In this document: positions 1 through 64,000 of the stretch, piece by piece
Numbering within the stretch: the stretch's first letter is position 1
Layout: each line of letters begins with the position of its first letter
From: Haliclystus octoradiatus
Lineage: Eukaryota; Cnidaria; Staurozoa; Stauromedusae; Haliclystidae
Reading direction: 5' to 3'
DNA: 64,000 nt
Assembly: GCA_916610825.1 (NCBI GenBank)
Contig: OU744446.1
Span: forward strand, 2,368,501-2,432,500
Position numbers and translations under genes: made by a program
Notes under the pieces: model-generated
Told to the model about the DNA's origin: nothing
The model's database searches: none
Seen by the model: the letters and a program-made list of their open reading frames with translations, nothing else

Positions 1-699
1 GGACAGGGTAAGATGTTTGAAGAATTAACATACAATAAGGTGTAACCTAACTCATCTTTTAATGGTTAGATTCCAATATCAAAAGTTTTTGATTCAAAAC
101 ACGATTAGACAAATAGCCTGACATTAAAAAGTAAGTTAGGAATTCTCAATCAACTAGGCCCAATAATGACAGTTCGCCTAATGAGTCACTGTTTATATTA
201 TAATGTGATATATTTTGTCAACTAAAGTTGACATTGAAGGGTGAATAAAGGAAAGTTCTTGGCCTCCACTTACATTATAGACTTGTAGGTTGTAACTTGT
301 AAGTGTAAGGTTGTAGCCTAAGCCTATAAATATTGTAGACTACTGTAGTGCATGATTAACTAACATGTATCTGTATGCCTCTTGCCTAGTGTGTTCATGT
401 TCAATTCTCCAACACAGGCCGGTGTCTGTAACTTGTCTACAGATGTGCTGCGCCAGATTGGAAAGTTTGCTGTTTGCGGGTAACATATTGGCCGCGGCTG
501 AAATTCCAGCTGCGCATTCCATAATTGTATCCGTATTTTGAAAGAAAGTGAAATATTTTCCATGAAAATTTAGAAGTTATATCTAAAATGTGCCTACATA
601 TATCATCCACCTGCGCAAAATTACACCAGAATTTGGCTTTCAGCCTCACATTTTCCGAGAAAAAATACGATCTTGGTCGCGCACAATGCATTCTTTCCA

Positions 700-1406
700 A
701 TCTGGGTGCTGCGTGCGTTTACAGGAAGTAATTCATAATCTATCATCTTTTTGACTACGACCTTCGCTTACGAACTTTAGCGTCTCGATGTTATGAAAAA
801 AGTTCTTGCTTGGCTAAACTTGGCAGATTGTTGGGGATTTAATACTCAGGGCTTAATATAATATTTGATAAATATACTAATATTTTGATTATTAAACATT
901 CATCATTTGACCGCTAAATAATGATATTAATGACAACTATAACGTTTTATGACATTACTGTGTTATATACAGTATTAAACATATATACCAGTTTCAAATT
1001 AAAAATTTTAAACTTATTTTTGCTGTATTTTTACTAATTTCAAGGCAATGTATGTGTCACATTGATGATATTGATACAGACTTGGATAAACATTTCAGGA
1101 CTTTCTAACCCCTGCAAATAATTGTGTTTTCGTGTGATGGATTTCCTGCCAAATCAAGTTCAACAATTTATGGAAAATTCTTAGCTATACGGCTCTACTT
1201 TTTAATCTGTTGATAAATTATTCAAGTCTGGAACTTGGTCTCGAATAAAGTTCTCGTCAATTGAGACATGACAGCAACTGCCAAATTTAGCCAAGCCAGA
1301 ACTTTTTCATAACATCGAGACGCTAAAATTTGTAAGCGAAGGTCGTAGTCAAAAAGGTTACAGATTATGGCGTATTTTCTGTAAACGCACGCAAGTTACA
1401 GACATC
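700..1406. mobile_element. Nested foldback element
   Basis: About 130 bases at 703-835 recur inverted at about 1272-1406 (shared blocks include cttcgcttacgaa / ttgtaagcgaag and tctcgatgttatgaaaaa / ttcataacatcgaga). It lies inside the larger TIR element and has no coding capacity. Confidence 0.7.
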
Positions 1407-2454
1407 GAATATAGGCTATACAATAAATTTGGAAAAACAAATTTTGCCTAAATATTAACATTATTCTATGTGACAGATAAAGAGCAATTTGCCTATTTGG
1501 CAAAATTGAGCAATTTTTACGTAATGTAGCATCTGAAGCAGCACCATGGTTTATTAAGGGATTACATCACTCTTGTGAGTGGGTTATCGGAATTTAGATC
1601 CACGAGTTCACTAACAACAAACGCGAAATCCATATCGTACACGAGGCCGCCGATAATTATTCAAAATAAGTCCAAAATACCAAAATATGACATTTTCATA
1701 CAATGCAAATGGATGTCAAATCATTATTTCGAAATAATATTTTAATTTGCTGAGAATCCTTAGAAAATCAATAATAGGAAGAATTTAAACCATAAGGACT
1801 AGGTTGTCAATGTAAATCCGACCGTACAGGCATAATGTGAACTACTGATTGCCTGAGCGTTGTGACCATCGGAAATGCGACCTCAGGAAAGCGACCACCT
1901 ATAATCAATATCAGCGAGACAACAATATTGGATCAATGTGTTACTTCTACATTTACTGGTAAGCCATACATACACCAGATGAAATATCAAGTAACTATTC
2001 CTAATAAGGCGCCAGGTATATCTGACTATACATATCGACACTTCTATAGATTACCTGAGCAAAGTGGCCGTCTGAGATAAACATTTAATTATCAACTAGG
2101 TATCCGTAACCAAATGATAACAAAGCAACCATTATGAGATAGCTGTATAACATATCTAGGGTTTAAGTATCCTATACACCAGACTTCAAAAGTAAAGGGA
2201 CATCTATTTTAATCAGTGTTGTTTAATAAGAAGACTTAGAGGTAGTAGCCTCTACTGAGTCTACTCCATGGAACTGAGAGTTGCAGTAGGCCTACACAGG
2301 CAAGAGAAACTTCTTACAAAAAAGTGTACCATATTCCCAAATAGCGAAAGGTCAATCAGTTGCTAGTTTGAGTTGCGTGATTGGATTTAATTGTTCGTGC
2401 TAACTTAGTACCTCGTAAGGAGACAGTTACAGCTTGACAAAGATATCAAGTCCG

Positions 2455-2640
2455 ATAACCTGCTATAAAGGTTAATGGTTATCACTATAAAGCAGCCACC
2501 TGTCCACAGTGGTCATTCTTGGTTTGTCTAAATAGTATTTTCTATTGAAACGACCCTGCTTATAAAGGCCACCTGCATAAAGCTTTGTCAATTTATCTAC
2601 CTATCATAGATGGCTGTCATATACAGGTTTCACTGTGTAG
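2455..2640 (-). repeat. ~180-bp GTTATAAC-type MITE, inverted copy
   Basis: Matches in reverse the family best seen at 48577-48755 (blocks such as gccacctgtc, agtggtcattctt, tagtattttctattgaa, atacaggtttcactgt). Diverged. Confidence 0.55.
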
Positions 2641-3794
2641 TCAAACATTCCTGAGATAGTATTTAGTTCTTAGTTCATTTTGAAATTTATCGAGTTTCGT
2701 CAATTTACGAGAGTTGTAGTAAACAGAAGTAAATGAGAATTCCCAGTGTACTTACTTGCCTTTAGAATTATGAATTGCTAGAATTTATCGGTATAGCTGG
2801 AACAAAGTGAGAAACTGTAAAGTAAAACTCAGAATGAAATCATGATACACTTTATCATTCAAGTTTCAACTAAATATATCTTTAGATTGGATGCAGATTA
2901 CAGACTGTTAGTTCCCGTCGTCAATATGTAGAAACTCCTATCGGATGCACACCTTTACTCATGACTGTTTCTGATAAATCTGATCTGATTAAATTTGTGA
3001 AAGAGTAGGGCTATAAAATTAAAAACCTTCCTTCTTTCGCCTTTTTTAAATCCAGAATAATTATACAGTGCATGTAATCATATTTAGGAAAGGTATATTT
3101 CTTCTTCTACAAATTAGAAAAAACCTGTGCTACTGTAAAAACTTAATGCTCTGAATAAATGATGATTATTGACGATGATGATTCTACAAATTTGATGTTA
3201 TTATAAATTAAATACCTACACAGAATGTGATTGGCTGAATCCGATGCGAATATCATTATCCGATTCATGTTTGCTGAATCCTATCCAGTGATCATGAACT
3301 CAGAATAAATGTACTAGGCTCGATCTGTGCTCAATTTTGGATTCGGACTATGAAATTATTTAGCGATGATAATGAAAAGAAGAAATTGAAAGCATAACCT
3401 GTCAAAGATATTGTGATATTCTGTTTCTACACATCTAAATACTGCCATCACCGACTCTCAATAACTGAACTATTGTGTACAAGGAAATAATTTAGCTACT
3501 GTACTTAATTAAATATGTAAATCATATCTAAATGTGTAAGTATCTTATCTTATCTTTGATTAGAATTTTGATATTTGTGTTACTTATGGAGAATGCTGTA
3601 GCCCCATTAGTGTGTTTGTATATAGGGTTAACAACGTAATCATTAATTAAATATTATATTGGTTGACACGTTTTCCCCATGCAAGACTACCAATTGAGGA
3701 TAATGAATAGGCATGACGGCTCTACAACATGCATCGCATGTAATTGATTGTATTCTAGTTTGTCAAAGATCCCCTTTACTCTAATCCGTATTTA

Positions 3795-3970
3795 GGTTAT
3801 ATGAAAAGGAGCAATCGTCCAATCGTCTCTTCTCGAATTGAGAAAATATAACATTGATCAACTATACTAAAATTCTACAAATGTCAGGATAAGAACTTAA
3901 CACAGTCACACACACAAAATATATTATATGATGATTGTCCAAAGTCTTTGAGGATCTTGCTAAATCACTT
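3795..3970. repeat. Diverged duplicate of the sequence just outside the right TIR
   Basis: This interior stretch resembles 4985-5190 outside the element: both contain aaaaggagc, cgtctctt, aggataagaactt and acaaaatatattatatga in the same order. It is either an independent dispersed repeat or a trace of a rearrangement around the transposon end. Confidence 0.55.
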
Positions 3971-4984
3971 GTGGCGTTGTTATTTACATTTCTGCTAAAA
4001 TTCAAAGCTCGTAATTTTATGCATTGTTTATTATTCTATGCTTCATCTTGACTCTTTGTCTCGCTTTAGTAGTTTCTCCCTTGCCTCCCGCAACTTAAAT
4101 TTTCCCTAAATGCACCAAATTGTTGACCATCAATCTTTAAGTTGAATTCTTCAATCAATGTCAATAAGTAAGGTCAATTAGTTCATGTTACAAGAATAAA
4201 ATTTACAAAAGCATAATGTAGGCTACTACTGTATAGAGATAGATATCCAACCAACCAAGCATCTATGTCAGGGCTCATCAACGGATATACACAAAAATTA
4301 GACATCTACCTGGAAAATGTTAATATAGAGGGTCATACTTAGAACAATGACTTCTGGTGGTCTGATATTACTGCGTGGAGTTGAGGGCCGTTATGGAATG
4401 GGGTTAATATTACTGCTCCCTCGTTTTTCTGTTTGAAACTATCATGCTACTATTCTATCATAAAACCACGGTGGACCATAAATCAGAAATTCGCAGTTAC
4501 CACGTTCGCAATAGCTGTTAAACATGTTGAGCTATAATATGGTGGAACACTTTATCAGAAGACATTTGATTTGATTTAGCTCTTTAACAGTCTACACACA
4601 CTAGGCAGCCAGATTAGGCACATTGATCTGTATGGCTCTACAGGTTAGTTAATCATGCACTACACTATTTATACACTTAGTACAAAGCTATATGTAAGTG
4701 GAGGCCAGGAAATTTATTTTATTCACCTTTCAATGTTAACTCAAGTTGACAAAATATATCACATTATAATATAGACAGTGACTCACTAGGCGAGCTATCA
4801 TTATTGGGCCTAGTTGATTGAGAATTCCTCAGAACTTACTTTTTAATGTCAGGCTATTTGTCTAATCGTGTTTTGAATCAAAACCTTGTGATATTGAAAT
4901 CTAACCATTAAAAGCTGAGTTAGGTTACACCTTATTGTATGTTAATTCTTCAAACATCTTCTCTTACCCTGTCCGAATTTCAGG

Positions 4985-5190
4985 CTACATAAAAAGGAGC
5001 CAACGTCTCTTGATAATGATTAAGTTAGTCTACATTTTCAGCTCATTATTGGGCTATAGATCTATATATCAACAGCGTTGACGAGCAAAGAAAACATCAA
5101 TTATACTGGAATTCTACGATGAGCAGGATAAGAACTTCATTTCTACACAAAATATATTATATGACGATTGTCGATTGTCTTTATGTTGAA
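4985..5190. repeat. Partner copy of the 3795-3970 repeat
   Basis: Starts about 10 bases beyond the right TIR end and shares ordered blocks with 3795-3970, including the AT-rich acaaaatatattatatga motif. It forms the distal 5' flank of FXN. Confidence 0.5.
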
Positions 5191-5214
5191 TCTTCAATCT
5201 CATCAATTTCCGAC

Positions 5215-5360
5215 AAGACCGCCATTTTTTCTGGCCATAAGAAATCTCAAAGTCAAGTCAAAATTTGAAATTCAAATCAAAACGAAGTAAAGTGCGAGAT
5301 GTTTTCAGATGTGGCCAAAATTATCAGACGGGACAGGGTTCTACTGCGCATGACGCCCTG
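5215..5360 (+). promoter_or_regulatory. Candidate FXN promoter with YY1-like and NRF1-like sites
   Basis: About 300-420 bases upstream of the frataxin ATG there is ccgccattttt (5219-5229), matching a YY1 core, and ctgcgcatgacgc (5344-5356), an NRF1-type half palindrome. Both motifs are common in promoters of nuclear genes for mitochondrial proteins. No TATA box stands out. The promoter role is inferred from position and motif only. Confidence 0.3.
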
Positions 5361-5639
5361 CAGCCTGTTGAATATTCTGCTTACCTAGTCGAATAGACTA
5401 GAGTGAATGCTTATATTCGTGATATGCATTTATTTCGATTAAAACGATGTCGAAAAGTAGAATTACGAGGCTACTGCGACAGAACAGCCAAACTGCAGAA
5501 AACATCAATTCAACTGAGATGGAATCATCAATCATCATGAATATTAGAATATGATCGATTTGTTTTATCATGTTAGATAAAGATGTTTTCATTTGAAATT
5601 ATTGATATTTAATGGAATTCTAACCTTGAATTTATATTT

Positions 5640-5819
5640 ATGAAAAGCATGAATCATATTACAGCTATTACTAGAATTTTTTTAAGAAAAGGTGTCTGCA
5701 GATCATGTGTTAAACGGTTTGAATGTTCATGTGCTGTTTCAAGACAGCGTCATCTTTCATCATCATCAGCTGCTTTTACATCGGAGTACACCCCATTGAA
5801 TGGTTTGAGTAATTCAAGG
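5640..5819 (+). CDS. FXN: FXN exon 1: mitochondrial presequence
   Basis: The 60 codons from the ATG at 5640 are rich in Arg, Ser and Cys with no acidic residue in the first 20, as in mitochondrial targeting peptides. A second in-frame ATG lies three codons in. It ends at a gtatgt donor at phase 0, the phase of human FXN intron 1. There is no family-specific motif here, so the assignment rests on position, phase and composition. Confidence 0.6.
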
Positions 5820-8800
5820 GTATGTTGTTTCATTGATTATGAGATGAAAAGTATTATACGCTCAAATAATTTGTATCTGTTAAGTGTATAGTATAGTGTT
5901 CTATACAATGTATAGTAGGCTATCTTTGTATTTGTATAGTGTTACTAAATTTCAATCTGTCTGCAAGCCTGCAAGTTGCAACTTCTGCAATGCAATGCTG
6001 GTCAAAATTAGCGTGTGACCCCAACAGGAAATTATATACGAAGACAGATAATTACGATTAATCAATTATGCAGTTTCTACATGGACTACATGAGATGACA
6101 AATAAAATTGCCTTATTTTTTACTAAAATTATATTCAGTAATTTAGGGATAATTTAGAAAGATCATGTATGCTATCTGTTACCCTCTACAATCATTTTCT
6201 GTCACATGCGGACGTAATAGAAAGCGGAATTGTAATTGGCATTTTGACTGTTTTCCGGTTGGCGCATCAATTGGGTCACACGCTTATTATGAAGGTAATC
6301 TCAAGAGCTTCCATTCGGTATATATATTTCGTAGTTGTATCATTTTATAATAAATAATAAGAACTAATAATAATTATTATTATTTTGATTAAGGTTACCT
6401 TAGGGAGCCCGAATACCCAAAGTTTTGCACCATGCCGAATTTCACACACCATCTGTGTGCCAAAGCATTTTTTATTTAATTGAGTTTGACTGCAGTAGAC
6501 CTAGATAGGAAACCTGTTTAGACTCTTTTCTCTGCGCAGAATATCTAACGGCGTAACATGCATATTTTCCAGACAAGCAGAGTAATGGCAGAGGCAGCCG
6601 CGGGAATTTTTTACGAAAATCTTATTACTATTGCCTACTATTTTTCTATAAAATGTTGTTTTTACACCCACGGTTAGAAAATTCCGTAGTGCCCCCCGAG
6701 ATGTAATTAAAAAGCGTCATTTTTCTGCAAACTGGGGCTTAGTATCATACCAGAAGGTAAAGAAGGGAAACTGCACTCCTGAGATGAAATTTTTTTCTCA
6801 AAGCAGCCCTACTGAGAAAATTTACAGTATAGCTACAGTGACCGTAGTTTTAGCTACTTTCTTTCTAAAAGTCTTGTTTTTATGACATCCTCTTGTGTCA
6901 TGATCTGTGAAACACCAATAAAAGTAATTGAAAATATATTTGCAATAAATTGCTTTGTATATTTTGTTTTGTAATTGAAGACAATGATATCTACCAATTT
7001 GAAAAGTTATTTCAGATTATTATTCTGTCAATTAAGTAACAATGATTTAAAAAAGAAAACTCAATTCTCAGAGGACTGAAGGCACTTTCCAAGCCATTTG
7101 TGTTTTCTCTCAAAACTAAGAAAGATATTACAGCGAAGCATGTATATTTAACAGTCAGCTATGAAAGTAGATATTTAAATTGATGACTATGTGCAGATGG
7201 CCTATATATATACAAGCAGGATTGATTCAATAGACCAACTTAGGCCTACTATTTTGGACAGTACATGCGGCTTTGCCTGTATATATGTGATTGTTATAAC
7301 ATCGGCTGTGAGAACACTATCATTCAATGCGGCACTTATGATTTTATTATACCTTTCTGGTGTTCTCACTACACCTCTCTATGTGTAATTATCAGGCTGT
7401 AATTCATAGCTCCCTATTCTTCATTAAAGGGTTGCCACACACTCTGCCGTGTTTGTATTCATATTAACTACACGGAAATTGGCAGAAGACACAAGTGAAG
7501 TGTTGAGAGCACAAGGCGGAGGCGAGTGTGGTAGCCCTTTTCTAAAATATAATCATCACAATCAAGTTTGTTTATATTGCGGAAGGTCGTTTGAATTTTG
7601 AATTAAGGATTGAAAATTCGAATCTATTCAATGTTTTCACTTAATACCGAAATGTCTTTTGGATCGAATTCAAACTTCAACGAATCTGAAATTTCGACGG
7701 GAATTTTCGAACAAAATGTTCACCTTGAATTTCCGAACACACAGACCAACCAATCAAAATTGCAGGATTATGTTCGATTACAACGTTAGATTCTAGAATT
7801 GATAATAACTGCATAATGATAATGTGTGTTGGTATTTTGACTGTAATCACATTTTATGTTTTATGTAGGATGTCAATACAATAATAAAGTTCAACAAAGG
7901 ATTGATGCCGTGTGGCAAACTATTAACAGCACTTCCATCTCTGAATTTTACATCATGCAGATTGTCAAGGTAATAAAACAAATGATCTGTAGGGTAGTAG
8001 CCTACAGGGCTGACGAGAGAAATTTCAAGCCCTATAGACAGGGTACAATACGACAAACTATTTTCCCTTCCGGAAACCTGGATTTATATTCAACTTTACT
8101 TCAGACTCAATATTTTTGGAACGGCGAAACCAATTTCGAAGTGTTCACAAAAACGGCTCATAACCCCTAATTTCTGTAATCATAACTCATAACTCGTATC
8201 GATACAAATTGAACTTTTGTGTTTGCGGCACTTTTGCATCTAAGAAACTAGATAACAATAGAAAATGACTTGTTTTGAATTCTGAAGTTCTGAGCATCAA
8301 CTAACAAAGTTCCACAGATGAATGCTCATACTCTTACTCATACTCTCATACTTAGTAAGCTGTTACTGTTTTCTGAGTTTGAAAATGTAATATTAATATA
8401 GTATTACCATTTTCGCCATATCGACACTTAAAATTGAAAATATGAATTATTCTTCTAGGAAATTGTCTCCTAATTAACTGTTACAATTTTCTAAAATTGA
8501 AATATTGCCACTGTTAACACGACATCGCAAATAGCAATGTCACATTGTATATTTCTTTTTATAGGTAATAAGAATGGTGTTTTACGTGTTTGGTCTTCAC
8601 AACCAAATCAAATATTTCACAAAATTGATGGCTCAAATGCTTAGTCCCATATTTCCCCTGCCTGATGTACTTTCTGTTTTATGATTTGATAATATTTATT
8701 ATTTTATTTTTGTTATTTATTGTTTATTTGGATATTTATTTGATTATCCGAATTGTTTATACCATTGTGAAATTGACATTGCAAAATAAATAAAAGCTCA

Positions 8801-11446
8801 AAAGTCTGAGTTGAACAATTAGTAGGCTATAGAGGAAATATTTGATACCGGTTGAGGCTCACTGATTCCCGTGTTGGAATTTTTATTTATTTTATTTATA
8901 TTATTAAATATTATTATTTATTATTATTGTAACTATTGTTATTGTATTATTATTATTGTAACTTTCAATAATTTTAGTTCACTTTCAAGCATTGAATATG
9001 AAGAAATTGCCACTGAAACACTTGAAGCATTACAAGATTACTTTGAAAAGCTCTTTGATGACGGTTGTTTTAATGATGAGTTTGATGTGGAATATTCAGT
9101 AAGTATTTTAAGTAGCTCAATTCACTAAGCGCGGTCACTCAATCCAAATGTTAGACATAGCTTGACAAAAGCGGCAAGCTCTCAATCCGCTCCATAGAAA
9201 CACTTGCTATTTTATTTCTGATTTATTGTTATGACGTTCAAGACCTCATTTCGGTCGATTTTGGAAAGATATTAATAAATTTAGATTCCTCGATATAATT
9301 TTCTACCGTAGCATCACAAAGTTTTGATAGTGTTAAATTATATTCTTGTCTGATTTAAATGCTTTTAAAGTAAGAAGAGTTTCAACGCAAATATCGAAGC
9401 CTTCTAGTCTGCTTCAAGCTGTGATCACACATACCATGCAAGGAGAACAATAGCAGCATTTGGTGAATACTAGCTTATTATAGGTATAACATATATTATA
9501 TCATCATGTATTTAATAATTTAGTTAACCTTAGGCTGTAGTGGGACAAATGCCTTTTATTTGACAGACAAAACAACAGAGCATGCTACACATCCCATCAT
9601 TCACATTGGCCTGAAACTTACTGTATGATAATCGATAACACAATGACTCAATATCTACCGAATGAATATAGTGATGAATAACTGACATTTTTATTTGAAC
9701 ATGACCAAAGTGTTTTGGCCAATCAATTTTATACATGAATGCGAACCAATTATTTTTTCATTTCGTTTGATTCTCTTCACCTTTTCTTGGTACATTTATT
9801 AGTTCACAGTATACGTGGTGTAATTTGTCTTTCTGATTGAACATAAGGCTGCTCAATATATTTAGTCCCTGTGAAACATTTAACGAAAACGGGCCATTTA
9901 AAGTCCATGAACTGTTCATGAACTCTTTATAAAGTGCCATCCATCTTTCGCCTAACAGGTTTCCTACACAAAGAATGCCACAAATCATGTTTCAAATTGG
10001 TTAAAAAATAAAGTTGCATACACTTGAATTCATGTATCTACAGTAGGCTATCTAGTAGCTAAGTTGTTGTTGTTTGTGTTTTTAGAGTGGAGTATTAACA
10101 ATTAAAGTCGGAGGTAGGAAAATCTAGGATCTATGTCAAATCAATCAGTATTCATATCAACTGTAGTGTAGACTAGGCTACAATTTCTTATCAACATAAC
10201 TGGAACCAAACTAACTGAAGTGAAAATGACAAGTTATCAACAGAAGTAATCATGGTAAATAATGTTTTTTCAAAATATAATAGTCATATGTCATCATTTT
10301 GGGTCACCCAAACAAAAAAGCAGTTTTGCTTAAGGGTTGACCCTGGTCATAATTTATTTAGCTTACTTTTTATAAATATATATGCTTTTTATGACCAAAT
10401 ATATATCACATAACATCACATCAATATGTATTATACCTGCCAAACATATACAGTATTTCTTGCATTAATTAGATTTGAAAATTCCGTGTTGCCAACAACT
10501 GTACCTTGATTGTAAACACTTCCTGATTGCTATTAGCTATTAAATGTTATTTTTGGTTGCTGTTCTCAAATTTTGATTTGATTTTAATTTAGGCAATCAT
10601 GGAACATATGTTATAAATAAACAGACACCAAATAAACAAATATGGCTATCATCGCCAACAAGGTAAACAAATAGCCACTTGTTTGTCAAATGAGTTTTCA
10701 ACCACTGTAGTGTCCTGATTGTTGTGGAATTCATCATTTCCCTGTGGAAACAGTCCATCAATGCTAAATTACCCAATTTTTATGAATTGTTTGTTAAAAG
10801 GTTCATCAAAAACAGGCCGCATTTAACGTTCATGAACTATTCTTGAAATAGTATCATTGACGGTTCATGTACTGTTTAAAATAGCCTGAAATATGATGCA
10901 AATCCAACCTCTATGTAGAATTATCCAGACAGTTTTCAACTTTGCAATGCTCATTAACAAATTACCAGGATTGCATTCTAGGATACGGCTCCAACTCCTG
11001 CTTCTGGCTGGCAAAGCATTAACTTCAGTCTGGCTCCTATTTAGCCTGCTCAAAACTCACTGTCTAAATGTAAACTTGGTAAACAGTAGATTCAGCTAAC
11101 TCGAAGACAAAAGCTTGCTTTTGCTTATTCAGCATGGGGCGTGGAAATTGGCTATTTACCAAGTTTACATTTTGACAGTGAGTCTGCAAGCAGGCTAGCT
11201 CCTGTTGAAATATGGATAATCATTTTAGAGTCGAAGTTCGATTCTGGCTCCTGTACGCCTCTGATACATTTGATCAGGATTTTTATTTTATATTTCAGTG
11301 GTCCAAAACGATATGATTTTATTGATGGGTGTTGGTTGTACTCTCACGATGGCGAAAGAATGCACCAGTTATTATCAGATGAGTTTTCAAATATTATTCA
11401 ATCAAAACTTGATTTCAGCAGTTTACCTTACTCTTCTTCGACGTAG
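5640..11446 (+). CDS. FXN: Frataxin gene (six exons joined)
   Basis: Frataxin is the mitochondrial matrix protein that works with the NFS1-ISCU complex in iron-sulfur cluster assembly. The model joins 5640-5819, 7869-7969, 8978-9098, 10086-10113, 10593-10662 and 11299-11446: 648 nt, 215 residues plus stop (human 210). Every junction is GT-AG and in frame. Residues 1-60 look like a mitochondrial presequence (basic, Ser-rich). An acidic helix with YEEIATETLEALQDYFEKL follows, then the strand SGVLTIKVGG, then the hallmark TYVINKQTPNKQIWLSSP and SGPKRYDF, and a C-terminal helix. Human frataxin has W where this has F after KRYD. Phases (0, 2, 0, then 2) match my memory of human FXN introns, with one extra intron at phase 1. 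Exon 2 is the weak part. Transcript ends are not seen; the P450 gene is convergent 331 bases downstream. Confidence 0.9.
7425..7548. repeat. Foldback element, aaagggtt-ccacac type
   Basis: Ends aaagggttgccacac and gtgtggtagcccttt are inverted, with gtgtttgtattcatatt next to the left end. It is related to the palindromes at 42700-42885 and 54315-54500. It lies in FXN intron 1. Confidence 0.5.
7869..7969 (+). CDS. FXN: FXN exon 2 (candidate)
   Basis: A pyrimidine-rich tract and tag acceptor precede 7869, and a gtaata donor follows 7969. The 101 nt are open in the required frame and run from phase 0 to phase 2, exactly what exons 1 and 3 need; human exon 2 is 98 nt. The encoded stretch is weakly conserved in frataxins and shows no diagnostic motif, so another small exon in this intron is possible. 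Confidence 0.35.
8978..9098 (+). CDS. FXN: FXN exon 3: acidic helix
   Basis: Follows an attttag acceptor and ends at a gtaagt donor. It encodes the N-terminal helix with YEEIATETLEALQDYFEKL, aligned with the acidic iron-binding helix of frataxins. It is 121 nt, phase 2 to phase 0, the length I recall for human exon 3. An ORF beginning further upstream at 8871 only reads through the AT-rich intron. Confidence 0.92.
10086..10113 (+). CDS. FXN: FXN exon 4a: micro-exon
   Basis: A 28-nt exon encoding SGVLTIKVG plus one base, between a tttttag acceptor and a gtagga donor. It matches the first part of human exon 4 (SGVLTVKLGG). Together with the next exon it is 98 nt, the size I recall for human exon 4, so an intron splits that exon here. 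Confidence 0.9.
10593..10662 (+). CDS. FXN: FXN exon 4b: frataxin signature
   Basis: Encodes GTYVINKQTPNKQIWLSSP, the most conserved frataxin segment, which includes the Asn, Gln and Trp surface involved in binding the cluster-assembly complex. Acceptor ttaatttag, donor gtaaac, phase 1 to phase 2. Confidence 0.95.
10795..10880. repeat. Degenerate GTTCATGAAC element in FXN intron
   Basis: Contains gttcatgaactatt and gcatttaacgttcatg blocks of the family best seen at 52622-52769. Both ends are eroded. Another fragment lies at about 9888-9945. Confidence 0.5.
11041..11200. repeat. Foldback element, agcctgct type
   Basis: ttagcctgct...ctcactgtc..aatgtaaacttggt is answered by accaagtttacatt..gacagtgagt...agcaggctag. 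Arms of about 45 bases, in the last FXN intron 99 bases before the final exon. A sister copy is at 16636-16758. Confidence 0.7.
11299..11446 (+). CDS. FXN: FXN exon 5: C-terminal exon
   Basis: Starts after tatttcag and reads SGPKRYDF...W.YSHDG...LL..E...I...LD.SSLPYS to a TAG at 11444-11446. This is the frataxin C-terminal strand and helix, ending close to the human length. No AATAAA is obvious in the next 150 bases. Confidence 0.95.
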
Positions 11447-11777
11447 CAGGACATAGATATTTTTACATCAATCCCAAATCAACAGCTTATTTCAATAGTC
11501 TGTTCAAAAGCTTGTTTCCGTTTATAGTGGATAAATCACAAAGCCACACAATTATTAAAATACTCAACATTTAAACTGACAGTTACATTATAGATTTAAA
11601 TCAAATACACAATTATTTAAACAATAATTAATATGGCAACAGTAAATCTTAAACGGAGCGCGACACTGTAATAAAAATTAATACGCTAAAGTAAAAACAA
11701 CGCTCAAATTAAATTGGATTAAAATATTTAAAGATTTTATGGATTTTTAATATTTTACTATTTCTTGAATCAGATAA
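11447..11777. other. Convergent intergenic gap between FXN and the P450
   Basis: 331 bases between two convergent stop codons. It is AT-rich and must hold both 3' UTRs unless the transcripts overlap. No clear polyadenylation signal was identified on either strand. Confidence 0.6.
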
Positions 11778-13247
11778 TTATTTTCTTGTTTCTATGACAA
11801 CACTGTACTCCTTAGGTGCCCAGGATAATTCCCGTTGACCTTCAAATGTACCACAATGACCTTTTGGGAATGAAACTGTAAAATGTTTCAGAATATTAGC
11901 AAATACTGTGAATAATTCCAGTCTTGCCAATCCTTCGCCAATACAAGATCGAGTGCCACTTGAAAACGGCATGAAACTTTCATTTGGGATGTAAACTTTA
12001 CCATTTGAATCAATAAAACGTTCTGGACGGAATTCTTCTGGTTGACGCCAAAAACGTTTATCATAATGTATGCCATACGTATTGACCATAACTAATTGAC
12101 CAGCTTTTACAAAATAACCCTGAATATCACTGTCACCCATTGCTTTATGTGGTTGACCAAATGACGATACACAACTATGTCGTAATACTTCATTTATAAA
12201 CGCTTCCAAATATGGTATTGTACCTTGCTGATTACATGTAATATCGCATTTATCCCTTGATTGATTGTCAACTGCTTCTTGAAGTTGTTGTTGCATTTCT
12301 TTATAATGACATAAATACAATACTCCCCACATTATTGTATTCTTGGTACTGTCAATTGCTGCTAAAATAGTATCCATGGCAACAGGACATGCTTGACTGA
12401 CAAGTGAAACTCGACTATTACTGTCAGCAACAACTGTATCTAACCAATCACGGACAACATCTTCTTGTTGAGTTTTTTCATGAATGATAATTTGTTCTTT
12501 CGTTTCCTGATAAATCCTTTTTGATATATCAATAATAGGATTATGCGATTTTGGAGGGAAGAATTTTTCCCATAAACGTTGACGAAGTGGTTTTCTAATT
12601 AACTGATTAATGAGTTTGAAATCGTTAGTATATGATTTGAATTTTTCACTATCGATATCAATTGTGCTTGAATATAAAAGACGATGAATAATATTAAATG
12701 CAAAACAAAATGTCTGATCCCATATTTGGATCGCTTCACCGTGTGACTTTTCAAATAAATCCATCAACTTGTCTGTTTCTTCTTCAATTAATCTAGTTAA
12801 TAAGTCTGAATTTGTTCCGTTACAATTAATAAATCGATGCATATGTTTACGATTATCTCGCCATACCTGTGTATAATCAGCTGACACTAATCCTCCTTGC
12901 GTAGGATTAACTGCTCTTGTTGTCTTTGTCTGTGGTCTTCCAGCAAATACTTTACCTTTCGTTACTAAAAACTCAGTGGCTGCTTCAATGCTGCTAATAA
13001 TGATAACTGGTTTAGATGAAAAGCAAATTGACATTACTGGGCCATATATTTGTGATAATTTATACAAATTTCTTTGTATATGATTGTCCCGCAGTAGATG
13101 TAAATGACCTAGAAGGGGTAACAGAATGGGTCCAGGTGGTGAATTCTTTCCTTTTGTTCCTCGTTTGAAAAATATGTACAAGACGTAAGATGTGAGAACA
13201 GTAATGAATAACGCCAATACCATCGGAAGTGTATCTGGCCATGTCAT
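11778..13247 (-). CDS. Cytochrome P450, clan 2-like, intronless
   Basis: A 489-residue haem-thiolate monooxygenase in one uninterrupted ORF, full length for a microsomal P450. Residues 7-27 form an N-terminal membrane anchor, followed by basic residues and the proline hinge PPGP (37-40). The C-helix WRDNRK lies at 129-134. The I-helix oxygen-activation motif appears as AAIDST (296-301), with the acid before Ser-Thr. ExxR is EVLR (353-356), the PERF motif 408-411, and the haem loop FSSGTRSCIG (428-437) with Cys435 as the thiolate ligand. Overall it resembles the CYP1/CYP2/CYP17 clan, which usually has many introns, so a single exon may reflect retroposition or intron loss. Substrate and subfamily cannot be set. 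It is convergent with FXN. The ATG at 13247 is preferred because it leaves a normal anchor length. Confidence 0.93.
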   Translation of the reverse strand: MTWPDTLPMVLALFITVLTSYVLYIFFKRGTKGKNSPPGPILLPLLGHLHLLRDNHIQRNLYKLSQIYGPVMSICFSSKPVIIISSIEAATEFLVTKGKVFAGRPQTKTTRAVNPTQGGLVSADYTQVWRDNRKHMHRFINCNGTNSDLLTRLIEEETDKLMDLFEKSHGEAIQIWDQTFCFAFNIIHRLLYSSTIDIDSEKFKSYTNDFKLINQLIRKPLRQRLWEKFFPPKSHNPIIDISKRIYQETKEQIIIHEKTQQEDVVRDWLDTVVADSNSRVSLVSQACPVAMDTILAAIDSTKNTIMWGVLYLCHYKEMQQQLQEAVDNQSRDKCDITCNQQGTIPYLEAFINEVLRHSCVSSFGQPHKAMGDSDIQGYFVKAGQLVMVNTYGIHYDKRFWRQPEEFRPERFIDSNGKVYIPNESFMPFSSGTRSCIGEGLARLELFTVFANILKHFTVSFPKGHCGTFEGQRELSWAPKEYSVVIETRK

Positions 13248-13419
13248 GGTCGCGTTATTGCACTAAAATTGAAAAGAAATTGATATTAGCATAGCTAACT
13301 TTGAATTTTGATCGGTCTATTTGTATTACCTGACACCTAGCTCTGTCAACACCCTAATCACATGATATAAAGTAATGTAATTGACATTCTTTGTTTTTTA
13401 TGATACATGTTAAGTAGTT

Positions 13420-13795
13420 GAAATGGTATCGCCCTACCGAAGGGCACCCATACCATCCCTCTATTTCTAGAGGATTGGCTGAGGAATGGCTCTTTTCGCT
13501 GAGAGCAATGATGTTAAATGCTCTTTACTGATCTCAGCCGCGACACTGCAGATAAATTTCAACAGATTTCATGGCAGATAAGCCTAGATTGTCAATGCAC
13601 AAAGATGCGCTGCAGCTACTAACAATGCCATTCCCTCTGGATTGTTCCATCCGCCATCCTTAGTTGGTACTCATTTGAAGTTTTGGATAAAGTCAATGCT
13701 GAGTTGACCTTAGGGGGTTTTGAACCACAGTTGACCAGATATAACACGATCTGAAGTTCGTTTTGCTCTGCCATCTGAGCAAATCCTCCTTCGTA
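13420..13795 (-). mobile_element. tRNA-derived SINE, copy 1 (inverted)
   Basis: Reverse complement of the family at 44922-45290. On the minus strand the head carries an A-box-like tRNA segment (gatttgctcagatggcagag) and, beyond it, a degenerate B box, followed by the shared body (gagggaat, atctgccatgaaatctgttg, gagatcagtaaagagca) and the tail cggtagggcga. It lies about 170 bases upstream of the P450 start codon. Confidence 0.75.
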
Positions 13796-14568
13796 ATAGT
13801 CATTTTAATGATACATGCTGGACCGAAATGATCCTGGTATGTATATCTATATTTCATTCTGTTGCACTGGAAATCTACAACAAGTCTCGCAGAGTACCTA
13901 ATGTGTAAGCATTCAATGGCTGCAACTAAAAACTAATATAATATCATAAAGGATAAACTTGAAAACTAATATAAAAGCCTAAAGATATATTAAGTGAAAG
14001 TATGGTGATCTCTACAATGTGCCAAATGGGCTAGCTTCGCCAACAAGGGAGATATTTATAGATAATATTTGCTCATAAACGGTTTATGAACTGATTTGAA
14101 TTTTGAACACCCTATAGAAAGTTCATAAGCTCAACCATTTTTTTTGCAAGGGAATGAACAGTTCAAGATATTTGTCATTTAACGTTGATGAACTGTTTCT
14201 AATTTGTTGCGTTTAATTTTGAATGGTCCTATAATTTATTTTTATTCTTGCTGTGTCATGTCTAAACTTTTTCAATGGTTACACATTCTAATTATGTTTT
14301 TCTAGATTCCATAAAACATAATTAGCATTTTAGATTATTTTAGTGTTTTATATTAATTATAGAGCAGATTTAGAAAATATTCCACTTTAATTATTTGTTT
14401 ATCTTGACAACCAGACAACATCAAAGGTAGTTTTAATTCAGCCAGAATTAGCCCAGCAACGTGGGTAATACATTGCTAGTAGTACTAGTACTACTAATCT
14501 TGTAATCTTATAGCTATAAGATCAAGCTGTATTTATCATATTTAGTAGCATAACTGAATACTGTTATA

Positions 14569-14707
14569 CCCCTTGCGAAAAACAGTTCAGGAGTTCATGA
14601 ACAGTTCATGAACGTTAAATGGCTCCAATTTTCCAGAACTGTTCATGAACTGTTCATGAACCCTCACAGGCAGTTCATGATCAGTTCATGAAGAATTTTC
14701 GGAGGGG
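14569..14707. repeat. GTTCATGAAC palindromic element
   Basis: Begins ccccttgcgaaaaacagttc, contains acgttaaatggc, and ends atgaagaattttcggagggg. The left end is intact and the right slightly decayed. Confidence 0.75.
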
Positions 14708-15359
14708 ACGTTACTATTCCATGAAGGAGATCGTTAATGTGTATCTTTAATTGACTAATGTCTTCATATAATGCACTGATATGCATCAATAAAGTCTATA
14801 TTTATATGACTTATTATCTTATATCAAGCTTGTATTAATGTATAATTAATGTTTTAAAGCCAGTCCAGTGAAAAGTATCTTATTAACTGTTGTCATTTTA
14901 TGTATACTTATAAGGTATTTCTGAATAAATGATGATGATAATGACGATGTATTCATTTTATTACAGTCAAACTCCTCGTAGTAAGCGACCACTCAATGGA
15001 GCCTCCGATTATATGGTCGCTAACAAGGAGTGGTCGCTGAGTAAGGACAATAGAGATATTGAACAATACACGGAAATAATAGAAAATTAAACCTCCGACG
15101 GCCGACATATTAATATAAGTCAATATGAATTAAACTGTTTCGTAGCAGTTTTATATAAATTATCTATTAAAAAAACGTACCATCTCGGTAGGCAAATTGT
15201 CAAAATTCACTCAATTTACATGCTGATATTTCGACAGTATATTATTACCGCTAGATGAGCTTTTTAATAAAATGTTTAAATTGTAGATATGCTCCATAAA
15301 TTTTATTAAATATTTAATGTCATATATAGTTAATAAACGAAAAAATCAGACATTCATAT

Positions 15360-15399
15360 TTGCTACTATTAGTTTCACGCCAAGGCGATCATCAGGCAA
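15360..15399 (-). ncRNA. Type I hammerhead ribozyme motif, opposite arm
   Basis: Exact reverse complement of 15502-15541, so the same stems and intact core are read on the minus strand. A transcript through both arms on either strand would carry one ribozyme and one antisense copy, and would tend to fold on itself. Confidence 0.65.
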
Positions 15400-15501
15400 T
15401 TTAATCCATATAATTTCATATAATTTAAATATAATATAATTTAAAAATATAATATAATTGCCTAAAATATAATTTAAGGCAATATAATTTAATCGATTAA
15501 A

Positions 15502-15541
15502 TTGCCTGATGATCGCCTTGGCGTGAAACTAATAGTAGCAA
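15502..15541 (+). ncRNA. Type I hammerhead ribozyme motif
   Basis: Order read on the + strand: stem I TTGC (15502-15505), core CTGATGA (15506-15512), stem II CGCC-TT-GGCG inside a T-T pair (15513-15524), GAAA (15525-15528), stem III ACT-AAT-AGT (15528-15536), cleavage nucleotide A (15537), stem I GCAA (15538-15541). All invariant core bases are present. Activity is inferred, not shown. Confidence 0.7.
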
Positions 15542-16635
15542 ATATGAATGTCTGATTTTTTCGTTTATTAATTATTAAACAGCTCTGCATTTATGGCATC
15601 GAGCACTATTGAAACAGCAAAGACAACATAAGCACCTTATTGATATTACTAATGTCATATATATATAGTATTCTTCTTCTTATATACTGTATTTTAACGA
15701 TAACTTCACTCTAATTTTCAATTTTTTACCCCTCTGATTCTTGTAAAAATACCCGATGGTAACAGTTTTTGCTAATATTCAGTATAAAACGAGTTTAAAT
15801 AAATTTATGATTGTTGATGATGATATTAAAAATATTTGTACAAAATTACCTTTGAATTCTTTCAAAACAAGTTCAGTTGTGAGTGAAAACAAGTCCAGTT
15901 GTGAGTGGTTGGTGATTTAATCGATACTATTTATTTTTATTATTTACATCATTTGCTAGCTGATTGCTTCATGTAAATATCGAGTTGTAAACCACCAAAC
16001 TTGTAAACTTCTTGTTTGTTCGTCTCTTCATTTTGGATTTGTTTGTAAAAGATCAAATTGGATTCGATTGAATGATCTCATTGTTAGTAGTGCCAATTCA
16101 ATTGTATCCTTTTATTATAGGTATAACTCATTTTCGCATGTTCGAACCTTTTTCCTTGATTTAGTTGTTCATTCCTTCTTTATTGCTTGATTATGATACG
16201 AGTCCATTTATATATTTTCTGGCTAACTATTATATCCAAAACAATTTTTTGAACGATGCAGATGGTTTGACTTTCAAAATGTATGCCAGAATTCATTTGA
16301 AATTTTATGCGCGTCTTTTCTGTGTGGATACTCCGTAGTACTCCCACACTGCAAATGTATATTGTGATCCGTATTATTATTGTTGTTTGTTTGGGAAATT
16401 GCTTTCGCCTCATCTTTGTCTCTTATTATATCGCTGTTTGTATAAATGCTGCGCGTCGTTCAGTTCAATGTCTTCTAGAAAATTGTGAATACCAGATCAA
16501 AGGCCAAAGTTACCCACATGATGCCAAAGTTTGAAATAATCGCCAGTAACTAAGTCATATTTCAATTATGCGAGGGATGTTTTATTAGACGTTTCAATCT
16601 GATTTCTTAGTTTGGTATATTCATGGTATATCTTA

Positions 16636-16758
16636 GCCTAGCCAAGCCTGTTCGCAGACTCACTTTCAAATTAACTGTAAACTATAATACTGTTTTACAG
16701 TGTTTTACCATATTTACTCCGTTTACATCTTGACAGTGAGTCTGTAAGCAGGCTAGGT
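16636..16758. repeat. Foldback element, agcctgct type, second copy
   Basis: cctagccaagcctg..cgcagactcactttc is answered by gacagtgagtctg.aagcaggctagg. Same family as 11041-11200. Confidence 0.65.
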
Positions 16759-16869
16759 CAGAGGGTTAGGTACATTTTGAAATACACTTTTTTCTATAAG
16801 AACGTGCTTTATAAGAAAGTCGTACTCAACTTCCTAAACTGCGAAGAAGGTTATTAATACTCGGATTTG

Positions 16870-17223
16870 TAGGCCCGGGGGGTAACTCCATATGGTTTGG
16901 TATATGGGGACGTGCCAATTATTGAGGGTACCTTTTCATCGTCTTGTAAATTATTTAGGGTATACATTTCATGATTTTCAAAATATTAGTTTTCAAAAAA
17001 AAATTATTTGCAGGTATCAATTTGAAAATAATGCTTAAAGGAACATAAAATGCTTTCTTCGCATTGTGGATTATTTTCTGGGTATATATTTTGGTGTGAA
17101 AAAAATATTCGAGGTACCAATTTGGGATTAAAAAAATTTTTTGGGGGGTATTTTTAAATTCAAATTGGCACCCCTCCGTCCCTGAAGTTCTTGAGTTACC
17201 CCCCCCCCCCGGGTTTGTAGGCC
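16870..17223. mobile_element. MITE with cccggggggtaactc ends
   Basis: Left end taggcccggggggtaactc and right end gagttacccccccccc then gggtttgtaggcc are inverted repeats. tgccaatt near the left is mirrored by aattggca near the right. No coding capacity. Very G/C-run-rich tips in an AT-rich setting. Confidence 0.7.
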
Positions 17224-20195
17224 TAAGAAAGTCAACTGTTTGTGTTTGCCTACTATATCAATTTTTGTCTGTGTTTCTGTTTCTGGAATCCTGCGATCAT
17301 GTACTCCTTGCTTTTACTTAGCATTGTAAGATGGACTCATTTTGATGACATTTTTTATGGCTACTAGATTTCCCTAGATCATCAATAGATGCTGGCGTAA
17401 GATTGACCGACGGCCTTTGCGCTCGGTCTTCGAATTTTGTGCGGGATATGTTCACTACTTGTGACTTAAAAAACGGCACTCAATTTTCAGCTTTGAACCC
17501 GCAAGGCGCGATAGACAATTTTATGCCTTCAAACCGATAAAGTTTAGAAACCAAAATTACCGTTTCAATACTGGCGGATTCTAAACTTTCTTGTAAAAAT
17601 AGCGTATATTCAATACCTCAATTATCATGTATTTTGTAACTAACTTTCATGCAATGTAACTCAATTTCTGTTTAAATTCTTTTCATGATTGACTGTGCCG
17701 TAACTTCAGGCTTCAAACCGCGATGGTTTTGTCAATTTTGCCTGACCTAATAGACTTTTGCCCGAAAAAACTCTCTGCATTTTTTTTGTCTCAAAATCGT
17801 CCGAAATGAACGTGATTCTCATTCACTCTTTGTAGTTTATAATATATACCAATACATGAGGCAATGAGTGAGGCCCAAAATCAAAGCCTGGAAACTGTTA
17901 CTGGAAAACAGCAATTTTTATATGATGATCTCGGATATATTGCGCGAGAAATGACTAAAAAGATGCGAAAGATACGATTACGAATTTCCACATGCTTAAA
18001 CTTGCAATCGAAACTGGTATCAAGAACAGCTGTGCAGCGTAGATATTAATATATGCGCTTTTACCCAGCAGAATTCCAAAATAAAACATAGATAATATAT
18101 ATATATTACTACTATGATATTACTTATAATGTCCGTCCCTTAACCTTGTACGAAGTTGTACATTTTTGGGACCCCTATGTTTTCTGAAGGCCTACTTCAT
18201 CATGTTTGTGTCTAAAAAATCCATGTTTAGTCTTGTTGCACGGTGAACAAAATGGGTAGAGAAAGCATAACCGATATATATATATATTTATACCATGTCG
18301 GTACTAAATCGTTAATCAACGTTTTTATAATTATCACTTATCCAACCAACATTTTTGGAACTGCACACTTTTAATTTAGTTATTTTTATAAACAGTTGTG
18401 AGTCAGCTTGCAACACAATTACGTATTATGTTACGAAACAAATTTTCTTTCAAGTTGGTAAACTTTTTGCCTTAAATAATTGCAGCTGCTCGCACAACAG
18501 TAGACCTGTAAATTTGAAAAATGCGAACTATATTTTGAAGCGAGTTGCATGTTATATAGACGCACATAGTTTGATCTAATTATAATGTTTTCTGTATTTA
18601 CAAGCAGGCTATATACCAATATCAACGTTTTAGTAATATATCCTTGTCATAGTTCTAATCCTAATAACGCTCTTATACTGATCAGATGTAGTTTGAATTT
18701 AACTCTTATTTAGATTTAACCCAAGGCTCGCAGGTGCGCCTGTTGATCTGTTAAGATCAGGGGGTGATTAATGCAACTTATAAGTACAAAAATAGATGAA
18801 TTGCTACGTTCTAATACTCAATAAATAATGATAAACTTTAGTATCACTTATTAAACAAATTGTAATGATAATGTAATGCTATAATTGTTTCTATTTATGA
18901 ATGTATAGAAGTAATATATTATTTTTGTTATTTACATTACACCCTGTTTTATGATATAGTTAGGTAAGCGTGGGGTTTTTCAAATGTTTACGGCTTGCCG
19001 ACTGTCGAGTAATCTCAAGAAGTTGGGTAATTTGACTCTCAGCAAATGCTTCTAGTTTTGAAAGTCATACTGGTATCATCGTATTATATTGTATAGGATA
19101 TAAAACTTTGAATTTAAAAGTTACTATCGATAAAGTGAAGCGTGGAGAAGTTCACTGGAAAACGTTGTTGAGAATATTACAATTAATTGAGCTGAAAACT
19201 AGCACATGATTGTGGCCGATTGTGGGGCGTCCAGCTATACGTCTGATTATTTTGGGTACAAAAATGGTTTAGTTTAAATTCTATATCGAAATTATATGAA
19301 GATCTTGGCAGCTGTCAGGTTGGTAAGTAAAATACAAATTTCAATCGAATGTGAGATAAACACGTGTGTAAGAATTTGAAGATTTTTAAAGTTTATTTGA
19401 GAAGCCATAGACAAAATGGCAGTCGGTGTCAAAGCGTCCCTAACAACGCCTCTCAACAGTCAAATAGAAAACGCGCCTTCCAAAAACAAATCGCAACTAT
19501 CTTTTAAATATTATTAGAATTCATTTAGCTGTTGTTTTTTTAAAAATAAATTATTTATACTGTTGTAATTATAATGTAGCATATTTAATCTATTATATAT
19601 ATAACAAGATATTTTCATCTCTCTTGTTTCATCACAACAGTTTCGTTAATTTGAAAATCTAATGTTTACATTTCATGTCAAGCATATATATACAGTAAAC
19701 GCTGAGATTGAAAGCGATGATAATATAGTATTAATATTGTTTGACTTTCCCCCAAATTTTGTTTGAAGATTTGTATCACATGTATAAATATGCCTGATTT
19801 TGTAAGCAGTAATAATATTGATTTTATGTTTTTATGATATGGAAATATTCTTTTCATTGTAAACTAATTACCTACCACATATTTCCACAGTCATGTCATT
19901 AGAGGGAAGATAATTAAATCAATGAAGGGATATCATTAACAGTTCAAAATCGAGTAATGCTAGATAAGCTTGAACTGTCTATCCCTCATTTAATTTATTA
20001 AAATTAATTTATGTTTTTGATGATTTCAAATTTGTGCTTATTAATTTCATAATTTCCATTATCTACAACAATGAATATACCAGATTATGTTGTGTTTACA
20101 TTTCATAAAAGTTTATTTAAATTTTCTAAACTTTTTCAATTGTATTTTAACCTTGAACTGCACGTCGAGTGGTCCTGTTCACGATTGATACCCGA
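17224..20195. other. Intergenic region, no recognised gene
   Basis: No protein family or RNA gene was recognised. The stretch 17390-18050 is noticeably richer in CpG than its surroundings and contains a short ORF (17864-18049, + strand, 61 codons) with no recognisable motif. It could hold a non-coding first exon or promoter of the downstream receptor gene, but nothing in the sequence proves it. Confidence 0.4.
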
Positions 20196-20199
20196 TCGG

Positions 20200-20662
<463 letters not shown>

Positions 20663-20727
20663 TACCGCTCTGCCAAATGTTGACATTGAGCACTATTTTG
20701 TCTGCTATTAGATAAACCTATACTTAT

Positions 20728-20729
20728 TA

Positions 20730-20776
<47 letters not shown>
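20728..20776. repeat. (ATT)n microsatellite, short
   Basis: About 16 ATT units separating the two palindromic elements. Confidence 0.95.
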
Positions 20777-20778
<2 letters not shown>

Positions 20779-20809
20779 AATAGAGGAGTCAAAGACTACA
20801 CATTTTGTT

Positions 20810-20853
20810 ACTGTAACTTGAAGTTTCACGCTTTATTGCGATCATCAGACAGT
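20810..20853 (-). ncRNA. Type I hammerhead ribozyme motif, opposite arm
   Basis: Exact mirror of 20886-20929 on the minus strand with the same intact core and stems. Confidence 0.7.
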
Positions 20854-20885
20854 TAAAACTAGATAACTAGTTTTATCTAGTTTTA

Positions 20886-20929
20886 ACTGTCTGATGATCG
20901 CAATAAAGCGTGAAACTTCAAGTTACAGT
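20886..20929 (+). ncRNA. Type I hammerhead ribozyme motif
   Basis: Stem I ACTGT (20886-20890), core CTGATGA (20891-20897), stem II CGC-AATAAA-GCG inside a T-T pair (20898-20911), GAAA (20912-20915), stem III ACT-TCA-AGT (20915-20923), cleavage nucleotide T (20924), stem I ACAGT (20925-20929). Stem I differs from the 15.5-kb copy yet stays fully paired. Short stem III is typical of metazoan type I hammerheads. Confidence 0.75.
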
Positions 20930-21015
20930 AACAAAATGTGTAGTCTTTGACTCCTCTATTTATATTTACAGCTCTGTCAACAGACATTGAGCACTGTTTT
21001 ACTGCTATTGGATAA

Positions 21016-21370
<355 letters not shown>

Positions 21371-21407
21371 TATTAACATGTATTTGTCTGCTGCTATGTA
21401 TGTCTCA

Positions 21408-21423
21408 ATTGCGCATGCGCAAT
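21408..21423. promoter_or_regulatory. NRF1-type palindrome in monomer 1
   Basis: Contains ttgcgcatgcgcaa, a full NRF1 consensus palindrome, repeated exactly 260 bases later at 21668-21683 in monomer 2. It is about 580 and 320 bases upstream of the receptor start codon. It may be internal to the mobile unit rather than a promoter of the gene. Confidence 0.3.
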
Positions 21424-21605
21424 TTTGAGTACTATCGACTCGGGATGTGTCTATACTATTTGCATTATGCATTGCCCACTACTTCGGTAGTTTGAGCACT
21501 CTGGTATGGCACAGATGTTTTTTTCATGTGATGAATTTTTTCACCACATTTATAACTCATCTTGACTTAGGTGTATACTGAAGTCAGTTCCTTGTTCGCT
21601 CACTG

Positions 21606-21655
21606 AGCAATACTGATGAAGGCTAATGGCCAGAAACATGTACTTGTCTGCTGCT
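21606..21655 (+). ncRNA. Hammerhead motif at the monomer 1/2 junction
   Basis: Stem I AGCAATA (21606-21612) with TGCTGCT (21649-21655): 7 positions, one A-C mismatch and one G-U. Core CTGATGA (21613-21619). Stem II GGCT-AAT-GGCC region flanked by an A-A apposition. GAAA (21633-21636), stem III ACA..TGT (21636-21638 with 21645-21647), cleavage after C21648. The core is intact. Confidence 0.7.
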
Positions 21656-21865
21656 ATGTATGTCTCAATTGCGCATGCGCAATTTTGAGCACTATCAACT
21701 CGGGATGTGTCTATACTATTTGCATTATGCATTGCCCACTACTTCGGTAGTTTGAGCACTCTGGTATGGCACAGATGTTTTTTTCATGTGATGAATTTTT
21801 TCACCACATTTATAACTCATCTTGACTTAGGTGTATACTGAAGTCAGTTCCTTGTTCGCTCACTG

Positions 21866-21915
21866 AGCAGTACTGATCAAGGCTAATGGCCAGAAACATG
21901 TACTTGTCTGCTGCT
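21866..21915 (+). ncRNA. Hammerhead motif at monomer 2 end, core mutated
   Basis: Same layout as the preceding motif. Here stem I (AGCAGTA with TGCTGCT) is fully paired, but the core reads CTGATCA, losing the catalytic G8, so it should not self-cleave. Confidence 0.65.
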
Positions 21916-21999
21916 ATTATTATTATTATTATTGATATTAAAGAAAATGTCACATTTGAGCTGTTCTATTAATCTATATTTTTATCTTAACAGGCTAAG

Positions 22000-22194
22000 A
22001 TGTTGAACCTTATTACTGGCATTTCACTACTATACTTGTTGCTTGGTTTATTGTTTTGTCCGTCTTGTTATGGTAATGGTTCTATTGAATTTGTGAATAC
22101 TGTCTTCACTGTTAATGAAATTAATTTTGAAAAAGTTGAATTGAGCATCAGAAGATTTGATGGCTTTGATGATACTATTGGCTTCAAATGCGAG
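22000..22194 (+). CDS. ADGRV1: ADGRV1 coding exon 1: signal peptide and start of Calx-beta 1
   Basis: ATG at 22000, six bases after an acceptor-like ttatcttaacag. Residues 1-25 form a hydrophobic leader ending CPSCYG, then GSIEF...FTVNE begins the first Calx-beta, as in the human protein. Donor gtattt, phase 0, 65 residues. Confidence 0.88.
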
Positions 22195-25100
22195 GTATTT
22201 ATAAAGCAATGGTATACCCATGTGATAACAGGTCAGGCGTTCATAAACAGTTCATGAATATTTGGGCCATTTAACGTTCATGAACTGTTCAAAAACCTTC
22301 ACAAACAGCTCATGAATAGTTCATAAACAGTTCATGAAAATTTGGGGCTATTTAACGTTCATGAACTGTTCATAAACCTTCACAAACAGTTCATGAACAG
22401 TTCTTAAACAGTTCATGAAAATTTGGGGCTATTTAACGTTCATGAACTGTTCAAAAACCTTCACAAACAGTTCATGAACAGTTCATAAACAATTCAAGAA
22501 ATTTGGGGCCATTCAACATTCATGAACTGTTCATAAACCTTCACAAACAGGTTCTTGACCCATTCATCAAAATTTGGGCTATTTAACGTTCATGAACTGT
22601 TTTTCGCAGGGGTACCCGCATTGCTGGGTGATCTGAACATTATTGCCAATTGTTCTTTATATAAACATTAATGTCAACAATAATTTAATTTGATAAATTA
22701 ATGTTGGTATGAAAGTAATGTGGTATATATTTCAACCAAGCAACATGTGAATGCGTATTACAATTAAAATAGGAAACTAGTAAATATATTAAATTGATGA
22801 TGACATGCAACGTTTTATAATGATTTCATAAGAGTATGATGTTTATATTTCCATATTGGGTTGCTATTGATTTTATTATTAAATGTTTTATTAAGAAGAT
22901 CTTTTTTTCTTTACTTTATTTTATGAGATATTTTGTCAAAATATACTCCAATAATCCAACAAAATAGTGTGGCAAGATAAATTAGGAGAAAGGCCACATG
23001 CTATTGTAGGAAAGTTCTTTAGGCCTAGATACAGGGTTAATTCAGTAGAAAACACCATTTTTAGACATTGCAAGAGTGACCATTATCGACAGATGACCAC
23101 TTTATAGAGGCGACTAGTATAGCAGGTTTGACTGAACATATTCCATTTATAACAGGTTGTAAACGGCGAGAATGATTTCATAGATCCGGTTGCAACTGGT
23201 CGCTTCTCTGGTGCATCCACATTGAGTTCATGTTCTCTGTATGTTAATGACGACATCATACCGGAAGGCAACGAGACGTTCACAGTCAATCTTATAAATG
23301 CTAGTGGATCAGCTACACTTGGTAGTAAATCAAAAGCTACTATTACAATTATACAGAATGATGACCCTTATGGAAGAATCGGATTTGTAAGTATGATATG
23401 ATAGAGATATATTTGATACATAAAAACAAAGGATACAATTCTACATTCGCATAATTTATCATATCTGTTCATTTGAACATTGAGAAATAAAGCTGTAGAA
23501 TTTCAGATAGACATATTAATAAGTGTAACGCAAGTACAAGGTTTAATCAGTATTGAACCTAGCCCATGTTGGGCCCATTTTTCAGGATCAAACATGTTCA
23601 ATAATTACGGTGTCTATTTTATCGAATCATAATTTATTATTCAAAGTTGATATCTCATTTCTATATCATTATTATTTCTTTAAAGGGTAATCATTTACTT
23701 GAAGTCTTTGAACCTGAACATGGAAGTATCAATGAAATCGATTTAAATATAACCAGAGAAGGTGGTGTGATTGGCGATGTGATGATATACTGGAAGGTAT
23801 TTTTTATTAATCAAGCCAGACAGATATTTATTCTACAAGCTAGCATCCAGGAAACTTTGCAAGTAACATCTGATTTTGGATCAATGAAGCTCTTCTCAAA
23901 TGTTTCCTAAACCAACTTTAAATCTGTATGTGATTGAATGTTGATTTGCTCGATTTTTCAAAGTCTATATAATTCAAAATTTAGTGCCGTTTAGCCACTC
24001 CTTCTATTTTGTCTGACATTGTTGCTCAGGCATTTGTCATATTGTGTTTGATGGCAAGGATTTTTGTAATCAAACATCTTTGTCCGGTTTTAAGTTTATC
24101 AAACCTTTTCAATGTTGTGGCTTCTCCATGGCTACCTTTAAGCTCAAGCAAAAATTGCTCTAGAAAGGTCTTGAGAAATTCATGTCTTTTCAGCCGATCT
24201 TTAAAAACACATTCTGCATCAAAACACAAAAAACACACGTCAGACAAAAAAACAGATTTGCTGTGTTAAAGTTGCCGTTGTTTGCTGAGGGCTCAAGGTG
24301 TTCATGAAAGTTTCATGACCATTTGTAAATTCATCAACTGTTCATGAACTTCATGAACCTTTTATGAACTTTCTGAACTGTTAATGAACTTGATAATAAG
24401 TTTTTACTTAATTTCCTGCATATTTCATATTTCACATAGCAAAATTAGTGTGGAAATAGCCTATAATATTGTAATATTTCAGCCATGATTACAGATTTGA
24501 ATATTTTTCTTTCTTAATCATTTATTTTATGCTTGCAGATTTTCTACAGATCTGCTGACAATATAGATGATCTTTCACCATTAGAAGGAACGGTTTTATT
24601 ATCAAATGGAGAGTCAAATACAACTGTGATGATTTCTATTCTAGATGACAATGTAAGTAAATATAAAATAGAACACATGAAACTTAGTAGGTTTTACAAT
24701 GTTGCATAGAATTGATTTGATGGATTGGTAACTGAGACAGTTAGGGGTTTGACTGTTCTGCCTTTCAGCAATGCATTTAGCAGCAGAAATAATCATCATT
24801 TATAACATTTTATAACGTTTTCGTCTTACATACCCTCTTGTGCTCGTATGAACTAAACTATTCACTAAATCAGAAATGGTTGAAATGACCTTGAATTTAT
24901 TTTGCAACAGAAGATATATTGATAGAAGGCCAGTGAGTGAGATTTTTCATTAAAACCCTAATATTGAAACTCTGTCAATAAAACGCCACATATAAACACT
25001 CTTCAATTTGTGATTCAAAATGAAGTCGAATGTCATGATTCGACCATGACAAACGGTAACCCAGAAAACAAGAACATTGCTTCGAATGATGACTTAGTGA

Positions 25101-28100
25101 TTCAAGCCTTTCTCACATTTCACGATAATGTGGTTAATTTATGACCGTATCGAACAATACGCATGATCATACATGCGCAGGGAGGATTTTATGAAAACGT
25201 ATAAGATATTTCTATTTTATAAATCAGCTATTAAACACTTTATTGTGCAATATGGGTTATATGAACTCTCAGGTTGAGATGAGGCATTTAAATGGATATA
25301 AAAATCACTTGTTGCGGCAGCTTTTGATCTTCTTACGCCTTCCTCATGCCTGGCATAATGCAACACTTGCGTTTATATAACCCATATTGCACAGGAACTG
25401 TTAAATATTTGTATAATGTTAGTGATTGCAACTTGATCATTATATTAAAGTTTCATAATATTATAATAACCATATTAAGTCTGTAGAATAAAAGAAATAT
25501 TATATTAACAAAATGCAAATCGTTTTTACAAGAGTGTTCAATATTGTAAACTACCCCTGTAAGAACGATTCATGAACAGTCCATGAAAATTGGGAAATTT
25601 ATTGTACATGAACTACATCATAAACTGTTGAACTTCATGAACATGAATTAAAATATTAGTCCAGGCTATAAAATAAGGATTGAGACAGTTCGCAAGGCGC
25701 AGTGGAGGTGTTTAACCAATCAAACAATGGAATCACAGCATGACAGATTTTACAAGGGTAAACCCTTCTTATCTCAAATGAATATAAAATGGTCATAGAA
25801 ACGGGAAAAAGCCACTTTTTACAATCTAGCAACAATTCTAGCGACAATAGCCTTTGTCATACACAGGGTCCGACAAAAGTGGGGATCCCGGGATCCTAGA
25901 TCCCGGAAGGCTAGACAAAATTCAGAAGAAAATTGATTTTTTTAATGATTTTCTGGTCAAACCTCAACAAGAAAATTCAGAAGAAAAAGTTTAAATGCCC
26001 TTAGGATTCCAGAAGGCTGAACCTTTTGTCGGACCCTGGTCATACAAAACAATAGCTGCGGCAATTATATTTATCTGAACCCCTGCAAAAATAGTTCAGG
26101 AGTTCATCAACTGTTCATGAATTCCTGAACTGTTTTTCGCAGGGGAATATTAGGTACTCTTGTATATTTTTCAATAATAGTTTGTTTCTGTCTGATGATT
26201 GCTATAAAAGCATGTAAACTCAAACTTAAAGTAACAGTATGAGAATGTGTGATCTCTGACTCCTTTCTATTTCTATTATTATTAAATGATGTGGTGTAAG
26301 TTGTCTTACTGATTGAAAATAAGGCTCAATGCTATACAGAAGAGCTTTTACATAATATATAAAATATAGATTCAAAAACATGATTCGCAAACATAGAGTC
26401 GCAAACATGATTGAATGATTTTTGACTCTATATTTTATATATTAAATGATTTATAATAAATAAACAAAAAAATCAGACATTCGTATTTGCTACTATTAGT
26501 TTCACGCCAATGCGATCATCAGGCAATTTAATCTGATTAAAAAGACTACATAAGTACCTTTATACTACTATGAATGATTTATATGTCATTAACGTTCCAT
26601 GTTACAATAGTTTTTTTTTCATGGGCTAAGATGTTAATTGGAAATAGCATCAGTCTTTCTTATCATATGGCAATCTGAAAGCAGGGAATGACATGAATAT
26701 CAGATAAAAATTAAATTTGAACTTCCATTATGGTATACAAAACAAAGTAAGAACTGTTATTATATCTAAAAACCTTCTGAATTAATTCTGACTTTTAAAT
26801 GCGGGATCCTGTCCTAATATGACAGCATGTCCATGAGTGGCGTTTTAACACAATTGAGTTGTCAGGGAGACGTGAAATTTACGCACAACTAATTTTGAGA
26901 TGTACTTTGATATCATTTTAGGTACCAGAAAACGATGAAATCTATACTGTGAGAATTGTTAACATAACTGGTTTATCAGAAATATTAGAAAATAATCGTG
27001 AAATGGAATTACGTATCAAAGAAAACGATGCACCAATTGCATTCCAATCTCCATTCTCATCTGTATTAGAACCTCATATATTTCATGTGATTGTCTTGCG
27101 TGGTGTCGATACACAAGGACGTGTTGGTCCGATCGATCATAATGTAAACATTTCTTACGAATCGTTTGGTGGTAGTGCTATCGCAAATCACGATTACATA
27201 CCAGTGAATGGAACATTAATCTTTGACCGTGGTATTACTCGTCAAGATATAATTATTAATATTATTGCAGATAACTTTCCTGAATTAAGAGAAACATTTA
27301 ATATTCGTCTTTTTAATAATTCAGAAAATATTGTGATTGTTCAACCTAATGTTACTGAAATACGTATTTCAAAAAACGATGATCCAAATGGTGTTATTTC
27401 GTTTAAAAAACTTCTAATGACGGATATTGAAACTGTTGTGTTGGATTATCAATTAGATATACAAGTAAATCGGTCGATGGGACTATATGGAAATATCTCA
27501 GTATCATGGAATGCTACAACTTCACAAGATGATTTTTGCAATAATATTGAAGACATTTTACAATTTCCATCTGGGACAGTTGAATTTTTACAAAATGAAA
27601 ACATCAAAATGATCCATCTGCAAGTTAAAAATCATACTGTACCTTGGAAAGCATGTCCGTTTATCATCGAGCTTTCAGCAGTTTATGGTGGAGCTCGTTT
27701 ATCGTCAACTTTAGAAGGAAATCCTAAAGTTCGTATTATAGCAAGAGATCGTAATGATGCTTATGGAGTTTTTAATATCGACCCTTTGGTATCATCTCTC
27801 GAGCTAGTAAGTTGACACATATTTATTGTGAAGTTTTGATATAAGTCACATCATCAACGGCGAGGTGAATATCGGCTAACAATGACCACAGTCCACCATA
27901 GTCACTCCGTCAGCACAACCCCTGCAAAAACAGTCCAGGAGTTCATGAACAGTTCATGAACGTTAAATGGCCCCAAATTTTCATAAACTGTTTATGAACT
28001 GTTCATGAACTGAAAATGTAGCCATTTAACGTTTATGAACTATTGATGAACTGTTGATGGGGAAGGGGAAGTGCTTGTTTATTTGGGGACATAAACACTT

Positions 28101-31100
28101 TTAACAGACAAAAAGAAACATGTGTATCGCACCCCGGTCTCTCGTACAAAGTGCGTACACTCTGCTATTGAGCTACCATGCCAGTGTACACAAATAGAGC
28201 CAATGACTACACAGAGTTTCATTGGCTAATTTTGTCTGAGTGTTCATCAGCTATTCATGAAATTCATGATCTGTCCATGAACACCTTATAAACAGCTTCT
28301 GAATTGTTCCATAATGGTAAATAGTCTGTTTTTTGTGAATTTTTTTATGAACGGTTTTAATGAGAGGTCAACTAACAGTAAGCATTTCAACACATCGATT
28401 GATTTGAGTAACAACTTGGTAGTTTATCAGAATCTTCTTGGTGATAATTTTGGTACAAAATAACAACACAACTAAGTTTGCACAACGTTTCGACTGATTA
28501 ACTTCAGCCATTCTAAGTGAATGTTTTTTTATTAATAATTAAGCTATATATACATAAAAATTGTTTGCCCCTTGAGGGTAAAGTTACATTATGAAGAATA
28601 TTTACAATATGATATCGATATCAGTGACAACAGTAACTATGGTAACTAGCCTAGATATATTTCTAATCCTTAGAGGAAATGCTGTATGTATCATGAAATG
28701 CATGCAGTTATTTAAAAACTTTGGCTCGGATGGAATCGTCTTGGCCGTTTAATGTTGGTTTCAATTCTTGAATTGCCAGCATTTCATTCACGAGACAATT
28801 GAATTTATTTTTGCACTTTTTTATGATTTAAAATGTTTTTCAAATTCATCAGTAGATATGCCGTGCTCTAGACGGACGTGTGTACCAAGGTTACCTTTGT
28901 TGTGTTCATCTATGCGTTCATATAGGTGCCGGAATGTATAGCCGGCATAGTCTGATTCGCACAGACCACATTTAAAATGATATATGAAGCATTGTTGGGT
29001 TAACAAGTCTGGTAAAAATAGTGTTAAAATTTACATTTATTTTACAATTTAAACGGTAAAGTTCTTTCCTTGTTTCATCGCATGATTGTTGATCTTTAAA
29101 CGGTAAAACTATACTAACATATTTTATATTATTGTCTGGTAAAGCTGGAGAATTAAAAACACGGGGCGGATACTTAAGTTTACTAAAAATGTTAAAAAGT
29201 ACTTTACATTCAATGTTAAAATCAGCTTCAGAGGAACAAAGACGATGCGCTCTGTGAAGCATTGTCTTTAAAATACCAATTTTATACCTTTGGTCTACGT
29301 GACTCTGATAATGTGAAAGAAGTCCTTTGTTTGTTGATTTTCGGTGGACACTCGTTGATATTTCTGTGCCGGTATTGGTCATTTTGATTCCAAGACAAGG
29401 TAGTTGTTTATTTTCCTCTAACTCAATCGTAAAGTTTATTGACGAGTGTGCTGCATTCAGAATCGATAATAAGTTTTCTGCTTCTTTTATATTTTTTACT
29501 ATTGCCAAGGTGTCATCCACATAGCGCCAGTAGAATTCCGGTAATTTATTAGATTCGGATAAATTTTTTTCAATTTTTCACATAAAAACGTCAGCTAATA
29601 AAGGTCCCAATGGTGATCCCACAGCCACTCCATCTGATTGTTCATACAGCTCACCATTTAATTGAAACAATTGATCCTTGATAGTTAATTAGTTTATTCA
29701 TTTTATATTCTATAGTTTACTAATCCTAGACGAATTACTGTCTCAGTGACTCGCTCTGGTGGTTCATTCGGATTGGTTGATGTCAACATCTCAGCCAATT
29801 ACCTTCTGCCTGGAGAGCTCACACCTTCACGTTCAATTCTTTTGGAAGCATCACCCGTTACAATACAAATGATAGAAGGACAACGCAATGCCACTGTTGT
29901 GTTTACAATCCGTAGTGATGTGTTTTTGAAAAGTAACGCTGTGATCAGAGTTATGGTTGATTCAGCTGAATTACAAGGTATATCCAATGACGCAGACGGT
30001 GCGACTAAAATCCATGAGGTGTTTATGAACTTTATATTTATATGAACTACCTCTCAATCAATTAATCAATCATGTTGTTATGAATGTTATTCTACCGGAG
30101 GTGTGCATTCGATATGCACTGAGGTTGTCACCATCTATGCAATGCTATACAATTAGTTAGCGGGACTTCATGCAAGATGAATGGCGCTACGGTATCAGAA
30201 AGGTCTGTGTTGAGTCCCCTGTGCCCAATGGGAAGTGACAAAACATGTGTCACATCAGCCGCCTTATCAATTGTGTGCTAACTTTTCATTCATACATTCA
30301 CCACTATACAAAGATGACCTTTATATACAGGGTTATTGATTCAATAGAAAATACTATTATAGACATTGCGATAGTGATCACTATAGACAGGTTGCTGATC
30401 TATAGAGGTGACTGTTATACTGATGCTCTACTGTATTATTAAATATATTTTAGACATTGTTATCTTGCATCCCATAACCCCGTCTCCTGGAGAGGACTCA
30501 ACATTACTCATTAACATAACAATGCCGTTAGCCAACGGTGAAATATCATTTAGTGGTGAATCAAATGATGTCACAGTTATTGAACCTGATGGAAGTGCAA
30601 GTAAAAAATTAAATTTAACTGTCATAAGAGACGGTACTATTTCTGCAACATCTGTGCAATGGAGGGTAGTCCTTATCACTGCTTCGCTAGATGATATTGG
30701 GCTGACGAAAGGGATTATTCATTTCCCTATTGGTAAGTAACATTCAAAGCTATTTATCTTGATTACAATGTTGTCCATCGATTGCTGATAAGAGAGAGAG
30801 TTAGCTCTCAGATCTGATCATATCTGGTTGACTGTGGTTTGAAAAATGACCCTCAAGGTCAACTCAGCCTTGACTTCATTAAAACATCAAATTGGCGGAT
30901 TGAATGGTACCGAGGGAATTACATTGTGAGCAGATGCGGTGTATGGCTGCACATTGACATTTGAGATCTATCTGCCATGAAATCTGTTGATTTTGATGTG
31001 CAGTGTCACGGCTGATATCCGTAAAGAGTAATTAAAATGATTGCTCTTAACTAAAAATAAACACTCCTCTAGAAATAGAGGAGTGGTACGAGTGCCTTCA

Positions 31101-34100
31101 GTAGGGCAATTTGTCTCAATTACTTACTTGTCTTGATTACATCTCTTATTGAAAACAAAACCCATGAATTAAAAATGAACATTTTGTTGCAAATTAGTCG
31201 TTTTTAATTTTATTTCGCAACTCATAATTTCCCCTTTTTCTCTTGATATAGGTAGCAGTGCTGTTAACCTGATTATTGATATTCTTCCTGATTTATTCCC
31301 GGAACTCGATGAGACATTCAACATTGAGCTGTTTAATGTTTCTGGACCTTTGGAACGTCTCAGGCCCGGAGGGGTGAGTAAGATTACTAGAACTCAATTC
31401 AAAGCACTCAGGTTGCTTAGAAGGCTTCTTAAATCACCCCTCTCATAGTCTCTTGATTTTCTTACACCTTGTGTTATATAACCTATAATGTACAGAAAAT
31501 GTTTAATGTTTGTGTATGTTTAATGATTGTTCTTCGTGAATGAACCACTGCTTTTAAATACAGAAGAGTAGTACTGTACGGTGTTAACCCTTTTAGAATC
31601 AAAACTTGGTTAATATTTTTTTCATTAATTTTTAAAACCAGTTTCTATTAAACTGAACTATTTCATTCCAGTTAATATCACAACCGCTTGTTATTATGAT
31701 TTTTTTACTACACCAGGGCAATCAGATATCAACAAGACGGGCACTAGACGGACAACAGTTTCATTAGACGGGCACCTTTTCCCTGCAAACAACAGTTCAT
31801 GAACGTTAAATGGTCTCAATTTTCATGACCTGTATAAACATTCATAAACTGTTGATGAACAGCTTGAAGAGATAAACAGTTAAATGACTGTAGTTAATGA
31901 ACAGTTCATGAAAATTTGGGCCATTTAGCATTCATAAACTGTTCATGAACTCCTGAACTGTTCTCGCAGGGGTTATTTAGGGCAACGCCATCTTCATTAC
32001 TTTTACACACATAAATTTCCAATGGTCAACTGTTTAACCAAATTGAAATAATTTACCACATATTTGTTTATTTTAATATCTTTTACCTTTGTTACAGAAT
32101 ATTTCTCTTGTTACAATTGCAAAGAATGATAACCCCGGAGGAACCTTTCAATTTTCTTCGGCGAGACCAATCCAATTGTTTGTAAGTTATAATTTTAATA
32201 GTATTAATTTGTTAAAAAAAAAAGTTGACGATGTAGATATTCATGAAAACTGCGGCCATTTAAAGTTCATGAACTATTCATGAACTTCTGTCATCTTTTT
32301 CTGAAAGGGCGAGAACAGTATAACATTAATTTAGTAGGTTTTCAGATTTTCAAATTTCATAGTGTCTGTATTTTCTTATTATCATCAGGAAGACTCCACG
32401 TCGTTTCAAAGTGTTAATGTTATTCGATCTGGTGGCTCATTAGAAGAAAAGCGTTTACTAGTTGAAATCTTACCAAGTATTGTATTCTGTTTACTCTATA
32501 TTTGATTATCCCATCAGAGGTGTATATTTTTATTTTATTGAGGTGTGCTGTCTGACACGGCACACATTTCTTTCAGTGTCACTACTGTCTCTTTTTATCC
32601 TAACATTTTTTCATAAAGGATTGTTTGTAAATATCACACATATTATCTTGATGACTTTTAAATTTACTGCTACGAAAAACATTACTGACTTCATAGTTCT
32701 CATCAATTGTTCATCAACAGTTTTTGAATTTTATTGCCATCAATGAACTGTTTAGAAACACCTTTCATGAATGTTAAATGGCATATTTTCAACAAATTTT
32801 TTCGCAAGCTATCTGTTCATGCTAGGTCAAGCTGGGCTGAACAAATTGTAAAAATTTCACTACTTGAAGGACACATTTATGTCATAATAGAGATTTGAGA
32901 AGATAAAATAAATCTTGCATAGTGCTACCCTGATATTAACACATCCAAAGCTAAGTTGCTTATTATTTACACACAATCAATTGATACATAGCAGAAAACA
33001 AGTCCTTGTTCTGAAATTGACCATTTTTCAGAACACCCATGCTGAAAATTCTCGCCACACGCTACAAACACCAAAACCATTGAAAAAGTGTGATATTTTA
33101 TGGCGCTTTCTCTCATTGCATTTTCATTGCATTTTCGCATTTTCATACCTTGAATACGGCTGTTTTCATGACTTTCAAACTTTTAAATGGCCTCATAAAT
33201 TTGTACTTTTTACTTTCTGACATTTTCATGGTGTTTTCACGATACTTTTATTGCATTTTCATGGTTTTGTTGTTGGTAGTGACGGTTGCTTTCTTTTGAG
33301 AAAAAACACTTGGCTGAGACAACTTTTTTCAGGCATTCTATGTCCACCTATAAAACTTTACTATTATACAATCATATAATGCTTTAATTTTTAAAATGTT
33401 TTGAAAATAGATTTTTATTTTCTAGACTGATAACAGATAATTCATTGTCTGTTCCTGCCAAAACAGTTCACATACATTTCAAGAACAGTCCGTTAACGTT
33501 AAATGGCTCCAAATTTTGATGAACTGTTGATGAACTGTTCTTAAACTGTCTGTGAAGGTGCATGAGTTGTTCATGAACAGTTCATGAAAATTGGGGCCAT
33601 TTACCATTCATGAACTGTTTATGAACTCCTGTTTTTCGCAGGGGTGTTCCAATGTTGATCTGATTAACGTTTGTTTATTATTTACAGAGACAAATGATTT
33701 TTCGCCGCAAATAACACCTCTTGATTTTGGTCGTGGAGTAACAAGTTTGCCAGTTTTTATATATCCAGCGTTAGATGACATTCCTGAGGTATTATTCATA
33801 TTATTTATTATATACATCAGTACATAAATATGAACAGGGAGTAGCTCTTGACGATGTGTTTAACAGTTGAAATATATCCAATGGCAGAACCCTGTGAATA
33901 AATTTGCTGAGGTATTGAACTGTTCATTAAATCCCCCTGCAAACAAGTCATGAACGGCCCTGCGAAATACAGTTCAGGAGTTCATGAACTTTACATGGCT
34001 CTAATTTTCTTGAACTGTTTATGAATCTTAAAAACAGTCAATAAACTCATGAAAATTGGACCATTCTCAACTTTCATGGAATGTTTTGACAGGAAATCTT

Positions 34101-37100
34101 CCCACAATCTATTTTCTGATACTTGTGCCAATACTTTTACGTAAGTGTGTTGCTTGTTGAATATTCCTTCATTTTCTTTGATTTGAGGATGTTCATGAGT
34201 TCATAAATGCTCCATATTTTCATAGACACTTCAGAGATCTTCCTAGTCGAATAATTTAAAATATTAATTCAAATAAGTTCTTCTTAGTCATTTCGGCTAA
34301 ACGTTGACATCTAATTATTCATACTATCATACCGGTACTAATTGTAATTATAACTAATTCATATCAATTATTTGCTGTACGTATAAATATTTTGTGAACT
34401 GTTCGAGAAACTTAAAAAATTAGGCAATTTCACTTTCATCAACTTTGAAATTTTTTGTTGATGAATCAAGCCAACTACTGATGAAATTTTCATGAAGGGT
34501 TTAATTGTTTCTCTTAATCAAACTTATTATTTCTTTTTCTTGTAGATTGATGAACATTTTAATGTTACTCTTTCGTCGTTTACTGGCGATGATGCAAATA
34601 TTGGAACAGTAAATCGCATTCCTGTTACAATATTTAAAAATGATGACCCAAATGGTGTTGTAGTATTTGTTAATTCGCCATCAAATATTGTCATATCATC
34701 AGGTAAATGATAGATTTGGTTTATAATTGTGAATTTTGTAATATCATGAAGATTTATGTAAACAGTTTGTAAACCATTCATGAATGATTTGAAACAATTC
34801 ACGAACAGTTCGTTAACCATTTATAAACGGTTTAAAACAATTCGTAAACAGTTCGTGAACACCTTATAAACAGTTCAAATTTGCATCAAAGATATTACAC
34901 TTGAAATGCATTTCGTATTTCTTTGAAAAACATTTAAATGCTGCAGAGCTTTATTAATTTTTCGCTCCTATACATGAACTGTTCACGATTACACTTCCTC
35001 GCTTCGAAACACATTTCTGAACAATTAATAGATATGAAATTGGTTGCATCAGTTAACCTTGTACTCTTCTATCCATATCTTATTTTCAATCTTTGCTTGT
35101 TCTCTCAATATTTGCTAGTTCACTGAATATATCCATAGAAAACTAAAATAACCTCTCTATGAATGATCGTATATTTATTGCATTTCACTTGTGCTTCAAT
35201 AAAATTGCATGGACAAATTGTAATCGCACCCGGGTGGACCCCTTAATCATATACTATAAATCACCAACATTTTCATGAACCGATCTCTGAAAGGCTCATA
35301 TAATGATTAAAGGGGCAAGACCGGCGACCGCTGCGAGCACAAGTTGAATTTATACTTAGCGTAATTCAACCGTCTCGCTTTGAAACTATTGTTCTACGCA
35401 GGCCTAATCTGTTATAAATTCATGTCAACAATGTACATTGTGTTATGAACAATAAACATGCCCGTGATCCGAAGTGCGTAGCGCCTGCCGGTCATTTTTG
35501 CTCATTTAACGACACAATTAAACTCATTGCCAGTATATGAATCACCATATACTTAGACCTAGGTGCTCTGACTAGCTGGGCCACTATTTGAGAACCTTGT
35601 CCCTTCCCCAACCAAATACCAAGTCACACTGAATAAGAATGGAAATTGAACAATACCTACCTACTAGTCACACATCTGAGGAGGGAGGGTTCTAAATTGT
35701 TGCACCCACCATACTTGCATCTCAGCTGTTTCGAGTATTACAAGGCTCCTATTATTAATGTAAATGTGAATGCGTATGCGAAATACTTTTTTTCACTTGC
35801 TGATGTTTCAGAGGTGTCAAGACAAATGATAATAGCATACCTCATGGCAATTTGATACCTGATAGTTTGCTATGTGCAATATGCTCACTAGCATATTTGT
35901 ATCTACTTATCATTATCAATCTCTATGGGCGTTTACTTCAATTGATAAATAGTCACTTACGAATGATCAACTTTTAAGATTATCTGCTAATAGCATTATG
36001 GTTAGTAGTTATTAACACATTACCAATCCATTATCTTTGGTTTGATCCTAACTTGTTTAAATATAAATATTTAGTCACATTTAATACAAAGTTGTTTAGT
36101 CCAATTGTTTCTTTGAGATTTTGCTTTTAATTTCCTGATAAACATTCCTGTGAAAAGAGTTCATGAATTTTGAACAGTCTTATCTGTGTCTGTAATATAC
36201 AAGTTTTTCTGTAGCATATCTCAATGTTATTTCTTCTGTACATTTTAGATGAAAAACAAATACCTACGGTAGCATCATTTGAATTGGAACGGCAACGTGG
36301 CTCTTATGGCAATATCTCCATTGCATGGATGATTGTGGAATCACCTAGTCAAAATCCAAGGCTGGATCTTCAGCCGGTTAAGGGTACTGTTTATTTTGGT
36401 GATGGGGAAAAATCAGGCTTCATCAATATCACGGTTATACCAGATGAGGTAAAGTTGAATATATCTCTATCTCCCTCTCTCCCATGTGAAAAAGTTCATT
36501 GAGAAATGTTCACATGAATGACAAGGGGAGTCACAAGTTTATTGTAGCTTCCCAGGTATCTCTCCATATCTATCCCAAGTACGATGATTTTACGATGGAG
36601 TGTAGCAAGACCCATGTATGAATGCTTCTCTATAAAACGAATAACGTACCTATATAGTATCATGACCGAAATTGAAATTTAATTTCCTATGATTTTTTAT
36701 CTGGGTTTATTAGAAAGGATGTTTCAAGGGCATTTATCTTGATTCCTTGAATGTTTAATCAGCCAATCAACTTTTGGGCAATTTCACGTTCATGAACTCA
36801 TGAACTTTTTCGCAGGGGCATTTCCAAAATTTATCGTATAAAAAACAAGATTGAATAAAAGATTTAAGAAATCGAATAGTTCATTATAGATTTTTAATTC
36901 ACTTTTCCAAGAACACATCAACTTAGTTAAAATATTCACCATTTTTTATCTATGTTATTGAAATTAACCTAGTAGTGTGGGGGAGACTTATTGTTAGTGT
37001 ATTATATTTTATTTTTATTCAGACAACGGAACTCGATGAGTATTTTTCCATTTTACTTGTTTCTGGTAACGGCGGTGCAAAAGTTGGTATTCCACAATTG

Positions 37101-40100
37101 GCAACATTGAAAATACCAGAAAATGATGCTTTAGTATCATTCAAATCACAAGATATTCTAGTTGATGAAGGAAATATGGCATCGGTTGTTATCACATTGA
37201 ATAGAATCATGCCTTCTGATATAGATGTGAGTTATAGAACAGAAGATATATCGGCTATTTCTCCAGCTGATTTTACTGCCCATGGTAATACAACAATTCG
37301 ATTTCAAAGTGGGGAAGTAGAAAAAGTTATTTTAATCAACACAAATAATGATTCATTTGCTGAGAAAGCTGAGAGCATGATTGTACGTCTTCTAGCATCA
37401 ACGGGAGACACCGTTTTTTCATCTCAACGCACAGCAACTGTGACAATTAAAGCGAATGATTTAGCAAGTGGTACCTTTGCCTTGATTGATAATGGCCAAC
37501 CCATGATTGTAAGAGAAGGAGACATCTTAAAAATTGGGTAAATATCTTGGAGCATTGAAAGTTATGTTGTTGATACAGCTGCCAAAATAATTGAACTTTG
37601 ATCTAAACTGGCCAACAATAATAACAATTGACATTATTATTAATTGCAAGGTTTTTCTTTTCTTGATTCCTGCTGATCACTTATAATTATTGATGTCTTT
37701 GAGCTCTCCTTACGAAAATAATTCAGGAGTTCATAAAGTTCCGGTGTTTTTTGCAGGGACATATTACCGAGACAATAGGGAGCTCAAAACATGATAGGTT
37801 GTGACAATTTATCGATAACATAGCATCGTCAAGGAAATAGCTCAATTTGTTTTTATTTTCTCATAGTGTTCAACGTAGCGGTGGATTATTTGGGAACGTT
37901 TCTGTGTATTGGGAAGAATTAAACAACGCCAGTGTTCCTGTCATGCCATCAAAAGCAGAATTGAAACCAATGGTTGGATTTGTTCTTTTTGTAGAAGGGC
38001 AACAATCAGGTTTTATTGAAGCTAAAGCAAAAATGGATGGTTTACCAGAGCTTAACGAAACACTCATTATCCAATTATTAAACACAACAGGTATCAGAAA
38101 ATTTCTATGTTTCTATTTCTTCGATAAATCATTCTTTAAGGAAAATCATTTTCTAATCAATGTATTATTTAAACATATATCATTATATAAATATATTTAC
38201 AGCTAAATCTATTATTGCGGTCACCTTTATGCAACAATCACCTGTCTATAGTGGTCACTCTTGATATGTCTGGAATAATATTTTCTATGAATGACAACTC
38301 GATATATAAAGTTCACCCTTACATAGTGGTCAATTTATCTGCCTCTAATAGCTGGCTGTTCTATACAGCTATCATGTACTTCTATTGAAGTTTGTGAACC
38401 TGATATGAGCAATACCGGTACATAAATACATAGTACCTAAAAATGCATATGTCTTTATGTATGTGTGTTTGCGGTGGCTTTTTCGCAATTTTCTCAGACA
38501 TTTCAACAACAAATGAATGACTTTCTCATAAACAATTCTTTATTATACTATGCATCATTACAATCAAATTTTCAATATTCGTTAACTTCTCAAGCCCTAC
38601 TGTTCCTCTCATGACATTCTTATATTTATTATTACAGTACAATCTGTTAATCTTGGATATGAAGCAAGACTTAGTTCATCAGACACACTTCGTGCTTCTG
38701 TAACTATATTGGAGAACGATGATCCACGAGGTTTATTCAAATTTGCTCCTGAATCAAGAGATTTGACAATAACTGAAGATAGACTGATTGGCTATTCAAA
38801 CAACTCTAACATTTCATTGTCGGTTGAGAGAACGATGGGTTTATACCACAATGTTGAGGTAAGAGCAAATTCTTTATCCTTCAGCCAGTGTCACTTTTTT
38901 AAAAATATGAAGTATCAGTAAGAATCATCACCAACGTAACAGCTATCACACGTGGTTTCTTTTATGCATAGATTGTTTATTGCCAATGATTCTGTCCCAT
39001 CTTTTTTACTATCAATGTTAAATTTTTTTGAATCCAAATTCAGAAAGTTGAATGTTTTTGAAATTCCTTTTGTAACTAAAAAAATGCTACAATCCTTACC
39101 AAATTATAGATTTCCAACACTTTGGAATGGTTTCACTTATCCCTTTCCTGAAAATTTATATTCATCGCCTAATACTTTCATTAACTATATTCGAAAGAAC
39201 ATTATAAATCCTACTATTCCGTTTGCACTTACAAAGACTGCTACGTATGTTGTTAAATTGTATTTTTTGTTGTTGTGTGGTATGTTAACTTCTTAATTAC
39301 AATTAATTTTTGAATTTTCTTTTACTGTAGTTTAAATTCACCATTTTTGTTTTAACCTTTTACCCATGTGATTCATAAACTCTCTAGCGTCTCTCAATAG
39401 ACAAGCAAATTTTGCTTACGAGATGACGTTTACCACTGTATATCATATTTCATAAATCAATGTCTAGCCTGTAAATATCTTTTTATCATTTGGTTGAAGT
39501 AAAATTCTATTCTATTCTATTCTATCTCCAAAGCCAGACTCTGAAAAAGTTTGAGGCAATTTTTTGTTGATGCAAGAGGAGGTGTTGTCAACTTACCAAC
39601 TTTTCAACTTACCCCTGTGAAGTTATCACCCCCTGTGGAAAACAGTTTTTGAAAAATTCACAAACAATTCTTGTATAAATGATTTTAATAAATTGTTAGT
39701 GAACAAATGAACTTTTTTGCAATGAGTCAAATGCTTCTAAATCTAGACACAGAAAAAAAATATAAGGGTCGCCTTATTAAAAGTCAAAAATCAAAATTTT
39801 TAGCTTATAACTTGTTACACTAAGTGACTTGATTACTTTGCTAAATTGTTTTTAATAAGCAGATATAACGGAGAATCAAATCTTGAAAAACGGAGAATGA
39901 AAGTCAAGTGACATCATACTGTAAAACTTATTATCACAACAAATGAACGCGATAAGCTAGATCACCACAACTATCAAGAACTCGTTCTTAAGAACAAAGT
40001 AAATTTTAAAATTGTGTTGTTGTTATGGACGAATGCTCGATATATGCCGTGATATTATCTCGCTCATTCATCGTGATAGAATTTTTTACAGCATGTATGT

Positions 40101-43100
40101 ATGTATGTATTTCTGATTCGTTTGAGCAGGTCGAGATCCTGGCAGCACTTGGCTGATGTGGACCTGCTTTAAATTTTGATATATACAAGGGGTAGAAAAG
40201 CGCAAAGGCTTTATACTTCTAATAATCATTGCTAATATTTACATGCTTATATAATTTTACTCTATGTGTAAACTGAATGAAACGTTAACTATGTCTTCAA
40301 ACAAACAAATATTAACTTTAATTCTAACTAGGTTTATTTTTTTTATTTTTTTTTTTTTTAGATTATGCTATATATATTTTATGGGAATATGTTGTCATTT
40401 AACTTTTATAACAGAGCCACCGTTGCATTAATAATTGTTTTCTCTATTTTCAGATTCTATGGCAAACATTTTATGCTTCATCTGTTGATGGTGTTCCATA
40501 TAGATTATGGGACGCTTTCTTTCAAGGAATGCCAATGAATAATTTATCAACAATTCAAAGTCGGAAGAGTACAACAACAACTGCCTATTTGTTTGATGGT
40601 ATTGATGGTAAGATAATAGGGTCAATATAAAATTCAAGATTTTGAACTTAACTTGGGTGCCTTGACTTGATTAAGTTTTTACGACAAATTGATAAGCATG
40701 TTTTGAGAATTGAAAAAGTGACAGTGTTTTGAATCTTGAAAAACGGAATTTCAAAGTTAAGTGATGTCATAATGTCTGATCATGACAAGTGAGCGTGACA
40801 TTATCACAACCGCTATCGACCATTCGTTCATTTAAAAACAATGAATAATTTCGAAAATCGTGTTGTTGTCAGCTGACGAATGCTTGATAGCTGTCTTGAT
40901 ATTTTTTATTCCTTTTTTTAAATGACGATGATATGATGTATGGTATCAAAAATTTTTCTCCAGCCACTGCTCATGGTTTTTCGTCGCTTGCTGATCTGTA
41001 TCTTTTTTTCTTTATTTTTTTTTTAAATCTTAATACACTTTGATGACAGCAAAACCTAGAAGAATGCGTAAAATTTCATGGATTTCATGAATTTCATTTC
41101 ATTTAGTTTGCATTTTTCAAATTTAAGTATTGTTATCATTTTCATGGTGTTTTCGCAATTATTTCATAACATTTTCATGGTTATGGTGTAGGTAGTGATA
41201 TGAAGGTGTAATGGAACCTTTTAATGCAAAATGTGTAATGCTATATCATTCATTTGTAAGAGAATAGTTTATATCAACTTCAATTATTTCACTATGGTTT
41301 AATACCACCATGACAGTTTTGTTAGTTACACTGGTATCAACTGCTGTTGCAGAACGCAGTTTGATGCACAGCTTGATGTCCTCTGTGGTCATGTGAGCGT
41401 TCTGCAGGTCACCCCCATCTTGGTCGAAGAAGCTGCCTGGCAGACCCAAAGGGAAATCCAGAAGCTTCCCATTGCCAACCTTTTGACAAATAAATTAAAA
41501 GATTATTGGTATAGTTTTATTGTTATACACGTATTGAAAATTACTAATCGCGCATGTGAAATTGAGGATTCTCCTTTTTGTATCAACTTACATTCGACAA
41601 CAACTGTGTAACATTTTCATCATCAGTTATTGTGAATCATATGTTTGCCTTTGAAAAATAGAACAAATGAAACTTTCATTAAATCCCTAATATCGGAACG
41701 CTGCCTACAAAACTCCACACAAACACTCTCCAATTTGTGATTCAAGATGAATTTGAATGTCATGATTTGGCCATGACTCGGCTTTGACAAATGGTAACCC
41801 GGGTTATCAAGAACATTGCTTTGAATCATGCTTTCCAATACTGCATTGAACGATATGCGGGTTATTTGTTGGCCAAGATATGCACAATATTTTTTGCCAA
41901 TATTGAACAATACACGTGATCAAGATATTTTTATTTCATAAATTAAGTATTGAACACTTTCTTGTGCCATACGGGTTATATAAACACTCGAGTTGATGTG
42001 AGGTACTTGTGTTTATATATAACTTATATCGCACAGAAAGTGTTTAATATTTGTATATTATCAATCTCAGATTTATTTTGAATGACAACTTTACAACTTC
42101 AGATTGTGCAATGATAATTATTATTAATGATGAGGTCAAATTATATTCTAAAATATCACAAAGGTTTTCTGCGATCTGATTGGTCGAAAGAGCGTGCATG
42201 AAATCCTAGGGTAAAACATGGCTCCGAAAACCGGGAAAAACCGCAAGCTTCAAATACTTTGATCTGTGATAAAATACAGAATTTATAACTTTTTGATAAC
42301 AATCCAATAAATATCTCAACAATGGCTACAATTTACAAAACGACATTTAGCTCAAGATGTTTAAATTTATTGAAAAGCGTGGTAAATGAGTTATTGGTCG
42401 TGTAACATGCAAAACAAAAACACGGAATGAAAGACAATTATAGCCTTTATAGGCTACACTGTTTCAAGGTGAACCTAAAATTTAAATAACAATTACTGCA
42501 TTAATTTGCTAAAGAACTATTGTACCACTTATATTACAGACGTTCTTGTATATGTCTTTCTTTATTCGACAAAATCTATCTTGTTGTGGGATTCTCTTTG
42601 CTTGGTTTATGAATTGAAATTGAATTTTAAATTGTGAATTCATGAATTGAAAATTCGCCGTCGAATGAGATTCCGACATTTGTTTTATTTTAGAAAAGGG
42701 TTACCACATGCTTGCAAATGTTTGTATTCATATTTACCAAACTCGAAAAAGTTGAGACACTCGGGAAGCTAAAAATCACTCTCTCGGAGCTCGTGATTTT
42801 TTAGCGCTTCACTCGTGTCTTCCAACATTTTCTCGTTTAGTAAATATGAATACAAACATGGCAAGTATGTGGTAACCCTTTGCTCATGCATGGAAAAGAT
42901 ATTGGTTTGACTGTTTGTTAATTGGTACTTAGCATTGATATTATTTATGTTTTAATTTGCATCCAGATTATTTTCTTTTGGAAAGTACGAAACAACCATC
43001 GACTCAAGACGTTTCACAAGGCTTTACAATAACAGCATGGATACTACCAACTATAGATACTAATGGAACTATCTTTTCAAAGTCGCAGATGGAACAAAAT

Positions 43101-46100
43101 GGTTATAAAGAATACTTAAATGTTCATTTAACGGTACCAGATACTGTGAAATCAATTGAAGTCTCATTTATTACCAATGGAAAGGAAAATAGCTTCCTGG
43201 TAAGTTAAGTATAATTTGCTTGGATCAATCCATGGGAAGTATGTTCTTGAAGGTGTAACCCCCTGCGAAAATCAATTCAGGAGTTGATTAACGCTAAATG
43301 GCCCCAATTTTCATGAACGTTTAAAAACTTTTCGTAAATATTTTTACTAAAAATGATAATTCATAATTTAGTGCCTGTCATGAATTTTCATTTAATTGTT
43401 GATGAAATGATATAATTTTGAACAACTGCCGCTAAGACAATCTTTGTTGAGTTCATAAACTGTTCATGAACCTCCAATACTGTTGATGAACAGTTCATGA
43501 ACTTTGAGAATATCCATGGACTGTTCATGAACACTGAATAAACAGTATACAAACATTAGATAACATAGTGAATAGTTGTTAATTTTCCAATCAGTTCCGA
43601 TTCACACATTTTTGAAAAAGATGTATGCTGTGAATGCAGTGGGCTGTGCAACTTTTATATCAGATAAAGGCGATACAACACAAGTCAAATATTCGCTCGA
43701 CCCTTAAGCGATACATAAACTTATAAATTGATTTCCGTAGTTGAATCTTATCGATTTAATTATTTATATAACCTTCAGGTGTATATACCAACAGACATTT
43801 CATTAAATAATGGTGATTGGCATTCAATTGCATTGTCAGTATCTGAAACTAAAACCAGACTATTTATTGACGGAAAAGAACAAAATCCACAGTAAGTAAT
43901 TAACATTATGCAATAGCTTAGTGCTTCGGAATTATGTAATAATAATTTGTTGACTTTGATGGCATTTGGCTGTGACGTAGTCACCTATAATTATAAACAT
44001 GTAAATACCTACTGTGATTATTGTGTAACTGCTAAAGTCATATGATCTTAATATAGTAATTGTAATGTATGTTGAAATATACTCAGTTCTATCAGACATA
44101 ATGCAAGCGTGTTCTCTGTCTAGAACGACACCACATTGGCAAAGGGAGTTGACTTCATTTATTACAGTTTTTGTATAAGAACTTACGTTATTGGTGGCAA
44201 AATTTTAATTGAGTACTCGATGCAAATATAAGAGCAGTATAGAAATAAAGTCAAAGATTAGTCGCTGTATTCGTTACTCAGAGTTTCACGCGATAACTCT
44301 CATCAGGCTGTTTTTATTCGTATAGTAAAGTAGTATAGTATACTAAAATGGTATAGTATAATATAGTATAGTATAGTATAGTATAGTATAGTATAGTATA
44401 GTATAGTATAGTATAGTATAGTATAGTATAGTATAGTATATAGTATATGATAGTAGAATGTAAAGTAAATATAGAAACAACCGTTCTGATGAGCGATATC
44501 CAGCAAAACTCTGAATAATGAAGACAACGTCTAATCTTTGACTTTACATGTATATATGTTTTGTTTTTATGTCTTCATAATACATTATTTCTAGCTGCCA
44601 AACTAAAGCACTGTACATATTATTTTCTAGGGGACCGTCAGGGATTGCTGCATTTATAGAAAGCGAATTGTATGTCGGTTGTTCATACCCTGGTGTTGAT
44701 CATTTCAAAGGCTCAATACAAGATGTTTCAATTTACCCAAAAGCCTTAACTGCAAGGTAAGCGATAACTACATGCCTTTGTCAATAATATAGACTACAAG
44801 ATGCTGAATGAAGCAAGATACTAACAACGTTTAATACTACGGTATACTAAAATCATATACCGGTATATACTTTATCGTTATACTTTTACTACACTTTTAC
44901 GTTATTATATACTACTATAAAGGAGGATTAGCTCTGATGGCAGAGCAACCGAACTTCAGACGGGATCATATCTGATCGACTGGTGGTTCAAATCCCCCTA
45001 AGGTCATTACTCAGCCTTGACTTTACCTCAAATATCAAATGAGTACCATCTAAGGATGGCAGATGGAAATGGTCCAGAGGGAATTGCATTGTGAGTAGCT
45101 GCGACGCATCGTTGCACATTGGCAATCGAGTCCTATCTGCCATAAAATCTGTTCTGATGAAATTGATCTGCAGTGTCGCAGGTCAGATCAGTAAAGAGCG
45201 TTTAAAATCATTGCTCTCAGCGAAAAAAGCCACACATCTGATAATAGGGGAGTGATACGGGTGCCTTCGGTAGGGCGACATTGTCTACGTTACTTATTTA
45301 CTACTATGTCTTGTTGTGGGTAATTGTAAAACATCGTCAAAAGTACTGTGTAGTTAATTAGAGGGTGAACTTTCGATAGCTTCATTTACTTGTTTCGTTC
45401 ATTGGTGTGCCGTTGGAATCATAGATGGATATGGGTAATGATGTAGAGACCAATTAGAGGGTTGAAAGCAAGTCCCGCCAACAAGGGCTTGATCACTGGG
45501 ACGGTAATATGGAGGACAACCTAGAAATCAAAACAAATGCATCATTAGCTAAAAATTGTTTAAATGCTCATGTTACCTTATTATGGTAATTATGATCAAA
45601 GATTTGCTAGTTAAACCTGCTGTCCATTTAAAGTTGAATGAAGTTCCTAGTATAGTACAATATTAAACATTTAGTATGTATAGTATATATATTCATTATA
45701 AAAATCATTGTCTGCATCTTATAACATTTGTCCTGTGATGTATATAAATACATTCTTTGTATTTTGGTGCTTGGTCGATGGGAGGTCAGCAGCCAACAAC
45801 AAACAACAATAGCTAGGATTTCCAAGAAAGCACCCCTGTCATCACCATCCATAAGCAGTCATCAGGCAGTATCTCTGAAACTCTAAGGCTGATTGAAACT
45901 CCAAGTTATGAGAAAGGCTATGGCCTTATTCTTGCTCTAATCTATGTACGCTCTGTTTTAACCCCTGTCCAAAAATCCATGAGTTCATGAACAGTCACGA
46001 AGAGTACATGAACACTTCTTGAACCGGTTCATGAACTGGTCCATGAATATGAAATTGCCTGAAAGTTCATGAACTTTTTTTGGCAGGGGAATAAACATTT

Positions 46101-49100
46101 AGCACTTTCACACACATCTGCGTATAGAACTGATCATTATATTTCTGTGTCTTTGTTTGTTTAGTGAAATGCGCGATGTTGGGGCTCAATTCACAGCTCT
46201 TTATCCAACTAATGGTTATCTATTTTACCCAGAGGGAATCAATCTCCAGAATTTCTCTATCGAATCAATTGATAATTCAATTCCAGAAGATAAAAAACAG
46301 TTTGCTATTAGAGTTGTTGATGTGAAAGGTGGTGCTAGAATTGATCGTCAAGATGCTACAGCAAAACTAGAAGGTAATTTCTTTTCTAGTGGAATGTTGT
46401 TTTGCAGAGACCAGATTTAAAAAAAAAACGTACAAGATTTTAAAACGTATGTTCTGCCAACCCAACTCTGGCGAAAAACAGTTCATAAACAGTTCATGAA
46501 AATCGAGGCCATTTAACGTTCATGAACTTTTCATAATAAGGTTGACTACTATATACAGGTGGTCGTTGTTCAGAGGTGCCCTTTATAACATTTTATAAAA
46601 TAGGAAGATTAATGCTTGAAATTCATTGATTCTAATTGGCCAATTGATCTCCACTCGTGTGTACTATTTTTACAAGAAATATTTATTTTATTTTTTTTTT
46701 ATTTTATTTAATACTGGCATTGAGTTGCATGACTACCCCGTGAACAAATTGTTGGGTTCATAGAATGTTCATGAACTGTTCATGAACTCCTGAACTGTTT
46801 TTCGCAAAGGAAAGAGGGAATGATGTCCAAGTGAAAAACGCAGTTATATCATATTGCCCTATTTTCATAAAATACTCCTATGAAGTTTTTTGTTGTTGTA
46901 TTCATAACATTTCATAATACATTACTTCATGGACTTCGATCATGGAAATAGTTATAGAGTTATCAATCCTGGGAATTCTTTAGCAAAAGAAAAAATTCAA
47001 AGCACCTCTACGCGTTAAATCTTCAAAATTAAATTATCCAAAGTAGATATTTCTAAGTATAGTAATGTTATTAGCTACATGTGAGTCACAATCATCTATG
47101 TATATTAAGTTTTATAATAGTTTAATCATTTTTTATAATAACTAAACTTTTGTAGCTCAATTATAAATGGAGATAATATTTTCTGTAAAAATCCCTCTTA
47201 ATAAATGAGTTAAAAAATTTTCGCTCGTAAACTTCCTTCAAGGATATCAGAATGGAAGAAAGCTAATCCCCTGCGAAAAACAGTTCAGGAGTTCATGAAC
47301 AGCTCAGGAGTTCATGAACTCCTGAATTGTTTTCCCAGGGGATTTGCTGGAAGCCGTATTGTATGCAGAATTGATGATGCTCCATTGTTTATTCACAGTT
47401 GAGAAAAGTGATTTTTCAAATGGTCTGTTTGGCTTTTCATCTTCACCATGTAGTCAAACAGCATCAGAAGATTCTCAAAATATTACATTTACGATCGATA
47501 GACAAAAAGGCTCTTTCCAAAGTGTCACATTGAATTGGCAGCTGATAACTCAAACCGGCGCACTTGCTACTGCTGATTTTGTATCTACTTCTGGTTCGAT
47601 TGTATTTGAACAAGCACAACGCAATAAGGTGATTTATTACTTTGTTATAACTATAAAATCGTTAACATTGCAGCATTCTATCCAAATCAGAAATAGATCT
47701 TGAAGATCATAATTTCAGTTACAGTTCAACCGGTAGACAACAACAACCAGCTATGAGAATAGATAAAATGGCAAATACATACATGTGGTTGTTGTTTAGA
47801 GGTGACCACAAAATATATTATAAATTATAAATTATAAAATAAAAAAGATTAATCCTAGAATGTTCATTGATTAGCTATTGTAAAAGCTACCCATTTATCA
47901 AATGGCCTATTTTTCATGAATTGTTCATGAACTGTTTTTAACAAATGAGCCATTTAACAATCATTTGCAGGGGCCCGAGTGTATCCTTGCTAATATCACC
48001 ATACCAGGGTGCAACCAAACATTATAATAAAAATTTGGTTGTGAAAATTGAATCGGAATAAATAGTTGAGATTGATAACTGTTTCCAAAACAGATAATGA
48101 TACTAATTAAGTGGGTTGTAATATCATCAGTAATAAAAATAGCAGGGTTAGACGTATTACTGATTCTTTCTACTTTATCATAGTTTACATTGCGCTATTC
48201 AACTATTTTCATGTTTATTTGGTTTTAGAATATTACAATTTATTCTTTGAATGATACATTGCCAGAACTTCAAGAGACGTTCGTGTTGAGGTTAACATCA
48301 GTTACATCTGAAGACGGTATTACAACAGCAACCCTGTCAAGTGGTGCTATTATCGATGTGACGAGATCTTCTTGTAATGTAATTATCGAAAGTAGTGATG
48401 ACCCTTACGGTGTGTTTCAACTTATGTCATCTAAACCGCCAAGTGGTGGACTGATTATTCCATCAATTAGTCATGTGAACATATCAGTGACAGAAGAAAG
48501 TGGTTTCGTCAAACTCTATATTGTACGAGCCCAAGGAGTGCAGGGTACGTTTCCCTTGTCATGTCATGAATGTCATACAGTGAAACCTGTATATAACAGC
48601 CAGCTACGAGAGATAGATTAACTGACCACTATAGACAGGTGGCCTTTATATACAGGTTCGATTCAATAGAAAATACTATTATAGACATTTCAGGAGTGAC
48701 CACTGTAAACAGGTGGCCGCTTTATAGAGGTGACCATTATAACAGGTTTGACTGTACTTATATTTGTTTGGAATGTCATGTCTCGTTATGTGTCACTGTC
48801 ATTATTATTTGTTCAGAAACTGGCTGAATAAGCATTTTGAAAACAGTTTGTTAAGTTATTTTATAACAATTTAGGTGTGAGCTTATCATGAAAACTTTCT
48901 ACTTATTTCAAGTTCATGGTTTACTTGTTGAAATGTCTGCAAAGTCAGAAAGTTTATCATTCCAATAGACCTGGAAAAATATTGAACAGTACAAAGCATA
49001 ATAGAAAAACTTAAAGTATTTTAAATAGCCGTTCCCATCAAAAATATTTTAATCATTTAATATGATTTTTCGATGTAATCAAATATTTTGTCCATACTGA

Positions 49101-52100
49101 AACGGCCGCCATCGAACCTTCATTTTTGTCTAACGCCCTATCATCTCTTTAATATAAATCAGTGGTATAGACCACTACATATGCTTGAAGAATATATGTA
49201 GATCATTGTGTTTCATCTCTTATAATATTTAGGTCAAGTTGGATGTGAATGGAGAACAAAGGCAATCACTGCCGTTGAAAACGTTGATTTTGCTGCCACT
49301 GTTTCAGTCGAAACCTTTCCTCCATTTCAAAATTCAATTGAGATTAATTTGGATATTCCTGATAATTCATTGCCTGAACTTGAAAAGACGTTCAGTGTTG
49401 AATTATTCAATCCTAGTGGTGGAGGTAGGTTCAGTGAAACCTGTTTATAACAGCCAGATATAAGATGTAGATAAATTGAGCACTATGTGCAGCTGGCCTA
49501 TATATATATAGCGTTGAGTTGATTCAATGAAAATACTATTTTAGACATTGCAAAAGTGAACACTATAGACAAATGGCTGCTGTATAGAGGTGACCTGCAT
49601 TATATATTTGACTGCGTATAACAGCCAGCTACGAGAGGTAGATGGACTGACCACTCCCCTGCAAAAAAATCCATGAGTTCATGAACAGTTCATGAACTTC
49701 ATGAACAGTTCATGAACTTCATGAACATTTCATGAACAGTTCATGCCTAGTTCATGAACATTTGTTTGCAGGTTCATGAACAGTTCATGAACATTACATG
49801 AACAGTCACAAAGAGTTCATGAACTGGTTTATGAACGTTAAATTGCCCAAAAGTTCATGAACTTTCATGTTCATGAACTCATGAACTTTTTTTCGCAGTG
49901 GCTTTATGAACATGGCCTATATTTACAAGGTTGATTCAGTAGAAAATACTATTTTTGACATTCATTATCGACAGGTTGGTGTTGTATAGATGTGACCGTT
50001 ATAAAAGGTTTTACTATAATGCTGTCATTCATTTAGACTCTTCAATATCAGGCACTCGTTCATGTAAAAAGGTTTAATGAGTTCATGAACGGCTCCGATG
50101 ATCTGATGTTAATACATTATGAATCATGGATATTTTGAATCGCTACTAAAAACCTGTTGAAAACATACTGGAATGGCATTGAGTACTGAAAACATACTGA
50201 AACTCACAACACTTTAGAATCTAAATAAAAACTCATTCTACTGAAAAACCACTGAAATGCACTTGAAATTTGAAAGCTAGAAAAGAGCCCAATTCAGTAT
50301 TCTATTCAGTAAGTTTTCAGTAATTTTTCAGTAGGCTTCCATATTTTCAAAATTCATTATGTAATTATAAGGTCATGCTAATCTGACCAAAAATTTATCA
50401 AGCTTGTGGTTTAGCTTCATATGGCATATTTTATGTTAGAGTAGCTCATTATAGATCATTACGTGCAGTTGGCTCTACCCAAGGTCATGTAACACACAGT
50501 TTGTAAGTTTATGGTCTTTTTGACTGTTTTAAACACTGTTCGTGGACATTATAGTTAAGCAGTTCATAAACAGTTCATATTTGAATAGTTGAATGAAAAT
50601 TGCTCTTTTCATAAACGTTGCCATAAACATGTCATGATAGTTCATTGTACAACGTGAAACTTGAGTTGTTTGCCTTTCATGAGCTTTATCAAATGTATTT
50701 CACTGGAGACCTCAAGCTTTGCAACTCACAGTCAATTAAATTGTAATGATGATCAATTTTTGTTCATTTACTTTTCTTCTTTATATCTTTAACGCTGCTG
50801 CAGCTTCTTATTCTATTTTCTCTTTCTTTTTGAATTTATGTTTTTTTTTATATCTCCCACAGCACGTCTCGGGAAAGGATCTATGGCTTACATAACAATA
50901 CTACCAAGCGATGATGCCTTTGGTATATTCAGTTTGATGTCATTGGATATCGTAAATTTCAAAGAAGGTGACAACGTTGTCATACCTATTACACGTCAAG
51001 CAGGTGCTCTCGGACCAGCCACATTGCAATGGAGGGTAACAAATATCAAATCTGAATCAGAAATTAATCCATATTTTGGAAATGTAACAATTGCCAAAGG
51101 AGAATATTCAGGATTGATTCGATTTGCAGTTATTGATGATGAGGTAGGTACATTCATAAATATGTTTACAAAATAGTAATCTTCTTTATATGTTAGTAGC
51201 GACAAGTAAAACACACAATAATTTGCAACATTTTCCATTTATTTACAAATCATTATCAGGCAAATAAAATATAGATATGCCTGACGTTGATTCAAGAATA
51301 AATTGAAGTAGACTGAGTGCCACATAACTAAAACGGCAGGTTTCTCCGGGCAACTTGAAATTCACATAAAAGTGTAACAATTAAACAACTAAACAACTAC
51401 CGGTACCTAATTCTTGTTTTAGTCAAATTTTATTATGGAGCTCACCAGATATCACGGTCAGAGCCCTCTTACTTGATACATTTTATGTTTTCGTCATGCT
51501 TCTATGGGTTCACAAAATCTTTGGAGAACAAAAGAATCAAAGACCATGAAGCTCACATCCAGCATTTTCTCAAAATGATAAGAAGGCTTTGACCGTGAAT
51601 CATGAAATATAAATTGGATTTTTGAAGGGTTTACAATAGAATGTAATTTAAACAAGAAATAGGTAATTGTTTAGCATATTTTTATGAACACTTTTATGTG
51701 ATTTTCAAGTTCCTGAAGAAACCTGCCGTTTTAGTTCTGTGGCGCTCGGTCTAAAGCTGTTGCAAATTATTGTGTGTTTTATTTTTCACTACTCAGTATA
51801 GTGAGATTAAAATTGAGTACCTCTCATTCAATAATGAAATTCCTCCTCCGAAAACAGTTCAGGAGTTCATGAACAGTTTATGAACAGTTCATGAACAGTT
51901 CATGGACGTTAAATGGGCCCAAATTTTCATCAACTGTTCCTGAATTGTTCATGAACTCCTGAACTGTTTTTCGCAGGGGTCAGAGTAGATTATATGGAGT
52001 AATACATTTAAACAGCAGACTTACCCCTGTGAAACAATTTTGTGAGTTCTTTAACTTGTTCATGAAGGGTTCATGAACTCTTCGTGACTGTTCATGAACT

Positions 52101-55100
52101 TTTCATGAACCCACAAAAAGTGCTCATGAGCTGTTCATAAGACTATATATTAGAGAATGATGAACGCTTGACTATAGACATAACAATACAATGTAATAAC
52201 TTCATGGATGGCAAAACATCAATAGATTGCTCGATGCGGATATGCAGAGCAGTATAGAAATAAAGTATTCTAAGAATACAATGTATGTAGTTTCTCAAAA
52301 GAAGATATGAGATCATGCATAATATCGTATTATTCTTGAATAGATATAGGAAATATTCTATCCCCTACTAATAGTTTGAATACCAAGGCCATTATATTGA
52401 GTGGGCATGAGGAGATTTTACCAAGCCCCACCTAGGTTTTACTGCTAGAAAATTTCCTTGCTAGATTTTCTTTAGCTCCATTGTTCTATTGGACTATCTT
52501 GGTGTCTTTTGACATCAACCCTGAGATAATAATTCAAGTATTCATACACATAAACTGCCCGTTTCATCACAGAGCCTGTTGCGTTGTTTACGTCAAACCG
52601 ATTCTGATATCATTTGCATATCCCCTGCGAAAAACAGTTCAGGAGTTCATGAACAGTTCATGAACCCTCACAGACAGTTCATGAACAGTTCATAAAAATT
52701 TGGGGCCATTTAACGTTCATGAACTGTTCATGAACTGTTCATGAACTCCTGAAACTATTTTCGCAGGGGATACATTGTACAATTGTAATTGGGAATAGCC
52801 ATGGGAATAACCTCTGCGAAAAATGTTGTTGATTTATTATCTTTTTTTTCATATTCATTTCAAGATTTAACAGTTGATGAACGTTAAATCTCCTGTTTTT
52901 ATAGACAGTTTTCATGAATTGGTCATTTAACTGTTCTTTTTACTATTTACCTCATTCAATTCAGATTCATGTCTGTTTAAGCGCCTGAAATTTCCGTTTT
53001 TTTCTCAGAAATATGATATTGAGTCATCGTTGCCATAACAACCATCTTAGGAATGATTTACATAATTCCACAGATAGCCAGGAGACCGGGAAAAACGTAG
53101 CCATTCAACCTTCATGATTTGTTTTCGCAGAGAGTCATGAACATGAATTTATCCAATTTTTTATAAACTGTTCACGGAGTGCTCATAAACACGTTTGCAT
53201 TCAAACTATTCTGATTAATTTGCGTTATAATTAATTCGATATTCAATGATGTATTTTATATCTTATTCTGCATTTTTAGATTCCAGAACTAAATCAGCAA
53301 TTTACCATTGAATTATATCAATCATCAGAGGGACGTATCAACCAAAGTGAAAATACTGTGATTATAACTATCTTATCAAACGACTATCCGTTTGGTTTAT
53401 TTGTACTTTCACCTGATCAAATAATTATAAATGAAGCGAACAATTCGATGGCATCTATTAACATTTATAGAGAACGAAGCAGTAATGGTACTGTTCATGT
53501 TAGCGTCTCTACAAGATCACCCAGCGTAATAGATAATAGTATGATACCTGCTAAAGCTAATGATGATTATATATCGGTATCAGAAGTATTAATATTTGGA
53601 CCTGGCGAAATTAATAAAACATTGAATGTAAAAATTATAGAAGATTCTATTCCAGAAGCAAGGGAGTACTTTATTGTGGAAATCACAAATGTTCGGCTAA
53701 TTGATGTGATATCTAACGGTAAGTAATGTACTTTATATTGCAAGATAAATTTTATGAAATAAGATTCTTTAATATCAAGTAGGTTTTCTGCAATCTGATT
53801 GGTTGAAAGAGCGTACATGAACTCCTAGGGTGAAACATGGCTCCGAAAACCGGGGAAAGCCGCTAGCTTTAAAAATTTATATCTGTAACAAAATACAGAA
53901 ATTGTAACTTTCTGATAACAATCCAATAAATATCTCAATTATGGCAGCGATTTGCAAAACGATATTTATCTCAAGATGTTTATATTTATATAAAAATGTG
54001 GTAAATGAGTTATTAGTTGTGCAGCGTGCAAAATAAAAACACAGAATGATGGACACTTATAGGCTACGCTGTTTCAAGGTTAACCTAAAATTTAAATAGC
54101 AATTACTGCATTAATTTGCTAAAGAACTATTGTACCACTTATATTACAGACGTTCTTGTATATGTCTTTCTTTATTCAACAATATCTATCTTGTTGTGGA
54201 TGTGGAAAACCCTTTGCTTGATTCATGAATTGAAATTGAATTTTAAAATGTGAATTTTGTTAATTGAAAATTTGCGGTCAAATGAGATTCCTACGTTTGT
54301 TTTATTTAAGAAAAGGGTTACCACACGCTTGCAAATGTTTGTATTCATAATTACTAATCTCGAAAAAGTTGGAGACACTCGAGAGGCTAAAAATCACTCG
54401 CTCGGAGCTCTTGATTTTTAGCGCTTCTTTCGTGTCTCCCAACTTTTTCTTGTTTAGTAAATATGAAAGAAAACATGGCAAGTGTGTGATAACCCTTTAA
54501 CAAAACACCCCCTACCGAAATCATTTTACATGAATTTTGAAGTGTTCATAAACAGTTCATTTATGTACGGGGTTGGTTCAATGGAATATCTCAGTTGAGA
54601 CTTTACTGACATCACCCCCCCCCCCCCCAACCAACATAGACAGGTGGTATCTACAAAATGAAGATGACCAATCAATATTTCATACTATAAAATATGTATG
54701 TAACATCAACTTATACGATGTAGGTACTCTGGTACATTGACAACTCCCTGTGAAAAACAGTTCAGGAGTTCATGGCCCAAATATATATGAACTATTCATT
54801 ATAGATAGATGATCTTTATATACAGGATCGATTCTATAGAATAAAAAGTTTCATATTATAAAACAATTCATTTTACAAGATGATACATCTTGTAGAAAAT
54901 TTAATGAATTCATGAACAGTCCTCGAGAACAGCACATGACCCTGATGAACTTTCATAAAGGGAATACCTTGTTCATGAACAGTTTGTGATATATAGTTAA
55001 TAAATATATCGTGAAAGTTCATGATAGGCAAATGATCCACTTTTTGTGGACCTTTATGAACCGTTAATGGAAGAAAATGGCGTCATTCAACCCCTATGAA

Positions 55101-58100
55101 ATGTGTTTCACAACGGATATATAAATTTTGATCTTCATACAAGCAAACTTGTATATTACTCAGAGGATAATCTTCCTACAAGGATATCAAATGACAGTTA
55201 TTAGCATAGCATATTAGTTATCAGAATTTATTTGATTCATTATGATTCAATTGTTGTTTTAGTTGGACCAGATTCACTTCCTGCTATTGGCCAACAAAGC
55301 ACAACTAATGTGATAATCAATTCAAATGACTTTGCAAATGGCGTTTTACAATTCTCAGCTTCTCGTATTAATTTAACCGAGGATGATAATCAGAGTTTTG
55401 TTAATATTACACGTACGAGTGGTCTCTTTGGACAGGTAACCCTATGACGTCATGAATATCACTGAATTATAATCATAAATCAAAACACAAATCAGGCATT
55501 CAGATTTGCTGCTGATAGTTTCACGCCTTTGGTGATCATCAGGCAATTCCCTTGCGAAAAACAGTTCAGGAGTTCATGAACATTTCATGAACGTTAAATG
55601 GCTCCAATTTTTCTGAACTGTTCATGAACAATTCATGAACCCTCACAGACAGTTCATGAACAGTTCATGAAATTTGGGGTCATTTAACGTTCATGAACTC
55701 TTCATGAACTTTTCATGAACTGTTCATGAGCTGTTCTAGAACTCCTGAACTGTTTTCGTAGGGGTTAGATTGAATTGCTTGATGACAGTTAAAGGCATGA
55801 AGCCATTAGTAGCCTATATGAATGTCTGATTTTTGCGTTTGTATTGAACCTCTACTTTAGTCGAGGCTCGTTATTTCTGGCATGCCAAAACAAATTCGGA
55901 AGTGTTCTCAAAAACAGCAAAAAGTCAACACAAGTTAGAATATGCAGTGTTGTCCAGGGCCCAAATTTTCATCAACAGTTCTTTAACCTTCACGGACAGT
56001 TCATGAGCAGTTCATGAAAATTTTGGGGTATTTAACGTTCGTGAACGGTTTCAAATGGGCTGGATTCTGATTCTATTCAGAATGAAATTATGATAATTTA
56101 TTTTGAGAGCAGGAAAGGATTATTAGCGTATATAGCGTTATTATAATAGCATACCGGTAATAGTATGATATAAAAATTAACATTAGACTAAGTTGTAGCT
56201 AGTCAGAAGCATGATGTTGCGGCGGTGCTCATCAGATATATCAAGCCTTTATTGTTGTCTATTTCAGGTTTCTATTAGCTATGAAATCATTAATGGCCCA
56301 TCATTAACATCAGACGATTACGTTGTACGTTCATTTGAAGTTGTTTTTAACAAAGGAGATTCTGTAAAAATCTTACCCGTAACAATTGCTAATGATGATA
56401 TTCCAGAATTCAATGAACAATTTACGATCAGGCTATTACCGCAGAGTATCAAAGGTGGAGCTGTCATTGGTGCTATAGATGAATGTATTGTTTTTATCGC
56501 TGAAAATGATTACCCGTATGGACTTCTTGGTGAGTGATTTTTTAATGGATATAATGTGGAGAGTTTCTGATGAGTCTCTCGGCTGGAACGAAGCCTGTGT
56601 CATATCATTAATTATTTAATCAGTGAAGTTGTTATTCAATACTGTCACCATATGTACAGTTTGTTAGAAGGACTTCTGATGTGGTGCCTGATGAGTCTCT
56701 TGGCAGGGACATGCTACACCAGCTTTATAGATAATGTCAAGAGTTGCAAATTTTACAGGCGTGGGCGCTTTTGAGAAGAGGGACTACTTATATTTTACGT
56801 TACTTTTGATGAATTGCAAATAAAAATCTACAAAGGCAATTTTGCTCATTTGGTGAGTGAATTGAGCCAAACAAATGTATGTTTAAAGTTCATATGGAAC
56901 TGAACATTTCATGAACCGTGTATGAGCATGTAATAGCTCATAGACAGACATATCAAATTTTATGAACAGTACAGGGGTCTGAGGATAACTTAGTCAGTCA
57001 ACTTTTAATCAGTTTTCTGGGTGAAAAAAATTGTTGTTCCATGCATGTTCTTCTCTTCTCTATGCACCTAAAACAGTATGTATTTTTGTTAGAATTTTCC
57101 AAGGATTCACTTTCAAACCATTTCAATGAGCCTCGTGGTGATGCTGAACCTGTGATTGTTAAATTGAATGTTACACGGAGTGGAGGTACAGAGGGACCTG
57201 TACAAGTTGTTTGGAATTCAACGAGTGACGCTAATTCAATGATGCAGATTTCACCATCATCTGGACATTTGTTATTCCTTAGCGGAGAATCATGGCGTGA
57301 GCTATCATTTGGAATTGTCCCTGATGATACGGCAGAATTAAATCAGGTAGAAACTCTTTGAAACTTCACATCAAAGGTGTTCATGAACTGTTTGTATGCC
57401 ATGAACATGTTGTGACAATGCCATGAAAATGTAAAAAATAAAAGCAATAATTTTTTAGAGCCATAAAAAGTTTGAAAACCATCAAAACCTTCATATTCAC
57501 AATATTAAAATGAAAACGTAATAAATTTCATGTTTTCTATTCATGCTTTTGGTGTCAGAAGTGCACAGTTCATGAACTTCTGGATAATCTTGAACTACAG
57601 AAACTATTCACAAACAGTTCATGAACTTCTGGATAATCTTGAACTACAGAAACTATTCACAAACAGTTCATGAACTTCTGGATAATCTTGAACTACAGAA
57701 ACTATTCACAAACAGTTCATGAACACCTCTCTCAGCTAATCAAAATTGAGAACATTTGATTGTAAATTTGTTTGTTATCCAGGAAATACCTGCATATCTA
57801 ATAAATTAATGAAAACCCCTACAGAAAAAATCCATGATTTCCTGAACAGCTCATGAGCTTCATGAACAGTTCATGCACCGTTCATGAACGTTTTTTTGTG
57901 GGTTCATAAGCAGTTCATGAACAGTCACAAAGAATTCAAGAACACTTCATGAACCTGCATATCTAATAAATTAATGCAAACAAGTGGAATATTAAGGATT
58001 ATTTAAATCATGTTGTCATTTTTTAAAAGATTTGATTGATATTTTTCATCGCAGACAATTCACATCTTCCTTCAATCAACTATCTACGGCAAGGCTATCA

Positions 58101-61100
58101 TAAGTGATTCTGATGCAAGTGCAACAATTGTTATTTTATCTAACGACCGTCCATTTGGAATTGTAGAATTTGCAAATAGTTCATATAATGTTATGGAACT
58201 TAATATAACGTATACTGCCGGAATTGAATTGAAGCGTTCTAGAAGCTTCTTTGGTTCGTTGGAAGTGCATTACAGGTAACTAATTCAATCATTTTTTGAT
58301 AGTCTCGAAGTGAATTTCTTGAGTTTATCACAATGAAATTTCCTATGCACTTCAGTACAGGTCTGCGAATCCGATCAGACAGGGGTTTTTCTGATTTGAT
58401 TGTTGATCTTTGGATCAGATTGGACTTTTCCATGATATTTTGATCTATGAGATCGAATGTGATTTTTACAGTTTCCTTGGAAATCAAATTAAAATAAAGC
58501 AACAAAAAGCAGTGAGTGGTCGAAGCATTCTCACCAACCACTACTTGAATATATTATGAATTACTTACAGAAAATGTGATTATTTATAAATTAATTATAT
58601 TTAAGATGTTTTGACAAGTCCTCAGATTTAAGTCTTAGTTTTAAACATATGTACATTTTTTGCGCTGAGCAAGTAATTAAAGTTAATGTATTATAAATAT
58701 TTATACAGCATACAGCAAAAGGATGACAGTACACCTTTTATTTAGTAATAGGCATAAGTAGACGGCCATGCCGTGATATTGTTGAGATATTATATGAGAT
58801 ATTTGAATATTTATTTATGAACCCTCCCTTCTTTTGCTATTTATGATCATAAATAAAGTAGAAGGGAATCTGTCGTATCAAATCGGACTTCTCATCACAG
58901 AATCAAAATATATATATGTTTTTTATCAAACAGATTCTGTTTGGATCGGATTCGGATTAAATATTTTTGCAAACATTTGGATTAGAATGCTAGATGCGAT
59001 GCAAACCTCTACAGTCGAGTTTAACATTATCTTAAAGCTACCCTACTGATCATCTCTAATTGCTTTATTGTTTCCACAGTACCTTTGTAACTTCTTCATC
59101 AACCACGGCATCAAGTAACGGAGACTTTGTATCTGTAAACAATGGTATTGCTATATTCAACAATGGTGAAACAACTGCCATTATCAATATTACAATTCTA
59201 GCAGATAATATTCCTGAAATTGATGAACAATTTTCCATTCGTCTTACATCTGTCAGAACTATCAATTATTTACCAAGGCCTGGCAACGAACCAGAAATTG
59301 GTCTCAATAGTATTGTTAATGTGACAATTCTATCTAACGATGCTCCTCAAGGAGAATTTGAGTTAACATTGAGGGTTTCAGATGCCCAGAGTAATGGTCA
59401 AAGATATTCAATTGAAGAACCGCAAGGTGCAGCTTCAGTAGCTGTAGCATTTGTAGTTACTCGAACACAAGGTAAATTATAACAATTATCTATGGATACT
59501 GAGTGTTGTGGTTAAAGGGTTCAGACTTAAATCTGTGACGTAATTAATGGCCTTTGGGGGTAAATTCTATTCTTCAGGCTCTCGGGAGCTAAGTTCTTGC
59601 ATCACAATACAAAATGTCCAAAATCCTAGTTAATCAGGCTTGATTGCAAACAAGAAATTGACTGAATTGTTCTTAAGGAAGTCATACTCAGTCATAGGAT
59701 CATTCATGCTCTTCTGCCGCACTATTCTAATGGACTAGCTCACATGACTGTCAATTGTACGTCTGTTGTTTTAAACATAAAATAGGTTGAGTTAAAGGAG
59801 TTACAATGAATCCTTTCTACCTTGAAGTCTGTTGAAATTAATCCACATCCTTGCATCTTGGATCAATTTCAATAGATACTACTGCGAAAAATAATCAGGA
59901 CTTTATGAACAGTTCATCGACAGTTCATGAAAATGGGGCCATTTAACTTTCATAACTGTTCATGAACTCCTCTAAACTGCCTCAGGGATACTATCATTGC
60001 TGTGAATGAAAAATGCCAAGTCTCTACAAATAGAAGAATGTTCATGCTCTTTCAATAGACCTATACTGTTCGTCTGTGTGTGCATCATTAATTGTAGCAT
60101 CTATGATAATACCTGATAATATCTGATTATTTGTGAATAAATTTGCACTTTTTGATAGGTGTCATGGGAGACGTATCTATTTCTTGGCGTCTTGGTACGA
60201 TCTACACAATTAATATAGCAGATGATATTGACGGTGGTAACGGAGGGTCACTCAATTTCAAAGACGGTGAGAAAGAACAAGCATTTGTTATATCAATTAA
60301 AAACGACACAGTTCCTGAAATCGACGAATACTTTACTGTTGAGTTATATAATCCAACTGGAGGTGCTATCATATCAACTTCAAAAAGTAGTGTAGATGTG
60401 ATTGTTGAAGCAAATGATGACGTAGCTGGAATCATTAGTTTTATGGATAATTCTAAAACAATTACTGTCTTGGAAGGTGACACTGGTACATTGCTTCTAG
60501 AACGTTCATTGCCTGCTAGGGGAAATGTCACTCTAGACTGGAAATTTGTATCTGCAACTGCTTCTGAAGATTTTCAGCCTACACAAGGAAAAGTTTTCTT
60601 TGCACAGGTAATGCTAAATAATTGATACAGTCAAACATGTTATAACGGTCACCTCTCTACAGCAGCCATCTGTTTATAGTGATCACTCTATCTACCTCTC
60701 GTAGTTGGCTGCTATATGCACCTTTTAATGTATCTTTTTTACATTTAATGAGCCATTTGTTATATGATAAAACAATTAATTAAATGAAATACGAAATTAC
60801 TTAATTATGAAATACTAACTGATATAAAGTAAATCATAAGATATATTGCGACATATCGTCAGCACAAATTTGCTCAGGCATCTTCGACCTGATGCCATGC
60901 TACAGAATTCATCATAGATTTTAAAAAGATTTTTACATTTATTCGACAGTCATACCTGCAAAGCAGGTAACCTCAGTACAATGCCATCTGTCAGTGATTA
61001 TTCCAATAATGCAATAGTATCAATGCTAAACACAGTCACATAACATATATTTTGTTCCATTCCAGGGAGCTAGATCTGCATCAGTGATATTCACTGTAAA

Positions 61101-64000
61101 AGTTGATTTGATACCAGAACTGAACAAACAGTTTGTTGTCACTGTTTTCAATCCAATTGTTGGTGGAATATCACAAAGTGGGGCTGAAAACATCTTAACA
61201 CCTTCAGATGGTATTAGCGCTGTTGTATCATTAGGTGCAAGTAACGAGCCACATGGAGTGTTTGAATTCTCTCCTTCGTCTATGGTGCTCACAACTACAG
61301 AAGGATCATTTGCACGTTTTGAAGTTATCAGAGCGTATGGAACAATCGGTAACTATTCAAAGTTTTATCGCTTGAATGACCATATGTATTTTAAAGAATT
61401 TTGTTGGATAAGATATTTACAGGTTAAGCACAGAAAAGTAAATTTTGCCAGTGCTTGCGCTATTATAAAATGCATCCAAAATGTAGTGTTTGTAGGGTGT
61501 TATGATAGTAATATGATGATAGTCTTGGGCTCCATCTCTACCTATGAGACACTGTAGCTAGTGTTTTTGCCTTTGACTTTTCTCCTCAAGTGCGCCACAT
61601 ACCATTGTATTATAACAAAAATGATTCGATCAATCTGATTGGTTTAAAATTTGACGCCAAATCATCATAGCAAAACTTTGTTCAAAAACACAATCAATCT
61701 TACAATTAGAAATTGATATCACGAATGAGAATTTCTATTTGATCAAGAATTTTTTAAAACCATTTTATGAGCAAGAAAGTCATGTAGATGCTTGTAAAAG
61801 TTGTGCTAGTTTTAATACAAAGCAATTGGCGCTAGCGCACAATTTCCTATGAGCTATTGACATTTGGCGCACTCGAGTCACTTCAGGAGAAAACTCAAAG
61901 GCGAAATAACTTGCTGAGGCGGATCGTAATTTTCTGATGACTTCTCGTTTCCTCCTTACGTGCCTCTCGTATATCAAATATCAAGAGCTCATAAGAAACT
62001 ATGCGCCGATTACTTAATAGCTCATGAGAAACTATGTGTCAATTGCTTTGTATAATAACTAGCATACTTTTATAATCTTTTAAGTTGATGTTTTTTAAAA
62101 TTTCTGATTAAATTGAGATATCTAGTTTGAATAATAATTGCAAGATTGATTGCGCTTTGGAGCCTGGTCATTGTTCTTTGGTGATATGGTGATATGTGTC
62201 ATAGCTTTAAACCACTCAGATTGATCTAATCAATTTCTTTATTATACAATATTGGCTGGCATCAGGAAAGGCGTCCAGAAAATGCCCACATGTTTTAAAT
62301 AATCAATTCATTAACCAGCCACCCTGTTGTGAAAAATGATAAAAAGGAAAGTATGTTATGCTTCAGAAACTAACACATTGCTTCCCATTGATCTCTTTCA
62401 GGCGACGTCCTAATAACCTATCAAGCGTTGCCGAATCCATCAGCAAAAGGTCAAGCTACGTCAGGTTTAGATTTCGATGGAAATGTAACCCAAGTCACAA
62501 TAAAAGATGGACAAAAATCATTTACAATTACATTATTGATAGTTAATGATGATATCCCTGAAGAAAATGAATCCTTTTTTGTTAACATCACAAGTGTCAC
62601 ATTAGCAGGTGTATCACCGCCTAGTTCACCACCAAAAATTGGACAATTAAACAGTGTTGAAGTTATAATTAAAGCAAACGATGGTGCGCAAGGAGAACTT
62701 GCATTTTCACCGGAATCAGTGAAGTAAGTTATCCAATATTTAGTCAACAAAAAATTAATTAAGTTCACAACAGGTTATGAACTGTTTGATTATTGATGGA
62801 GAAATTGGAAGAACCCCTGCGAAAACAGTTCAGGAGTTCAGGAACAGTTCATGAACAGTTCATGAAGAGCTGAACTGTTTTTCGCAGGGGAACAGCTGCA
62901 CATTGAATCTGATCAATATCTTGACGCCTGTGATTCAAATCCTCTGAAAGTCAATTCAGTTCTGAAAACTTCAAATGAGTACCATCTTTGATGGTAGATA
63001 GAATGTCGCAGGGATAATTACATTATGAGTAGCTTCAGCGTATCACTGCGAATTGACAATCACGACCTATCTGTCATGAAATCTGTTGAAATTGATCTGC
63101 TGACTTTCGCGGCTGAGATCAGTTAGGTTTAGAACAATACCTTCAATGGGGCAATACTGTCTCAAATACGTTTTTCATAACCTGTTTTAACAGCTGGGGA
63201 TTCTTTGAGTATTTTCTTGATATGCATGTGATCCTAATTCTGAAGCAACATATTTACCTTAGATCATAAAAATAACCATAGCGATTACCGGCTTCTAAAT
63301 AAACATGACGAACAAACTAATCTGCAAAACTTGTGTGTGCGTTGATGAATCGGTCATGAAAGCGATCCATGTCCTTCTAAATAACTGAGCATGAATGTGA
63401 AATGGCACATTTATCATCAACGGTTCATAGACAAGTGGATATCTCTTTCATGAAATGTTCATGAACATTTGCTCGGGGAAAATGGCTTGTTTTCATGAAC
63501 TTTTCATGAACCTTTTATAAACTGTTTATGAAATAAGGCCATTTCACATTGATGAACTAAATTCACAGCTCATTTTATTGAGTTATGAAGTCAATTTGTG
63601 GTCATGAATATTAAATAACATGTTTTTATTAACTTTTCCATGAACTTTTCCTAAACAGATGAGTTATGGAGACAATCGTTCAATCTATTTTTACATACCT
63701 ACTTTTGAGACAATGTGGTTTTTCATATTTACAGCCAAACGTTTTCAGAAGGTTCCGGTTCTCATAACTTGACAGTACAGAGATACAGAGGTGCATTTGG
63801 ACAAGTGTATTGTTTCTATTTTGTCAATCGATTAACTGCATCAGAATCAGATTTCCAATTGAATGAAGATATTATAAATGGGGGTGTGGCACGACTTGAT
63901 TTTCAAGATGGTGAACGATCAAAAAATATTACGATACATATAATCGATGATGACATTACAGAAACATCAGAATTATTCGAAATTGGTCTTACTATTCAAA
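22000..64000 (+). CDS. ADGRV1: ADGRV1 (VLGR1/GPR98) orthologue, N-terminal 2901 residues, partial
   Basis: Giant adhesion G-protein-coupled receptor of the cell surface. In vertebrates it forms ankle links of hair-cell stereocilia and periciliary links of photoreceptors, and its loss causes Usher syndrome 2C. I traced 35 coding exons (separate entries), all GT-AG, with phases that agree at every junction and no internal stop, giving 8704 coding nt in the window. Order: signal peptide (1-25), about ten Calx-beta modules (25-1190), a Calx-beta split by a LamG module (1190-1542), then about eleven more Calx-beta modules to the window edge. The repeating marks are the Ca-binding turn DDxxPExxExF and the NDDPxGxxxF end strand. 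Local order follows human ADGRV1, including the LamG site and the segment YGVFQL...ITVEEE..RLY..RAQG. The EAR repeats, GAIN/GPS and 7TM regions of the family must lie to the right. An acceptor (cttaacag) stands 6 bases before the ATG, so a non-coding first exon is likely upstream. Confidence 0.93.
22217..22612. repeat. Tandemly expanded GTTCATGAAC element in intron 1
   Basis: The unit ttaacgttcatgaactgtt recurs at 22271, 22352, 22433, 22512 and 22583, a period of about 81 bases shrinking to 71. The right tip is tttttcgcagggg; the left tip is eroded and flanked by ta on both sides. It starts 22 bases after the exon 1 donor. Confidence 0.85.
23030..23150 (+). repeat. GTTATAAC-type MITE, truncated, abutting exon 2
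   Basis: acagggttaattcagtagaaaacacca...cgacagatgaccac...tatagaggcgac...caggtttgactgaac matches the family of 48577-48755. It ends about 20 bases before the exon 2 acceptor. Confidence 0.65.
23156..23386 (+). CDS. ADGRV1: ADGRV1 exon 2: rest of Calx-beta 1
   Basis: 77 codons, phase 0 both ends. Contains NDDIIPEGNETFTVNL, the calcium-binding turn of Calx-beta 1, and QNDDPYGRIGF, the terminal strand. Acceptor aacag, donor gtaagt. Confidence 0.92.
23686..23796 (+). CDS. ADGRV1: ADGRV1 exon 3: Calx-beta 2, first part
   Basis: 37 codons, phase 0 both ends, ending REGGVIGDVMIYWK, the Calx-beta strand that resembles R..G..G.v.v.W across the family. Donor gtattt. Readthrough beyond the donor is intronic. 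Confidence 0.9.
24539..24652 (+). CDS. ADGRV1: ADGRV1 exon 4: Calx-beta 2, middle
   Basis: 38 codons, phase 0 both ends: LSPLEGTVLLSNGES...ISILDDN, the LSPxxGxvxFxxGE strand pair. The DDN at the donor continues into VPENDE of exon 5. Confidence 0.9.
24935..25420. repeat. ~450-bp dispersed repeat, copy A
   Basis: Shares ordered blocks with 41670-42060: ctccaatttgtgattca, gaatgtcatgat, gaacaatac, tattaaacacttt, gggttatat and tttaatatttgtata. No coding capacity. Confidence 0.65.
25554..25650. repeat. GTTCATGAAC element, truncated
   Basis: Left end cccctgtaagaacgattcat with attcatgaacagtccatgaa; the right tip is missing. Confidence 0.55.
25864..26039. mobile_element. MITE with agggtccgacaaaag ends
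   Basis: cagggtccgacaaaag at the left is mirrored by cttttgtcggaccctg at the right over 176 bases. The interior repeats attcagaagaaaa twice and contains gggatcccgggatcc. Confidence 0.75.
26080..26145. repeat. Minimal 66-bp GTTCATGAAC palindrome
   Basis: cccctgcaaaaatagttcag...ctgaactgtttttcgcagggg: only the two tips remain, folded on each other. AA stands on both sides. Confidence 0.85.
26170..26545. repeat. Decayed hammerhead-type foldback fragments
   Basis: 26187-26240 matches the right arm of 20775-20964 with a damaged core (GTAAAC for GAAAC). 26455-26545 matches the left arm of 15331-15570 nearly perfectly and carries an intact motif on the minus strand. Confidence 0.65.
26487..26526 (-). 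ncRNA. Type I hammerhead ribozyme motif
   Basis: Read on the minus strand: TTGC, CTGATGA, stem II with CGC..GCG, GAAA, ACT-AAT-AGT, A, GCAA. It differs from the 15.5-kb copy by one stem II base, which opens a pair next to the loop. Confidence 0.6.
26922..27806 (+). CDS. ADGRV1: ADGRV1 exon 5: end of Calx-beta 2, Calx-beta 3 and most of 4
   Basis: The largest exon, 295 codons, phase 0 both ends. VPENDE closes the turn of module 2. Module 3 has DNFPELRETFNIRLF and KNDDPNGVISF. Module 4 begins RSMGLYGNISVSW; its turn is NHTVPWKACPFIIEL, lacking the usual acids. It ends RNDAYGVFNIDP...LEL before gtaagt. Confidence 0.95.
27919..28068. repeat. GTTCATGAAC element
   Basis: Left tip cccctgcaaaaacagtccag, internal acgttaaatggcc and a right end reduced to gatggggaagggg. 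Confidence 0.6.
28430..29690 (-). pseudogene. Penelope-like element fragment: reverse transcriptase end plus GIY-YIG
   Basis: Reading from 29690 downward: a palm segment with GVAVGSPLGPLLADVFM, the catalytic YVDD (within WRYVDDTLAIVKN), a thumb region, then a GIY-YIG-like endonuclease part with C..C, YAGYT and RI.EH. This order is that of Penelope-like retroelements. It is 5' truncated. An in-frame TGA stands at 29578-29580 and a frameshift near 29005-29010 separates the two domains, so it is dead. Downstream at 28483-28509 a ctgaag...gtcgaaacgttg string resembles the hammerhead of Penelope terminal repeats. It sits antisense in the ADGRV1 intron between exons 5 and 6. Confidence 0.85.
29716..29977 (+). 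CDS. ADGRV1: ADGRV1 exon 6: Calx-beta 5
   Basis: Starts after tattctatag at phase 0 and ends at gtatat, phase 1, 262 nt. VTRSGGSFGLVDVNIS opens the module. The turn is degenerate (SDVFLKSNAVIRV), as it is in human ADGRV1 at the same place. The donor inside ...ELQ/G is chosen because joining to exon 7 restores the family sequence. Confidence 0.88.
30290..30440 (+). repeat. GTTATAAC-type MITE
   Basis: ccactatacaaagatgacctttatatacaggg...ttcaatagaaaatactattatagacattg...cactatagacagg...tatagaggtgac matches 48577-48755. It ends just before the exon 7 acceptor. Confidence 0.7.
30454..30732 (+). CDS. ADGRV1: ADGRV1 exon 7: end of Calx-beta 5, start of 6
   Basis: 279 nt, phase 1 to phase 1. ITMPLANGEISF closes module 5; ASKKLNLTVIRDGTISATSVQW opens module 6 and DIGLTKGIIHFPIG follows. 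Donor gtaagt. Confidence 0.92.
30795..31117 (+). mobile_element. tRNA-derived SINE, copy 2
   Basis: Body matches 44922-45290 (gagggaattacattgtgagcag, atctatctgccatgaaatct, gtaaagagtaattaaaat, ggtacgagtgccttcagtag). The B box is degenerate. Confidence 0.75.
31252..31373 (+). CDS. ADGRV1: ADGRV1 exon 8: Calx-beta 6 turn
   Basis: 122 nt, phase 1 to phase 0. Contains LPDLFPELDETFNIELF, a canonical acidic turn, then GPLERLRPGG. Acceptor gatatag, donor gtgagt. Confidence 0.92.
31781..31972. repeat. GTTCATGAAC element
   Basis: Left tip ccctgcaaacaacagttc, right tip cctgaactgttctcgcagggg, two internal ccatttaac-type blocks in opposite orientation. Confidence 0.75.
32098..32181 (+). CDS. ADGRV1: ADGRV1 exon 9: end of Calx-beta 6
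   Basis: 28 codons, phase 0: NISLVTIAKNDNPGGTFQF, the closing strand (human LENDDPGGVFEF). Donor gtaagt. Confidence 0.9.
32389..32476 (+). CDS. ADGRV1: ADGRV1 exon 10: Calx-beta 7 first strands
   Basis: 88 nt, phase 0 to 1, encoding SVNVIRSGGSLEEKRLLVEILP (human IRSRGSLVKQFLHYRVEP). Acceptor tatcatcag, donor gtattg. Short but in phase with both neighbours. Confidence 0.85.
33453..33644. repeat. GTTCATGAAC element
   Basis: Left tip cctgccaaaacagttcac, right tip cctgtttttcgcagggg, with cgttaaatggc and ggccatttacc inside. It ends 43 bases before exon 11. Confidence 0.75.
33688..33788 (+). CDS. ADGRV1: ADGRV1 exon 11: Calx-beta 7 middle
   Basis: 101 nt, phase 1 to 0: PLDFGRGVTSLPVFIYPALDDIPE. 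The intron falls inside the DDIPE-IDEHF turn. Donor gtatta. Confidence 0.9.
34546..34702 (+). CDS. ADGRV1: ADGRV1 exon 12: end of Calx-beta 7, start of 8
   Basis: 157 nt, phase 0 to 1: IDEHFNVTLSS (human LDEHYWVVLSS), FKNDDPNGVVVF, then the first strand of module 8. Acceptor ttcttgtag, donor gtaaat. Confidence 0.93.
34735..36248. other. Intron 12 remainder
   Basis: Eroded GTTCATGAAC fragments lie at 34735-34870. 35150-36200 shows no recognisable gene, RNA or repeat apart from AT-rich DNA and a 69-codon chance ORF near 35646. Confidence 0.45.
36249..36448 (+). CDS. ADGRV1: ADGRV1 exon 13: Calx-beta 8
   Basis: 200 nt, phase 1 to 0: ELERQRGSYGNISIAW, LQPVKGTVYFGDGEKSG, ITVIPDE. Donor gtaaag directly after the DE of the turn. 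Confidence 0.93.
37023..37537 (+). CDS. ADGRV1: ADGRV1 exon 14: end of Calx-beta 8, all of 9, start of 10
   Basis: 515 nt, phase 0 to 2. TTELDEYFSILL finishes the turn of module 8. Module 9 has DEGNMASVVITLNR and a weakened turn NDSFAEKAESMIV. KANDLASGTFAL leads to module 10. The donor gtaaat at phase 2 is confirmed by the next exon. Confidence 0.95.
37867..38090 (+). CDS. ADGRV1: ADGRV1 exon 15: Calx-beta 10
   Basis: 224 nt, phase 2 to 1: VQRSGGLFGNVSVYW, VGFVLFVEGQQSG, KMDGLPELNETLIIQLL. Acceptor tctcatag, donor gtatca. Confidence 0.93.
38206..38375 (-). repeat. GTTATAAC-type MITE, inverted
   Basis: gcggtcacctttat..caacaatcacctgtctatagtggtcact...ataatattttctatgaatg...ctaatagctggctgt matches the 48577-48755 family in reverse. 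Confidence 0.65.
38638..38858 (+). CDS. ADGRV1: ADGRV1 exon 16: end of Calx-beta 10, first half of the split module
   Basis: 221 nt, phase 1 to 0: LENDDPRGLFKF closes module 10; NISLSVERTMGLYHNVE is the first half of a Calx-beta that the LamG region then interrupts, as in human ADGRV1. Donor gtaaga. Confidence 0.92.
38945..39528 (+). pseudogene. 3' fragment of a non-LTR retrotransposon (LINE)
   Basis: An ORF of 114 codons (38952-39296) resembles the C-terminal tail of LINE reverse transcriptase ORFs: RFPTLWNGF...TFINYIRKNI, compare the usual LWNxLP...F...L. About 230 bases of 3' UTR follow, ending in (TTCTA)n at 39507-39525, a common LINE tail. The 5' part is missing. Clade (CR1/L2/Jockey-like) not resolved. 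Confidence 0.6.
39530..40453. other. Rest of intron 16
   Basis: Contains a degenerate GTTCATGAAC trace near 39640-39720, (TATG)n at about 40093 and poly-T before the acceptor. No gene seen. Confidence 0.4.
40454..40607 (+). CDS. ADGRV1: ADGRV1 exon 17: linker into LamG
   Basis: 154 nt, phase 0 to 1: ILWQTFYASSVDG...LSTIQS...AYLFDGID. The final FDGID is the first LamG strand (human Y.FTGLEG). Acceptor ttttcag, donor gtaaga. Confidence 0.9.
41246..41470 (-). other. Unrecognised antisense protein-like segment
   Basis: About 70 codons on the minus strand (GLPGSFFDQDGGDLQ...TTEDIKLCIKL...) with GC content and codon use richer than the surrounding intron. I do not recognise it. It could be the remains of a retroposed gene or of a mobile element. 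Confidence 0.25.
41670..42060. repeat. ~450-bp dispersed repeat, copy B
   Basis: Ordered similarity to 24935-25420 (see that entry). Confidence 0.65.
42155..42885. repeat. ~730-bp dispersed repeat, copy A, ending in a foldback
   Basis: Collinear with 53778-54500 at high identity (shared: tctgattggt, aaacatggctccgaaaaccg, taacaatccaataaatatct, gaactattgtaccacttata). Its last ~190 bases form an inverted repeat (aaaagggttaccacatgcttg to caagtatgtggtaaccctt). Confidence 0.85.
42967..43199 (+). CDS. ADGRV1: ADGRV1 exon 18: LamG
   Basis: 233 nt, phase 1 to 0: FTITAWILPTIDTNGTIFSK (human FTFSAWVMPNANTNGFIIAK) is the diagnostic LamG strand pair. Acceptor gcatccag, donor gtaagt. Confidence 0.94.
43258..43550. 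repeat. Two eroded GTTCATGAAC elements
   Basis: 43258-43330 has ccccctgcgaaaatcaattc and gctaaatggccc; 43440-43550 has repeated ttcatgaac units without clear tips. Confidence 0.5.
43779..43891 (+). CDS. ADGRV1: ADGRV1 exon 19: LamG
   Basis: 113 nt, phase 0 to 2: NNGDWHSIALSVSETKTRLFIDGKEQ, the W-H and L-x-I-D-G strands of LamG. Donor gtaagt. Confidence 0.94.
44233..44546. mobile_element. Decayed hammerhead-type foldback around a (TATAG)n array
   Basis: Left gtcaaagattag..gttactcagagtttcacgcg..ctcatcagg is mirrored by tctgatgagcg...aaaactctgaataa..gtctaatctttgac. The loop contains (TATAG)n at about 44328-44445. Cores survive in part (CTGATGA..GAAAC on the minus strand) but stems are broken. 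Confidence 0.65.
44631..44756 (+). CDS. ADGRV1: ADGRV1 exon 20: end of LamG
   Basis: 126 nt, phase 2 to 2: ELYVGCSYPGVDHFKGSIQDVSIYPKALT, the final LamG strands (human RIGAG..GNDRFTGLMQDVRSYERKLT). Acceptor ttttctag, donor gtaagc. Confidence 0.94.
44922..45290 (+). mobile_element. tRNA-derived SINE, copy 3 (best copy)
   Basis: The head carries an A-box-like ttagctctgatggcagagc and B box ggttcaaatcc spaced as in a tRNA. Then the shared body and the tail tgccttcggtagggcgaca. Other copies: 13420-13795 (minus), 30795-31117, 62905-63165. Confidence 0.85.
45962..46089. repeat. GTTCATGAAC element, variant with ccatgagttcatg arm
   Basis: cccctgtccaaaaatccatg at the left, actttttttggcagggg at the right, AA on both flanks. 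Confidence 0.75.
46165..46373 (+). CDS. ADGRV1: ADGRV1 exon 21: second half of the LamG-split Calx-beta
   Basis: 209 nt, phase 2 to 1: PTNGYLFYPEGINLQNFSI, SIPEDKKQFAIRVV, KGGARIDRQDATAKLE (human ISGYLEFRQGE..., VYGGARISEENTTARL). Acceptor ttgtttag, donor gtaatt. Confidence 0.93.
47268..47341. repeat. 74-bp GTTCATGAAC palindrome
   Basis: cccctgcgaaaaacagttca to tcctgaattgttttcccagggg with AT on both flanks. It lies 57 bases upstream of exon 22. Confidence 0.8.
47399..47628 (+). CDS. ADGRV1: ADGRV1 exon 22: Calx-beta 12
   Basis: 230 nt, phase 1 to 0: SNGLFGFSSSPC (human ANGLFGFTGAC), IDRQKGSFQSVTLNW, TSGSIVFEQAQRNK. Donor gtgatt, as supported by exon 23. Confidence 0.93.
48229..48544 (+). 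CDS. ADGRV1: ADGRV1 exon 23: end of Calx-beta 12, start of 13
   Basis: 316 nt, phase 0 to 1: LNDTLPELQETFVLRL, ESSDDPYGVFQL, then SVTEESGFVKLYIVRAQGVQ (human TVEEEDGEIRLLVIRAQG). Donor gtacgt. Confidence 0.95.
48577..48755 (+). repeat. GTTATAAC-type MITE, best copy
   Basis: Left end acagtgaaacctgtatataac and right end ttataacaggtttgactgt are imperfect inverted repeats enclosing agccagctacgag, gaccactatagacaggtgg twice, and tagaggtgacc. Starts 32 bases after the exon 23 donor. Confidence 0.85.
49233..49424 (+). CDS. ADGRV1: ADGRV1 exon 24: Calx-beta 13
   Basis: 192 nt, phase 1 to 1: QVGCEWRTKAIT, VDFAATVSVETF, DIPDNSLPELEKTFSVELF (human DNSIPELEKSFKVELL), NPSGG. Acceptor atatttag, donor gtaggt. 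Confidence 0.94.
49432..49615 (+). repeat. GTTATAAC-type MITE
   Basis: cagtgaaacctgtttataacagccag...caatgaaaatactattttagacattg...tatagaggtgacc. Starts 7 bases after the exon 24 donor. Confidence 0.8.
49616..50035 (+). repeat. GTTATAAC-type MITE split by a GTTCATGAAC element
   Basis: 49616-49655 (cgtataacagccagctacgagaggtag...gaccact) and 49902-50035 (atggcctatatttacaagg...gaccgttataaaagg) are two halves of one MITE copy. The 246-bp insert is listed separately. Confidence 0.8.
49656..49901. repeat. GTTCATGAAC element inserted into a MITE
   Basis: Left tip cccctgcaaaaaaatccatg, right tip ctttttttcgcagtgg. The interior is a run of ttcatgaac units, including a direct ttcatgaacagttcatgaac duplication. 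Confidence 0.85.
50863..51143 (+). CDS. ADGRV1: ADGRV1 exon 25: end of Calx-beta 13, Calx-beta 14
   Basis: 281 nt, phase 1 to 0: LPSDDAFGIFSL, ITRQAGALGPATLQW, NPYFGNVTIAKGEYSG, VIDDE. Acceptor tctcccacag, donor gtaggt. Confidence 0.95.
51190..51796. mobile_element. ~600-bp foldback transposon
   Basis: acacacaataatttgcaac (51210s) and gttgcaaattattgtgtgt (51760s) are inverted. Deeper in, aaaacggcaggtttct and aacttgaaattcacataaaa are mirrored near 51700-51745. No ORF. Confidence 0.8.
51842..51979. repeat. GTTCATGAAC element
   Basis: Left cctcctccgaaaacagttca, right ctgaactgtttttcgcagggg, central gacgttaaatgggcc. Confidence 0.75.
52622..52769. repeat. GTTCATGAAC element, type copy
   Basis: 148 bases with tips cccctgcgaaaaacagttca and its near complement ending ttttcgcagggg. 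The arms are stacked gttcatgaac units around cacagacag and ggggccatttaacg. AT flanks both sides, a possible 2-bp target duplication. Confidence 0.85.
53280..53718 (+). CDS. ADGRV1: ADGRV1 exon 26: end of Calx-beta 14, Calx-beta 15
   Basis: 439 nt, phase 0 to 1: IPELNQQFTIELY completes the DDE turn split by the intron, SNDYPFGLFVL, ANDDYISVSEVLIFGPGE, EDSIPEAREYFIVEI. Donor gtaagt. Confidence 0.95.
53778..54500. repeat. ~730-bp dispersed repeat, copy B
   Basis: Collinear with 42155-42885, including the terminal palindrome aaaagggttaccacacgcttg to aagtgtgtgataaccctt. Confidence 0.85.
55263..55435 (+). CDS. ADGRV1: ADGRV1 exon 27: end of Calx-beta 15, start of 16
   Basis: 173 nt, phase 1 to 0: PAIGQQSTTNVIINSNDFANGVLQF, NITRTSGLFGQ. 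Acceptor gttttag, donor gtaacc. Confidence 0.92.
55470..55845. mobile_element. Hammerhead-type foldback interrupted by a GTTCATGAAC element
   Basis: Arms 55480-55548 (atcaggcattcagatttgct...gatcatcaggcaatt) and 55765-55840 (attgcttgatgac...atgaatgtctgatt) belong to the 15331-15570 family. The insert fills the loop. The minus-strand motif at 55506-55546 keeps CTGATGA and GAAA and stem I TTGC/GCAA, but the U16.1 position is C, so it is probably dead. Confidence 0.75.
55549..55764. repeat. GTTCATGAAC element, nested
   Basis: cccttgcgaaaaacagttca to cctgaactgttttcgtagggg; internal gttaaatggc and tcatttaacg in opposite orientation. Confidence 0.85.
56268..56529 (+). CDS. ADGRV1: ADGRV1 exon 28: Calx-beta 16
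   Basis: 262 nt, phase 0 to 1: VSISYEI, SDDYVVRSFEVVFNKGD, IANDDIPEFNEQFTIRLL, AENDYPYGLL. Donor gtgagt. Confidence 0.95.
57093..57346 (+). CDS. ADGRV1: ADGRV1 exon 29: Calx-beta 17
   Basis: 254 nt, phase 1 to 0: NEPRGDAEPVIVKLNVTRSGGTEGPVQVVW (split here by the reader at NVTR), SPSSGHLLFLSGE, PDDTAELNQ. The turn lacks the Pro-Glu of the consensus. Donor gtagaa. Confidence 0.92.
57566..57725. repeat. Exact 49-bp tandem triplication
   Basis: cagttcatgaacttctgg... starts at 57566, 57615 and 57664 without a mismatch, with a partial fourth start at 57713. It is derived from the GTTCATGAAC family. Confidence 0.9.
58055..58275 (+). CDS. ADGRV1: ADGRV1 exon 30: end of Calx-beta 17, start of 18
   Basis: 221 nt, phase 0 to 2: TIHIFLQSTIYGKA, LSNDRPFGIVEF, ELKRSRSFFGSLEVHY. 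Acceptor catcgcag, donor gtaact. Confidence 0.92.
58276..59079. other. Intron 30, no recognised feature
   Basis: AT-rich, with short chance ORFs on both strands. No member of the repeat families described elsewhere was seen. Confidence 0.4.
59080..59471 (+). CDS. ADGRV1: ADGRV1 exon 31: Calx-beta 18, start of 19
   Basis: 392 nt, phase 2 to 1: GDFVSVNNGIAIFNNGE, LADNIPEIDEQFSIRL, SNDAPQGEFEL, then SVAVAFVVTRTQG. Acceptor ttccacag, donor gtaaat. Confidence 0.95.
59880..59990. repeat. GTTCATGAAC element, eroded
   Basis: ctgcgaaaaataatcagg...gttcatgaaaatggggccattt...gaactcctctaaactgcc. Both tips are damaged. Confidence 0.55.
60159..60607 (+). CDS. ADGRV1: ADGRV1 exon 32: Calx-beta 19, start of 20
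   Basis: 449 nt, phase 1 to 0: VMGDVSISW, NGGSLNFKDGEKEQ, KNDTVPEIDEYFTVELY, EANDDVAGIISF, LLERSLPARGNVTLDW (human IRTFPGRGNVTVNW). Donor gtaatg. Confidence 0.95.
60628..60725 (-). repeat. GTTATAAC-type MITE, truncated and inverted
   Basis: acagtcaaacatgttataac..ggtcacctctctacagcagcc..tagtgatcact..ctcgtagttggctgct. Starts 20 bases after the exon 32 donor. Confidence 0.7.
61066..61348 (+). CDS. ADGRV1: ADGRV1 exon 33: end of Calx-beta 20, start of 21
   Basis: 283 nt, phase 0 to 1: VDLIPELNKQFVVTVF, SNEPHGVFEF (human SDEPHGVLNF), EVIRAYGTI. Acceptor cattccag, donor gtaact; the reading frame beyond the donor is intronic. Confidence 0.94.
61349..62401. other. Intron 33, no recognised feature
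   Basis: No copy of the palindromic, MITE or SINE families was seen. A few short chance ORFs occur on both strands. Confidence 0.4.
62402..62723 (+). CDS. ADGRV1: ADGRV1 exon 34: Calx-beta 21, start of 22
   Basis: 322 nt, phase 1 to 2: VTIKDGQKSFTITLLIVNDDIPEENESF (family turn), GVSPPSSPPKIG, KANDGAQGELAF (human DANDGARGVIEW). Acceptor ctctttcag, donor gtaagt. Confidence 0.95.
62814..62890. repeat. 77-bp GTTCATGAAC palindrome
   Basis: cccctgcgaaaacagttcag to gctgaactgtttttcgcagggg, flanked by gaa and aac. Confidence 0.85.
62905..63165 (+). mobile_element. tRNA-derived SINE, copy 4, 5' truncated
   Basis: Begins at a B-box-like gtgattcaaatcc and follows the body of 44922-45290 (aaatgagtaccatc, attacattatgagtagc, cgacctatctgtcatgaaat, gctgagatcagt) to aatggggcaatactgtctc. 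Confidence 0.75.
63735..64000 (+). CDS. ADGRV1: ADGRV1 exon 35: Calx-beta 22, cut by the window edge
   Basis: At least 266 nt from acceptor atttacag, entering at phase 2: NLTVQRYRGAFGQVYCF, GGVARLDFQDGERSKN, IDDDITETSELFEIGL. It matches human ADGRV1 near residue 2700 (DGERYKNVNIMILDDDIPEGDEKF region). The true end lies outside the window. Confidence 0.93.

What the first reader, a model, noticed from the sequence alone, without database searches (positions are those of the whole stretch)
20775..20964. Perfect 91-bp-arm palindrome carrying a complete hammerhead ribozyme in each arm
Seen: on the + strand 20886-20929 gives ACTGT / CTGATGA / CGC-loop-GCG / GAAA / ACT-TCA-AGT / T / ACAGT, a full type I hammerhead with all invariant core bases. 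The other arm gives the same on the minus strand. Known: type I hammerheads occur in Penelope-like terminal repeats and in retrozymes. Inference: this is a head-to-head pair of ribozyme-bearing monomers, an inverted form I do not recall as a described class, so that transcripts of either strand contain an active motif.
Basis: partly seen in the sequence, partly recalled or inferred. Interest (0 to 1): 0.9.

Follow-up and report, generated by a model that had tools for sequence, protein, structure and literature searches.

The report
Head-to-head ribozyme copies of a retrotransposon
The perfect palindrome is one of a large family of tiny retrotransposon insertions in which two copies of a self-cutting-RNA segment sit head to head, and their junctions look like a record of how this poorly understood class of jumping gene inserts itself.

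Summary
In detail: 92-bp arms, a 6-nt centre, a hammerhead in each arm. A covariance model built from relatives outside the window finds both arms (63.6 bits, E 2.7e-15); Rfam's own models stay below threshold. It is neither unique nor an assembly fold-back: 27 loci carry palindromes with the same inner arms, with 23 different centres, and the hammerhead core occurs 295 times. Copies have a 3' tail on one unit only (26 of 26 scored). The arm is the hammerhead-bearing pseudo-LTR of Penelope-like retrotransposons: in a tandem of an intact relative, hammerhead, arm and tail lie just before the ORF. I read each palindrome as two cDNAs of the RNA's 5' region, primed from both sides of one break and joined head to head. 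Unit ends pile up at -53..-46 from the cleavage site in the main family (44 of 52) and at -1..+1 in a sister family (22 of 35 junctions), a likely footprint of ribozyme cleavage. Head-to-head pseudo-LTRs and pseudo-LTR hammerheads are known; the abundant ORF-less palindromes and these footprints are the new part.

The parts
20775..20866 (-). unit B of the palindrome (arm without tail), ending outward in CTATTTATA
20809..20854 (-). hammerhead in unit B; predicted cleavage between 20815 and 20814
   Evidence: R1 63.6 bits; position by symmetry
20867..20872 (.). centre CTAGTT, different in most other copies
20873..20964 (+). unit A of the palindrome (arm with tail)
20885..20930 (+). hammerhead in unit A; predicted cleavage 20924/20925
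   Evidence: R1 63.6 bits; descriptor
20965..21028 (+). one-sided 3' tail TTTACAGCTCTGTCAACAGACATTGAGCACT..GGATAATATTTATTATT; its end within the TTA repeat is approximate
20576..20662 (+). second palindrome, sister subfamily, 43-bp arms; junction at the predicted hammerhead site (ACAG begins at 20617); own tail follows, about 20663-20720
15330..15649 (+). third head-to-head pair, another subfamily: unit B 15330-15406 (-), filler, unit A 15495-15571, tail about 15572-15649
   Evidence: R1 at 15358-15401(-) and 15500-15543(+), 48.1 bits each; sequence
15315..15328 (.). left target-site duplication TAATGTCATATATA of the third pair (right copy 15650-15663)
   Evidence: read

Best explanation
The palindrome is a non-autonomous mini-insertion of a Penelope-like retrotransposon family. 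The arm is the family's hammerhead-bearing pseudo-LTR; the tail is the 5'-UTR stretch that follows it before the ORF. Proposed steps: (1) the element's endonuclease cuts both strands at a TTA/TA-rich site; (2) each DNA end primes reverse transcription inside the RNA, one end beyond the tail, the other at the arm/tail border, so that one unit carries the tail and the other does not; (3) when priming falls in the 5'-proximal pseudo-LTR, both cDNAs run off the RNA 5' end, at about -52 from the cleavage site (uncut RNA, main family) or at about +1 (hammerhead-cut RNA, sister family); (4) the two cDNA 3' ends, which carry short self-complementary stretches, are annealed or end-joined, leaving a head-to-head palindrome with a variable centre. 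Shown here: the family, one-sided tail, variable centres, sharp end positions, target duplications in some copies, and the pseudo-LTR's place before an intact ORF in a relative. Inferred: the enzymology, the RNA species and the joining step.
For: One-sided tail in 26 of 26 scored insertions, unit B always ending at the arm/tail border. 23 distinct centres in 27 palindromes. 44 of 52 unit ends in -53..-46 (16 of the 26 insertions were best hits of the palindrome search, which favours this; in the 9 from pattern-fetched loci it is 11 of 18). Sister family: most upstream start at -1..+1 in 22 of 35 junctions. Tandem of an intact relative: hammerhead, arm, tail, ORF start in that order. RT matches in this genome: 35 neighbour pairs head to head, 1 tail to tail. 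Target duplications: clearest at L004 (17 bp shared), L066 (16), L009 (14). Base-pair changes on both sides in 4 of 10 hammerhead pairs, 80 of 80 cells paired. In vitro precedent: a Penelope-like protein cuts and extends both strands and starts at two internal sites bounding the tail (PMC11167929, parts 1-2 of 4 read).
Against: The family's own ORF has no Pfam hit and only weak profile similarity to a canonical PLE (hhalign probability 11.9%); its GIY-YIG domain is recognised from recalled motifs only. No main-family copy with the full ORF was read; the tandem is a 67% relative. An older copy in L006 appears to have tail on both sides. L006 (main copy) shows no target duplication and many targets are microsatellites where none can be called. 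Arm-variant and unit-distance tests do not separate this from fold-back. The in vitro study found no need for hammerhead cleavage and no RNA reads ending at the site. No RNA data here.
Confidence: 0.68

Rival explanations
1. Fold-back (self-priming): one cDNA or an antisense RNA snaps back at its end and copies itself, as proposed for Adineta vaga Penelope elements.
For: Proposed in print from palindromic junctions (PMC3846280, passages). Most minis have nearly equal unit ends. Copy-specific variants occur in both arms in 2 cases.
Against: Unit B stops at the arm/tail border in 26 of 26 instead of copying tail and flank. Long pairs can have very unequal ends, e.g. -579/-1123 and -912/-1013. 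26 arm variants are in one arm only, though later mutation explains that too.
Confidence: 0.2
2. Same insertion route, but the -52 end is not the RNA 5' end: reverse transcriptase stops or switches at the upstream edge of the folded hammerhead.
For: -52 lies at the outer edge of the extended stem I; in a third subfamily (window 15330-15571) the units also begin just upstream of the hammerhead.
Against: 14 of 30 hammerhead loci fetched in coordinate order continue upstream of it into the element, so it is no absolute stop; the sister family's pile-up is at +1 instead.
Confidence: 0.25
3. A foldback or MITE-type DNA transposon that captured a hammerhead.
For: Long inverted repeats in TA-rich targets.
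Against: One-sided tail, variable centre, duplications of varying length, long forms continuing into an RT-like ORF.
Confidence: 0.02
4. Assembly fold-back artefact.
For: Perfect palindromes can arise in assembly; no reads were seen.
Against: Many loci, different centres, one-sided tails, one-arm substitutions.
Confidence: 0.01

Closest known systems
Penelope elements with inverted pLTRs in Adineta vaga (PMC3846280, passages seen)
   Same: Head-to-head inverted pLTRs, tail on one of them, palindromic junctions, target duplications (8-10 bp there), solo pLTRs, protein-less cargo between pLTRs.
   Different: The passages seen do not mention hammerheads (the word does not occur in the text) and the copies are few and mostly ORF-bearing; here ORF-less palindromic pairs are abundant.
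PAc (Poseidon of Anolis carolinensis, PMC11167929, parts 1-2 of 4 read)
   Same: Hammerhead at the pLTR-ORF junction, tail bounded by two internal RT start sites, both DNA strands cut and extended, AT-rich (ATT) targets.
   Different: There the tail lies inside the ORF and cleavage was not needed and not seen in RNA reads; here the tail lies in the 5' UTR, and a sister family's junctions pile up at the cleavage site. Head-to-head products are not described in the parts read.
Retrozymes (PMC7229834, PMC7761336, passages seen)
   Same: Small non-autonomous elements with type I hammerheads; a U-U mismatch at the base of helix II is also described there (axolotl).
   Different: As I recall them, retrozymes are head-to-tail repeats that spread as RNA circles cut out by two hammerheads of the same strand; these are head to head.

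Membership tests
Type I hammerhead ribozyme | Core CUGANGA / GAAA / UH in a three-way junction open at stem I | tested here: met
   U-U at the base of helix II is a departure
Type I hammerhead ribozyme | Helices kept by paired changes in relatives | tested here: met
   80 of 80 cells paired, 4 of 10 pairs with changes on both sides, helix III invariant
Type I hammerhead ribozyme | Match to Rfam hammerhead models at curated threshold | tested here: not met
   HH9 21.7 bits, cut-off 52; no hammerhead row at E <= 1 for L078 or window 15300-15640
Type I hammerhead ribozyme | Self-cleavage | not testable with these tools
   Indirect only: junction pile-up at -1..+1 in a sister family
Penelope-like element | RT related to PLE RT plus GIY-YIG endonuclease in the autonomous partner | tested here: inconclusive
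   No Pfam hit for the arm-bearing ORF; hhalign probability 11.9%, E 0.0025 to a canonical PLE; YRDD and YIG motifs recognised from recall
Penelope-like element | Pseudo-LTR with hammerhead next to the ORF start | tested here: met
   L078, a relative with RT 67% identical
Penelope-like element | Optional tail on one of the inverted pLTRs | tested here: met
   26 of 26; apparent exception in L006, older subfamily
Penelope-like element | Tandem and inverted copies, AT-rich target, target duplications | tested here: met
   (clear in some copies, not callable in microsatellites, absent at L006)
Retrozyme | Head-to-tail hammerheads bounding a monomer (recalled) | tested here: not met
   Head to head in all copies read
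MITE / foldback DNA transposon | Both element ends formed by the inverted repeats | tested here: not met
   One end is a unique tail in 26 of 26

The most novel reading that the evidence does not exclude
The mini palindromes are preserved reaction products of a retrotransposon that reverse transcribes from both sides of one DNA break and closes the gap by annealing its two identical cDNA ends. In one subfamily the hammerhead sets the RNA 5' end, so that the genome records ribozyme cleavage in vivo and gives this ribozyme a role: it cuts tandem transcripts and creates run-off ends whose cDNA (ACTGT-3') is nearly self-complementary and so joins to its twin.
Probability: 0.4. Interest if true: 0.82.

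Novelty: new variant of a known kind. Interest (0 to 1): 0.66.

Why it matters
[quoted passage not shown] A genome with hundreds of short insertions whose junctions can be read makes specific predictions testable: two priming sites, both strands, run-off at a defined RNA 5' end, and cleavage at a predicted nucleotide.

Tried and rejected
Rejected: assembly fold-back; MITE (one-sided tail); retrozyme for the palindrome (orientation); microRNA precursor (one search lists many microRNA models, all below their thresholds, as a long perfect hairpin would).

Led nowhere: Rfam for these hammerheads; Pfam, PHROGs and PDB sequence search for the arm-bearing ORF; arm-symmetry and unit-distance tests do not separate dual priming from fold-back. 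One search's pattern had too short loops and found nothing. One search's BLAST ends were too generous (L059 apparent start +1; the stricter extension gave +19), so L059 is not counted as a cleavage-site junction. One search's regex keeps one parse per start and missed the main family; one search replaced it with ten chosen representatives. One search pairs only units within 60 nt whose outer end matches the main-family anchor; identical sequences count once (the main copy of L015 equals L014), and copies with one unit cut into the anchor (L048, L055) and long pairs (L053/54, L060, L062, L073) are outside its 26. In one search, 1-2 chance bases before ACAGT count as natural, hence the range -1..+1 rather than +1. 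The species was not determined.

Not found in print: abundant ORF-less palindromic hammerhead pLTR pairs, or junctions piling up at the hammerhead site (searches; open-licence library only; the PLE-hammerhead papers PMC4209133 and PMC5785218 are not held).

Full report
What is there. Window 20775-20964 is a perfect inverted repeat with 92-bp arms and a 6-nt centre. Each arm holds a hammerhead with all core bases; predicted cleavage on the + strand is 20924/20925. The motif beats chance (5 descriptor hits in the window, 0 in 60 shuffles). A covariance model built from 8 relatives outside the window scores both arms 63.6 bits, E 2.7e-15, and finds six more copies in the window at E <= 7e-4. Against this, Rfam's models stay below threshold, give no hammerhead row at E <= 1 for two clear relatives, and folding energy gives no support. 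Across the 8 relatives the structure pairs in 80 of 80 cells, with changes on both sides in 4 of 10 pairs; helix III does not vary.

It is a mobile family. A genome search with the palindrome returned 90 match rows from 40 scored of 1112 first-look candidates. The hammerhead core occurs 295 times and the tail 275 times at up to 3 mismatches. In 26 of 26 insertions that could be scored, two units stand head to head and only one carries the tail (24 main family, 2 sister subfamily); an older copy in L006 appears to have tail on both sides. Target duplications are clearest at L004 (17 bp shared), L066 (16) and L009 (14); many targets are (TTA)n or (TA)n and cannot be judged, L006 shows none, L075 could not be scored. 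The third pair in the window has TAATGTCATATATA on both sides.

Where the arm comes from. Of 30 hammerhead loci fetched in coordinate order, 14 continue upstream into a common 3' UTR, several of them into an ORF with an RT-like sequence. In a head-to-tail tandem (period 2523) of a relative with a 740-aa open frame and an RT 67% identical, the junction reads hammerhead, arm, tail, TTATTATTATTA, further 5' UTR, ORF start. So hammerhead and arm form a pseudo-LTR and the tail is 5' UTR. In PAc of Anolis, reverse transcription starts inside the RNA at two sites that bound the tail, and both DNA strands are cut and extended (PMC11167929, parts 1-2 of 4 read). The family's own protein is divergent: no Pfam hit, weak profile similarity to a canonical PLE of the same genome, 484 database relatives at E <= 1e-5.

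Orientation. Among RT matches 250 bp to 6 kb apart (150 rows printed of 160; 119) 35 neighbour pairs are head to head, 34 head to tail (most at exact unit periods, two of them pieces of one copy) and 1 tail to tail; the two members of that one match the query at 63% and 66% and probably belong to different families. Long head-to-head pairs can be unequal (L060 about -912/-1013, L062 about -579/-1123).

Where the units end. Counted from the predicted cleavage site, 44 of 52 unit ends lie in -53..-46, 6 in -42..+19 and 2 at -451/-463; none of the 52 lies in between. Sixteen of the 26 insertions are best hits of the palindrome search and favour equal ends; in the 9 that came with pattern-fetched loci 11 of 18 ends lie in -53..-46. 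Of 27 palindromes with exact inner arms 23 have distinct centres; AGATCT recurs in 4 and AGATAATCT in 2, self-complementary or nearly so. Many centres look like re-copied pieces of the ends, as in error-prone end joining (inference).

The ribozyme footprint. In the main family junctions at the cleavage site are rare: 2 palindromes, one reading ACTGT|ACAGT, and one mixed -52/+1 junction. In the sister family that includes the window's second palindrome, 19 junctions match the cleavage-site pattern and 27 a wider control pattern, 35 different places. The most upstream unit start is at -1..+1 in 22 of 35, at +2..+8 in 11 and at -8/-9 in 2; none at -7..-2, where would have shown them if the partner unit began at or before +4. 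Nine of the 22 share one centre and may be related by descent or by repeated annealing of ACTGT ends; counting them once leaves 14 of 27. I read this as run-off at the 5' end of hammerhead-cut RNA. The Anolis study found no RNA ends at the site and no need for cleavage, which fits the main family better than the sister family.

Mechanism. Both DNA ends prime on the pseudo-LTR region of the RNA at its two start sites, both cDNAs run to the RNA 5' end, and the ends are joined. This accounts for the one-sided tail, the constant outer end of unit B, the head-to-head order, the equal ends of most minis and the variable centres. Fold-back (PMC3846280, passages) accounts for equal ends but not for the stop of unit B at the arm/tail border nor for unequal pairs. 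Arm variants (2 shared, 26 one-arm, in 22 minis) and unit distances do not decide. A transcript through a mini palindrome would fold into a 92-bp hairpin, so the minis are probably products rather than ribozyme sources.

Novelty. Hammerheads in PLE pseudo-LTRs, inverted pseudo-LTRs, one-sided tails and palindromic junctions are in print. I found no description of abundant ORF-less palindromic pairs or of junctions piling up at the hammerhead site (open-licence library only).

Noticed in passing
window 21375-21917: A 260-bp head-to-tail repeat (2.1 copies, 98% match) next to the palindrome holds a hammerhead-like motif with a GUC site; intact stem I in related copies in L050, damaged in the window; retrozyme-like in layout. 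Rfam gives no hammerhead row for L050's copies at E <= 1.
   Followed up: partly
window 26186-26239(+), 26485-26528(-), 55504-55548(-), 44270-44312(-): Four further hammerhead copies of the same family found by model R1, E from 1e-11 to 7e-4.
   Followed up: partly
G000 C8:5690929-5722477, C5:8760019-8773164 (window relative at 28972-29577, minus strand): Head-to-tail arrays of a canonical Penelope-like element (RVT_1 hit, GIY-YIG just under cut-off) at an exact 2629-bp period; three loci read are 99.9-100% periodic; no hammerhead core found in them by a relaxed pattern.
   Followed up: partly
L006 2615-2958: An older subfamily head-to-head pair that appears to carry tail sequence on both sides, against the one-sided rule.
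   Followed up: no
window, many places, e.g. 49676-49836, 52644-52747, 57565-57724: GTTCATGAAC-type 11-bp tandem repeats scattered through the introns of a gene with Calx-beta domains.
   Followed up: no
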